Part shown: positions 1-47,337 of the stretch, one piece after another | Layout: each line of letters begins with the position of its first letter | How positions within the stretch are numbered: position 1 is the first letter of the stretch | DNA from: Magnetococcales bacterium | GTDB taxonomy: Bacteria; Pseudomonadota; Magnetococcia; Magnetococcales; DC0425bin3 | Length of the DNA: 47,337 bases | Direction: 5' to 3' | NCBI GenBank assembly: GCA_015231175.1 | Contig: JADGBZ010000014.1 | Coordinates: 13,678 to 61,014, forward strand | Position numbers and translations under genes: made by a program | Notes under the pieces: model-generated | The model's database searches: none | Told to the model about the DNA's origin: nothing | Seen by the model: the letters and a program-made list of their open reading frames with translations, nothing else

Positions 1-183
1 ATTTGATGTGCAGGCAAGCCATTAATCGGGGTCCAGGGGGCTGGCTCCCTGGCTTAGTCCAGGGCAGCGCCCTGGTGGGGTTCGGGGCGAAGCCCTGACA
101 AAGGCTTTCATTTCCAAGATTTTCTTGAAAGAGTGCGGAATAATCACGAAAAGTGAACACTTCAAATCATGTCGGTTGAGCCA
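1..183 (-). mobile_element. MITE copy cut by the window edge
   Basis: This is the inverted counterpart of the MITE at 20937-21134, and the two are nearly identical base for base along this length. The right end is the 11-bp terminal inverted repeat CGGTTGAGCCA at 173-183. The left terminal repeat is missing its outer 16 bases, which would lie before base 1. Bases about 29-140 hold the GC-rich core also found in the 147-bp repeats elsewhere in the window. There is no transposase gene inside, so it would need one supplied in trans. Reading frames running through it are repeat sequence, not genes. Confidence 0.8.
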
Positions 184-261
184 GTAGATACCGATCGAAT
201 CGGAGAGCAGGGGAGTGGCGCTCCGGCAGGTCCGAGAGTGGTTGTTGATGGGAGTGATGGC

Positions 262-684
262 ATGCAAATGGTTTTGTTGCAGAGAGTGTTGGCCAGCCCG
301 ATACCGCGCACCCTGCTGGGGGCCGGGGTGACGGCGCTGGTGGCCTGTGTGATTCGTTTTGCCTGGGTGGAGCCGCAAGCCATTGGCCTGCTGTGCCAGG
401 GGGGCTCCGTTCCCTGGTGGTGCGGGTTGCGGGAGGTGTTGGGCATGGTTTTTTACTTCAGGATATTGGGGTGGCTGGCCATCGTTGCGGCTCTTTTGGC
501 CCACCTGTTTCCTGGTCGTGCGCGCATCTGGGGCCGTTGGGCCGTACATCTGGGCGTTTTGGGGTTGGTGTTCTACAACGCACTGGGGGGTGCCGTGGGG
601 GTTGTCGTGGGGGTGCTTGCGCTGGCGGCGGATGAGGTGTCCACTCCCGGCAGGGCCGGGTCATCGGTTTTGCCGGTCAGGTGA
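262..684 (+). CDS. small membrane protein next to the glucan genes
   Basis: I do not recognise this 140-aa protein. It is hydrophobic, with probable membrane segments near residues 12-32, 68-90 and 98-125. A frame open from 169 begins inside the MITE end, so I prefer the ATG at 262. Its last 112 bp overlap, in convergent orientation, the 3' end of the GH17 membrane protein gene on the minus strand. In Bradyrhizobium a third, small ndv gene accompanies ndvB and ndvC, so a role in glucan synthesis is possible from position alone. The frame could also be a by-product of high GC content. Confidence 0.45.
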   Translation: MQMVLLQRVLASPIPRTLLGAGVTALVACVIRFAWVEPQAIGLLCQGGSVPWWCGLREVLGMVFYFRILGWLAIVAALLAHLFPGRARIWGRWAVHLGVLGLVFYNALGGAVGVVVGVLALAADEVSTPGRAGSSVLPVR

Positions 685-2288
685 TGCCACTCTGACCGCA
701 GGAGAGCCCGCAGGGGCCAGGCGAGCAGGAGCAACTCGGCACTCCAGGCCATCGCCTCCAGGTTCAGAGGGGTTTCCACGGCCATTCCGAGAGTGGCACA
801 TGCCACCAGGATGGCGGCCAGCCAGGCTTCCATGGGGTGGCGGCCTGTCGGCGTCCGGTTCCATAACAACAGGGCCGGCGCCAGAAACATGGCGAGGGGA
901 AAATCCCGGTAGCGGCCATCCATCACCAGGGGCAGGGCCAGGATGGAGGCCGTCACCAAAGTGACGGACCGCACCCCACCCCAAAGCAGGTCGGGTGTTG
1001 TCGGGGGTTTTCCGGGGGGGCGCCTGCGCAACAACCAGGCGCGTACCGCAGCCATGTCGGTTGGCATGGCCCGGCTCCACCGGCTGTCCGGGATGACCAG
1101 AACCAGACCCAGCAGGATCAGGGCGATCAGCATGAGGCCCCCTCCCGCCAGGCCCCAGAACCAATCCAGCGGTGTGCCGGCGGCTGCGATCAACTGCCGG
1201 CCATGGAGATAGACCAAGGTCACCGCGCCATGACCCAAAGTCGCCACAAGCGGGGGACGCCACCAGGGCATGGCGGCGCGGCGCGTCTTTTTCAGCAGGA
1301 GGGCGGAGAGAAGGGCGCCGACACCCAGCAGCCAGGGCCAGTAAGGGTGTTCACGGACCGGGCCGGTCAGGGAAAACTTAAGGTGTCTGTCGCCAGTGAA
1401 AAGCCCCCAATGTCCTCCAACGGTCCCCTCCTGAAAGCGCTTCCAGGGTTGATCAAAGGCCTCGATGAGGTTGTAGGGAACCCCCTTGTGCCAGGTCAGG
1501 GCGATAAACTCCCGAATGAAACGGGCCTGGTTGACCACGCTGGGAACGGCCTGTTTGCGGCTACGTCCTGCGCTGGGCCAACCGGTCTCGCCGATGAGAA
1601 TCTTCTTGCCGGGAAAGGCGGCCTGCACCTCGGCTAAAATTTTGGTGACATGTTGCAGGGACTGGGCGACCGAGACCGGTTCATCTTCCCAGTAGGGGAG
1701 GATGTGGATGGTCAAAAAATCCACATGTTCGGCCACCTCGGGATTTTTCAACCAAAACTCCCAAACATCGGCATAGGTCAAAGGCAAGGGAGTTTGCCGC
1801 CGCACCTCCTGAATGATGTGTATCAGCCCCCGGGCATCCTGTTCCTTGCGCAGCAGGACTTCGTTGCCGACGATGATGGCCCGTATGGATTGTGAGTGTA
1901 AAGCGGCTGCGGTTAGGGTAGAATGGATCTCCAGCGCGTTGTCCTTGGCCTCTCGGCCAATCCAGATGCCCAACAACAGTTTCATGTCGTGTTGCCGGGC
2001 CCATGGCACGACGGCGTCGACGCCCATGCGGGTGGAGTAGGTTCGCACGCAGTCGGTGTGGGGAGCCAACAGGGCCAGATCCTCCTGAATTTGTTCCAGA
2101 GGGATGACCAGGGTCGCGTCCGAGGGGGCTTGGTTGCCCCGGAAGGGGGCGTAGGAGAGGCACTGGAAACGGGCTCCCGGCACATCGGGCAGGTCGACGC
2201 CGCTTCCCGCCAGATACCATCCCCCCCATGCGATCAGGAGGAGAACCCACCAGGCTGACCAAAGCAGGCGTGCGCACGATGGATTCAT
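573..2288 (-). CDS. GH17 membrane protein, NdvC-like
   Basis: This 571-aa protein has an N-terminal membrane anchor (residues about 9-27), a GH17-type beta-1,3-glucanase or transglycosylase domain (about 35-315), and then about seven membrane segments to residue 545. Both GH17 catalytic glutamates are visible: E143 in IVGNE as acid/base and E234 in IGETGWPS as nucleophile. Size and layout match the roughly 62-kDa NdvC of Bradyrhizobium, needed for beta-1,6 branching of cyclic beta-glucans. By analogy it would cleave and re-join glucan chains outside the cytoplasmic membrane. It diverges from the GH17-GT2 gene at 2465 across 176 bp, so the pair may share control. The C-terminal tail is rich in Thr, Pro and Ser and is encoded in the convergent overlap with the small membrane protein gene. 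Exact linkage chemistry is inferred. Confidence 0.8.
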   Translation of the reverse strand: MNPSCARLLWSAWWVLLLIAWGGWYLAGSGVDLPDVPGARFQCLSYAPFRGNQAPSDATLVIPLEQIQEDLALLAPHTDCVRTYSTRMGVDAVVPWARQHDMKLLLGIWIGREAKDNALEIHSTLTAAALHSQSIRAIIVGNEVLLRKEQDARGLIHIIQEVRRQTPLPLTYADVWEFWLKNPEVAEHVDFLTIHILPYWEDEPVSVAQSLQHVTKILAEVQAAFPGKKILIGETGWPSAGRSRKQAVPSVVNQARFIREFIALTWHKGVPYNLIEAFDQPWKRFQEGTVGGHWGLFTGDRHLKFSLTGPVREHPYWPWLLGVGALLSALLLKKTRRAAMPWWRPPLVATLGHGAVTLVYLHGRQLIAAAGTPLDWFWGLAGGGLMLIALILLGLVLVIPDSRWSRAMPTDMAAVRAWLLRRRPPGKPPTTPDLLWGGVRSVTLVTASILALPLVMDGRYRDFPLAMFLAPALLLWNRTPTGRHPMEAWLAAILVACATLGMAVETPLNLEAMAWSAELLLLAWPLRALLRSEWHHLTGKTDDPALPGVDTSSAASASTPTTTPTAPPSAL

Positions 2289-2464
2289 GACAGTGGCGGA
2301 TCATGGGGCATCATGATGGAGCCGGTTTTTTCCGTCTTGAGTCGGTTGGATGCGCAGGGGGTTGGCATGTTGATTGGAATCCTTTTTGCAAGGTCGCCGG
2401 GGCTGATGTCTGAACCTTACTGATAACCGAACCGCGTTCCCTTTTCCACCCATTTTCGTCCTCC
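2289..2464. promoter_or_regulatory. divergent intergenic region of the two GH17 genes
   Basis: This 176-bp space must hold the promoters of both the minus-strand NdvC-like gene and the plus-strand NdvB-like gene. I see no convincing -35/-10 pair and no strong Shine-Dalgarno sequence before either start. Confidence 0.4.
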
Positions 2465-5125
2465 ATGACCATGAGCAGCATGTCGCCATCCGAAGTCGCA
2501 ATGCGTCGTGTCAACGCGGTTGTCGTGACCGTGGCCAGTCTCCTGACCATTTGTTTATGGGCGGTGACCAACTGGCCTCTCTCGGCTCCACCCTGGCCGG
2601 ACAAGGTGGCCGGCGTGGCCTATTCTCCCTTCCAGGCAGACGACAATCCCATTGAGAACCGTTACCCGAGTGTCGAGGAGATCGATGCCGACCTGGCCAT
2701 GTTTCAGGACAAGGTCAGTTCGGTGCGTGTCTATGGCGTGGATGGGACATTGAGCGAGATTCCGCGCCTGGCCAGAAAGTATGACCTCTCCGTCACCATG
2801 GGCACATGGTTGGATCAAAACAACCTGGAGTTGACCGATACACATATTGCCCAGTTGATCCAGTTGACGCATGCCAACAGCAATATCGTCCGGGTCATTG
2901 TGGGCAACGAGTCCTTGTTGCGGGGGGATTTCAATGTCAACGCTATGATTGCCTATCTTGACCGGGTCCGCGCTGCCCTGCCCAACGTCCCGGTGAGTAC
3001 CGCCGAACCTTGGCACATCTGGGTCAAGTATCCGCAGTTGGTGGACCACGTCGATTATATCGCGGCCCACTTCCTGCCCTATTGGGAAGGGGTCGCCCTG
3101 GAAGCGGCGGTGGATCACGTTTATGCCACTCGGCAGATTCTGGCCAAGACCTATCCCGGAAAGCGCATCTTCATGGCTGAGGTGGGGTGGCCCAGCAACG
3201 CCCGCCTGCGCAAGCAAGCGGCGGCCAGCGTGGCCAATGAAGCTCTGTTCCTGCGTCGATTTTTGGCCCGTGCCACCGAAAACAACGATGATTACAACTT
3301 GATGGAGGCCTTTGACCAGACCTGGAAGGTCTTCACCGAAGGGAGTGTGGGCGCTTACTGGGGAATCTGGGACGTCCACCGCAAAAGCAAGATTGCCATG
3401 GATGGTCCTATTGTCGCCATTCCGCACTGGCCATGGTTGGCGGCTGCGGCCATTGCCATCGGCGCGGCCTGCTATTTGTTGTTGCTGTGGGATGGGGCCT
3501 TTTTCAACATTCAGGGGCGGCTTTTTCTGTGTGGGGTGGCTTTTCTCAGCAGTAACACCATGGTCTGGATCGCCAACGACTATTTGGATCAGTATGTCAC
3601 CTTTAAAACCATAGCCGTGGGTTTATTGTTGGGAATCGGGTTTCTGGGCGTCTTTCTGGTGTTGCTGACCGAGGCGCACGAAACCGCCGAGACGCGGTGG
3701 GTGTTTCAGCGGCGGCGCATGTTTCACCCGGTGTTGACACGTCTCACGGAACAGACCACCCCCAGCCTGCCCAAAGTTTCCATCCATGTCCCGGCCTACA
3801 ACGAGCCGCCCGACATGATGATCGACACCTTGAACGCCCTGGCGAAGCTTGACTACCCCGACTATGAGGTGTTGGTCATCGACAACAATACGGCTGATCC
3901 CGGGGTCTGGCAGCCCGTGGAGGCCCATTGTCAGACCCTGGGATCCCGCTTCCGCTTTTTTCATGTGGCCCCTCTCAAGGGATTCAAGGCCGGGGCGCTC
4001 AACCATGTCACGGCCCTGACCGCCCCGGATGCGGAGATCATTGCCGTGATCGACTCCGACTACCAGGTCTCCCCCTCCTGGCTGAAGGATCTGGTGCCCT
4101 ATTTTGCCCGCCCGGAGATCGGCCTGGTACAGGCGCCCCAGGATTATCGGGACAGCAAGGAAAATCCTTTCAAGTCGATGTGCTATTACGAATACAAGGG
4201 CTTCTTCCATATCGGCATGGTGACCCGCAATGATCGCAATGCCATCATACAGCATGGCACCATGACCATGATCCGCACCCGCCTGCTCAAGGAGTTGGGG
4301 GGATGGGCGGAGTGGTGCATCACCGAGGATGCGGAGTTGGGCCTGCGGGTGTTGGAGAAAGGGTTCGAGTCGGTCTACATCAAGGACAGTTACGGCAAGG
4401 GTTTGATGCCCGACACCTTCGTCGATTACAAAAAACAGCGCTTTCGCTGGGCCTATGGCGCCTTGCAGATCATTCGTCGCCATTTTCGGGAGATCCTGCT
4501 GGGGGAGAAATCCTCGGCCTTGACCGGGGGGCAACGTTATCACTTCATGGCGGGCTGGTTGCCGTGGCTGGCCGATGGCATCAACCTGTTCTATACCGTG
4601 GCGGCCATCATCTGGTCCATCGCCATCGTTCTGTTTCCCAAGCATGTCGATACACCGTATGCCATCTTCGTCACCCCGCCGGTGTTGCTTTTCATCTTCA
4701 AGGTGGTGAAGATGATCTACCTCTATCGTACCGAAATCGGGGTGACCAGGCGGCACACCCTTGCCGCAGCCCTTTCAGGCCTGGCCCTCTCCCATACCAT
4801 TGCCAGGGCGATGATCACCGGCGTCCTGACCACGGAACGGCCCTTTTTCCGCACCCCCAAATGTGAAAACCGTCCGGCCATGGTCCGTGCCCTCTACGAC
4901 TCCATGGAGGAGCTGCTTCTGCTGCTTTTTCTGTGGTTGTCGGCTGTAGGGGTCGCGTTGGTCCAGGGGGAGGAGATGCCCAGCGCGTATATCTGGTCGG
5001 CTGCGCTTTTCATTCAATCTCTTCCTTATGCGGCGGCGGTTGTGGTGGCCTTGATCAACGCCCTGCCCAAACCGTTGATGAACTGGGTCTACCGCTTCCG
5101 GAAGTGGTCGGCGCAGTGGGGATGA
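2465..5125 (+). CDS. GH17-GT2 fusion, NdvB-like beta-glucan synthase
   Basis: This 886-aa protein has an N-terminal membrane anchor (about 14-34), a GH17 domain (about 45-320), membrane segments (about 325-410), a processive GT2 glycosyltransferase domain (about 435-670) and a C-terminal membrane bundle. GH17 catalytic residues are E149 (VGNE) and E239 (AEVGWPS). GT2 motifs are the DSD metal site near 530, TED near 620 and QRFRW near 658. It would polymerise UDP-glucose into beta-1,3-glucan in the cytoplasm, export the chain, and let the GH17 part trim, branch or cyclise it. Size and order match Bradyrhizobium NdvB; Pseudomonas aeruginosa NdvB has a similar plan. The start is uncertain: ATGs lie at 2465, 2471, 2480 and 2501. 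The ligA start follows 21 bp after the stop. Confidence 0.85.
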   Translation: MTMSSMSPSEVAMRRVNAVVVTVASLLTICLWAVTNWPLSAPPWPDKVAGVAYSPFQADDNPIENRYPSVEEIDADLAMFQDKVSSVRVYGVDGTLSEIPRLARKYDLSVTMGTWLDQNNLELTDTHIAQLIQLTHANSNIVRVIVGNESLLRGDFNVNAMIAYLDRVRAALPNVPVSTAEPWHIWVKYPQLVDHVDYIAAHFLPYWEGVALEAAVDHVYATRQILAKTYPGKRIFMAEVGWPSNARLRKQAAASVANEALFLRRFLARATENNDDYNLMEAFDQTWKVFTEGSVGAYWGIWDVHRKSKIAMDGPIVAIPHWPWLAAAAIAIGAACYLLLLWDGAFFNIQGRLFLCGVAFLSSNTMVWIANDYLDQYVTFKTIAVGLLLGIGFLGVFLVLLTEAHETAETRWVFQRRRMFHPVLTRLTEQTTPSLPKVSIHVPAYNEPPDMMIDTLNALAKLDYPDYEVLVIDNNTADPGVWQPVEAHCQTLGSRFRFFHVAPLKGFKAGALNHVTALTAPDAEIIAVIDSDYQVSPSWLKDLVPYFARPEIGLVQAPQDYRDSKENPFKSMCYYEYKGFFHIGMVTRNDRNAIIQHGTMTMIRTRLLKELGGWAEWCITEDAELGLRVLEKGFESVYIKDSYGKGLMPDTFVDYKKQRFRWAYGALQIIRRHFREILLGEKSSALTGGQRYHFMAGWLPWLADGINLFYTVAAIIWSIAIVLFPKHVDTPYAIFVTPPVLLFIFKVVKMIYLYRTEIGVTRRHTLAAALSGLALSHTIARAMITGVLTTERPFFRTPKCENRPAMVRALYDSMEELLLLLFLWLSAVGVALVQGEEMPSAYIWSAALFIQSLPYAAAVVVALINALPKPLMNWVYRFRKWSAQWG

Positions 5126-7216
<2,091 letters not shown>

Positions 7217-7349
7217 CGGCATTTTGGCTCTTTTTTTGCTTGACTTTGCCTGCGTTCGACCGCTGGGGCGGGTATGATGAGCCCGGCAGTGGAGTCATGC
7301 GTAAACTTGTTGTCGTCACACATGATGTTCATGGAATGGTGGTGAGACC

Positions 7350-9266
7350 ATGTATTTGACCCACTTCGGATTGCAGCGGCCCCCTTTCTCCCTGACGCCG
7401 GATACCGAGCTGTTTTTTGGTGGCGGAGAGCGGGATGCAACCCTGGAAGGACTCCAACAGGCCATTCAGGCCGGCGAGGGGATCATCAAAGTGACGGGTG
7501 AGGTGGGCAGTGGCAAAACCATGCTCTGCCGTGCGCTTTGTCAGCGTCTGCCCGAAACGGTGGATGTGGCCATGCTGCTGAACCCAAATATTCCGCCTGA
7601 TCAGATTGTGCCGACTGTCTTGCGGGAATTTCGTCTGACACCGGCAGCCTCCCAAGATCGGTGGGCCGACCAGCACCTCCTGCTGAACCATCTGGTCGAC
7701 CTGCACCGCAACGGTCGCCATGCCTTGGTATTGGTGGAAGAGGCCCAGAGCATGCCTATTGCTTCGCTGGAGGAGTTGCGCCTGTTGAGCAACTTTGAGA
7801 CCTCCCGCACCAAGTTGTTCCAGATCATCCTGTTTGGCCAGCCTGAGTTGGATCAGATGTTGTCGGCGCCGGAAAACCGGCAGATCATGGAGCGCGTCTC
7901 CTCCAGTTTCCACCTGCCGCCTTTGACAAGACGTGATACGGGCCTTTACCTGCGGCACCGGCTGGAGGCGACCGGGCACGCCCATGGTGAGGTTTTCACC
8001 AATGGCGCTCTCTGGTTTTTGCACCGGACGGCCCAAGGTGGGCTCCGGCGTATCAATGTTTTGGCACACAAGGCGTTGATTGCGGCATTCTCCGACGCTT
8101 CGCCGAGGGTCAAGTTGCGGCATGTTCGCTCGGCCCTGGCGGCTAGTGACTATGCGATGGCAGCCCCCTTGTGGATGCGTCCGGTCCTGGTGGCCAGCTC
8201 CCTGGCCTTGGCGATCATCGGAGGTACGGTCCTGCACTCCCTGGCAAACACCCCCTGGGTGAGCGGCATTCCTGGTCAAGAGGCGACAGGCGTGGCCGAG
8301 CGTATGTTGGATAAGGGTGTTTCCGAACATGCCTCCTCCTCGGACGTGGCCGGGGGTATGCTGGATAAAGGTGTTTCCGAAGGTGTCTCCTCCGCTCCGC
8401 TCCCGGACTCTGTCCAGGTGGCCGCGCTGCCTCTTCCCGGGGCCGATGGTCTTCGGACCGGTACGAAGATCGGAACCGGTCCCGAGTCGGGTAACGCGGG
8501 ACATGCACCCGAAAAAGTGGCGGATGCGGATGGAAAAAAGGTCACGCCCGCACCGGGGAAGATGGCTGACAAGAGCAGTGCGAAGAGCAGTCAACGTTCT
8601 GACAATGGCGGTCAGGCGAAAAAAGAGAAAGGGCAGTCACCGGGAAGTCAGGTGGCGTTGCCCTCCACGGATGATATTGTGTTTTCTGTCGCGACCGGCA
8701 CTACGCCTTCTGCATCTCCGGGGCTGACGGGGAGTGACCGGGTGTCTGGCGCCCCGGCGCCGGCAGAGGTGACTGTCGTGCGCGATACGGCGGGCGAAAA
8801 AGATCAGGTGGCGCAAAAGCCGGCTGCCACGGAACCAGATAAAAAAATCTCATACGGTTTTGATGAAACGGAGCTGGGATTGCAGCCGGATCCCAAACAA
8901 AACTACCCCTATCTGAAAAGGGAAGATCCCCTGGCCGACAAAATCATCGCCTCCCATATCTGGGTCGAGACCAGCGAGAATGCGCATTTCACGATCCAGT
9001 TGATGATTCTCTCCCGTGACGATGGTCTTGCAACCCTGGAAAAGGATCTGGCCGGGCTTGGGCAACAGCTCGGGGGTCGGCGGGTGAACGTTGTCCGTCT
9101 GCGCGATGACCGTTTGCTCGTCTACCTGGATGAGTTTGCCACGCATAAGGAGGCCGAGGCGTTCATCGCCGCTCTTCCCGCTTCGCTCAAGGTCAACCAG
9201 CCGCTGGTCATTCCTTTGAAACAGGCCCGCGCCAGGGTGCACCGCAGCGCCAGGGTCAGCGGATAA
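7350..9266 (+). CDS. ExeA/MshM-like AAA ATPase with TM and SPOR-like domain
   Basis: The 638-aa protein joins three parts. Residues 1-260 are an ExeA/GspA-type AAA ATPase with Walker A GEVGSGKT (50-57) and Walker B ending in VLVEE (to 131). A single membrane helix lies at about 278-298. A long, low-complexity linker follows, containing MLDKGVSE twice. The C-terminal part (about 550-625) has the size and strand pattern of a SPOR domain, which binds denuded peptidoglycan. This predicts a cytoplasmic ATPase anchored in the inner membrane with a periplasmic wall-binding end, as in DamX-like or secretin-assembly proteins. No pilin or secretin gene is nearby, so its partner is unknown. Its 3' end overlaps the convergent FkbM gene by 11 bp. 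Confidence 0.8.
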   Translation: MYLTHFGLQRPPFSLTPDTELFFGGGERDATLEGLQQAIQAGEGIIKVTGEVGSGKTMLCRALCQRLPETVDVAMLLNPNIPPDQIVPTVLREFRLTPAASQDRWADQHLLLNHLVDLHRNGRHALVLVEEAQSMPIASLEELRLLSNFETSRTKLFQIILFGQPELDQMLSAPENRQIMERVSSSFHLPPLTRRDTGLYLRHRLEATGHAHGEVFTNGALWFLHRTAQGGLRRINVLAHKALIAAFSDASPRVKLRHVRSALAASDYAMAAPLWMRPVLVASSLALAIIGGTVLHSLANTPWVSGIPGQEATGVAERMLDKGVSEHASSSDVAGGMLDKGVSEGVSSAPLPDSVQVAALPLPGADGLRTGTKIGTGPESGNAGHAPEKVADADGKKVTPAPGKMADKSSAKSSQRSDNGGQAKKEKGQSPGSQVALPSTDDIVFSVATGTTPSASPGLTGSDRVSGAPAPAEVTVVRDTAGEKDQVAQKPAATEPDKKISYGFDETELGLQPDPKQNYPYLKREDPLADKIIASHIWVETSENAHFTIQLMILSRDDGLATLEKDLAGLGQQLGGRRVNVVRLRDDRLLVYLDEFATHKEAEAFIAALPASLKVNQPLVIPLKQARARVHRSARVSG

Positions 9267-10050
9267 AAGGCCAGTGGGGGTGGTTTTTCTCCCGGCTGCG
9301 GATGAAAATCAGGGATGGTCCGAGCATGTTGATCAACTCATAGCCCCGGTCGTGCAGGAAGAGATGGAGCGGCGATGCCAGCAGGTGAGACAGGTTGGGA
9401 AAATGTGCCTCCGCAATGATGACGGTGGGTGCGAATCGTTCCCAGTCGTTGGACTCCAGGACAGCGAGATCGTGGCCCTCTGCGTCCACGGAGAGGAGAT
9501 CGATGTGGGTTCCTGCCGGGACGCTGTCCGACAGGATGGTGCGCAAGGAGCGGGAGTGCAGGGTCAAGGGGGTCCATGCATGGCCGGATTTGTTCTTGAA
9601 TGCTTCGGCACGGGCCGGATCGACGGTGTTCATGGAACTCAGGCCGAAACAGTGGAAGGTCAACGATCTCTCCTGATTGGAGACCAGGGCCTGGATGTTG
9701 ATATCACGTGGGCGGAAGCGCTGCAAAAGATGCACGGACCAGGGGGATGCGTCTATGTTGATGCCTCTCCACCCCCACCGATAAAGCAGATAGGTGTTGG
9801 ATTCCCGGATGGGGTGGTGGGCGCCAACGTCCACATAGAATCCGACGGGCCTGTTTTGGAAGATGTTGGCCAGGATCACATCTTCACCGAATTCCGCGAA
9901 GGTGCGCTTTCCGCCCAAGCCGGGCAGGGAAATCTCCAGCCAAGCAGCCAGGGCTCTGGTACGATCCTCTCCCAGAACGTGTTGCAGAATGCGCCGTGAT
10001 GTTTGTTTGATGGTGGCTGCTGACATGCGGCATTGTCCTTTATCATTCAT
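9256..10050 (-). CDS. FkbM family methyltransferase
   Basis: This 264-aa protein is a SAM-dependent methyltransferase of the FkbM family, whose members usually O-methylate sugars or polyketides. The SAM-binding motif FYVDVGAHHP lies near residue 72, and the family signature DLLSVDAEGHDLAVLES is near 195. Its ATG lies inside the 3' end of the M48 peptidase gene (8-nt overlap ATGAATGA), which suggests translational coupling. A second possible start is nine codons in. The substrate cannot be told from the sequence. Confidence 0.88.
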   Translation of the reverse strand: MNDKGQCRMSAATIKQTSRRILQHVLGEDRTRALAAWLEISLPGLGGKRTFAEFGEDVILANIFQNRPVGFYVDVGAHHPIRESNTYLLYRWGWRGINIDASPWSVHLLQRFRPRDINIQALVSNQERSLTFHCFGLSSMNTVDPARAEAFKNKSGHAWTPLTLHSRSLRTILSDSVPAGTHIDLLSVDAEGHDLAVLESNDWERFAPTVIIAEAHFPNLSHLLASPLHLFLHDRGYELINMLGPSLIFIRSREKNHPHWPFIR

Positions 10051-10858
10051 GCGTCTGATAATAGCGCATCGCCTCGGGGATAACGCGGCGCAGGTTTTGG
10101 ATGCGGCTTGTCGGCAGGGGATGGGTACTGAGCCACTCCATGTTTTTGCTGCCGTTGCCCTCAGCTGTGTTCATTCTCTCCCACAAGCCGATGGCCTCGC
10201 GTGGATCATAACCCGCCATGGCCATGAAAATGGTTCCCAGACGGTCCGCCTCTTCCTCGTGCAGACGGCTGAATGGCAACAGGGCGCCGTATTTTGCACC
10301 CAACCCGAAAGCCGAATTGAATAGTTCGCTTTGACCGGGAGAGAGCGAACTTAATGAACTGGCCAGTACCGTGGATCCCATTTTCACCAGCAGCTCCTGG
10401 CTCATGCGTTCGTTGCCATGGTTGGCCACTGCGTGGGCGATTTCGTGGCCCAACACGGCGGCAAGGCCGGCTTCATCGCGGGTTGTGGGCAGCAATCCCG
10501 AGAAGACCACCACCTTGCCGCCCGGGTAACAGGCCGCATTGCGATCCTTGCTTTCGACCAGGTTGAATGCCCACTTGTATCCTGCCAATCGGTTGGACAT
10601 GCCCCGCTGGGTAAAGTAGCGCTCCACGGCATGTTCGACCCGGCGCCCGACCTGCTCAACCATGGCCGCCTCTTTGGTGCCCTGCAAAACCTTTTCATTC
10701 TTGAGCATTTTGTCGTAGGACTGGGATCCCAGGCTCAAAACCTGTTGCGCGGGAATCAGGGCCATCTGGTTGCGACCGGTGATGGGAACCGTCGCGCAGC
10801 CGGCCAACAGCAAACCGGCCAGGAGTCGCATGACCATGTGGCCAAAATATTTATCCAT
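10043..10858 (-). CDS. M48 metalloprotease lipoprotein (LoiP/YggG-like)
   Basis: This 271-aa periplasmic zinc protease has a lipobox ending at C21 (LLAGC), so it should be lipid-anchored. The zinc site is HEIAH (H138, E139, H142), with a third ligand in the EEEAD region near 208. It resembles the outer membrane M48 proteases LoiP/YggG and YcaL, which degrade misfolded membrane proteins. An AGAGG sequence precedes the ATG by about 8 bases. It is the first gene of a two-gene operon with the FkbM methyltransferase and diverges from the radical SAM gene. Confidence 0.9.
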   Translation of the reverse strand: MDKYFGHMVMRLLAGLLLAGCATVPITGRNQMALIPAQQVLSLGSQSYDKMLKNEKVLQGTKEAAMVEQVGRRVEHAVERYFTQRGMSNRLAGYKWAFNLVESKDRNAACYPGGKVVVFSGLLPTTRDEAGLAAVLGHEIAHAVANHGNERMSQELLVKMGSTVLASSLSSLSPGQSELFNSAFGLGAKYGALLPFSRLHEEEADRLGTIFMAMAGYDPREAIGLWERMNTAEGNGSKNMEWLSTHPLPTSRIQNLRRVIPEAMRYYQTHE

Positions 10859-10905
10859 GGTGGAAACCTCTTATGTGTCTCGTTCACGTGTGCAGGGGGA
10901 GCATG

Positions 10906-10935
10906 CAACCTCTCGGGGGAAAAATCGAGGGGTTG
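10906..10935. promoter_or_regulatory. 10-bp inverted repeat in a divergent promoter region
   Basis: CAACCTCTCG (10906-10915) and CGAGGGGTTG (10926-10935) form an inverted repeat with one mismatch that becomes a G-U pair in RNA, around a 10-base loop. It lies between the divergent M48 protease and radical SAM genes. It could be an operator or a leader hairpin; there is no T-run to make it a terminator. Confidence 0.4.
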
Positions 10936-10996
10936 AGAGCCTTTCTTGCAAGGGTTTTGCATCGTCACCCCATGCGTTACAACAGGGTTGCATGTC

Positions 10997-12451
10997 ATGG
11001 TTGACATTCTATTGACCACCATCCATGCACGCTATCGGCATACCGCATACGGGTTGCGTTGTCTGCATGCCAATCTGGGTGATCTGGCCCATCGGGCCGC
11101 CATCCTGGAGTTTGATCTGGAGAGGACTCCGACAGAGATGGCCGAGGCCATTTTGGCGCGGCAGCCCCGCATGGTTGGCATCGGTGTTTACATTTGGAAT
11201 GCGGAACCGACCCACAAGCTGGTGCAAATTCTGAAACGGCTGCGTCCCGACATGGTTCTGGTGCTGGGGGGGCCCGAAATCAGCCATGAAACATCGGATC
11301 AGCCCATGGCGGATCTGGCGGACTACGTTGTTGCAGGGGAAGGGGAAATCGTCTTTCGCGAGCTGTGCCGCCAGGTGTTGGCCGGGGGGAAAAATTTCGA
11401 GCATCTGGTGCGGGCGCCTTCCCCGGATGTCGGGCAGTTGCTCCCGGCCTACCCCCTCTATGACGGACGGGATATCCAGGAGCGGGTCATCTATGTCGAG
11501 GCCTCGCGGGGGTGTCCATTCAAGTGCGCCTTTTGTCTCTCCGCGCTGGATCAAGGGGTGCGCTCCTTCCCCCTTGCTCCGTTCCTGGCCCATATGGAGG
11601 CGTTGTTGCACCGGGGCGCCCGCCAGTTCAAGTTTATTGACCGAACTTTCAACCTGAAAACGACGACAGCCAAGGCCATTCTTGATTTTTTCTTCGCCCG
11701 GCAGAGGCCAGGGTTGTTTTTGCACTTTGAAGTGATTCCGGATCGGTTTCCCGCAGCCTTGCGGGAGAGCGTCAGCCGGTTTCCGGCTGGGACCATACAG
11801 TTCGAGGTCGGCTTGCAGAGCTTTGATGCGGAAGTTTTGGCGCGAATCGATCGCCTCCAGGATGTGCAACGGGCTGAGGAGAATCTGCTTTGGTTGCGGC
11901 GCCAGACGGGGGTTCACCTCCATACGGATCTCATTGTGGGGCTGCCAGGGGAGGATGTGTCCGGCTTTGCGGCAGGGTTTGATCGCTTGATGGCTTTGGA
12001 TCCGCACGAAACTCAGGTGGGCATTCTCAAGCGTTTGCGGGGTGCGCCCTTGCAGCGCCACATCGAGCCGTTTCGCATGGTGTTCGCTCCCGATCCGCCC
12101 TACGAACTCCTGTGCAATGATCGTATTGATTTCATGACCATGCGCCGCCTGAAACGTTTTGCCCGTTACTGGGATCTGATCGGGAATTCCGGGCGATTTC
12201 CAGCCACGCGCACCTGCCTGTTCGGGGAAGGATCCCCTTTTGCCCGATTCATGGCCCTGGCGGATTGGCTCTACACCACGACAGGACAGACACATCGCAT
12301 CGCCCTGCCACGACTTTACGATCTGGTCCGGTCAGGACTTGTCCAGGCCCTGGGGGTGGCGCCCAACGTGGCGGAAGCGGTTGTGCAAGCCGATCAATCC
12401 AGGAGTGGCAAGGGCCAGGGACCGCCACGGCAGAACCGCTCGGTTGCATGA
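10997..12451 (+). CDS. B12-binding radical SAM protein
   Basis: The 484-aa protein has an N-terminal Rossmann cobalamin-binding domain (about 1-140, with the LVLGGPE segment) and a radical SAM TIM barrel with the cluster motif GCPFKCAFC (C173, C177, C180). A C-terminal extension resembles DUF4080. This architecture fits the class of enzymes that methylate or rearrange unreactive carbons in hopanoids, tetrapyrroles or natural products. Substrate is unknown; there is no biosynthetic cluster around it. A frame opens at 10946, but MVDILLTT at 10997 is the usual beginning of the B12 domain. Confidence 0.85.
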   Translation: MVDILLTTIHARYRHTAYGLRCLHANLGDLAHRAAILEFDLERTPTEMAEAILARQPRMVGIGVYIWNAEPTHKLVQILKRLRPDMVLVLGGPEISHETSDQPMADLADYVVAGEGEIVFRELCRQVLAGGKNFEHLVRAPSPDVGQLLPAYPLYDGRDIQERVIYVEASRGCPFKCAFCLSALDQGVRSFPLAPFLAHMEALLHRGARQFKFIDRTFNLKTTTAKAILDFFFARQRPGLFLHFEVIPDRFPAALRESVSRFPAGTIQFEVGLQSFDAEVLARIDRLQDVQRAEENLLWLRRQTGVHLHTDLIVGLPGEDVSGFAAGFDRLMALDPHETQVGILKRLRGAPLQRHIEPFRMVFAPDPPYELLCNDRIDFMTMRRLKRFARYWDLIGNSGRFPATRTCLFGEGSPFARFMALADWLYTTTGQTHRIALPRLYDLVRSGLVQALGVAPNVAEAVVQADQSRSGKGQGPPRQNRSVA

Positions 12452-12483
12452 GGAGGGTATGCAGGGCTCACGGGGGCTTTCCC

Positions 12484-13335
12484 CTACTTGATGGTGATGC
12501 TGCCCAAAAACTGGATCTCCTCGAATGTACGATTCAGGGTCTTGCTGGTAAAGTTGCGCATGACCGTGCCCGAGGTCCATGCGATAACCTGACCAGGATT
12601 GACCTGGGTGCTGGGAACCGCCAACCATGGACCTGTTCCACTGTCGAGCTGGATATAAGTGTAGCCTCCAGCCTGGAACACGGCGAACGCCTTGCCTTGG
12701 TTGGTCGAGGCGGATGCCGAGGTCTCCGGTCCGGATCCTGGAAGGATCTCATTGACCATCAACAGCATGGGGAAGGTCTGGTTCAGGCTTTTACTGAAAT
12801 AATTGCGCATGACGGTGTATTGTCCCCAGTGGACCATGTCACCGGTTTTGACACTGAGACGGCTGGTGGCCAGCCACAGGGGCCACCCTTCGGTGTCAAT
12901 GCGCACATAGGTGTAGCCGCCGGACTGGACCACATCCGCCACCTTGCCGGATTGTGGAATGGTCATGGTGCCGTTCGACTTTTTATTCGGATCAAGAGGC
13001 GTGGTCACGATGGGGGGCGCCGGGGTTTTGCGGGCATCCTTCGCCGCTGGGCCCGGACCACTCGTTTCGGGTTTCCCGCCGGCTTCTGGCGCAGAGGAAG
13101 CGACTGCCACCGATTTTCCGGCTGCGGTGTCTGGCGTCGCAACGGCCGGGGTTGGCTTTTTTTGTGCCCCTGGAGCGAGCAGCTGAATCGTGGTTATGCC
13201 ATCCTTGTGCGAGACGGCTCCACCACTTGCCGGTGCATCGGGAGAGGCCGCCTCGGTCTTTTTTTCTTCCGATTTCGAGCAACCCGAAACCAGTGCCAAC
13301 ACAATGACCAAACCGACAACAGAAAATGTATGCAT
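12484..13335 (-). CDS. lipoprotein with two tandem NrfJ-like domains
   Basis: The 283-aa protein starts at MHTFSV, has a signal peptide with lipobox LVSGC, then a low-complexity Ala/Pro/Lys linker to about residue 125. Two copies of a roughly 75-residue domain follow. Each copy has GGYTY near its start, a W-L-A step, a VMRN motif and a LNxTF motif near its end. The pattern recalls the SH3-like domain of NrfJ-related proteins near nitrite reductases, although no nrf genes are here. An upstream extension of the frame to 13425 is rejected because it would bury the signal peptide. Function unknown; a periplasmic or outer membrane scaffold or copper-related protein is possible. Confidence 0.75.
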   Translation of the reverse strand: MHTFSVVGLVIVLALVSGCSKSEEKKTEAASPDAPASGGAVSHKDGITTIQLLAPGAQKKPTPAVATPDTAAGKSVAVASSAPEAGGKPETSGPGPAAKDARKTPAPPIVTTPLDPNKKSNGTMTIPQSGKVADVVQSGGYTYVRIDTEGWPLWLATSRLSVKTGDMVHWGQYTVMRNYFSKSLNQTFPMLLMVNEILPGSGPETSASASTNQGKAFAVFQAGGYTYIQLDSGTGPWLAVPSTQVNPGQVIAWTSGTVMRNFTSKTLNRTFEEIQFLGSITIK

Positions 13336-13543
13336 GGTGGATTTCCCGTCCGGGTGAGGGTGCGTTTCCGATGGTGTCAAATCCAAGCCTCCCGGGGGTG
13401 GAGCATACCGCAAGCGCACAGGCAAAGAAACGGCTCACCGAGTCGGTCCATTGAGTCCTGGCGCGAAAATCTGTAACCTCGGCGAACATCCACTCACTTC
13501 CCTGCCAGTTGGCGAACCAGGCGGGTACACGGGGATTGGCACA

Positions 13544-13762
13544 ATGAAAAAAATCATGGCCTGTGGGCTGGCTTTTGGGGTCGCGTTGTTCCTGGTTGCC
13601 TGTAGCTCGAAACGGTACATCGTCGTCACCAACGAGGGGACGATTTACCACTCGGAGGGTAAGGTAGAGAGGGACGACGAAGGTTGGGTGAGCTTCAAAA
13701 CGCCTGTCGGGAAGGAAATCCGTCTGCGGGAGAGCGTCATCCGTTCCATCAACGAGAATTGA
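13544..13762 (+). CDS. YgdI/YgdR-like small lipoprotein
   Basis: This 72-aa protein has a Lys-rich start (MKKIMA), a hydrophobic signal and a lipobox ending in C-S-S (VACSS). The mature part of about 50 residues follows the DUF903 pattern of YgdI/YgdR: a short SH3-like fold with IVVTNEGTIYHSEGK. Function in the family is unknown. It is the first of two small lipoprotein genes, followed 57 bp later by the Cys-rich one. Confidence 0.85.
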   Translation: MKKIMACGLAFGVALFLVACSSKRYIVVTNEGTIYHSEGKVERDDEGWVSFKTPVGKEIRLRESVIRSINEN

Positions 13763-13819
13763 CCCCGACTGGCGGCTACGCCAGCGCCCGGCTGCGAAAG
13801 GGAGCTTGAAGAGAACATC

Positions 13820-14188
13820 ATGGGACATCAGACAGCTTTTCTTGTTGCCGCCTTGCTGTTGGCGGGTTGCCAGAGCGTCCGTTATGACATGCGTCCCCCG
13901 ACCTCCGAGGTGGGGCGTCTTTGTGTGACTCAGTGTGGCACGACGCGCGAAAGTTGCCGAGGCAACGAAATCATGCGCGCCAAGGGGGAGCAGGACGCAT
14001 GCGAACGCCGCGCCAGAAACCAGGTGCGATCCTGTCTCAACTCAGCCGACTCGAAGGAGCAACGCAGCAAGTGTGAACGCGGCAAAAGCAGTTGCTACAG
14101 CCACGAAAACGACTCCCACTGCGACGAGGAGTATCGGGCCTGCTACAGGCAGTGCGGGGGAACGGTGACCAAGATCATCGAAAAATAA
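13820..14188 (+). CDS. cysteine-rich lipoprotein of unknown function
   Basis: The 122-aa protein has a signal peptide with lipobox LLAGC (C17) and ten more cysteines in the mature part. They form a mirrored pattern: CX3CX6C at 35-46 and CX6CX3C at 101-112, with single Cys at 61, 72, 85 and 92. The layout suggests disulfide-stapled antiparallel helices in the periplasm or outer membrane. I do not recognise a named family. A GAAGAG sequence precedes the ATG. Confidence 0.75.
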   Translation: MGHQTAFLVAALLLAGCQSVRYDMRPPTSEVGRLCVTQCGTTRESCRGNEIMRAKGEQDACERRARNQVRSCLNSADSKEQRSKCERGKSSCYSHENDSHCDEEYRACYRQCGGTVTKIIEK

Positions 14189-14199
14189 GAAAGTTGCGC

Positions 14200-15366
14200 T
14201 CATGGTTGAGAATGGGGATGACTGGCAAACGCTGCCTCCACCAGCTGCCACAGCTCCCTGGCGCGGGGGGCTTCCACGGAGGCAATGATCCGCTTCACGT
14301 AGTGGTAATCGACCTGCCCTTGGTCCAGATAGCGTTTTTCCTCTTCGGTGGCAAAGACAATCTCACCCAACAGCTCCAATCCGGCGATGATGCCGACCAT
14401 GCCCGGGCCACGAGAGAAGGTCTTGTTGCGTGGAATGAAAAAGAGGTGATATTGACCCGGATTTTTCGGGTCCGGGGCGCCGATCAGGTTGGCGGAGAGG
14501 GAGTGTTTGTCGACGTAGAGCTGCTCCCAGAGGTCTGTCACCTTGACCACCTGGGCCACGATCTCCTCACTTGACCCATGGAAGTAGATGGCGGTGATCG
14601 GATAATCGGCAACCAGGCGTGGTGTGTTGGTGTGTCCGGAAGAGGCCCTGATGGTGGCCGCAGCGGACGCTTCGAGGGGAAACAGCCCTTGCCCTTCTGG
14701 CCGCTTGAAAAACTGGAAATGAAAATGGTGCGGGATGGTGGCTCCAGCTCCTTCGCCATTATAAAATCCCACATAACCCGGAAGATGATCCACGAAGTAG
14801 AGAAAATCCCGGACAATGCTTTCAATGCCGGGACGATTGCTCTTGCTGATTTCAGCCAGTTTGAGCCAGGATTGAGGTATGTGCGCAGCCGTGGCGATCG
14901 TGACATGGTTGGGCATGAGGGGGAATGGATTCATCCACATGATATAGTGGCGTTTTTCCTCGTTCCCCGGCACATCGGGATACAGGTCGTAGCCGATCTC
15001 GATGCCGCGCTGCTGCCAGTAGATGTTGTCCAGACACAGAAAACAGCCGCCATGGATGGATGTCGTGCCGGGTGGGGGGGCTTTGCGTCCGGCTCCGCCC
15101 TGACGCTGGCTGCGTTTGAGGTTGTATTGCACCAAAAAACTGTGGCGGGCGCCCGATTCACGAATGATTCGGTATTTGATGACATCGAGCAGATCATCTT
15201 GAATGAATCCGCGATCAAATTGTTGATCCTTGAGGGCCTCCACCACGGCTGTCAATCCGCCCGAGGCACGGATATCGTCCAGCCGCCCCTTGAGTGCGCG
15301 CCACAGGTCATCAAAACGGGAGCGGTTGAACGAGGTCATATCATGAACATCACGCACGATGGGCAT
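14200..15366 (-). CDS. HIT-superfamily protein, DUF4922-like
   Basis: The 388-aa protein looks like a nucleotidyl transferase or hydrolase of the HIT superfamily: the run IPHHFHFQFF supplies the alternating histidines and lies in a fold resembling galactose-1-phosphate uridylyltransferase and GDP-galactose phosphorylase. A CXXC pair (GGCFLCLDN) upstream could bind zinc. Best description is a DUF4922-like phosphorylase of unknown substrate. The frame is open upstream to 15504; I choose ATG 15366, 29 bp after the TPR-SPOR stop, but ATG 15339 is equally possible. Last gene of a three-gene operon. Confidence 0.7.
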   Translation of the reverse strand: MPIVRDVHDMTSFNRSRFDDLWRALKGRLDDIRASGGLTAVVEALKDQQFDRGFIQDDLLDVIKYRIIRESGARHSFLVQYNLKRSQRQGGAGRKAPPPGTTSIHGGCFLCLDNIYWQQRGIEIGYDLYPDVPGNEEKRHYIMWMNPFPLMPNHVTIATAAHIPQSWLKLAEISKSNRPGIESIVRDFLYFVDHLPGYVGFYNGEGAGATIPHHFHFQFFKRPEGQGLFPLEASAAATIRASSGHTNTPRLVADYPITAIYFHGSSEEIVAQVVKVTDLWEQLYVDKHSLSANLIGAPDPKNPGQYHLFFIPRNKTFSRGPGMVGIIAGLELLGEIVFATEEEKRYLDQGQVDYHYVKRIIASVEAPRARELWQLVEAAFASHPHSQP

Positions 15367-15395
15367 CCTTGAAAAGGGTTGAAAGCACAAATTGT

Positions 15396-17573
15396 TCAAC
15401 GCTGGGGCAGAATGACAGCATCCTTGATTCCCACGCGCTCCTTGACCAGGTGCAGGCCGTGTTCTGCCTGCGCCTCCGTGGCAAACGGGCCGCCATAGAC
15501 ACAAGTCATGGGGCCTTTTTTCTCCAGACGGACCTCCCTCCTGGCAACCGGGAGATCAAGGGGAGCCAGCCGTTTCAGGGCATCGGTCAAGTACTCGTTC
15601 TCTGTATAACACCCCACAGTGACCAGATAACTCTTTTTTTGGAGCAAGGGTTTCTCCTGGGGGAGCTGGTTCGATCTTGCCGGGGAAGGTTGGATATTTT
15701 TAACCGGTGCAGCGACTGTTTCTGGCATGGCCGGGGGAGGTTGGACGCTCTTAACCGGCGCAGCGACTGTTTTTGGCATCTCCGGGGGAGGTTGGACGCT
15801 TTTAACCGGCGCAGCGACTGTTTTTGGCATCTCCGGGGGAGGTTGGACGCTTTTAAACGGTGCAGCGACTGTTTTTGGCATGACTGGGGCGAGTGGCAGG
15901 GGGACAACCCGGTCCGGTTTCTCGACAGGGCCAGGCCCCGTTTGAGCAACGTTTTGTGATGTGTGGAGAGGTTTGTCTGGTTTGTCAGCCGGAGCCGGGG
16001 CTTGCGCCACGGCGGATGGTGCCGGGAGGGCGTTGGCCGGAGGTTTGTCCGGTTTGTCAGCCGGGGCCGGGGCTTGCGCCACGGCGGATGGTGCCGGGAG
16101 GGCGTTGGCCGCTCTCTCCGCTGGAACCGGGGTTTGGGCGGGAAGCGGCTGCACAGGGGTGGCCTGTTTCGGTTTTTCGGCAGGAATGGGGGTCTGTAGG
16201 GCCGTGATCAACGTGGTTTCCGGGGTGGATGCCGGCTGGGGCATGGTGGCCACGACGGGCAGTTCCAGGGGTTCCGGAAGGGGGTCCACATGCTGCCATG
16301 TGGCCAGCAGACTCGCATGCAGGAGTTGCCGCGTTGCCTGACGTGCGGTCCCGGGAACCAGATAATCCCGTTGAACCCGCCAAAGGGAGAGTGAGGCCGG
16401 GTCGCCACGAAAATAGTGTTCCGCCATGGCCAGGGCCTTGGCAAACTGCGCCTTGGCCAGCTCGGGTTTGTCCGTCATCTGGTAGAGGAGCCCCAGGCGG
16501 TTCAACATGTCCGGCACGGACAGAGGGGGGGAGCGATCCTGCTGGATGGTCCAGGTCATGGCCTCTTGCAGAAGGGTTATGGCCGACACCAGTTGTTGCT
16601 CTTCGATCTGGCACAAGGCCAGATGCAGCGTGACCTCCCCCCAGGGAGGTTGGGGAGGGGTACTGAGGGTCATCAGGGTGGCACGGGCGCGTTGCAACAA
16701 AGGTATGGCCTCGGCAAATCGGCCTGCATCCCCCAGCAGGCGGCCCAGATCGTGTAAAATCTTCACCAGAAGTTGCGGACGCGCGTGCGCCCCCTTTTCC
16801 CACAGGGTCAGGGCGTCGCGCAACCGGGCTTCGGCTTCGCCCGGTTGGTTGTTGGACAGGTGCAACGCCGCCTGAAGAAGGTAAACCTCGGCCACGCCGT
16901 CAGTCATGGGGTGTGACGGCTGGTTGAGTTGGGCCAGGGCCTGTTCCAGGTGCGCAGCGGCCTCCGACCGGTGGGCAACCTCGCCACCCTGTTGCCGTGC
17001 CAAACCGATATGGGCGTAGGCGAGCAGATGACGTATCCGGAGCAACGCCGGATGGTTGGGTGCAAGTGCCGCTGCCGTTTGTAGCCACGCCTCGCCCTGG
17101 GTCAAGACCTGGGAAAAATGGCCCCGGCCATAGGGGTTGAGGAGCCGTTTTTCTTGCAGGGAGAAGATGTGGGGCATGTGTTGTTGTGGATTTTGTTGCA
17201 AAATGCGCCAGGCACGCTCCAGCAGGGGTTCTGCTTGTGCCACATCGCCAGCTTCCGTGCAGGCATCAGCCAGAGATATAAGCGCGGGAACGGTGTCTGG
17301 ATGGGACGGCCCATGCAGGCGGGTTGCTAGCCGCAGCGCTTCCCAGGCTGCCGCGATTGCGGGCTGCCGCACCGGGGCGCCTGTCCCCTGGGTGTGCGGC
17401 GTTGCCTCGGAAGCGGCACTCCAGGCAGAAGCTGCCAGGGGCAGGCCCAGCCACAAGACACCTCCAACCAGCCAGAGCCGCAGCCATGGGGGGTGGACCC
17501 CGTCGTGCCGAAGGTCTTTCTGGCGCCGGATTTGGGGCTGCGGACCGGGAACTCCGGCTGGACGATTATCCAT
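15396..17573 (-). CDS. TPR protein with Pro-rich repeats and a SPOR domain
   Basis: The 725-aa protein has a hydrophobic export or anchor segment near residues 33-55, a TPR-like helical region (about 75-400), a long Pro/Ala linker, and a C-terminal SPOR domain of about 80 residues. The linker holds two exact-looking copies of a 24-residue unit (with APAPADKPDKP) and four copies of a 17-residue unit (with MPKTVAAPVKSVQ). SPOR domains bind glycan strands lacking stem peptides at division sites, so the protein probably links a TPR assembly to the wall. An upstream TTG at 17591 would overlap the previous stop; the ATG at 17573 with GGAA before it is preferred. Confidence 0.8.
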   Translation of the reverse strand: MDNRPAGVPGPQPQIRRQKDLRHDGVHPPWLRLWLVGGVLWLGLPLAASAWSAASEATPHTQGTGAPVRQPAIAAAWEALRLATRLHGPSHPDTVPALISLADACTEAGDVAQAEPLLERAWRILQQNPQQHMPHIFSLQEKRLLNPYGRGHFSQVLTQGEAWLQTAAALAPNHPALLRIRHLLAYAHIGLARQQGGEVAHRSEAAAHLEQALAQLNQPSHPMTDGVAEVYLLQAALHLSNNQPGEAEARLRDALTLWEKGAHARPQLLVKILHDLGRLLGDAGRFAEAIPLLQRARATLMTLSTPPQPPWGEVTLHLALCQIEEQQLVSAITLLQEAMTWTIQQDRSPPLSVPDMLNRLGLLYQMTDKPELAKAQFAKALAMAEHYFRGDPASLSLWRVQRDYLVPGTARQATRQLLHASLLATWQHVDPLPEPLELPVVATMPQPASTPETTLITALQTPIPAEKPKQATPVQPLPAQTPVPAERAANALPAPSAVAQAPAPADKPDKPPANALPAPSAVAQAPAPADKPDKPLHTSQNVAQTGPGPVEKPDRVVPLPLAPVMPKTVAAPFKSVQPPPEMPKTVAAPVKSVQPPPEMPKTVAAPVKSVQPPPAMPETVAAPVKNIQPSPARSNQLPQEKPLLQKKSYLVTVGCYTENEYLTDALKRLAPLDLPVARREVRLEKKGPMTCVYGGPFATEAQAEHGLHLVKERVGIKDAVILPQR
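15690..15893. repeat. four tandem 51-bp coding repeats
   Basis: Four copies of a 51-bp unit lie inside the TPR-SPOR gene and encode the 17-residue Pro-rich unit. The middle two are almost identical, which implies recent duplication and likely length variation between strains. A separate pair of 72-bp repeats lies in the same linker at about 15970-16120. Confidence 0.8.
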
Positions 17574-17587
17574 GTTTTCCACGCCAC

Positions 17588-20011
17588 TCAATGGTAAACC
17601 CCCGGCATGAGACGATTGATCTGGAGCATGACGACACGGGACTCATCCTGTAGGGTGTGCAATCTTGCCAGCGTCTCCGCATCGGGGGGTGTTTCGGCTG
17701 CCCCGATGGCATCCACCTCGGCAAGGATGGCCTCAGCTCTGGTTGTTGCAGCCTCCAGGGTGGCCTGGTAGGCGATGCGTCCCGGGGAATTTCCCGTGGG
17801 TTGCGACGGCGCCGAAATCGTTTCCCAAAGGGTGGTATTCCGTTTCAGAATGGTTTGCCGTAATTCACCGAATCGGTCATGCACCTCGCGCAGGATGGCT
17901 TGTTGGGCGGCGCGACGTTGCTCTTCCCGCAACGGTTCGCCCGCCTTTTCGGCTTCTCCATGCGGTGGGGGAGTCTCGCTCTGGGCCTGCTCCAGGGCGT
18001 CGGGAGCCTCGGCTGAGGGGGGTTCAGGGAGTGTGGCGGTGGCCTCGTCGCGGGTTTCTTCGGAAGCGGCAACCCCGGGGTGAGCCTCCTCCAAGTCCGC
18101 AGGGGCAGACAGATGGGAAGGGTTGGTTGGCGGGGGGAGGGCCAACGGTTTGAGCCCGGGAATGATCTCCGCCATCATGCGGGAGAAGTGGGTTTCCCAC
18201 TGGGAGACAAACCGATGCAAAGCCTGCAACCGGGCATGGCAACGGGTGGCTTCCGGGGATTGGGGCGGCAGGTGCAGGTATTGCCAGGTGAGGTGCAAAG
18301 AGTCCCGAAGCGAGAAATTTTCCGGACTTTTCAGGCGAAAATCGATGTGCTCCAAGACATGCTGCAAGGCTTCCCGCAGACGCTTCCGGGTGACGGGGGG
18401 GAGGTTGCCGGAGATGCCCAAGGTTTCAGGATGCTGCAAAATTTGGTGGCAATGGTGATGGAACGCCTCCTCCCACTGCCGCAGAACAGCGGCGCACTCG
18501 GCAACCCTCGACCCGTTTTGGGTGGACATGTCCGCAATCCACGGACCGAAGAGCATGACATCGGGTACCACGATCAGCAAAGCCAGAAGAGTAAACAACC
18601 CATGCAGTAGAAGACCCTGCACGGCGTTGGATGGGTGCTCCCGTGGAGTGACCAACTGAGGAAATTTGAACAGGGTCGCACGCCAGGTGAGATAGTGTTG
18701 GATCTGTTGCACGGCGGGCAGCCCGGGTGTGACCTCGATGCCAAGGTTGATCCGGTGGGAGGAGGGGGGGCCGCCCAGTCTTTGCTCCAGGCGTTGCAGG
18801 AGGTCAAAACGGGCCGCAGCAATCTCCCGGAGCTCCTGGAGTTGGCGGGTTTGCAACGTGTGGCTCGCTTGCAGGAGGTACAGAACATGGCGGGTGAGCC
18901 GGTCGACCTGTGGTGGATCTGGCCCAAAAAGCGACGCCAACTCCCATGGGGCGACACGGGCCGGATCGGCCAGTTTCTGGAGATTTTTCATCTCCTGTTC
19001 GATTTGGTGGGCATTTTGTCGCAAACGTTGGTCATGGTCATGGGTCAGGTTGGCCAACCGTTCCCGGAGGGGAGGGGAGGTGGCCAGATTGGATTCCGCC
19101 AACAGTTGGTCCACAGTGTAGGCAAGGGGGTGGTTCACCAGCAGGGAGACATCGTTGACACCCTTTGCAAACCCCCCATGGATGGCAAAGTGCCGGCCCC
19201 AGTAACGCAAGGCTTGGAGAGGATCCTGGGTATCTCCTGGCTTGGCGGCGCGGGCGTCACGCTCATCCGGAATGGAGTCGAACCGGGTCAACAGTTGGGC
19301 CGCCTGTTGCTGCAAGACGGCCTGCATATCGTGCAGGGATGCGGGTTGCAGGGGGTGAGAGGCGTTGCGCGCCACGGTTTGGGAGAGTTCTGCCAGGATG
19401 GTGTCGATCTCCCGCTGAATCGCTGGTTGCCAGAGGAGGCGAGCCGTCAAACCTGTGTGAATGGCTTCCATGGCGAACAGGAGCGCAAAGGTGACCAGGG
19501 TGATCCAGAGGGGATTTTTCCTCCAGGCGAGACGAAAACCGGATCCCACCCGACCGGTCGTGGTCACACCATGCACGAGGCGTTTGTTGTAACTCAGGGC
19601 CAGAGTGGCCAGAGACAAGCCGCAGAGCCAGGCAGCGGAGAGACGCCACGTTTCGCCCAAGCCACCCGGAAGGATCCAGGAAAGGATATGGACAGCGGTT
19701 TCACTTTGCAGGAGATTGCTGATCCACCAGGCGGTGGTGAGGGAGATGACAAGAGAAAACAGCAGCAGCAAGGGAGGTCTGAGGGCAAAGGACCATTTTT
19801 CGGCGGTTTCGGCAAGACACCGGCCCCACGGCGTGGCATCGGAAGTCGGTTGCCAGATCTCTCGGTGGGTTCGCAACAGGGGCTTCGGTTTGGGGAGGAT
19901 CCCCTCCGGCGCCGACGCAGCCATGATCCGGAACACCAGTTTTCCGAAGGCTATATGGAGGGGATTATGGGGGAGAGAGGCTTTTGTCATTATCCTGGGA
20001 AGCCAAGCCAT
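17588..20011 (-). CDS. large membrane protein of unknown function
   Basis: I do not recognise this 807-aa protein. Probable membrane segments are at residues about 76-100, 124-143, 166-188 and 463-488. Between the third and fourth lies a helical domain of about 270 residues, likely periplasmic, rich in Gln, Leu and Arg. The C-terminal 300 residues are charged, with Glu/Ala/Pro-rich stretches and predicted coiled coil, and likely cytoplasmic. It is the first gene of an operon with the TPR-SPOR protein (14 bp gap) and the HIT-like protein, so a wall-linked membrane complex is plausible. Starts at 19990 or 19924 are also possible. Confidence 0.7.
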   Translation of the reverse strand: MAWLPRIMTKASLPHNPLHIAFGKLVFRIMAASAPEGILPKPKPLLRTHREIWQPTSDATPWGRCLAETAEKWSFALRPPLLLLFSLVISLTTAWWISNLLQSETAVHILSWILPGGLGETWRLSAAWLCGLSLATLALSYNKRLVHGVTTTGRVGSGFRLAWRKNPLWITLVTFALLFAMEAIHTGLTARLLWQPAIQREIDTILAELSQTVARNASHPLQPASLHDMQAVLQQQAAQLLTRFDSIPDERDARAAKPGDTQDPLQALRYWGRHFAIHGGFAKGVNDVSLLVNHPLAYTVDQLLAESNLATSPPLRERLANLTHDHDQRLRQNAHQIEQEMKNLQKLADPARVAPWELASLFGPDPPQVDRLTRHVLYLLQASHTLQTRQLQELREIAAARFDLLQRLEQRLGGPPSSHRINLGIEVTPGLPAVQQIQHYLTWRATLFKFPQLVTPREHPSNAVQGLLLHGLFTLLALLIVVPDVMLFGPWIADMSTQNGSRVAECAAVLRQWEEAFHHHCHQILQHPETLGISGNLPPVTRKRLREALQHVLEHIDFRLKSPENFSLRDSLHLTWQYLHLPPQSPEATRCHARLQALHRFVSQWETHFSRMMAEIIPGLKPLALPPPTNPSHLSAPADLEEAHPGVAASEETRDEATATLPEPPSAEAPDALEQAQSETPPPHGEAEKAGEPLREEQRRAAQQAILREVHDRFGELRQTILKRNTTLWETISAPSQPTGNSPGRIAYQATLEAATTRAEAILAEVDAIGAAETPPDAETLARLHTLQDESRVVMLQINRLMPGVYH

Positions 20012-20264
20012 ACACCGGTTCCGGTTCCGAACACGTCGTCATGCTACCCCAGATGGGCCATGTCGTCAAACTTCAGTGGCGCCGGGCGTGACAGGTATCC
20101 ACCAGACTCTGCCTCTTGGGCGGGCCTCGTGAGGAAGGTTCGTAGATAGGACATTGCAAAATATTGCGAAAAATGCTGAAAATGACCAGCAGTCGGAACT
20201 GGAGCAGGTTTTGTTGGTGCTGTTCCGAGAGGAGTCGTGGTTTGTGCAGGGAGATGGGGTACAT

Positions 20265-20663
20265 ATGAAGATTCTGATTGCCGACGATGAGGCCAACAAT
20301 CGTATTCTTTTGGAGAATTTCCTCTCTCCCTACGGCAGTTGCGACTCCGTGGTCAACGGTTTGGCTGCCGTGGAGACCTTCGAGATGGCCGTGCGTGACG
20401 GCGCCCCCTATGATCTTGTTTGCCTGGACATCATGATGCCCGAGCTTGATGGCCAAAAGGCCCTGGTCAGGATTCGCAAGCTGGAGTCCGAGTTGCGCAG
20501 CGATGGCCGGGAAGCGGCCATCTTCATGATCACCGCCCTGGATGTCGAAGAACATATGCTTCGGGCCTTCCTGATCGGTGGCTGTACCGACTATCTGATC
20601 AAACCCATCACCAGCCGGAAAGTGGTGGAAAAGCTGCGACAGCATCGGATCATTCCCGTGTAG
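20265..20663 (+). CDS. single-domain response regulator
   Basis: This 132-aa protein is a lone receiver domain with no output domain. The acidic pair D7-D8, phosphoacceptor D55 (in CLDIMMPE), T90 and K113 (in LIKPIT) are all present, so it should be phosphorylated by a histidine kinase, CheY-like. No kinase is nearby. The start at MKILIADDE is fixed by the receiver fold and by the GGGAG sequence just upstream; the frame open from 20154 is an overextension. Confidence 0.9.
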   Translation: MKILIADDEANNRILLENFLSPYGSCDSVVNGLAAVETFEMAVRDGAPYDLVCLDIMMPELDGQKALVRIRKLESELRSDGREAAIFMITALDVEEHMLRAFLIGGCTDYLIKPITSRKVVEKLRQHRIIPV

Positions 20664-20848
20664 GTGATGTTGGCGCCGTGTCCATCCTTGCCTGTGGAGC
20701 ACCCAATCCCGCGTCAGATTGAAACGGCTCTTTTCGTCGATATCAAGGTCGCTGTTTACCACCCGGCCACGCATCAAGGGCGAGGGTGCTGAATTGTTGT
20801 CCATTCAGCGCGGTTGATCCGCCAGGTAAAAGGATGGTAACCATTCAG
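20664..20848. other. non-coding stretch with a repeat remnant
   Basis: No gene is supported. Around 20752-20780 a stretch containing CACCCGGCCACGCATC without the following core resembles the outer end of the 147-bp repeat, so it may be a decayed copy. Confidence 0.5.
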
Positions 20849-21197
20849 GTAACTATCCAGACCCTTTCAAGAAAAGCCTGGATAGGAAAGCCTTTGTCAG
20901 GGCTTTGCCCCGAATCCCACCAGGACTCTGTCCTAGTGGCTCAACCGACATGATTTGAAGTGTTCACTTTTCGTGACTATTCCGCACTCTTTCAAGAAAA
21001 GCTTGGAAATGAAAGCCTTTGTCAGGGCTTCGCCCCGAACCCCGCCAGGGCGCTGCCCTGGACCCGCCAGAGAGCCAGCCCCCTGGACCCCGATTCATGG
21101 CTTACCTGCACATCAAATCAACACGGTTGAGCCACTAGGCCCTGCCAGGGAGCCAGCCCCCTGGACCCCAATTCGTGGCCGGGTGGTGAATCGTTAC
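20849..21197 (-). mobile_element. 147-bp GC-rich repeat interrupted by a MITE
   Basis: The outer ends are GTAACTATCC at 20849 and GAATCGTTAC ending at 21197, which are imperfect inverted repeats of each other. Removing bases 20937-21134 and one CTAG rebuilds an uninterrupted 147-bp repeat that matches the copies at 26987-27133 and 32752-32898 in length and order. The right end overlaps the 3' end of ctaB: the TAA stop of ctaB is part of the GTAAC terminus. The rebuilt element holds the CCAGGAC/GTCCTAG hairpin that the MITE later split. Confidence 0.8.
20937..21134 (+). mobile_element. 198-bp MITE with CTAG target duplication
   Basis: Its ends are TGGCTCAACCG (20937-20947) and CGGTTGAGCCA (21124-21134). 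The inverted repeat extends to 26 bp with four mismatches. It is flanked by CTAG on both sides (20933-20936 and 21135-21138), the target duplication typical of IS5-type transposition. It has no open transposase gene. Its interior carries the GC-rich core of the 147-bp repeat family in the same orientation as the element it invaded. A second copy, inverted, is at 1-183. Confidence 0.85.
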
Positions 21198-22057
21198 AAA
21201 GGATACGCCAGAGAGGTGTCCAGGATGATGGCCAGGAAGAGTCCCCCCAGATATTTCATGGAGGCGAGAAAATTACTCCAGCCCAACGCGGGGGTGGGAG
21301 AGCGGAGCAGCCGTAAACTGGACCAGATGAAGAAGGCGCCTGCCAAGAGACAACCCATCAGATAGATTTGTCCCAGTTCACCGAATACCCAGGGAAGGAG
21401 AGAGGAACCCACGAGCAGAAGGGTATTGAGGAGGATCACCCGTGCGGCGCGTTCCTCGCCGACCAGGACCGGCAACATGGGGACGCCGACCCGTTGATAA
21501 TCCTCCTTGAGGTGGATGGCGAGGCTCCAAAAATGGGAAGGGGTCCAGAAGAAAAGAATCAGGGCCAGAAAGAGCGGCAGGGCGCACAGCTCAGGACGGA
21601 CAGAGGCGGCACCGGCGAGGATGGCAAAACTTCCCGCCAATCCCCCGAAGACAATGTTCAACCAGGAGCGGCGCTTGAGCCAGACGGTATAGACCACGGC
21701 ATAAAAAAATGCTCCCAGAAACAGATGAAGAGAGACGATGGGATTGAAAATCCAGGACGCCATGAGGGTGCTGCTGACCAGCAAACCCGCCGCCAGCCAC
21801 AAAGCCCGCTTGGGGTCGCCCAGAACACCGGTGACGAGGGGGCGGTGAGATGTGCGGCTCATGTGCCGGTCGATATCCCGGTCGTAATAGTGATTAAAGA
21901 CCGCCGAGCTGGAGGAACCGAGAATCATCACCAGCACCAGCAGTCCCAAATGGTCCCATTGCACGGCAGGGGTCACGGCGATATAGGCCACAACAGCCGT
22001 CAAGGCTATCATGCCGCCGATGCGTAATTTCATAAGCTCAACATAATTCCGAATCAT
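21194..22057 (-). CDS. ctaB: protoheme IX farnesyltransferase (heme O synthase)
   Basis: CtaB adds a farnesyl group to heme b, making heme O, the precursor of heme A for the oxidase encoded upstream. The 287-aa protein is a UbiA-family prenyltransferase with about nine membrane segments. The first Asp-rich motif is NHYYDRDIDRHMSRT, followed by the RP of HRPL. The ATG at 22057 is preferred over the GTG at 22108. The last codon and stop run into the end of a mobile repeat (TTG TAA, with GTAAC being the repeat terminus), so the native C-terminus may have been changed by a few residues. Last gene of the cta operon. Confidence 0.93.
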   Translation of the reverse strand: MIRNYVELMKLRIGGMIALTAVVAYIAVTPAVQWDHLGLLVLVMILGSSSSAVFNHYYDRDIDRHMSRTSHRPLVTGVLGDPKRALWLAAGLLVSSTLMASWIFNPIVSLHLFLGAFFYAVVYTVWLKRRSWLNIVFGGLAGSFAILAGAASVRPELCALPLFLALILFFWTPSHFWSLAIHLKEDYQRVGVPMLPVLVGEERAARVILLNTLLLVGSSLLPWVFGELGQIYLMGCLLAGAFFIWSSLRLLRSPTPALGWSNFLASMKYLGGLFLAIILDTSLAYPL

Positions 22058-22126
22058 GGTGATTTTATCTGTCCCGTGCCGGCGAGGGGAAATGGGTCCG
22101 GTCACCACCGGATGACAAGAGAGAGG

Positions 22127-22279
22127 TCAGGGACCGTAATGGGAGACCTTCCAATACAGAGACACATAAACGGTCAAGGCGAGGAGAAACAGAAAACCAC
22201 CCAGAATCCACTTGCCCCGGGGGGGGAGGGGGGGAGGCGCGGATGGGGGATTGTTTGGCTCGGACTGTTGGCTGTTCAT
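22127..22279 (-). CDS. 50-aa single-pass membrane protein in the cta operon
   Basis: This short gene encodes a Pro-rich N-terminus (MNSQQSEPNNPPSAPPPLPP), then RGKW and one hydrophobic segment (about residues 24-43), ending VSHYGP. TGGAA lies 8 bases before the ATG. It sits between ctaD and ctaB on the same strand with 71 bp to each side or less, where other proteobacteria often have small oxidase assembly or subunit IV-like proteins. A role as an accessory subunit or assembly factor of the aa3 oxidase is inferred from position and topology. I cannot match it to a named family. Confidence 0.65.
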   Translation of the reverse strand: MNSQQSEPNNPPSAPPPLPPRGKWILGGFLFLLALTVYVSLYWKVSHYGP

Positions 22280-22350
22280 GGAGATATTCCAGATGGGGGC
22301 CGGTACGTCCTCCCCCTCCAGAAGAGGAGGGGGAGAGTGTCTGGGTCAGG

Positions 22351-23955
22351 CTATTTCTTGGTGTAGGTGTAGGGGTGCCAATCAGGGCCGACGACCACAT
22401 CCTTGGGGAAGTTGCCGGGGCCGGGAGGGCTGGGGCAGTGGGTCCACTCCAGGGAACCGGATCTCCAAGGATTTTCCGGAGCCTTCTCGCCACCAATGGC
22501 GCTCATGATCCAGTTGAGGATCGTGATGGCCATACCGATGAAGACGATAAACGCACCCAAGGTGGCTACCTTGTGGAAGGGCTCGAACTGGGGAAACATT
22601 TGATAGTCATAGTAGCGGCGCGGCATGCCCTGAACGCCGATCCAGAAGAGGGGATAAAAGGTGACATGAACGCCGATAATGTTGAACCAGAAGCCAATCT
22701 TACCCCATTTGGCATTGGCGAAGCGTCCGGTCATTTTCGGGAACCAGTGGTACACGGCAGCGAAAACGGTGAAGGCAGCAAAGATGCCCATGATAAAGTG
22801 GAAATGGGCATGGACGAAGGATGTTTCCGAAAGGTGTACGTCCAGAACCGTCATGGCCAGCGGAATACCGGTCAAGCCGCCGACGAGGAAGAGGAAGAGG
22901 CAACCGACGGCATAGTACATGGCCACGGTGAAGTGAATGGCGCCCCGATAGAGCGTGCCAAACATGGAGATGGTCAACAGGCCGACCGGGACAGAGATCA
23001 AGAGGGTGGAGACCATCTGGCCAATACGAATCCAGTCCGGCATGCCGGAGATGTAGAGGTGGTGAACCCACACTTCACCGGAGATCAGGACGATGCCCCA
23101 CATGCCACCGTACACGGCGACCTTGTAGTTGAACACCATGTTCCGGGCACAGGTGGAGAGAACCTCGAAAAGGATGCCCAGGGCAGGCAACAGGATGACA
23201 TACACGGCCGGATGCGAGTAGAACCAGAAAAGGTTTTGATAGAGCAGGACGTCGCCACCGGCTGACGGATCGAAAAAGTGTGTGCCGAGATATTTATCAA
23301 ACAGCAGCATGGTGACGGCAGAGGCCAGCACAGGAACGAAAATGAGCTGGATGACGAAGGCGGTCACGGTGGACCAGACAAACATGTTCAGCTTGTTCCA
23401 GGTCACGCCCGGGGCGCGCATGTAGATCACGGTAACCAGAAAGTTGACGGCGCCCAGGATGGAGGCGAAACCCAGAAGGTGAACCGTGAAGACGTAAAGG
23501 GCGGTGTTGCCGGCGGTCATGATGGAGTAGGGCGGGTAGCCGGTCCACATGACATCAGGCGCGTCAGACACAATGAAGGTCAGGAGGGCGAGGACAATGC
23601 CGCCGAAGAAGAGCCAGACGCTCAAGGCATTGATCCGGGGAAAGGCCACGTCCTTGGCCCCGATCATCAGGGGGAGAAAATAGTTGGCCGCAAAGCCGGT
23701 CAGGCCGGGGATGAGAAAGCCCAGGATCATGGCGGCGCCGTGGAAGTAGAGCCACACGTTGTATTGATCGCCACCGGTATTGGTGTTGAGAAGGGTTGGC
23801 CCAAGGCTGGACTGTTCGAGGCGAATCAGGACGGCCATAAGACCGGCAATGGCAAAGGCGGCCATGGAGCCGATGAGGTACAAAACGCCGATACGTTTGT
23901 GATCCGTGGTAAATACCCACTCTTTCAAACTGAATCCCGAGGATGATGCACTCAT
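22351..23955 (-). CDS. ctaD: cytochrome c oxidase subunit I, A2-like
   Basis: Subunit I holds the heme a and heme a3-CuB centres that reduce oxygen to water. The 534-aa protein has twelve expected membrane segments. Heme a ligands H72 and H386, heme a3 ligand H384, CuB ligands H248, H298 and H299, and the cross-linked Y252 are present. The helix-VI motif is YSHPAVY: the glutamate of HPEVY is Ala (A250) and YS precedes the His, the mark of A2-type oxidases. D102 of the D-channel entry is kept. The K-channel lysine of PTGIK is Leu (VPVGLL, L327). GGGAG precedes the ATG by about 10 bases. It lies 34 bp after ctaC. Confidence 0.95.
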   Translation of the reverse strand: MSASSSGFSLKEWVFTTDHKRIGVLYLIGSMAAFAIAGLMAVLIRLEQSSLGPTLLNTNTGGDQYNVWLYFHGAAMILGFLIPGLTGFAANYFLPLMIGAKDVAFPRINALSVWLFFGGIVLALLTFIVSDAPDVMWTGYPPYSIMTAGNTALYVFTVHLLGFASILGAVNFLVTVIYMRAPGVTWNKLNMFVWSTVTAFVIQLIFVPVLASAVTMLLFDKYLGTHFFDPSAGGDVLLYQNLFWFYSHPAVYVILLPALGILFEVLSTCARNMVFNYKVAVYGGMWGIVLISGEVWVHHLYISGMPDWIRIGQMVSTLLISVPVGLLTISMFGTLYRGAIHFTVAMYYAVGCLFLFLVGGLTGIPLAMTVLDVHLSETSFVHAHFHFIMGIFAAFTVFAAVYHWFPKMTGRFANAKWGKIGFWFNIIGVHVTFYPLFWIGVQGMPRRYYDYQMFPQFEPFHKVATLGAFIVFIGMAITILNWIMSAIGGEKAPENPWRSGSLEWTHCPSPPGPGNFPKDVVVGPDWHPYTYTKK

Positions 23956-23989
23956 TTTTTGATATCTCCCAGTTGCGATGACGCCGGAA

Positions 23990-24727
23990 TCAGACCTTGT
24001 TGCCCTTCTTTTTCAGCCATTGCTCAAATTCGGCTGGGGGAACGGCCCGGACCGGGGCATACATGTTCGCATGATTGGTGCCACAGTATTCCACACAGGT
24101 CACAAAACCGGTTCTGTCCTCCTCTTTGGGGTAGAACCATATGTAGGTGATGCGACCGGGCATCACGTCTTCCTTGACCCGATATTTGACGAGCCCGAAG
24201 GAGTGCAGCACGTCCCGGGATGTCATCCGCAGAACCACGGGCTGCCCGACGGGAACAACCAGTCCGTCGCCCTCTTTGGCGTCGACATAGTAGGTGGATT
24301 TGGTGCCATCCGCATACTCGAACTCCCAGTTCCACATGCTGGCGGTCACCTTGACCTCAAGGGCATTGGCCGGCACCTTGCGGTAAATATTCCAAACAGT
24401 CCAACCCTTGGCGGCCAGGAAGAAGTCGTCCGCCATGAAGATGAAGGCGGGAACCATGGCCCAGGCCCACATCTGGGCACGGGAGAGAGTCGGGCCGCTC
24501 CCCACGTCATCCGGTGATTTTGCACGATATTTGTAAACCCAATAGGCACCCAGGATGGCGAACACCATGCCCATAATACCGATGTCGATCAAAAGCTCAT
24601 GCCATAAATTGTCCCACTCGACGACCGGGTCGATGATCTTGCCCGGCTCTCCCGCAGCGGTTGCGCTGAGCGGCAAAGCAAGCAAGGCTGTTCCCAGCCC
24701 AATGGGTAAATTGAACATCTTTTTCAT
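23990..24727 (-). CDS. ctaC: cytochrome c oxidase subunit II
   Basis: Subunit II accepts electrons from cytochrome c through the binuclear CuA centre. The 245-aa precursor has a signal peptide (cleavage near ATAAG, residue 25), two membrane helices (about 46-66 and 87-106) and a cupredoxin domain. CuA ligands H175, C211, C215, H219 and M222 and the backbone E213 are all visible. No C-terminal heme c domain is fused. Its ATG overlaps the SCO stop (ATGA), indicating coupled translation. Confidence 0.96.
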   Translation of the reverse strand: MKKMFNLPIGLGTALLALPLSATAAGEPGKIIDPVVEWDNLWHELLIDIGIMGMVFAILGAYWVYKYRAKSPDDVGSGPTLSRAQMWAWAMVPAFIFMADDFFLAAKGWTVWNIYRKVPANALEVKVTASMWNWEFEYADGTKSTYYVDAKEGDGLVVPVGQPVVLRMTSRDVLHSFGLVKYRVKEDVMPGRITYIWFYPKEEDRTGFVTCVEYCGTNHANMYAPVRAVPPAEFEQWLKKKGNKV

Positions 24728-25572
24728 ATGCCCGATCCTTCTTTCTTATGTTTGTGACGAATCTTGTAATAGAACACTGACACCACAAGCATGCTGATTC
24801 CGAACAAAAAAGCGCCAACCCCGACAAAAACGGGTATATTGTAGGTGTACCGGCCTTCCTTGTAATTGTAACTGTAGCAAAGAGAGATGGCATAATTGAG
24901 AAACTCGTGAGGCTTGATCTCTCCTTGCCGCGCTTCCATCAGGGCGATCTGCATATCCAGGGTGGAGTTGACCTGTAGGTACAGGTAGCGCGATATCCGG
25001 CCTTCGTTGGTCAGAATGATAGCCACATTGGGGTGATAGAAAATCTTGTCCTGCGTTGCCCAGAAAAATTTAAAACCGGTCTTGCCCGTGACATCCTTGA
25101 TGCGGGCGGGGTCGGCAAGCCTGGCAAACGTCCATCCAGGCTTGAGCTCAGGTGGGATGTGGAGCTTGTCTATGAACCTGGTCATCGTCTCCTGCGTATC
25201 GGCCTTGTCGAAGGAGATGGTCAGAACCCGATAATCCTCCCCGGCTCGCATGGTCTTGACGACCCGCTCCAACAAGGCGATGACCTCCCCATTGACAGCC
25301 GAACAACTCCCGTCACACTGGTAGTAGGAGAAGACCAGAACGAGCGGCTTTCCGATCATGTCGCCAAACTTGAAACTCTTTCCTGCCTGATCGATCAACA
25401 CCACATCCTGTTCCGGTTTGATACCCAGAAACTGCTTCTCGTCAATCCGAAAGAGCTCATGGTCCAGCTCCGATTCCTTCTGACGAAAATACTCGGCATG
25501 GGATGTCCCCGGGATGCCCAGGAACGTCCATGCCATGAGCCAGAAAAGGAGATGTCGGGAAAGCTGCGGCAT
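24724..25572 (-). CDS. SCO1/SenC-type copper chaperone with C-terminal anchor
   Basis: The 282-aa protein delivers copper to, or reduces, the CuA site of subunit II. It has a signal peptide (cleaved near SHA, residue 26), a thioredoxin-like domain with C86 and C90 (CDGSC in place of the usual CPxxC) and the copper ligand H180, then a C-terminal membrane helix (about 247-269) and a basic tail. Most SCO proteins are anchored at the N-terminus. The frame extends upstream to 25881 inside ctaE, but the ATG at 25572 gives the signal peptide and lies 11 bp after the ctaE stop. Placement between subunits III and II supports an assembly role. Confidence 0.9.
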   Translation of the reverse strand: MPQLSRHLLFWLMAWTFLGIPGTSHAEYFRQKESELDHELFRIDEKQFLGIKPEQDVVLIDQAGKSFKFGDMIGKPLVLVFSYYQCDGSCSAVNGEVIALLERVVKTMRAGEDYRVLTISFDKADTQETMTRFIDKLHIPPELKPGWTFARLADPARIKDVTGKTGFKFFWATQDKIFYHPNVAIILTNEGRISRYLYLQVNSTLDMQIALMEARQGEIKPHEFLNYAISLCYSYNYKEGRYTYNIPVFVGVGAFLFGISMLVVSVFYYKIRHKHKKEGSGI

Positions 25573-25583
25573 TTCCCGTGCTC

Positions 25584-26345
25584 TTACCAGTAGTACACTT
25601 GGCTGGCGACGAAAAACCAGACAACGTCGACAAAGTGCCAGTACATGCCGGCGCAGAAGACAAAATACTTGTTGGTCTTGCCAAACAGAGCCGGAATCAA
25701 CACAGCCAGGAACACACCGAGGCCAACGATCACATGGGAGGCATGGAAACCGGTGATGGAGTAGAAAGCCGTGCTGTAGGCGTTGGTCGAAGGGGCGAAT
25801 CCCAGGTGCAGCAGATGATTGTATTCGTAGACGGTGCAACCAAGGAAGGCAAGACCGAGCAGAACCGTCAAAAAGAGCCAACTGCGAAATCCGCCAAGGT
25901 CACCATGGTCCATTTTGACTTCGGCGACGTGGTAGGTCACGCTGGAGGTGACCAGAATGATGGTCATCAATACCGGCAGAGAGAGGTTCATGTGTTCCGG
26001 GGTGCCGGCTGGGGGCCAGGTCGCGGCGGAAAGACGCATGGTCCAGTAGCTGACAAAAAGACCCAGGAAGATGAAGACTTCCGATATGATAAACACCGGC
26101 AGGGCAGAGGGAGAGACACCCTCGATCAAAGGTTTGTGCGAAAGCCCCTCAGAGACCCATTTGGCCACGCCAACCAGCAGGAGCGGGGTGCCAATCCCGG
26201 CCAGAATGGAGGCCAGCGACGGATTGTTGTAGACAAACCACGCGACAAACGTTGACGGAACGGCCAAAACAATCCCGATGGTCAGCACCATCGGTGCCCA
26301 ACTGTACTCCCAGTGATGCGTGTGCTCCGCAGCATGATTCGACAT
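25584..26345 (-). CDS. ctaE: cytochrome c oxidase subunit III
   Basis: This 253-aa protein has the seven-helix plan of subunit III, with the conserved SEVFIFLGLF segment, the TGFHASHVIVG segment and the C-terminal YWHFVDVVWFF motif. It stabilises subunit I and helps supply protons and oxygen. It is the first gene of the operon ctaE-SCO-ctaC-ctaD-small protein-ctaB, an unusual order because subunit III normally follows subunit I. A perfect AAGGAGGT lies 3 bases before the ATG. Confidence 0.95.
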   Translation of the reverse strand: MSNHAAEHTHHWEYSWAPMVLTIGIVLAVPSTFVAWFVYNNPSLASILAGIGTPLLLVGVAKWVSEGLSHKPLIEGVSPSALPVFIISEVFIFLGLFVSYWTMRLSAATWPPAGTPEHMNLSLPVLMTIILVTSSVTYHVAEVKMDHGDLGGFRSWLFLTVLLGLAFLGCTVYEYNHLLHLGFAPSTNAYSTAFYSITGFHASHVIVGLGVFLAVLIPALFGKTNKYFVFCAGMYWHFVDVVWFFVASQVYYW

Positions 26346-26408
26346 GTGACCTCCTTGAATGGCCAGTGCGCCCTATTTTGTGATCCTGGTGAAATCAAAA
26401 TTTTTTTA

Positions 26409-26437
26409 TGTCTATCATTGCCCCCCCCCGAAGTCAA
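26409..26437 (-). promoter_or_regulatory. candidate sigma-70 promoter for the cta operon
   Basis: On the minus strand, TTGACT (26432-26437) and TAGACA (26409-26414) are separated by 17 bp. The spacer contains a run of nine G. The start of ctaE is about 60 bases downstream. Confidence 0.4.
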
Positions 26438-26814
26438 TTACATTTTCCGCCTGCGCCGAGGTTTGTCGATGATTCTCCCTGCGGCATGAAAAGCTCGTGA
26501 CAAAAAATCGGGATGCGATATATGTTATTATGTAAAATCAATAATTTAACATAATGTCATTCTGCCGAACGCCACAGGCGCCGGACCCAATGGCAGGCCA
26601 TTTATCCCAGGACGGGGGAAACTGTGTTGGGGATCGTGGCGTGTTATCGTGATATAGATATATTTTATCGTGATGCCTGCAACCCATGGTGTTTCACACG
26701 AGAGAACACCCGCCATCCTCTAAGGCGACAGATAAGGCGACAGAAGAGCGGCTCTAGACGCAACCAAGCCAAGCAGGCGGCGCAGGCATGCACCGGGTCT
26801 GGGAGAGGAGAAAA
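26438..26814. other. non-coding region with a dyad and a direct repeat
   Basis: No gene is supported between ctaE and tRNA-Gln. It holds an AT-rich dyad, TATGTTA (26521-26527) and TAACATA (26547-26553). It also holds a 10-bp direct repeat TTATCGTGAT at 26644-26653 and 26665-26674, spaced 21 bp start to start. Either could be a protein-binding site for control of the cta operon, but nothing proves it. Confidence 0.45.
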
Positions 26815-26888
26815 TGGCTGGCGGACTAGGATTCGAACCTAGATTGGAGGAGTCAGAATCCTCTGTCCTGCCGTTAGACGATCCGCCA
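26815..26888 (-). tRNA. tRNA-Gln (CTG)
   Basis: The 74-nt sequence folds as a cloverleaf. Acceptor TGGCGGA pairs with TCCGCCA. The anticodon stem GAGGA/TCCTC encloses the loop TTCTGAC, giving anticodon CTG for Gln codon CAG. The T arm has GGTTCGAATCC. GCCA at the 3' end is encoded. Confidence 0.97.
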
Positions 26889-26901
26889 AAACCAGGGCGA
26901 C

Positions 26902-26930
26902 ATTCTCTTCAGGTCTCGTGCGGGTGTCAA
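26902..26930 (-). promoter_or_regulatory. promoter of tRNA-Gln
   Basis: A perfect TTGACA (26925-26930 on the minus strand) and GAGAAT (26902-26907) are separated by 17 bp. The tRNA begins 13 bases after the -10 box, leaving a short leader. Confidence 0.7.
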
Positions 26931-26986
26931 GCCTTCTCCATGGGGTAAACCAGAAATCTTGCCACCGGGATAACCACTGACAAGAA

Positions 26987-27133
26987 GCAACCATTCACCA
27001 CCAGGCAATGAACCGAGGTCCAGGGGGCTGGCTCCCTGGCAGCTCCAGGTCGGAGTTCTGGTGGGGTTCGGGGCAAAGCCCTGACAAAGGCTTTCATATC
27101 CAAGCCTTTTTTGAAAGGGTTCTGAATAGTCAG
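26987..27133 (+). repeat. 147-bp GC-rich repeat between tRNA-Gln and lon
   Basis: This copy runs from GCAACCATTCACCACC to GAATAGTCAG, matching the GTAACTATTC...GAATAGTTAC ends of the family with a few changes. It contains the shared core CCAGGGGGCTGGCTCCCTGG and the GGGGTTCGGGGC segment. It lies 30 bp beyond the lon stop. Confidence 0.8.
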
Positions 27134-27162
27134 TGCAAGAAATGCTTTGGCATGCCGGATGC

Positions 27163-29634
27163 CTATTTTCCGAAAACGATGCGGGCCACCTCCGGGTATT
27201 TTTTGACAAAATGGACGGTGAACCCCTCGCGGATGTGGTCGGGAACCTCGCTGTAATCCTTGCGGCAGGCCTCAGGGAGGATCAACTCCCGGATGCCGAC
27301 GCGGCGGGCGGCGATCACTTTTTCCCGGATACCGCCCACGGCCAGCACTTGCCCGGTCAGGGTGATCTCACCGGTCATGGCGAGGCGACGCGGCACGGCC
27401 TCCTGTCGCATGAGCGAGAGCAGGACGGTGGTCATGGTGATGCCGGCGGAGGGTCCATCCTTGGGGGTCGCTCCCTCGGGGACATGCAGGTGGATGGTTC
27501 CCTCGATGTTGCTGAGATCGCCCTCCAGATTGTCGGCATGGGAGAGCAGGTAGCTGTAGGCAATCTGGGCGGACTCCTTCATGACGTCGCCCAGGGAGCC
27601 GGTCAAGGTGATGTGGGCCTTGTTGGCGTCGGAGCGGACACGCACCGCTTCCACGTCCAGGGTGGCCCCACCCATGGCCGTCCAGGCCAGGCCGGTCACG
27701 ATGCCGATGCCGCTCAACGGCTTCTCGTCCCGAAAATCGGGTTTGCCAAGAAAGGACTCCACCTCCATGCGGCCAACGCGGATGGGCTTTTCGGTTCCAT
27801 CCAGAATGCGCACGGCGGTTTTGCGGGCGATGGCGCCGATTTTTTGTTCCAGGCGCCGCACGCCGGCTTCGCGGGCATAACCATCGATGATGGTCCGCAG
27901 GGCGTCCGTGGCAATGCGCAAATCACCCCGGGCAAGACCATTCTTGACAAGCTGTTTAGGAATCAGATGATGACGGGCGATGCGCAGCTTCTCTTCGGCA
28001 ATATAGCCGGAGAGGCGGATCACCTCCATGCGGTCCAGGAGGGGGCGCGGTATGGTGTCCTGCTGGTTGGCGGTGCAGATGAACAGCACCTTGGAGAGGT
28101 CGAAACGCACGTCGAGATAGTGATCCAGAAACTCGGTGTTTTGCTCGGGATCAAGAACCTCCAGCAGTGCGGAAGCGGGGTCGCCTTGATAACTGGCGCC
28201 GATTTTATCCACCTCGTCGAGCATGATGATGGGGTTGGCCACCTTGGTGTGGCGGATGGCCTGGATAAATTTGCCCGGCATGGCCCCCACGTAGGTGCGG
28301 CGATGGCCCTTGATTTCAGCTTCATCCCGCATGCCGCCTACAGAAAAGCGGTAGAACTCCCGACCCACCGACCGGGCCACCGACCGGCCTACCGAGGTCT
28401 TGCCTACACCTGGAGGGCCAACCAATAAAATGATGGAACCGCCAATCTCACCCTTCAACTTGCCGACAGCGAGAAACTCCAGGATGCGTTCTTTCACGTC
28501 ATCCAGGCCATCGTGGTCGTCGTCCAGGATGCGGCGCGCCCGTTTCAGATCCACCTTGTCCTTCGAGTGAACCCCCCAGGGGAGAAGAGTCAGCCAGTCA
28601 AGATAGTTGCGGGTGACGCCATATTCCGATGAACTGGTCTCCAGGATGGCAAGTTTGTCCATCTCCTCGCGAATGCGATTTTGCCCCTCTTCCGAAAGAG
28701 TCAGGCTTTCGATGCGTTTGCGGAACCTCTCCAAGTCAGCGGTGCGGTCATCCTTGGTGATACCCAGCTCTTTTTGGATCTCCTTGAGTTGCTCACGTAA
28801 AAAAAAGTGGCGTTGGTTGTCGGAGATACCCTCTTCGACCTGTTTGGAAATTTTGTCCTGGAGTTTGACGATCTCCAGCTCTTTTTTGAGCAGGGCCAGA
28901 ACCTTCTCCATGCGGGTCACGATGGGCAGGGTCTCCAGGACTTCCTGGAGCTCTTCCCGGCTGGAGCTGGTCATGGAGGCGACAAAATCCGCCAACCGAT
29001 TGGGTTCGCTGAAGTTGTGACGCGACAGGAACATCTTGACCTGCTCCTGATAGAGCGAGTCATATTTGAGGATCTCTTTCAGGGTGTTGATGACCGCCAT
29101 GGTGTAAGGCTTCAAGGTGTCTGGATCCATCAACTCCGTGGCCGAGTCGTGGTGGATCACCCGGGCGCGCAGGGGACCGTCTTCCCCGGTCACGATCTCC
29201 CTGATTTCAAATCGCGAAATTCCCTCCGCCAAAAGTTTGACCTGCTTTTCCGACTCGTTGATGGCGGCTTCAAGGATGCGAACCACGGTGCCGAAGCTGA
29301 AAAGCTTTTCCGGGTTGTATACCTCCTGCCCCTCCTCGGCGCGGCTCAGGATGATGCCGAAAATTTTTCCGGGGGAGTTGAGCGCCCAGCGTATGGTCTC
29401 ATAATAAGGGGAACCTTCGACCTGAATGGGTGTCAACATGCCCGGAAAAAATGGCCGACCACCCAGGGGGTAGAGTACCAGCTCTTCCGGGAGCACCTCA
29501 TCGAACCGCATGGGCGAGTTGGAGCCGTCGGATGGGGGGGAGGAGGCTTCGGTTGGTTCAGCACTCGCATCCGTGTCGTTTTCTTCCGACTCTGCTGGTG
29601 GGGGAGATGCTTTTTTGGGTGGTTTGCTGGCCAT
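27163..29634 (-). CDS. lon: ATP-dependent protease Lon
   Basis: Lon degrades misfolded and short-lived regulatory proteins in the cytoplasm as a hexamer. The 823-aa protein has a charged, Pro/Glu-rich leader of about 45 residues, the LON substrate-binding domain, a coiled-coil segment, the AAA+ module with Walker A GPPGVGKT (near 405), and the protease domain with the Ser-Lys dyad: Ser in DGPSAG (near 729) and Lys in REKVIAA (near 772). The leader is longer than in the 784-aa E. coli enzyme. AGGAA precedes the ATG by 9 bases. Confidence 0.97.
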   Translation of the reverse strand: MASKPPKKASPPPAESEENDTDASAEPTEASSPPSDGSNSPMRFDEVLPEELVLYPLGGRPFFPGMLTPIQVEGSPYYETIRWALNSPGKIFGIILSRAEEGQEVYNPEKLFSFGTVVRILEAAINESEKQVKLLAEGISRFEIREIVTGEDGPLRARVIHHDSATELMDPDTLKPYTMAVINTLKEILKYDSLYQEQVKMFLSRHNFSEPNRLADFVASMTSSSREELQEVLETLPIVTRMEKVLALLKKELEIVKLQDKISKQVEEGISDNQRHFFLREQLKEIQKELGITKDDRTADLERFRKRIESLTLSEEGQNRIREEMDKLAILETSSSEYGVTRNYLDWLTLLPWGVHSKDKVDLKRARRILDDDHDGLDDVKERILEFLAVGKLKGEIGGSIILLVGPPGVGKTSVGRSVARSVGREFYRFSVGGMRDEAEIKGHRRTYVGAMPGKFIQAIRHTKVANPIIMLDEVDKIGASYQGDPASALLEVLDPEQNTEFLDHYLDVRFDLSKVLFICTANQQDTIPRPLLDRMEVIRLSGYIAEEKLRIARHHLIPKQLVKNGLARGDLRIATDALRTIIDGYAREAGVRRLEQKIGAIARKTAVRILDGTEKPIRVGRMEVESFLGKPDFRDEKPLSGIGIVTGLAWTAMGGATLDVEAVRVRSDANKAHITLTGSLGDVMKESAQIAYSYLLSHADNLEGDLSNIEGTIHLHVPEGATPKDGPSAGITMTTVLLSLMRQEAVPRRLAMTGEITLTGQVLAVGGIREKVIAARRVGIRELILPEACRKDYSEVPDHIREGFTVHFVKKYPEVARIVFGK

Positions 29635-29698
29635 GCAAGGGTTCCTCGACGCTGATCTGAAAATAGAAGAAAACTGGCGCCTGCCCGGTGCTCAACAA

Positions 29699-29772
29699 CG
29701 CATCGGGGTCCAGGGGGCTGGCTCCCTGGCAGGGTCTTGGACGGTGTCCTGGTTCGGGGCGCAGCCCTGACA
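29699..29772 (+). repeat. truncated GC-rich repeat copy
   Basis: This copy has the core from GCATCGGGGTCCAGGG to AGCCCTGACA and stops exactly where the next full copy begins with GTAAC. It lacks both outer ends, and its middle is altered. The two copies are in tandem between lon and erpA. Confidence 0.75.
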
Positions 29773-29917
29773 GTAACTATTCACCACCCGACCACGCATC
29801 GGGGTCCAGGGGGCTGGCTCCCTGGCAGGTCCAGGACAGAGTCCTGGTGGGGTTCGGGGCGAAGCCCTGACAAAGGTTTTCATATCCAGGCTTTTTTCGA
29901 AAGGGTACTGAGCCACA
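29773..29917 (+). repeat. GC-rich repeat copy upstream of lon
   Basis: It begins GTAACTATTCACC and holds the clearest form of the central hairpin: CCAGGAC, loop AGA, GTCCTGG. The distal end (GGGTACTGAGCCAC) is diverged from the family terminus. Confidence 0.8.
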
Positions 29918-29964
29918 TCGGAGAACCCGGGGCGGAAATCCAGGAAGGGTGAAAATGCCTCTGC

Positions 29965-30002
29965 AAAAAAGGGACGACAGGGGGGGGAGAAAATTTTCTC
30001 CC
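29965..30002 (-). terminator. candidate rho-independent terminator of erpA
   Basis: Downstream of the erpA stop on the minus strand, the palindrome GGGAGAAAATTTTCTCCC (29985-30002) is flanked by further G and C runs. A run of six T follows about 10 bases beyond the stem. The distance of the T-run makes it imperfect. Confidence 0.45.
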
Positions 30003-30017
30003 TCCCCCCTCATGGGG

Positions 30018-30380
30018 TTAATGCGCGTGGCCACAGCCACCGCCACCCTCGGGCTTCGGGCTGAACGAATTGCCACAGCCGCAACTGCTGGCGGCATTCG
30101 GGTTTTTGATCACGAAATGCGATCCGTTCAAATCGTCAACGAAATCGACTTCGGCGCCGCGCAGATAGTTGAGGGACATGGGATCGACCAAAACGCCGAC
30201 GCCATTTGACTCCACCAACAGGTCATGGGCATCCTGGTTTTCATCGAAGGTGAAACCGTATTGGAAGCCGGAGCAACCGCCACCGGAGACGAATATGCGC
30301 AACTTGAGGTTGGGGTTGTTCTCCTCCTGGAGGAGGGAGGTGAGCTTCTGCGAAGCGTTTTGCGTCAATGTCAGGGACAT
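30018..30380 (-). CDS. erpA: iron-sulfur cluster insertion protein ErpA
   Basis: This 120-aa A-type carrier passes Fe-S clusters to apoproteins. The three cluster cysteines are C36 ([11 protein letters not shown]), C100 and C102 (SCGCGNSF). The tail adds a Gly-rich stretch ending CGHAH, which could bind metal and is longer than the usual roughly 110-aa protein. It is a single gene here, divergent from the Nudix gene, with no isc or suf genes nearby, as is usual for erpA. Confidence 0.92.
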
Positions 30381-30438
30381 GGTGGGGGGAGCTCCTGTGC
30401 TGGTCGTTGGATGTTCGCATCCGGGAGGTCAGGTCACA

Positions 30439-30468
30439 TTGTCGATAGATACGCAGTCGGCCTATTGT
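30439..30468 (+). promoter_or_regulatory. weak candidate promoter of the Nudix gene
   Basis: TTGTCG (30439-30444) and TATTGT (30463-30468) are 18 bp apart; each matches four of six consensus bases. The Nudix ATG is 26 bases further on. Confidence 0.3.
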
Positions 30469-30493
30469 AGCGAAATCGTCAGCCGGAGCAATC

Positions 30494-30991
30494 ATGAAAG
30501 CGCAGGATATGGCCATGATGAGATATTGTCCCTTGTGCGCCCAGGCCCTGATCGAGAGGGAGATGGAGGGTCGGGTTCGGCAGGCCTGTCCCGGGTTGGG
30601 GTGTGATTTTGTCCACTGGGACAACCCGGTGCCGGTTGTGGCCGGGATTGTCGAGGTGGCGCGTGGGGTTGTTTTGGCCCACAACAAGGCTTGGCTGCCA
30701 GGCAAATATTCGGTGATCACCGGTTTTCTCGAACGTGGGGAGAGTCCCGAGGAGGGGGTGCGGCGGGAGTGTCGCGAAGAGCTGGGGTTGCAACCCCTGT
30801 TCGTTGCTCTGGTCGGCCTTTACCCCTACGTCAGGGCCAATCAGGTCATCATTGCCTACCACCTGAGCGCCGAGGGGGAGATCGTGCTGGGGGAGGAGCT
30901 GGACGATTATAAAATCATTCCCAAGAGGAAGCTCAAGGGGTGGGATTTCGGGACAGGTCTGGCAGTGACGGATTGGTTGAAAAGGGGGTGA
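30494..30991 (+). CDS. Nudix hydrolase with zinc ribbon
   Basis: The 165-aa protein has an N-terminal zinc ribbon (C12, C15, C32, C37) and a complete Nudix box at 77-99 (GFLERGESPEEG...REELGL). This matches the layout of NudC-type NADH pyrophosphatases without their N-terminal domain, so hydrolysis of NADH, NAD-capped RNA ends or another nucleoside diphosphate is plausible. GGAG lies 5 bases before the ATG. Confidence 0.9.
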   Translation: MKAQDMAMMRYCPLCAQALIEREMEGRVRQACPGLGCDFVHWDNPVPVVAGIVEVARGVVLAHNKAWLPGKYSVITGFLERGESPEEGVRRECREELGLQPLFVALVGLYPYVRANQVIIAYHLSAEGEIVLGEELDDYKIIPKRKLKGWDFGTGLAVTDWLKRG

Positions 30992-30998
30992 CCGGAGA

Positions 30999-31305
30999 GT
31001 GGCACATTGCTATGCGATGGTCAAAGAGGTGAAGCAACGGACAGGGGGGCGGACGGATATCTTGCTGACCTCCGATGAACATGCGTCCTACAAACCGGCT
31101 ATTGAATCAGCCTATGCGGCTGAAGAGCAGCGACCGCAACAGCGCAGTTCCAAGAAGGCTAAACGAACCATGCCCAAGAACCTGTGCTATGCGACAGTCC
31201 GCAAGGAAAGATCGAACGCCTGCCATGTCCGCAGGCCTTGCTGATCATATTTGGTCAACCCGGGAGTGGGTGACGTTTCCAGCAAGGCCGATTAGGTCAC
31301 CGTGA
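30999..31305 (+). pseudogene. decayed IS1-like DDE transposase
   Basis: The first frame (30999 to about 31205, GTG start) reads ILLTSDEHASYKPAIESAY and later PKNLCYATVRKER, a pattern familiar from IS1-like transposases. The next frame (about 31210-31305) continues with TPAMSAGLADHIWSTREW and ends at a stop, matching the C-terminus of the same kind of protein. The segment normally between these two parts is missing, so the gene has lost its N-terminus, an internal stretch and its reading frame. It is not functional. Confidence 0.6.
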
Positions 31306-31317
31306 GACACCACCCAA

Positions 31318-31467
31318 ATGCTGACCCATATCCAGGTCGATTTGTTGATTCAGGCCATGGCCACCTTCGGCGCCGAACACAACGGCATCTCCTGGGAGCA
31401 ATCCCAGGCTCAGTATGGGGACGAGACCCGCGCCATTCTGGCGACCCATTGGGAAAGGGCGGCGTGA
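31318..31467 (+). CDS. possible 49-aa open frame of unknown origin
   Basis: This short frame reads MLTHIQVDLLIQAMATFGAE and ends ILATHWERAA. The composition is protein-like, without low complexity, but there is no clear ribosome binding site and I do not recognise it. It may be a fragment left beside the transposase relic. The remaining bases to 31685 hold nothing I can identify. Confidence 0.25.
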   Translation: MLTHIQVDLLIQAMATFGAEHNGISWEQSQAQYGDETRAILATHWERAA

Positions 31468-31685
31468 GCTGGAAGGGCACTGAATCGCCACGAATATTTC
31501 TGCCGTCAGGGTCTCCGGGCCGGTGCCAGGTTTGGCGCGGTGCTGATCGTGAAGCATTGTGTCGCAAGGGATTTGGGCTTAGGTTATGCCGCAAATCGGC
31601 GTTGGAGGCGCCCTTCGTTGGGAGATTTTGCCGCCTGCCACCCGTAGGGTGTGGCCAAAGGGGATCCGCCAAAGGGGAGACGATT

Positions 31686-32720
31686 GTGAGCAAGGTTGCT
31701 TTGATCACCGGAATCACCGGCCAGGATGGCGCCTATCTGGCGAAACTGCTCCTGGAGAAGGGTTACGCCGTTCACGGGGCGTGCCGGCGCAGTTCGTCAC
31801 TGAACCTGTGGCGGTTGGAGGCGTTGGGCATCCAGGACCAGGTCAACTATGTCCCCCTGGAACTGACGGAGTTCACCAATATTCTGCGTGTGATCGAAAA
31901 GGTCAAACCGGACGAAATCTATAACCTTGCTGCCCAGAGCTTTGTCCACGTTGCCTTCGAGCTGCCTCACTATACCTCCATGGTCAGCGGCATGGCCGTG
32001 TTGAATTTTCTGGAGATTATTCGCGAGGTCAATCCGTGGATTCGTTTTTATCAGGCTTCGACCTCGGAAATGTTCGGCCAGGTGGTGGAGATCCCCCAAA
32101 CGGAAAACACCCCCTTCTATCCGCGCAGCCCCTATGCCGTGGCCAAACTGTTTGCCCACTGGATGGTGGTCAATTATCGGGAAGCTTACAACCTGCACGC
32201 TTCGTCTGGCATCCTCTTCAACCATGAGTCCCCTTTGCGGGGCATGGAGTTTGTCACCCGCAAAATTACCGCCGGATTGGCCAGGATACGCCATGGTCAA
32301 CAGGATTTGCTGGAGCTGGGCAACCTGGATGCCCTGCGCGACTGGGGCTTTGCCGGCGATTATGTAGAGGGAATGTGGCGCATGCTGCAACAGGAAAAAC
32401 CCCAGGATTATATCCTGGCCATGGGCAGCAACAACTCCGTGCGCGAGTTTGTGGAGATCGCCGGGCAGGCAGTGGGGTTTGATCTGATCTGGGAGGGTTC
32501 CGGCGCCGAGACCCTGGGAAGGGACCGGAAGAGTGGCCGGGTTTTGGTGCGTGTCAATCCCGAATTTTACCGCCCTGCCGAGGTTGAACAACTTTGTGGC
32601 AACCCTGCGCGCGCCAAAGCCGATATGGGATGGCAGCCCAAGGTGGACCTGAAGGGACTGGTGGAGATGATGGTCCACGCCGATATGGATCGCGCCGCCC
32701 GGGGTCGGATCCAGTTTTGA
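31686..32720 (+). CDS. gmd: GDP-mannose 4,6-dehydratase
   Basis: GMD converts GDP-mannose to GDP-4-keto-6-deoxymannose, the precursor of GDP-fucose, GDP-rhamnose and GDP-perosamine used in surface polysaccharide. The 344-aa protein is an extended SDR with the NADP-binding motif GITGQDGAYLA near the start, the STSEMFG segment and the catalytic pair Y150 and K154 (SPYAVAK). The GTG at 31686 follows AGGGGAG by about 7 bases and matches the family N-terminus; the frame open from 31302 is not part of it. No downstream reductase or aminotransferase is in the window. Confidence 0.92.
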   Translation: MSKVALITGITGQDGAYLAKLLLEKGYAVHGACRRSSSLNLWRLEALGIQDQVNYVPLELTEFTNILRVIEKVKPDEIYNLAAQSFVHVAFELPHYTSMVSGMAVLNFLEIIREVNPWIRFYQASTSEMFGQVVEIPQTENTPFYPRSPYAVAKLFAHWMVVNYREAYNLHASSGILFNHESPLRGMEFVTRKITAGLARIRHGQQDLLELGNLDALRDWGFAGDYVEGMWRMLQQEKPQDYILAMGSNNSVREFVEIAGQAVGFDLIWEGSGAETLGRDRKSGRVLVRVNPEFYRPAEVEQLCGNPARAKADMGWQPKVDLKGLVEMMVHADMDRAARGRIQF

Positions 32721-32751
32721 TGTTCGCACCACCACAAAGCCTGACATGAAA

Positions 32752-32898
32752 ACAACAGTTCAGCCCCCTCTCAAGAGAGGCTTTGACATGAAAGCCCTTG
32801 TTAGAGCTTCGCCCCGAACTCCACCAGGACGCTGTCCAGGATCTGCCAGAGAGCCAGCCCCCTGGACCCCGATGCGTCGTCAGGCGCTGAACAGTTAC
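32752..32898 (-). repeat. 147-bp GC-rich repeat abutting the msbA start
   Basis: This inverted copy runs from ACAACAGTTCAG to GCTGAACAGTTAC and is exactly as long as the copy at 26987-27133. Its end lies 2 bases before the msbA ATG, so the bases where a ribosome binding site should be belong to the repeat. Confidence 0.8.
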
Positions 32899-32900
32899 AC

Positions 32901-34661
32901 ATGAAACGGGTATTGGATCAAGCCCGCCTGGAGCTGTTGCGGCGTTTCTGGTCTCTGGTTTGGCCTTACCGCTGGTACCTGCTGCCTGCATTTGTGGGTA
33001 TGCTTCTGCTGGCTGCCACCGATGGGGCCATTGCCTACTTTGTTCAACCCATTCTGGATCATGTGTTCATCAATCAGGACGCGACCACCCTCTACTCCAT
33101 GCCGTTCTTGCTCCTGGGCATTTTCGCGTTGCGCGGTGCCGCCTATTTTGTCCAACGCTACTGCATGGAACTGGTCGGCAACCGGGTGGTGCGCCAGCTT
33201 CAGGTCGAGTTGTATCGCCACCTGCTCTCCATGGACATGAGCTACCTGCACTCCCAAAGCGCCGGCAGCCTGATCTCGCGGGTCATCAACGACACCAATC
33301 TGCTCAAGGGGGCCGCATCGACGACCATCTCCAACCTGCTTGGCGAGGGGTTGTCGGTCCTGTTTCTGGTCGGGGTGTTGTTTTACCGTGACGCCAAATT
33401 GGCCTTGATGGCCATGATCGGCATGCCCCTGGCTGGTTATCTGATCATCCATTTTGGCCGTCGCATGCGCCGCTACAGCCGAACCCGCCTGGAATTGATG
33501 GAAGGGGTGGTTGCCCATCTGGAGGAGAGCATCTCCGGCTTGCGGATCGTCAAGGCGTTTTGCATGGAGTCTTTTGAGCGGGCCGCCTTCCGCAAGGAGA
33601 CCAAGGCCGTTCTGAAGAATCAAATGCGTGCCGCCGTGGTCAACTCCCTTTCCAACCCATCCATGGATCTGGTGGCCGGATTTGCCATTGCCGGGGTTGT
33701 TTTCTATGGCGGTCAATCGGTGATCGATCACACCACAACGACCGGCAACTTTTTTTCCTTCATCACCGCCCTGCTGATGGCCTACACCCCCATCAAGCGG
33801 CTTTCGGGCTTGAACAACTCCCTCCAGGAGAGTTTCGCCGCCATCGACCGTATTTTTCACTTTCTGGACATCAAACCCCAAATCGTCAACCCGCCGCAGG
33901 CGATCGCGTTGCCGCCCATTCGTCACGCCCTTCGCTTTGACGGGGTGACTTTTGCCTACGGTCCGGGACAGGAGCCGGTTCTCAAGGAGATCGACCTGGA
34001 GATCAAGGCCGGAGAGAAGGTGGCCCTGGTGGGCGCCAGCGGCAGCGGCAAGAGCACCCTGGTCAACCTCGTGCCACGCTTCTTCGACTGCACTTCGGGC
34101 CGCATCACCATCGATGGCCGGGATATTCGGGAGGCGACCCTGACTTCGTTGCGCGCCCAGATTTCCATGGTGACCCAGGAGATCATTCTGTTCAACGATA
34201 CCATTCACCGCAATATTGCCTACGGGGATCGCAATCGCACTCCCGAGGAGGTCCAGGCTGCTGCCATGGCGGCCAATGCCCAGGAGTTTATCCTGGGTTT
34301 CCCCGCCGGTTATGCGACGCGCATGGGTGATCGGGGCATCATGTTGTCCGGCGGGCAGCGTCAACGGGTCTCCATTGCCCGTTCCCTGCTCAAAAATGCC
34401 CCGATCCTGATCCTGGACGAGGCCACCAGCGCCCTGGACACGGAAAGCGAGCGCGCCGTCCAGGGAGCCCTGGATGTTCTCATGCAGGGCCGCACCACCC
34501 TGGTGATTGCACACCGGCTCTCCACCATCCGCAATTGTGACCGGATCGTGGTGTTGGAGGCCGGACGGATCATCGAAATGGGCACCCACGAGGAGCTGTT
34601 GGCCAAAAACGGTGAGTATGCCCGTTTTCACCGGTTACAGTTCGACTATGACACCCCTTGA
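32901..34661 (+). CDS. msbA: lipid A exporter MsbA-type ABC transporter
   Basis: This 586-aa half-transporter flips lipid A-core across the inner membrane. It has six membrane helices (about 20-310) and a nucleotide-binding domain with Walker A GASGSGKS (near 376), signature LSGGQRQR (near 482), Walker B LILDEATSALD (near 502) and the H-loop in IAHRLST. It starts directly after a mobile repeat with no clear Shine-Dalgarno sequence. The typA gene follows by 18 bp. Confidence 0.93.
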   Translation: MKRVLDQARLELLRRFWSLVWPYRWYLLPAFVGMLLLAATDGAIAYFVQPILDHVFINQDATTLYSMPFLLLGIFALRGAAYFVQRYCMELVGNRVVRQLQVELYRHLLSMDMSYLHSQSAGSLISRVINDTNLLKGAASTTISNLLGEGLSVLFLVGVLFYRDAKLALMAMIGMPLAGYLIIHFGRRMRRYSRTRLELMEGVVAHLEESISGLRIVKAFCMESFERAAFRKETKAVLKNQMRAAVVNSLSNPSMDLVAGFAIAGVVFYGGQSVIDHTTTTGNFFSFITALLMAYTPIKRLSGLNNSLQESFAAIDRIFHFLDIKPQIVNPPQAIALPPIRHALRFDGVTFAYGPGQEPVLKEIDLEIKAGEKVALVGASGSGKSTLVNLVPRFFDCTSGRITIDGRDIREATLTSLRAQISMVTQEIILFNDTIHRNIAYGDRNRTPEEVQAAAMAANAQEFILGFPAGYATRMGDRGIMLSGGQRQRVSIARSLLKNAPILILDEATSALDTESERAVQGALDVLMQGRTTLVIAHRLSTIRNCDRIVVLEAGRIIEMGTHEELLAKNGEYARFHRLQFDYDTP

Positions 34662-34679
34662 GAAACGAGACAAAATCCG

Positions 34680-36512
34680 ATGGATTCCGTAGACCATCTG
34701 CGCAATATTGCCATCATCGCCCATGTCGATCACGGCAAGACCACCCTGGTGGATAAATTATTACAACAATCCGGCACCCTGGAATCGCGTGGGCCGATAC
34801 GCGAGAGGGTCATGGACTCCAATGACCTGGAGCGGGAGCGCGGCATCACCATCCTGGCCAAGAACACGGCCATCCGTTGGGGCGAATTCCGGATCAATAT
34901 TGTCGATACCCCGGGGCATGCCGATTTTGGCGGCGAGGTGGAGCGTGTGCTCTCCATGGTGGACTCCGTCCTGCTGCTGGTGGATGCCGTCGACGGCCCC
35001 ATGCCACAGACCCGCTTTGTCACGCGCAAGGCCTTTGACATGGGCATCACCCCCATCGTCGTCATCAACAAGGTGGATCGCCCCGGTGCTCGGCCCGACT
35101 GGGTCGTGGACCGTACCTTCGATCTTTTCGACCGCCTGGGCGCCACCGAACACCAGCTGGATTTTCCCATCGTCTATGCCTCGGCCCTGGAAGGTTGGGC
35201 CATTCTGCACCTGGATGAGCCTCATACCGATCTGGGCCCCCTGTTTAAAACCATCATCGACCGCGTCTCTCCTCCCAAAGTGGATCCGGAAGGATCTTTC
35301 CAGATGCAGGTGTCGGCCATGGATTACGACAACTATGTCGGCGTGGTTGGTGTCGGTCGCATTCAGAGGGGTCGCATTCTGACCAACAATCCGATTGTGG
35401 TGGCCGCTCCAGATGGAACCCGGCGTCCAGGCAGAATATTGCAAATCTTCTCCTACATGGGGCTGGGTCGAACCGAAGTTCCGGAGGCCTCGGCTGGCGA
35501 CATCATCGGCTTTTCCGGTGTGGGTGGCCTGGGCATTTCCGACACTCTTTGCCATCCGGATTGTGTGGAGCCTCTTCCACCCCTGGTGGTTGACGAACCG
35601 ACCATCAGCATGACCTTTCAGGTCAATGACTCACCCCTGGCCGGTCGCGAGGGTAAATATGTCACGAGCCGCCAACTGCGTGACCGCCTTTTTCGGGAGC
35701 TCGAACACAATGTGGCCCTCAGGGTGGAGGAGACCGAAGATGCGGATAAGTTCAAGGTCTTCGGGCGGGGTGAGCTGCACCTGGGCATTTTGATCGAAAA
35801 CATGCGCCGGGAGGGGTACGAACTGGGCGTCTCTCGTCCCGAGGTGATCGTGCGCACCCAGGATGGCAAGCCGACCGAGCCCTATGAACAACTCACCGTG
35901 GATGTGGAAGATCAGCATCAGGGCGCCATCATGGAGGCGCTGGGCAACCGCCGTGGCGATCTCGCCGACATGGTCCCGGATGGTCGGGGTCGGGTACGGC
36001 TCGACTACATGATCCCGGCCCGGGGATTGATCGGTTTTCTGACCGAATTTCGCACCCTGACCTCAGGCAGCGGGTTGATGTACCACGTTTTTGATCACTA
36101 CGGCCCCATGATTCAGGCCACCATCGGTCAGCGTAACAATGGCGTCCTGGTGGCCAAGGAAGATGGCAAGGCGGTCGCCTACGCCTTGTTCAACCTACAG
36201 GAACGGGGTCGTCACTTCATCGCTCCAGGCGAGATTGTCTATGAGGGGATGATCATCGGTGTCCACATTCGCCGGGGGGATTTGGTGGTCAACCCTATGA
36301 AGGGCAAACAGCTCACCAACATGCGGGCCTCGGGCAGCGATGAAAATGTCATCCTCACTCCGCCCTTGCGTCTCAGCCTGGAAGAGGCGCTCGAATTCAT
36401 CGACGATGACGAACTCGTCGAGGTCACCCCGCGCAGCATCCGCCTGCGCAAAAAGCAACTGAAAGAGAATGACCGCAAGAAGTCCAGCCGCTCACGCGCC
36501 CCAGCCGCCTGA
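34680..36512 (+). CDS. typA: ribosome-binding GTPase TypA/BipA
   Basis: TypA is an EF-G-like translational GTPase that binds 70S ribosomes and assists 50S assembly and growth at low temperature or under stress. The 610-aa length is typical. G1 AHVDHGKTT (14-22), the DTPGH G3 motif and NKVD G4 are intact, followed by the beta-barrel, two EF-G-like domains and the family C-terminal domain with a basic tail. It is probably co-transcribed with msbA. Confidence 0.97.
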
Positions 36513-36524
36513 TGCAACACCGAG

Positions 36525-37976
36525 TCAAATGCTTTTCAGTTTGCGATAGGCCACAATGACCATGCGCAGCAAGAGGAAACCATCTCTGAAACGTGATATT
36601 TGTGTTTTCCCATAGCTTCTTGCTGCGTAATGAACGGGTATCTCCAGCATTTTGAGGTTGAGTTTATTGGAACCGAAAATCATGTCGAAATCTCCAAAAG
36701 GGTCCAGGTTGCCAAAAAAGTCACGCATGGACACAATCTGAAGAAAGTGTTTTCTGGTCAATACCTTCACACCGCACAGCGTGTCGGTATACCGCTGATT
36801 CAGTAGCCAGGAAAATATGTACGAGAATGTGCGGTTGGCCAGAAAATTCAAGAAGCGCATGGCCTGGTCGCTCATGGGGTAGATCATGCGGGTGCCGTTG
36901 ATATATTCACCCATGCCGCTGGCCAGGGCCTGGTGGAACTTTGGCAACTCCTCAGGCGGAACGGTCAGGTCGGCGTCGAGGATCATGACGACCTCGCCGC
37001 GTGATTCCTGAAGCCCCTTGCGGACAGCGTCCCCCTTGCCCCGACCGGGCTGTTTGAAAACCTTGATATCCCATAGTGGGTTGGCCTCCTTGACACGCAC
37101 GCACTCTTCGAAGGTGCCATCCTGGGAATTGCCCTCGATGAAGATCAACTCCAGATCCTGGCAAAACCTGGGCATCCTTGTGATGGCTGCGGCAATGTTG
37201 CCCTTTTCGTTACGGCAGGGTATCAGGATGGTTGTGGTCAGCTCCCGAGGGGTGGCGCTTTTCAAGGATCGAGCCACGACGTAGCTGCGGAGGCACAACC
37301 CCTGGATCAGGGGCAGGGTGCCGATGTAACGGTTGATGAGAGGGCCAAGACCGAATGATTTTATGGGAAAAAGAAGGCGCCACTCGTTTTTGACCGTTTC
37401 AAATGAAGCCAATGCCAACAGATTTTGGATGTCTTGTGTCGACATCCAGTTGTGTTCCACGTCGGGAATACGCATGCCCAACCACCCGGCCAATTTGAGT
37501 ATGGGCGCCCATATCCAGGAGTAGTAGGTGACGACCAGGCGGGTGTCACGGGTACAAAAGGGGTGGAGCTGATCCAGTGTGGCCTGGCAATCTTCCAGCT
37601 CTCCCAGGGTGTCGCCGAGAATGATAAAATCGAAGGATCCCTGCACCCTCGCCAGAGACTCCTTCTGTTCGATATCTCCCACGATAAATTCCAGGTGCGG
37701 GTATTTGGCACGCGCCAGTTCTACCATCCTGGGACTTAATTCCACACCGACGCCGCAGGATGGTTTGAGCCGGACAAGACGATCGCCAAGGTTGCTTCCC
37801 AACTCCAGTACGCGCACCCCTTCGGGAATCAAATGACGCAAATATTTCCAATCCTGTTCATGGAAAAATAAATTGCGACGGGTATACCAGTCCCGGCTGC
37901 CTGCCAGGTTGTTTTTGATTTCAAGAAGGCGTTCTTTGCGTTTCCGTGTGCAGATGGCTTTCTTTTTGAATAACAC
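36525..37976 (-). CDS. fusion of a SAM methyltransferase and a GT2 glycosyltransferase
   Basis: The 483-aa protein joins a class I methyltransferase (about 30-215; motif VLELGSNLGDR near 56-66) to a GT2 domain of the polyprenyl-phosphate mannose or glucose synthase type (about 245-483; start TTTILIPCRNE, metal site DAD near 331, then TDTLCGVKV). No C-terminal membrane helices are visible. It starts with GTG. It follows the GT-C-like membrane protein by 15 bp, so the GT2 part may make the lipid-linked sugar that the membrane protein uses. The methyltransferase target could be the same glycan. The fusion is seen in sequence; the roles are inferred. Confidence 0.8.
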   Translation of the reverse strand: MLFKKKAICTRKRKERLLEIKNNLAGSRDWYTRRNLFFHEQDWKYLRHLIPEGVRVLELGSNLGDRLVRLKPSCGVGVELSPRMVELARAKYPHLEFIVGDIEQKESLARVQGSFDFIILGDTLGELEDCQATLDQLHPFCTRDTRLVVTYYSWIWAPILKLAGWLGMRIPDVEHNWMSTQDIQNLLALASFETVKNEWRLLFPIKSFGLGPLINRYIGTLPLIQGLCLRSYVVARSLKSATPRELTTTILIPCRNEKGNIAAAITRMPRFCQDLELIFIEGNSQDGTFEECVRVKEANPLWDIKVFKQPGRGKGDAVRKGLQESRGEVVMILDADLTVPPEELPKFHQALASGMGEYINGTRMIYPMSDQAMRFLNFLANRTFSYIFSWLLNQRYTDTLCGVKVLTRKHFLQIVSMRDFFGNLDPFGDFDMIFGSNKLNLKMLEIPVHYAARSYGKTQISRFRDGFLLLRMVIVAYRKLKSI

Positions 37977-37991
37977 GTCGGACTCTTTCTT

Positions 37992-39854
37992 TTATTGTTC
38001 TTTTGTCGCAAACGGGTGGTCGCCGTCATTCATCTTCAAAACAATCATGCCTTTTATTTCAGGATGTTCCAGAGAGAATCCACCCTCGACATAATAGACA
38101 GGATGGTAAATTTTTTTCAACATGTCGAGCATGTTCTGTCCATAGCCGTCACGTCCCCCCATGTGGGGGTGGCCATATTCCGGTGTTGGACGGAACCAGA
38201 ACAGGATATGGCGAGGTTGATTTTCGATGATCTTTTGCGCCAAGACATCTTCACCGAACACAAGCATGTCATCGGGGAAGAGGCTCTGGATTTGGGTGGG
38301 GTTGACGACTTTGTAAAGAAAGTTGAACATCAAACCTTCGGGAATGACGAACAAGGTGTCGTCGGGGCGCAATTGTTGTTTGGCCCAGATGGCAAAACGT
38401 TTATGTACCATGGAAGACAAGCTGAGAGCGGGAGGCAGGGCCAGAAAGCGGTTTCTGTTCTCCCCGACAGGGAAAGTCATGTGGCGGTAAGCAGACTGGG
38501 ACTGAAGCCACACCCCCGTGATGATGAACAGGGCATAGATCGTATAGATGATTTGTATGTGTCTGGCTTCAAGGGGCTTTCCCTGGGATATCAGCCAGCG
38601 CGGGATCAAGCCGGTCAGAAAACCAAAAAGAGAGAGAAAAGCAGGAGTGACCAATACGAATCCATAACCGAACAGCGTGGAATCAAAAAATTTTCGTGAC
38701 AACAATACCAAGGACAACATAAGCCAAACACCTAAAAACGACAAGGCCTGATAGCCGGCATCCCGGATGTTTGGTTTCAGAATTCCATGCACGACAACAA
38801 ACATGATTATAAACGATAAAACAACAATGCCTCTCGGGGCTGTCATGATACTGAAATGTCTCCAACCGAATATCGATATTTCATGGATTGTCAAGGCCAG
38901 AATGGCCAAAAATAGGCCAATTTTCCACAGAGGAGGCTTTTTGTTGATTCCAAAAACCCAATAGCTTGTTCCGATAAAACAAGTTTGAATGGCTGCTGAA
39001 TAAAGATCTCTCAATATGCCTGGTACGGATCGATCCATGCCGGAAATGTGGCTTTGGAAAAAAGAGTCTGCGAGATATCGTGCTCCGATGATCGACCATG
39101 ACCCTCCCACGGCGCGCAGGGCCAGGTGGGGAGGGAGGACCATTGAAAAGTAACCTAAAAAAGCCAGTGCGGGCAACATGGCGATCAGCACGAGCTTCCA
39201 TGTGCATTGCCGAAAGGTCAGCCATCGTGAGGGGTGGTGACGCAGAAGCAAAAAGAGAAATGCACAAAAAGCGGCTATGGCCGCGACGAAATATTCCGGT
39301 TTGGTCAAAAAGCAGAGGCCAACGAACAGGGACGACACATACAGGCTGCCTGGTTGTCCCTTGCGAAAAAAGTGTGTCAAAGCGGCAAGGATAACCAATA
39401 TGCTGATGAAACCATGGGTGGCGGCATGGCTGTAAGGGGCAACAAAATCAAAACTGCCTTTCCCGGGATCGATGCGGGGAAACACACCCATGACCATAAA
39501 GGTCAGAGAGGCGAGACATGCGGGAAGCCAACCCAGCCAACTGCTGAAAAGATACAGGATCAGGCCTGTGGCCATGGCCGCCAGGATCAAGTTGACACCA
39601 AACAGGGTTTGTACCGCCTCTCCCCCCACAGCCATCCACAGGGCATTGAAATAGCTGGAAAACGGGCCGTAAATCTGGGGCAGATCCTTTTGCAGCAGTT
39701 TGCCATGGAGAATTTGCCAGGGATAATAGAGTTCCCGTCCAAAGTCCATGGTGGGATCGGCCCAGCGCAACCAGGAGAGGTGGGTCAAAGCGACGAAGAC
39801 GAGGCCTGCGAGGAGAATACTTGCCGCTTTGGGAAAAAATGCTTCTCTGTTCAT
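37992..39854 (-). CDS. GT-C-like membrane glycosyltransferase
   Basis: The 620-aa protein has an N-terminal membrane helix, a first periplasmic loop with acidic residues (DPTMDFGRELYY), about ten more membrane segments, and a soluble C-terminal domain of about 150 residues. This is the plan of GT39/GT83-type transferases that use polyprenyl-phosphate sugars in the periplasm. The frame extends to a TTG at 39983, but the ATG at 39854 (MNREAFFPK) puts the first helix at a normal distance. The acceptor is unknown. First gene of a two-gene operon. Confidence 0.75.
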   Translation of the reverse strand: MNREAFFPKAASILLAGLVFVALTHLSWLRWADPTMDFGRELYYPWQILHGKLLQKDLPQIYGPFSSYFNALWMAVGGEAVQTLFGVNLILAAMATGLILYLFSSWLGWLPACLASLTFMVMGVFPRIDPGKGSFDFVAPYSHAATHGFISILVILAALTHFFRKGQPGSLYVSSLFVGLCFLTKPEYFVAAIAAFCAFLFLLLRHHPSRWLTFRQCTWKLVLIAMLPALAFLGYFSMVLPPHLALRAVGGSWSIIGARYLADSFFQSHISGMDRSVPGILRDLYSAAIQTCFIGTSYWVFGINKKPPLWKIGLFLAILALTIHEISIFGWRHFSIMTAPRGIVVLSFIIMFVVVHGILKPNIRDAGYQALSFLGVWLMLSLVLLSRKFFDSTLFGYGFVLVTPAFLSLFGFLTGLIPRWLISQGKPLEARHIQIIYTIYALFIITGVWLQSQSAYRHMTFPVGENRNRFLALPPALSLSSMVHKRFAIWAKQQLRPDDTLFVIPEGLMFNFLYKVVNPTQIQSLFPDDMLVFGEDVLAQKIIENQPRHILFWFRPTPEYGHPHMGGRDGYGQNMLDMLKKIYHPVYYVEGGFSLEHPEIKGMIVLKMNDGDHPFATKEQ

Positions 39855-40120
39855 ATCGGGAGCGTGTATGAAAACGCGCGGTTTCTGAAGCCACCTGGCC
39901 GGCCTGCTGTTTTTGGTGGGGGCCTTCCCGTAGCGGGAGAAGCTGTCCGGGAGTTTGGAATCATGACACACTTCCAGGCACAATCAAACAGGTGGTGGTC
40001 AGGGCGCCAGGGTCAACGCATTTGAAAATGGGTCAGCGGCACGCCATTTTGAATGCGATTGCCCTGCTCTTGTCACCGTCTTCCCTTTTTTCCAACCCGG
40101 GTATCCATTATCATGCGGGG

Positions 40121-41008
40121 ATGGCTACCTTCGACATCAAAATTCCCGGACGACCCCTGCTCTCCTTTGAATTTTTTCCGCCCAAGACTTCGGCTGGCGA
40201 GGCGCGCTTCTGGGAGTCCCTGGTGGCGTTGGCGCGGTACCAGCCGGATTTCATCTCCGTGACGTATGGAGCAGGAGGCGGTGACCGGGAAAATACGGGC
40301 CGCTTGGTGTGTGAGGTCCAGGATCGTCTCTCTCTGACCGCCATGCCCCATCTGACCTGTATCGGGGAGAGTCGGATCAACCTGGAAGCGCTTCTGAGTC
40401 ATTATGAACAAAAAGGGATCACGCATGTCATGGCCCTGCGTGGTGATCGCTCTGACCAGATGCCCCCGGACGCCCTGACGCAAGGCGCTTTCGGATCCGC
40501 CGACGCTTTTGTGACCTTCATTCGACAACGATATCCACACTTGCGCATCGGCGTAGCTTGTTATCCCGAGTGCCACCCGGAGGCCAAGGATCGGCAGGCG
40601 GACCTGGCCTACTATCGCCGCAAGATCCAGGCAGGGGGTGATTTTGCCATCACCCAGTTTTTCTACGACAACGACGCCTACGAGCGGTTTGTGGCCGATA
40701 ACCGCCAGGCAGGGGTCTGTGTCCCCGTGATTCCGGGCATTATGCCGATCACAGACTTCAAGCAAATCAAACGGTTTGCAACGCTTTGCGGCGCGCAACT
40801 TCCCGGGTGGCTGGTTGCCCGGTTGGAAGAGGCCAGGGAGGATCCTGTGGCCATGCAGGAAATTGGCATCGACGTGGCCATTCAGCAGTGTCGTGACCTG
40901 CTTGACCGGGGTGCGCCGGGTTTGCACTTTTTCACCTTGAATCGGGCCGAGGTCGTTGGTCGCGTTCTGGAAGCCCTGCATGGGGCGCCGACGTGGGGCG
41001 GGAGCTGA
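40121..41008 (+). CDS. metF: methylenetetrahydrofolate reductase
   Basis: MetF reduces 5,10-methylene-THF to 5-methyl-THF with FAD and NADH, feeding methionine synthesis. The 295-aa length is typical. The N-terminal SFEFFPPKT motif contains the catalytic Glu, and SVTYGAGGG, HLTCIG, ALRGD and ITQFFYD segments are all present. The ATG at 40121 follows GCGGGG; upstream frame to 39992 is not family sequence. Confidence 0.95.
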   Translation: MATFDIKIPGRPLLSFEFFPPKTSAGEARFWESLVALARYQPDFISVTYGAGGGDRENTGRLVCEVQDRLSLTAMPHLTCIGESRINLEALLSHYEQKGITHVMALRGDRSDQMPPDALTQGAFGSADAFVTFIRQRYPHLRIGVACYPECHPEAKDRQADLAYYRRKIQAGGDFAITQFFYDNDAYERFVADNRQAGVCVPVIPGIMPITDFKQIKRFATLCGAQLPGWLVARLEEAREDPVAMQEIGIDVAIQQCRDLLDRGAPGLHFFTLNRAEVVGRVLEALHGAPTWGGS

Positions 41009-41082
41009 AAAAGAGCTGCCGGGCAACTGCCGTTTCACGGCACATGGTATCATAATCCTGTCGCAGCGGAACTGAAACAACG

Positions 41083-43956
41083 ATGACTGAACCCTCTCCA
41101 GAGTCCAAACGCATTCCTGTCAATATTGAAGACGAAATGGAGCGCTCGTATCTTGATTACGCGATGAGCGTGATCGTGGGGCGTGCCCTTCCTGATGTGC
41201 GCGATGGTTTGAAACCAGTGCATCGGCGCGTGCTCTTTGCCATGAACGAGTTGGGCAACGACTGGAACAAGGCCTACAAAAAATCCGCTCGTGTGGTTGG
41301 CGATGTCATCGGCAAATATCATCCACATGGCGATGTGGCGGTTTATGACACCATCGTGCGCATGGCCCAGGATTTTTCCATGCGCCACGTCCTGGTGGAT
41401 GGACAGGGCAACTTTGGTTCGGTGGATGGAGATTCGGCTGCGGCCATGCGTTACACCGAAGTGCGCATGATGCGCCTCGCCCATGAACTCCTCGCCGACA
41501 TCGACAAAGAGACCGTTGCCTTTGGCCCCAACTATGATGGATCTCTCACAGAACCTCTTGTCTTGCCAGCCAAGTTTCCCAATCTGCTCGTCAATGGCTC
41601 CTCGGGTATCGCCGTGGGCATGGCCACCAACATTCCTCCCCATAACCTGGGCGAGGTGGTGGATGCCGTGTGCGCCTTGATCGACCAGCCGGATTTGAGC
41701 AACCGGGATTTGATGGCCATTGTTCCCGGCCCGGATTTCCCGACCGGCAGCACCATCCATGGCCGCTCCGGCATCCTGAGCGCCTACGAATCGGGCCGTG
41801 GGTCGATCGTCGTGCGGGCCAAGACCAGCACCGAACCCCTCAAGGATGGACGCCAAGCCATTATCGTCCATGAACTGCCTTACCAGGTGAACAAGGCCCG
41901 CCTGGTCGAACGCATTGCCGAACTGGTGCGTGACAAGAAGGTGGTCGGCATTTCTGACCTGCGCGACGAATCGGACCGCGAGGGCATGCGGGTGGTGGTT
42001 GAACTGCGCCGGGATGCCCACCCGGATGTGGTGCTCAATCAGCTGTTCAAGCATACCCCCATGCAAAGCTCATTTGGAGTCAATGCTTTAGCTCTTGTAA
42101 ACGGGCGACCGGTCACGCTGGATCTCAAGGGATTTTTGCGAGAGTTCATCACCCATCGGCGCGAGGTGGTCACCCGGCGCACCTTGTTCGAGCTGACCAA
42201 GGCCAAAGGTCGGGCGCATATCCTGGAAGGGTTGACCGTCGCTTTGGCCAACATCGATCGGGTCATCGAGCTGATCCGGGCGGCCCGCAATCCAGCCGAA
42301 GCCCAGACAGCCCTTCTGGCCGAGTTGTGGGAGCGGGGGCCCGTCGAGGTCATGCTCCTGGCGGCCATGCCAGCCGGCAACCTGGGTGACGATCAGGCCG
42401 GACGGCTGGTCTCCCCGCAGTTTGTCGATGGGGGTTACCGTTTTACCCAGGAACAGGTCCAGGCCATCCTGGAGATGCGCCTGCAACGCCTGACCGGCCT
42501 GGAGCAGGATAAAATTCACGACGAATTCAAGGAGCTTCTTGCCGAAGTCGTCCGGTTGGAGTCGATCCTGGCCAATGACGATGTTTTGATGGGGGTGATC
42601 AAGGGTGAACTGTTGTGGATCAAGAGCGAGTTCGCCGATCCCCGCCGCACCCGCATCGTCGGGGATGTGGGCGATTTTTCGGTGGCCGACCTGATCCCGG
42701 AAGAGGAGACGGTCGTCACGGTCAGTCACGCCGGCTACGTCAAACGCCAACCCGCCGAGGATTACCGCGCCCAGCGCCGTGGCGGAAAAGGCAAAAGCGC
42801 CACCGGCATTCGTGACGAGGATTTCATCGAACAGCTCTTTGTCTCCTCCAGTCATGACACGATCTTCTGTTTTACGGATCGAGGCCGGGTTTTTCGTCTC
42901 AAGGTTTACGAAATTCCCACGGGAGGACGCGCCTCCCGAGGCAAGGCCCTGATCAACCTGCTGTCGCTGGAGCCCCATGAGAAGGTCCGGCAGATTCTTC
43001 CCTCCTCGGTTCCGTCCGCAGAACAAAACCGCTGGGACATGCTTTTTGCCACCCGGCGCGGGCTCGTCAAAAAAACGGCTCTGTCGGCTTTTGCCAACAT
43101 TCGCACCAACGGCATCAAGGCCATTACCTTGATGGAGGGTGATGACCTGATCGGCGTTGCCCTGCTGCCCATGCTGCCCTGGGAAATTGCCATCGAAGTC
43201 CAGGAGGGCGATGCGGAAGAGGATATCGAAGGTGATATCGACGGGGATGATGCGGCAGATGGCGAAGGCGCCGCCGAGACAGATGAAGCAGCCGGAAGCG
43301 AGGAGACGCTTCCATCGGTTGAAGGTGGTGAAACGGAAGAGGAGCTCTCCGACGATCCCCAACGCCCCCCCGGACGGATTTTGCTCTTTTCCCGCAGCGG
43401 CAAGGCAGTGCGTTTTCGTACCCACGCGATTCGCCGCATGGGCAGAACGGCCCGGGGCGTGCGGGGCATCAAGTTGAAGGGTGATGACCAACTGATTGCC
43501 CTGACGGTCTTGACTCCGGGTTGCCAGGTGCTGACCATCACCGAAAAGGGTTATGGCAAACGGTCCCAGGAGAACCTGTTTCCCACCAAGGGGAGGGGTA
43601 CCCAGGGGGTTATTGGCCTGCTCACCAACGTTCGTAACGGGCCTGTGGTCGGGGCCTTGAGCGTGACTTCCGGTGATCAGGTCATGGTGATCACCGATCA
43701 GGGAACCCTGCTGCGCACCCCGGTGGATTCCATCCGCATGACAGGTCGCAGCACCCAGGGCGTTACCATCCTCAATGTTGCGGAGGACGAGCGTATCTCC
43801 TCCGTGGCCCGTATCGCCGAGTCGGAAACGGACGAGGGGGGCGTCGCCCCGAACGGAAGTGACCAGAGTGGGAGTGAAGTGGTCGCCATGGATCATGCGG
43901 AGAGTGAGACTTCCGGCCTGAACGGCACGGAGAGGCCCTCTCCCGACGGGGAGTGA
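41083..43956 (+). CDS. gyrA: DNA gyrase subunit A
   Basis: GyrA cleaves and rejoins the DNA gate of gyrase. The 957-aa protein has the catalytic Y124 (AMRYTE), the C-gate coiled coil and a C-terminal pinwheel with the GyrA box QRRGGKG (near 564-570). An acidic insert of about 55 residues (near 706-763, Glu/Asp/Ala/Gly-rich) interrupts the pinwheel, as in many alphaproteobacterial enzymes, and makes the protein longer than the 875-aa E. coli form. In the quinolone region the residue matching E. coli Ser83 is V85 ([11 protein letters not shown]), while D89 (Asp87) is kept. The serS start follows 6 bp after the stop. Confidence 0.97.
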
Positions 43957-45231
<1,275 letters not shown>

Positions 45232-45251
45232 TCCGTCACGAGCGGGCCGAA

Positions 45252-45341
45252 GGATGGGTGGCCGAGTGGTTTAAGGCAACGGTCTTGAAAACCGTCGTAC
45301 TCGTAAGGGTACCGGGGGTTCGAATCCCTCCCCATCCGCCA
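45252..45341 (+). tRNA. tRNA-Ser (TGA)
   Basis: The 90-nt sequence folds as a tRNA with a long variable arm. Acceptor GGATGGG pairs with CCCATCC. The anticodon loop CTTGAAA gives TGA, reading UCA. The T arm has GGTTCGAATCC, and GCCA is encoded at the 3' end. It lies 20 bp after serS with no clear promoter of its own. Confidence 0.97.
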
Positions 45342-45592
45342 CCTGTCTCTTCCGATTGACTCGTCCGACCCGGTTCCGGGCATTGCGGTGGGGCTCCCTT
45401 GCGGATTTCGATGGACTGGAGAGGTAAAATCTTGGACAATTCGGGCATGGAGAAGCTGTTTCCGGGTGGCCCAAGGCCACATCCTCAAATTTCAGGCGTG
45501 GACCATCGGTACCTTCTCCCGTCAATCCTCTCTCAAGGCTCTTTGAAAAACAGAAACGGGGACGAATTGGGGCTGTTTATCGCAAGTCATTG

Positions 45593-46620
45593 ATGATGCA
45601 GTCTGCTGAGAAGAGGGAGACAGAGGAGTCAGAGCTTTTGGATGGTCGTGCAACAAAAACCTGCTGGCACTGTCTGGTCGGCGCAACGCTGAAAATGTTG
45701 TTGGAACCCGTCGGCATTGAGGTGCGTTCCGAGGTCCAGGTCGTCTCTCTCCCACCCAAGGCAGACCTGATCCTGATTCAGCGAAAGGCAGGTGGTTGGA
45801 CGGAAGCGCAGCGTCTGCTCCTGGCTGACGGTTTGCGGGATCTCGATGAGACCACATTTTGATCGAAATCAAGGTCACCGAAAACTTGCATGAAGGTGTT
45901 CTGACCCAGATCACGGTATATGACACCTTGTACCTGGAAACCGCTCGTTTGGAGCGGCAGCAGCTGCGGAGCGTCATTATCAGTTCCACAACTCCTCAAA
46001 AGGATTTCCTTGAGCGGTTCGCCTTTGAACCCGTTGGACCAAGCGGCGTTTATGAAAGCAGACCACGATGGGGTGGTACCGTCCGTCTGATCTTGCTGAA
46101 CGAACTGGCGGATGAAGCCCAAAACGCGCCTTTGAAGTGTTTTGCCAGTCGGCGTGAGGAGCGGGCAAAAGCATTCGCGACAGTCAAACGTACAGGGCTG
46201 TTCAGGCTCTCTGTTGCATTTGAACGAATCATGGTCGGCCTATGGAGGTTGCTGATGAAAGGTGCATTGGGTATTCCAGAAATTGAGGGCATTACACCCG
46301 AATACGTCTCCCAGCTTGGGAAGGAATGGTTCGAATCAATGGTGGACATGACGCCCGACGAGGAGCTTTTTTCCCTACCAAAATTTGGGCATCGGCTGGT
46401 GCAAGAACATCAGGAAGGCCGCCAGGAAGGCCGCCAGGAAGGCGAGGCCATCACATTGCTTCGAATCCTACGCCGTCGTTTTCCCAACCTGCCCGCCTGG
46501 GTTGAGTCAAAGGTTCATGCTGCCAATCTCGATACCCTGGATGCGTGGATAGACAGGGCAATTGATGCACGCTCACTGAACGATGTTTTTGGCGACGAGG
46601 TACCCGACGGAACGACGTAG
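45593..46620 (+). pseudogene. Rpn-type nuclease gene split by a frameshift
   Basis: Two frames together make one protein of about 340 residues of the Rpn/YhgA-like family (PD-(D/E)XK nucleases linked to recombination and transposition). The first, from ATG 45593 to TGA 45862, ends DLDETTF and contains the catalytic Asp (ADLIL). The second, from about 45859 to 46620, begins LIEIK with the catalytic Glu and Lys, carries QEGRQEGRQEGE, and ends in a DUF4351-like helical tail. One extra T in the T4 run at 45857-45860 would join them. The break falls between the two halves of the active site, so the gene is inactive unless the ribosome shifts frame or the base is a sequencing error. Confidence 0.75.
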
Positions 46621-47089
46621 TCGCAACCTATTGAATCGCATCATGTCAATGCTTCAGTTCAGTATCATTCGGCCACCAACAGGGAGTCGGAAAGCCTCCG
46701 CTTTGTAAAAATTTCGTAAAGATTTTTCTCAGAGAATTTTCTTTTGTGGGCGGCTCTTGGTCCGCCACCCTATTTGCCCATAGGCTTTCTCACGCTCCCA
46801 AAGAAACCGCTTATCCCCTCCCAAGTCGGAAAAATTCTTCAATAATTCCAAAGGTTACGAAGTGGCCTAGGTCTTGGTTCACTCGTTCAACTCTACCTTC
46901 TGCCACCCCAAAAATGGCCATTTCTTTCTCCCCTTGCCCGGTTTCTCCGTTTCAACTATACTGTGGCCAAAAAGGTATAGTTAACCCATCTTTAACATGC
47001 TATTTTATTATAAATTTAAAATCAATCAGTTGCGCGATGATTTTTTGGCGAGTGGCACTGCAAACGTGTCATTCTTTGATTTTATGGGT
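46621..47089. other. AT-richer non-coding stretch at the edge of an insertion sequence
   Basis: No gene is supported. Base composition drops in GC compared with the rest of the window. A perfect 8-bp inverted repeat, AACTATAC (46954-46961) and GTATAGTT (46975-46982), may mark the outer end of the insertion sequence whose transposase ends at 47090, or may be a binding site. The true end cannot be set from one side. Confidence 0.45.
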
Positions 47090-47337
47090 TCAGACGAGCA
47101 TTTTTTTCACTCCACCTGGATTGGAATCAAGGTTGAGAATTTGGTAGATCATCTTCTGGTTTGGTTCTGCCCGGGTTGCTTTCCGTATATGGAGAGTCCG
47201 GCCATCTGGACGTTGGAAGGTGGCTGTGACCCGGGACTGGCCAGCGAGTGTTTTGCGTAGAGTACTCCAACGGTCGGTGATTCCTTTTTCGCGTAACTGC
47301 CAACGGATAATCTGCACAAACTGGTACGCAAGCACCG
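47090..47337 (-). CDS. C-terminal part of an IS1634/IS4-type transposase, cut by the window edge
   Basis: The last 82 codons of a transposase enter from the right edge. The sequence LAYQFVQIIRWQLREKGI, then SRVTATFQRPDGRTLHIRKA and a NPGGVKK end, follow the pattern of the C-terminus of IS1634-type DDE transposases. The DDE residues lie outside the window, so activity cannot be judged. Confidence 0.7.
   Translation of the reverse strand, partial: VLAYQFVQIIRWQLREKGITDRWSTLRKTLAGQSRVTATFQRPDGRTLHIRKATRAEPNQKMIYQILNLDSNPGGVKKMLV

Follow-up and report, generated by a model that had tools for sequence, protein, structure and literature searches.

Probable nesting of an IS630-type MITE, carrying the core of an IS66-type MITE, within a second IS66-type MITE in a Magnetococcales genome

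Results

The locus described here very probably consists of two nested non-autonomous cut-and-paste elements. A 198-bp MITE of the IS630 type, the core of which most likely derives from an IS66-type MITE, is inserted into another MITE of this second type, 147 bp long (Table 1). It was found in a window (the whole stretch of DNA analysed, 47,337 nucleotides, G000:C14:13678-61014) of the genome of an uncultured magnetotactic-type bacterium, 3.8 Mb in 175 contigs, and the relatives in which the same ends were detected are titled Magnetococcales MAGs. Two convergent genes flank the nested unit, one for a response regulator (20154-20663, plus strand) and one of the UbiA family (21194-22108, minus strand). 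The TAA stop codon of the latter (21194-21197) is supplied by the right terminus of the host MITE, so that insertion of this MITE set the very end of the gene.

Table 1. Features of the nested locus, in window coordinates
Feature	Position	Strand	Remark
Left 8-bp target duplication of host, AAAGGATG	20829-20836	.	matches 21198-21205 at 7/8
Host IS66-type MITE (147-bp family), split by insert	20837-21197	+	
Extra 12-bp copy of host left end (GTAACCATTCAG)	20837-20848		canonical left end is 20849
Left CTAG target duplication of IS630-type MITE	20933-20936	.	
IS630-type MITE, 198 bp	20937-21134	+	2.5% from family consensus
Left terminal inverted repeat of IS630-type MITE	20937-20962	+	
Left MITE-derived segment, common to the core-less 99-bp sister-species form	20937-20972	+	from alignment
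Captured (most likely), right-truncated IS66-type MITE	20973-21101	+	begins at terminus GTGAC, lacks last ~18 bp
GC hairpin 1 of captured core (GGGCTTCGCCCC)	21025-21036	+	same element in relatives
GC hairpin 2 of captured core (CCAGGGCGCTGCCCTGG)	21045-21061	+	
GC hairpin 3 of captured core (CCAGAGAGCCAGCCCCCTGG)	21067-21086	+	
Right terminal inverted repeat of IS630-type MITE	21109-21134	-	
Right CTAG target duplication of IS630-type MITE	21135-21138	.	
Right 8-bp target duplication of host, AAAGGATA	21198-21205	.	

The insert is an IS630-type MITE

An element of 198 bp, bordered by CTAG copies and ending in imperfect inverted repeats of 26 bp, had been reported in a first-pass annotation of this DNA, and was recovered as described. 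Segments 20932-20962 and 21109-21139 are 87% complementary, and such ends greatly exceed chance expectation: when up to 2 mismatches were allowed, the end pattern TGGCTCAACCGNNNTGATTTGA was matched 78 times in the genome, and its reversed control 0 times. We read 28-29 complete copies in this genome, 179-239 bp long and without a transposase gene, the biggest size classes being 198-199 and 224 bp. Several contigs stop some 50 bp into ends of this kind, as would be expected of an assembly interrupted by repeats.

Flanks of the copies, in this genome and its relatives, were CTAG/CTAG (21 cases), GTAG/GTAG (6), CTAC/CTAC (3) and CTAT/CTAT (1), so that the two flanks are the same at 10 sites other than CTAG. 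In the 35 insertions whose two flanks both contain TA, outer as well as inner bases agreed (Fisher p=1.7e-5 and 4.7e-4), and the duplication is therefore of 4 bp (NTAN). A duplication of TA only (2 bp) had been suspected from one-sided flanks at contig ends; it was ruled out by the paired flanks, TA being included within NTAN. For about a third of the copies, flanks did not match perfectly. Eight insertions (L004, L008, L010, L012, L017, L120, L132, L134) paired a CTAG flank with CTGG or CCAG; the difference is in every case within the central TA, and could be due to ordinary mutation, repair bias or a peculiarity of insertion.

An intact 1224-bp IS630 element was detected in a relative (G038:C307:857-2080), with CTAG copies on both sides and ends (TGGGTCAACCGGGCTGATTTGA / TGTCTCAACCGAACTGATTTGA) of the same kind as those of the MITE. 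Its IS630-family transposase (NF033545, PF13358) is encoded by two frames that overlap, and an A-run lies where they join. This two-frame arrangement was found in L255 too, and the A-run precedes the same codons in L254 and L255; the frames meet at an A7-A9 run (L130:1370-1380, L254:1371, and L255:1097 on the minus strand). Such an organisation is consistent with programmed frameshifting as the mode of expression of the transposase. Related IS630 transposases were present in 19 of the 48 genomes of the order search. In the genome of origin, only a 69-aa C-terminal stretch of such a transposase was found, at the end of contig C90, adjoining a related end. Given the shared ends and the partner transposase, we call the MITE IS630-type, as a variant, despite its 4-bp duplication.

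The first-pass annotation had suggested the IS5 family for the insert. The CTAG-like 4-bp duplication would suit this, as IS5-group elements also use CTAR targets, and duplications of CTAG or YTAA are made by MITEPsy1 of Pseudomonas syringae, an element listed as 'IS5?' (PMC3189936). However, all full elements found with the ends described here encode IS630 transposases, and a search of the genome of origin for the IS5-type domain PF13586 gave nothing. The IS5 assignment is thus extremely unlikely, and the insert is an IS630-type MITE. Matches to PF01609 at C34, C52 and C44 were also considered as a link to IS5, and none was linked to the MITE ends. An IS110-derived origin of the 198-bp element, prompted by an IS110 C-terminal fragment lying beside its right end in C70, was rejected because this fragment joins the hairpin core both in C70, where the core is borne by the MITE, and in C106, where it is borne by an IS66-type MITE, meaning that it landed there.

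The host is an IS66-type MITE

Removal of the insert and of one CTAG rebuilt a GC-rich repeat of 88+59 = 147 bp, in agreement with the earlier claim and with the 147 bp of intact copies; the length is reached via two compensating 1-bp differences. The host repeat is present around the insert as claimed, and its outer bounds have been moved to those set by the 8-bp duplication, AAAGGAT[G/A] being found on both sides, with a 7/8 match for the window copy. Family members end in GTAACTATTCAGCACCC, and 28 of 49 copies are flanked by an 8-bp duplication (at least 7/8 identical), against a mean of 0.76 and a maximum of 5 in 1000 shuffles. The end pattern of this family, with at most 1 mismatch, had 197 matches in the genome of origin and 0 in the control, and was present in 25 of the 48 genomes.

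GTAA ends and an 8-bp duplication are marks of IS66 elements, which the elements found here confirmed. Ends of the GTAACTATTCAGCACCC type are shared by autonomous IS66 elements encoding PF03050 transposases, of 1722 bp (L246, 468-2189) and 1740 bp (L247, 1043-2782); in G008 and G016 these are bordered by the perfect 8-bp duplications GTCTTTGC and GAAGCAGA. The 147-bp host is therefore a MITE of the IS66 type. The IS66 element recovered whole in the genome of origin (C1:61061) does not have these ends within 4 mismatches, so the IS66 driver is unseen in this genome, perhaps collapsed in an assembly of 175 contigs. A full IS was also looked for between the paired IS66 ends of C139, where an assembly gap of Ns was found instead. 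In our searches of the literature, which were not exhaustive, we met with no account of an IS66-type MITE.

Origin of the GC-rich core of the insert

The interior of the MITE holds the same GC-rich core as the host repeat, so that, as first noticed, the MITE bears the core of the very type of repeat in which it is nested. Capture of this core, which had been proposed at the same time, gained support from a core-less form of the MITE in a sister species and from the start of the captured segment, exactly at the left terminus of the host family. In the sister species (G002), the IS630-type MITE is present without the GC core in four copies, three of 99 bp that are nearly identical and one of 100 bp, alongside free IS66-type MITEs. 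The MITE of the window aligns with the 99-bp form over the first 36 bp, and the next base is the first of the IS66-type MITE, at its terminus (GTGACTATTC...). The captured copy extends from there to about 21101. The 224-bp form keeps the right part of the 99-bp MITE (GCATTGGAACATTTCTGCACATC against GCACCGGAAAATTTCGGCAAGTC), which is lost from the 198-bp form. With its left junction at a terminus, the IS66-type MITE is most likely to have landed within the IS630-type one; its right end, on which recognition of an 8-bp duplication depends, would have been lost later.

Alternatively, a free hairpin repeat may have supplied the core to each MITE type independently. Arrays of such hairpins that lack both sets of ends are found throughout the order, and in G036, which belongs to another family, the core of the IS630-type MITE does not begin with an IS66 terminus. 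In the genome of origin, however, both the left terminus of the IS66 type and the adjacent A-rich stretch are part of the captured segment, to the base. Independent uptake thus seems unlikely, and insertion of an IS66-type MITE is preferred. The MITE of G036, 218-220 bp long, has its GC hairpins arranged differently; in G036 and G032, other palindromic repeats, of the type GTCATTCCCGCG, are found in copies of 126, 208 and 422 bp. Other loaded MITEs were found inside IS66-type MITEs (L004, L005, L010, L028), mostly at or near CCTGG boxes.

Order of events

The 99-bp alignment and the 224-bp form suggest, as the simplest order, insertion, truncation, 26-bp deletion, amplification, and entry of a loaded copy into another IS66-type MITE. 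To judge from the relatives, an IS66-type MITE of 147 bp with a GC-hairpin array would have entered a short MITE of the IS630 type, its right end then being lost. The product would be a loaded IS630-type MITE, the 224-bp form of which may have given the 198-bp form by the 26-bp deletion. The loaded MITE then multiplied, as its copy number shows; an IS630 transposase that recognises TGGCTCAACCG ends presumably moved it in trans. Finally, as the present locus shows, a loaded copy entered a CTAG site in hairpin 2 of the older IS66-type MITE (20837-21197) and duplicated CTAG. The likely drivers are the IS66 and IS630 transposases of the order, whose action on the MITEs is suggested by shared ends and duplication lengths.

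This history, which we consider very probable, was weighed against a scenario without transposon nesting, in which recombination or gene conversion between adjacent GC-rich repeats produced the likeness of the inner core to the host. Chimeric copies, with an IS66-type left end and a MITE right end (L018) or a second IS66 left terminus in the MITE (L017), indicate that recombination between these repeats may occur. At the present locus, though, the CTAG and 8-bp duplications are both in place and the rebuilt host is of family length; furthermore, about 28 further sites hold the MITE with these ends, and the flanks match at most of them. We therefore judge recombination a very improbable origin, and retain nesting by transposition. 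L018 (C6:40806) joins the same two element types at another junction, with no 8-bp duplication. The second IS66 left terminus inside the IS630-type MITE of L017 suggests that traffic between the two MITE types may have gone both ways.

Divergence from the family consensus is 7.5% for the host copy, higher than for the insert, in line with the nesting order. A relative age for the two mobile families had been deduced from the nesting. The order of these two copies stands, but the dating does not extend to the families, since both have young members: 14 of 38 IS66-type copies and 5 of 28 IS630-type copies are within 2% of consensus, both samples being biased towards the query used. The IS66-type family has thus also been recently active, and the two families overlap in time. 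A single complete copy of the 349-bp unit is present in the genome of origin, and movement of the unit as a block, the observation that the first-pass annotation had named as contrary to nesting, was not seen there. No orthologous empty site was found for the 20937-21134 insertion.

The GC-hairpin array

The array CCAGGG-loop-CCCTGG-ACCCG-CCAGGG...CCCTGG was read in 24 genomes. Complementarity of its inner stem pairs was seen in 79-80% of cells (61-66% in shuffles), the pairs being of the G-C, C-G, A-T and T-A types. As these sequences are related and the outer stem was fixed by the search pattern, we lean, short of proof, towards a conserved structure; the core would be an order-wide GC-hairpin array with compensatory changes, apparently preserved. 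The 198-nt strand folds at z = -6 against shuffles, which is partly due to the inverted ends. No Rfam family reached gathering score in the region, and the plasmid collection gave no match to the array.

In three loci, L074 (C70:13300-15300), L084 (C106:1-1761) and L065 (C84:1-1500), hairpin 3 of different host elements is joined at the same place (..CAGTTGC/TGGA[CT]CCCGATTC or CCCGTTTC, with the slash at the junction). What is joined to it comprises, in L074 and L084, a C-terminal fragment of an IS110-family transposase and then a short hairpin. An IS110-family element targeting the hairpin array is likely. More broadly, the Magnetococcales array may be a passenger shared by IS66 and IS630 MITEs, taken up more than once by the IS630-type MITE and used as a landing site by the IS110 family, with an IS630 subgroup duplicating 4 bp instead of TA; our confidence in this whole picture is evenly balanced.

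Comparison with known elements

RUP, a 107-bp MITE of Streptococcus pneumoniae thought to be moved by IS630-Spn1 (PMC2229807), is the closest known kind to the IS630-type MITE: it is small and non-coding, has ends in common with an IS630 element and inserts at TA-containing sites (PMC2229807). The present MITE differs in carrying a captured second MITE with GC hairpins, and in its 4-bp duplication. Its partners share with IS630 and ISY100 (Tc1/mariner-IS630 family) the transposase family and a CTAG target preference, the latter given here from the title of Tenzen and Ohtsubo 1991 as cited in PMC2170065. Whereas ISY100 and IS630 are reported to duplicate TA only (PMC2170065), the outer bases of NTAN are duplicated as well by the present MITE, an exception to the TA rule of IS630 elements. 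The IS66 partners resemble single-gene, ISBst12-like elements by their GTAA ends, 8-bp duplication, DDE_Tnp_IS66 transposase and 1.7 kb size; the host, a 147-bp non-coding derivative, shares the ends only. REP/BIME elements are likewise multicopy GC hairpins on which insertion sequences, including IS110-family ones, specifically land (PMC1525189), but the present hairpins ride inside IS66- and IS630-type MITEs.

The locus thus offers a readable series of cargo gain by a MITE, from empty (sister species) to loaded 224-bp and 198-bp forms, and to a loaded copy in an element of the same kind; both transposon families that presumably drive it are identified. As the hairpin core is apparently kept by compensatory change across the order, one may ask whether the structure is useful to the element or to the host.

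Other repeats of the window

A second loaded IS630-type MITE occupies positions 1-183 (minus strand) and continues before the window; CTAC lies outside its end at 184-187, and it is 97% complementary to the first MITE over 131 nt. More copies or fragments of the IS66-type MITE are located at 26986-27132, 29698-29911 and 32759-32908, one of them near a tRNA gene (26818-26888). Lastly, a 731-aa reading frame holds tandem repeats of 51 bp (15680-15934, with a spacing that is a multiple of 3) and of 72 bp in two copies (15968-16111).
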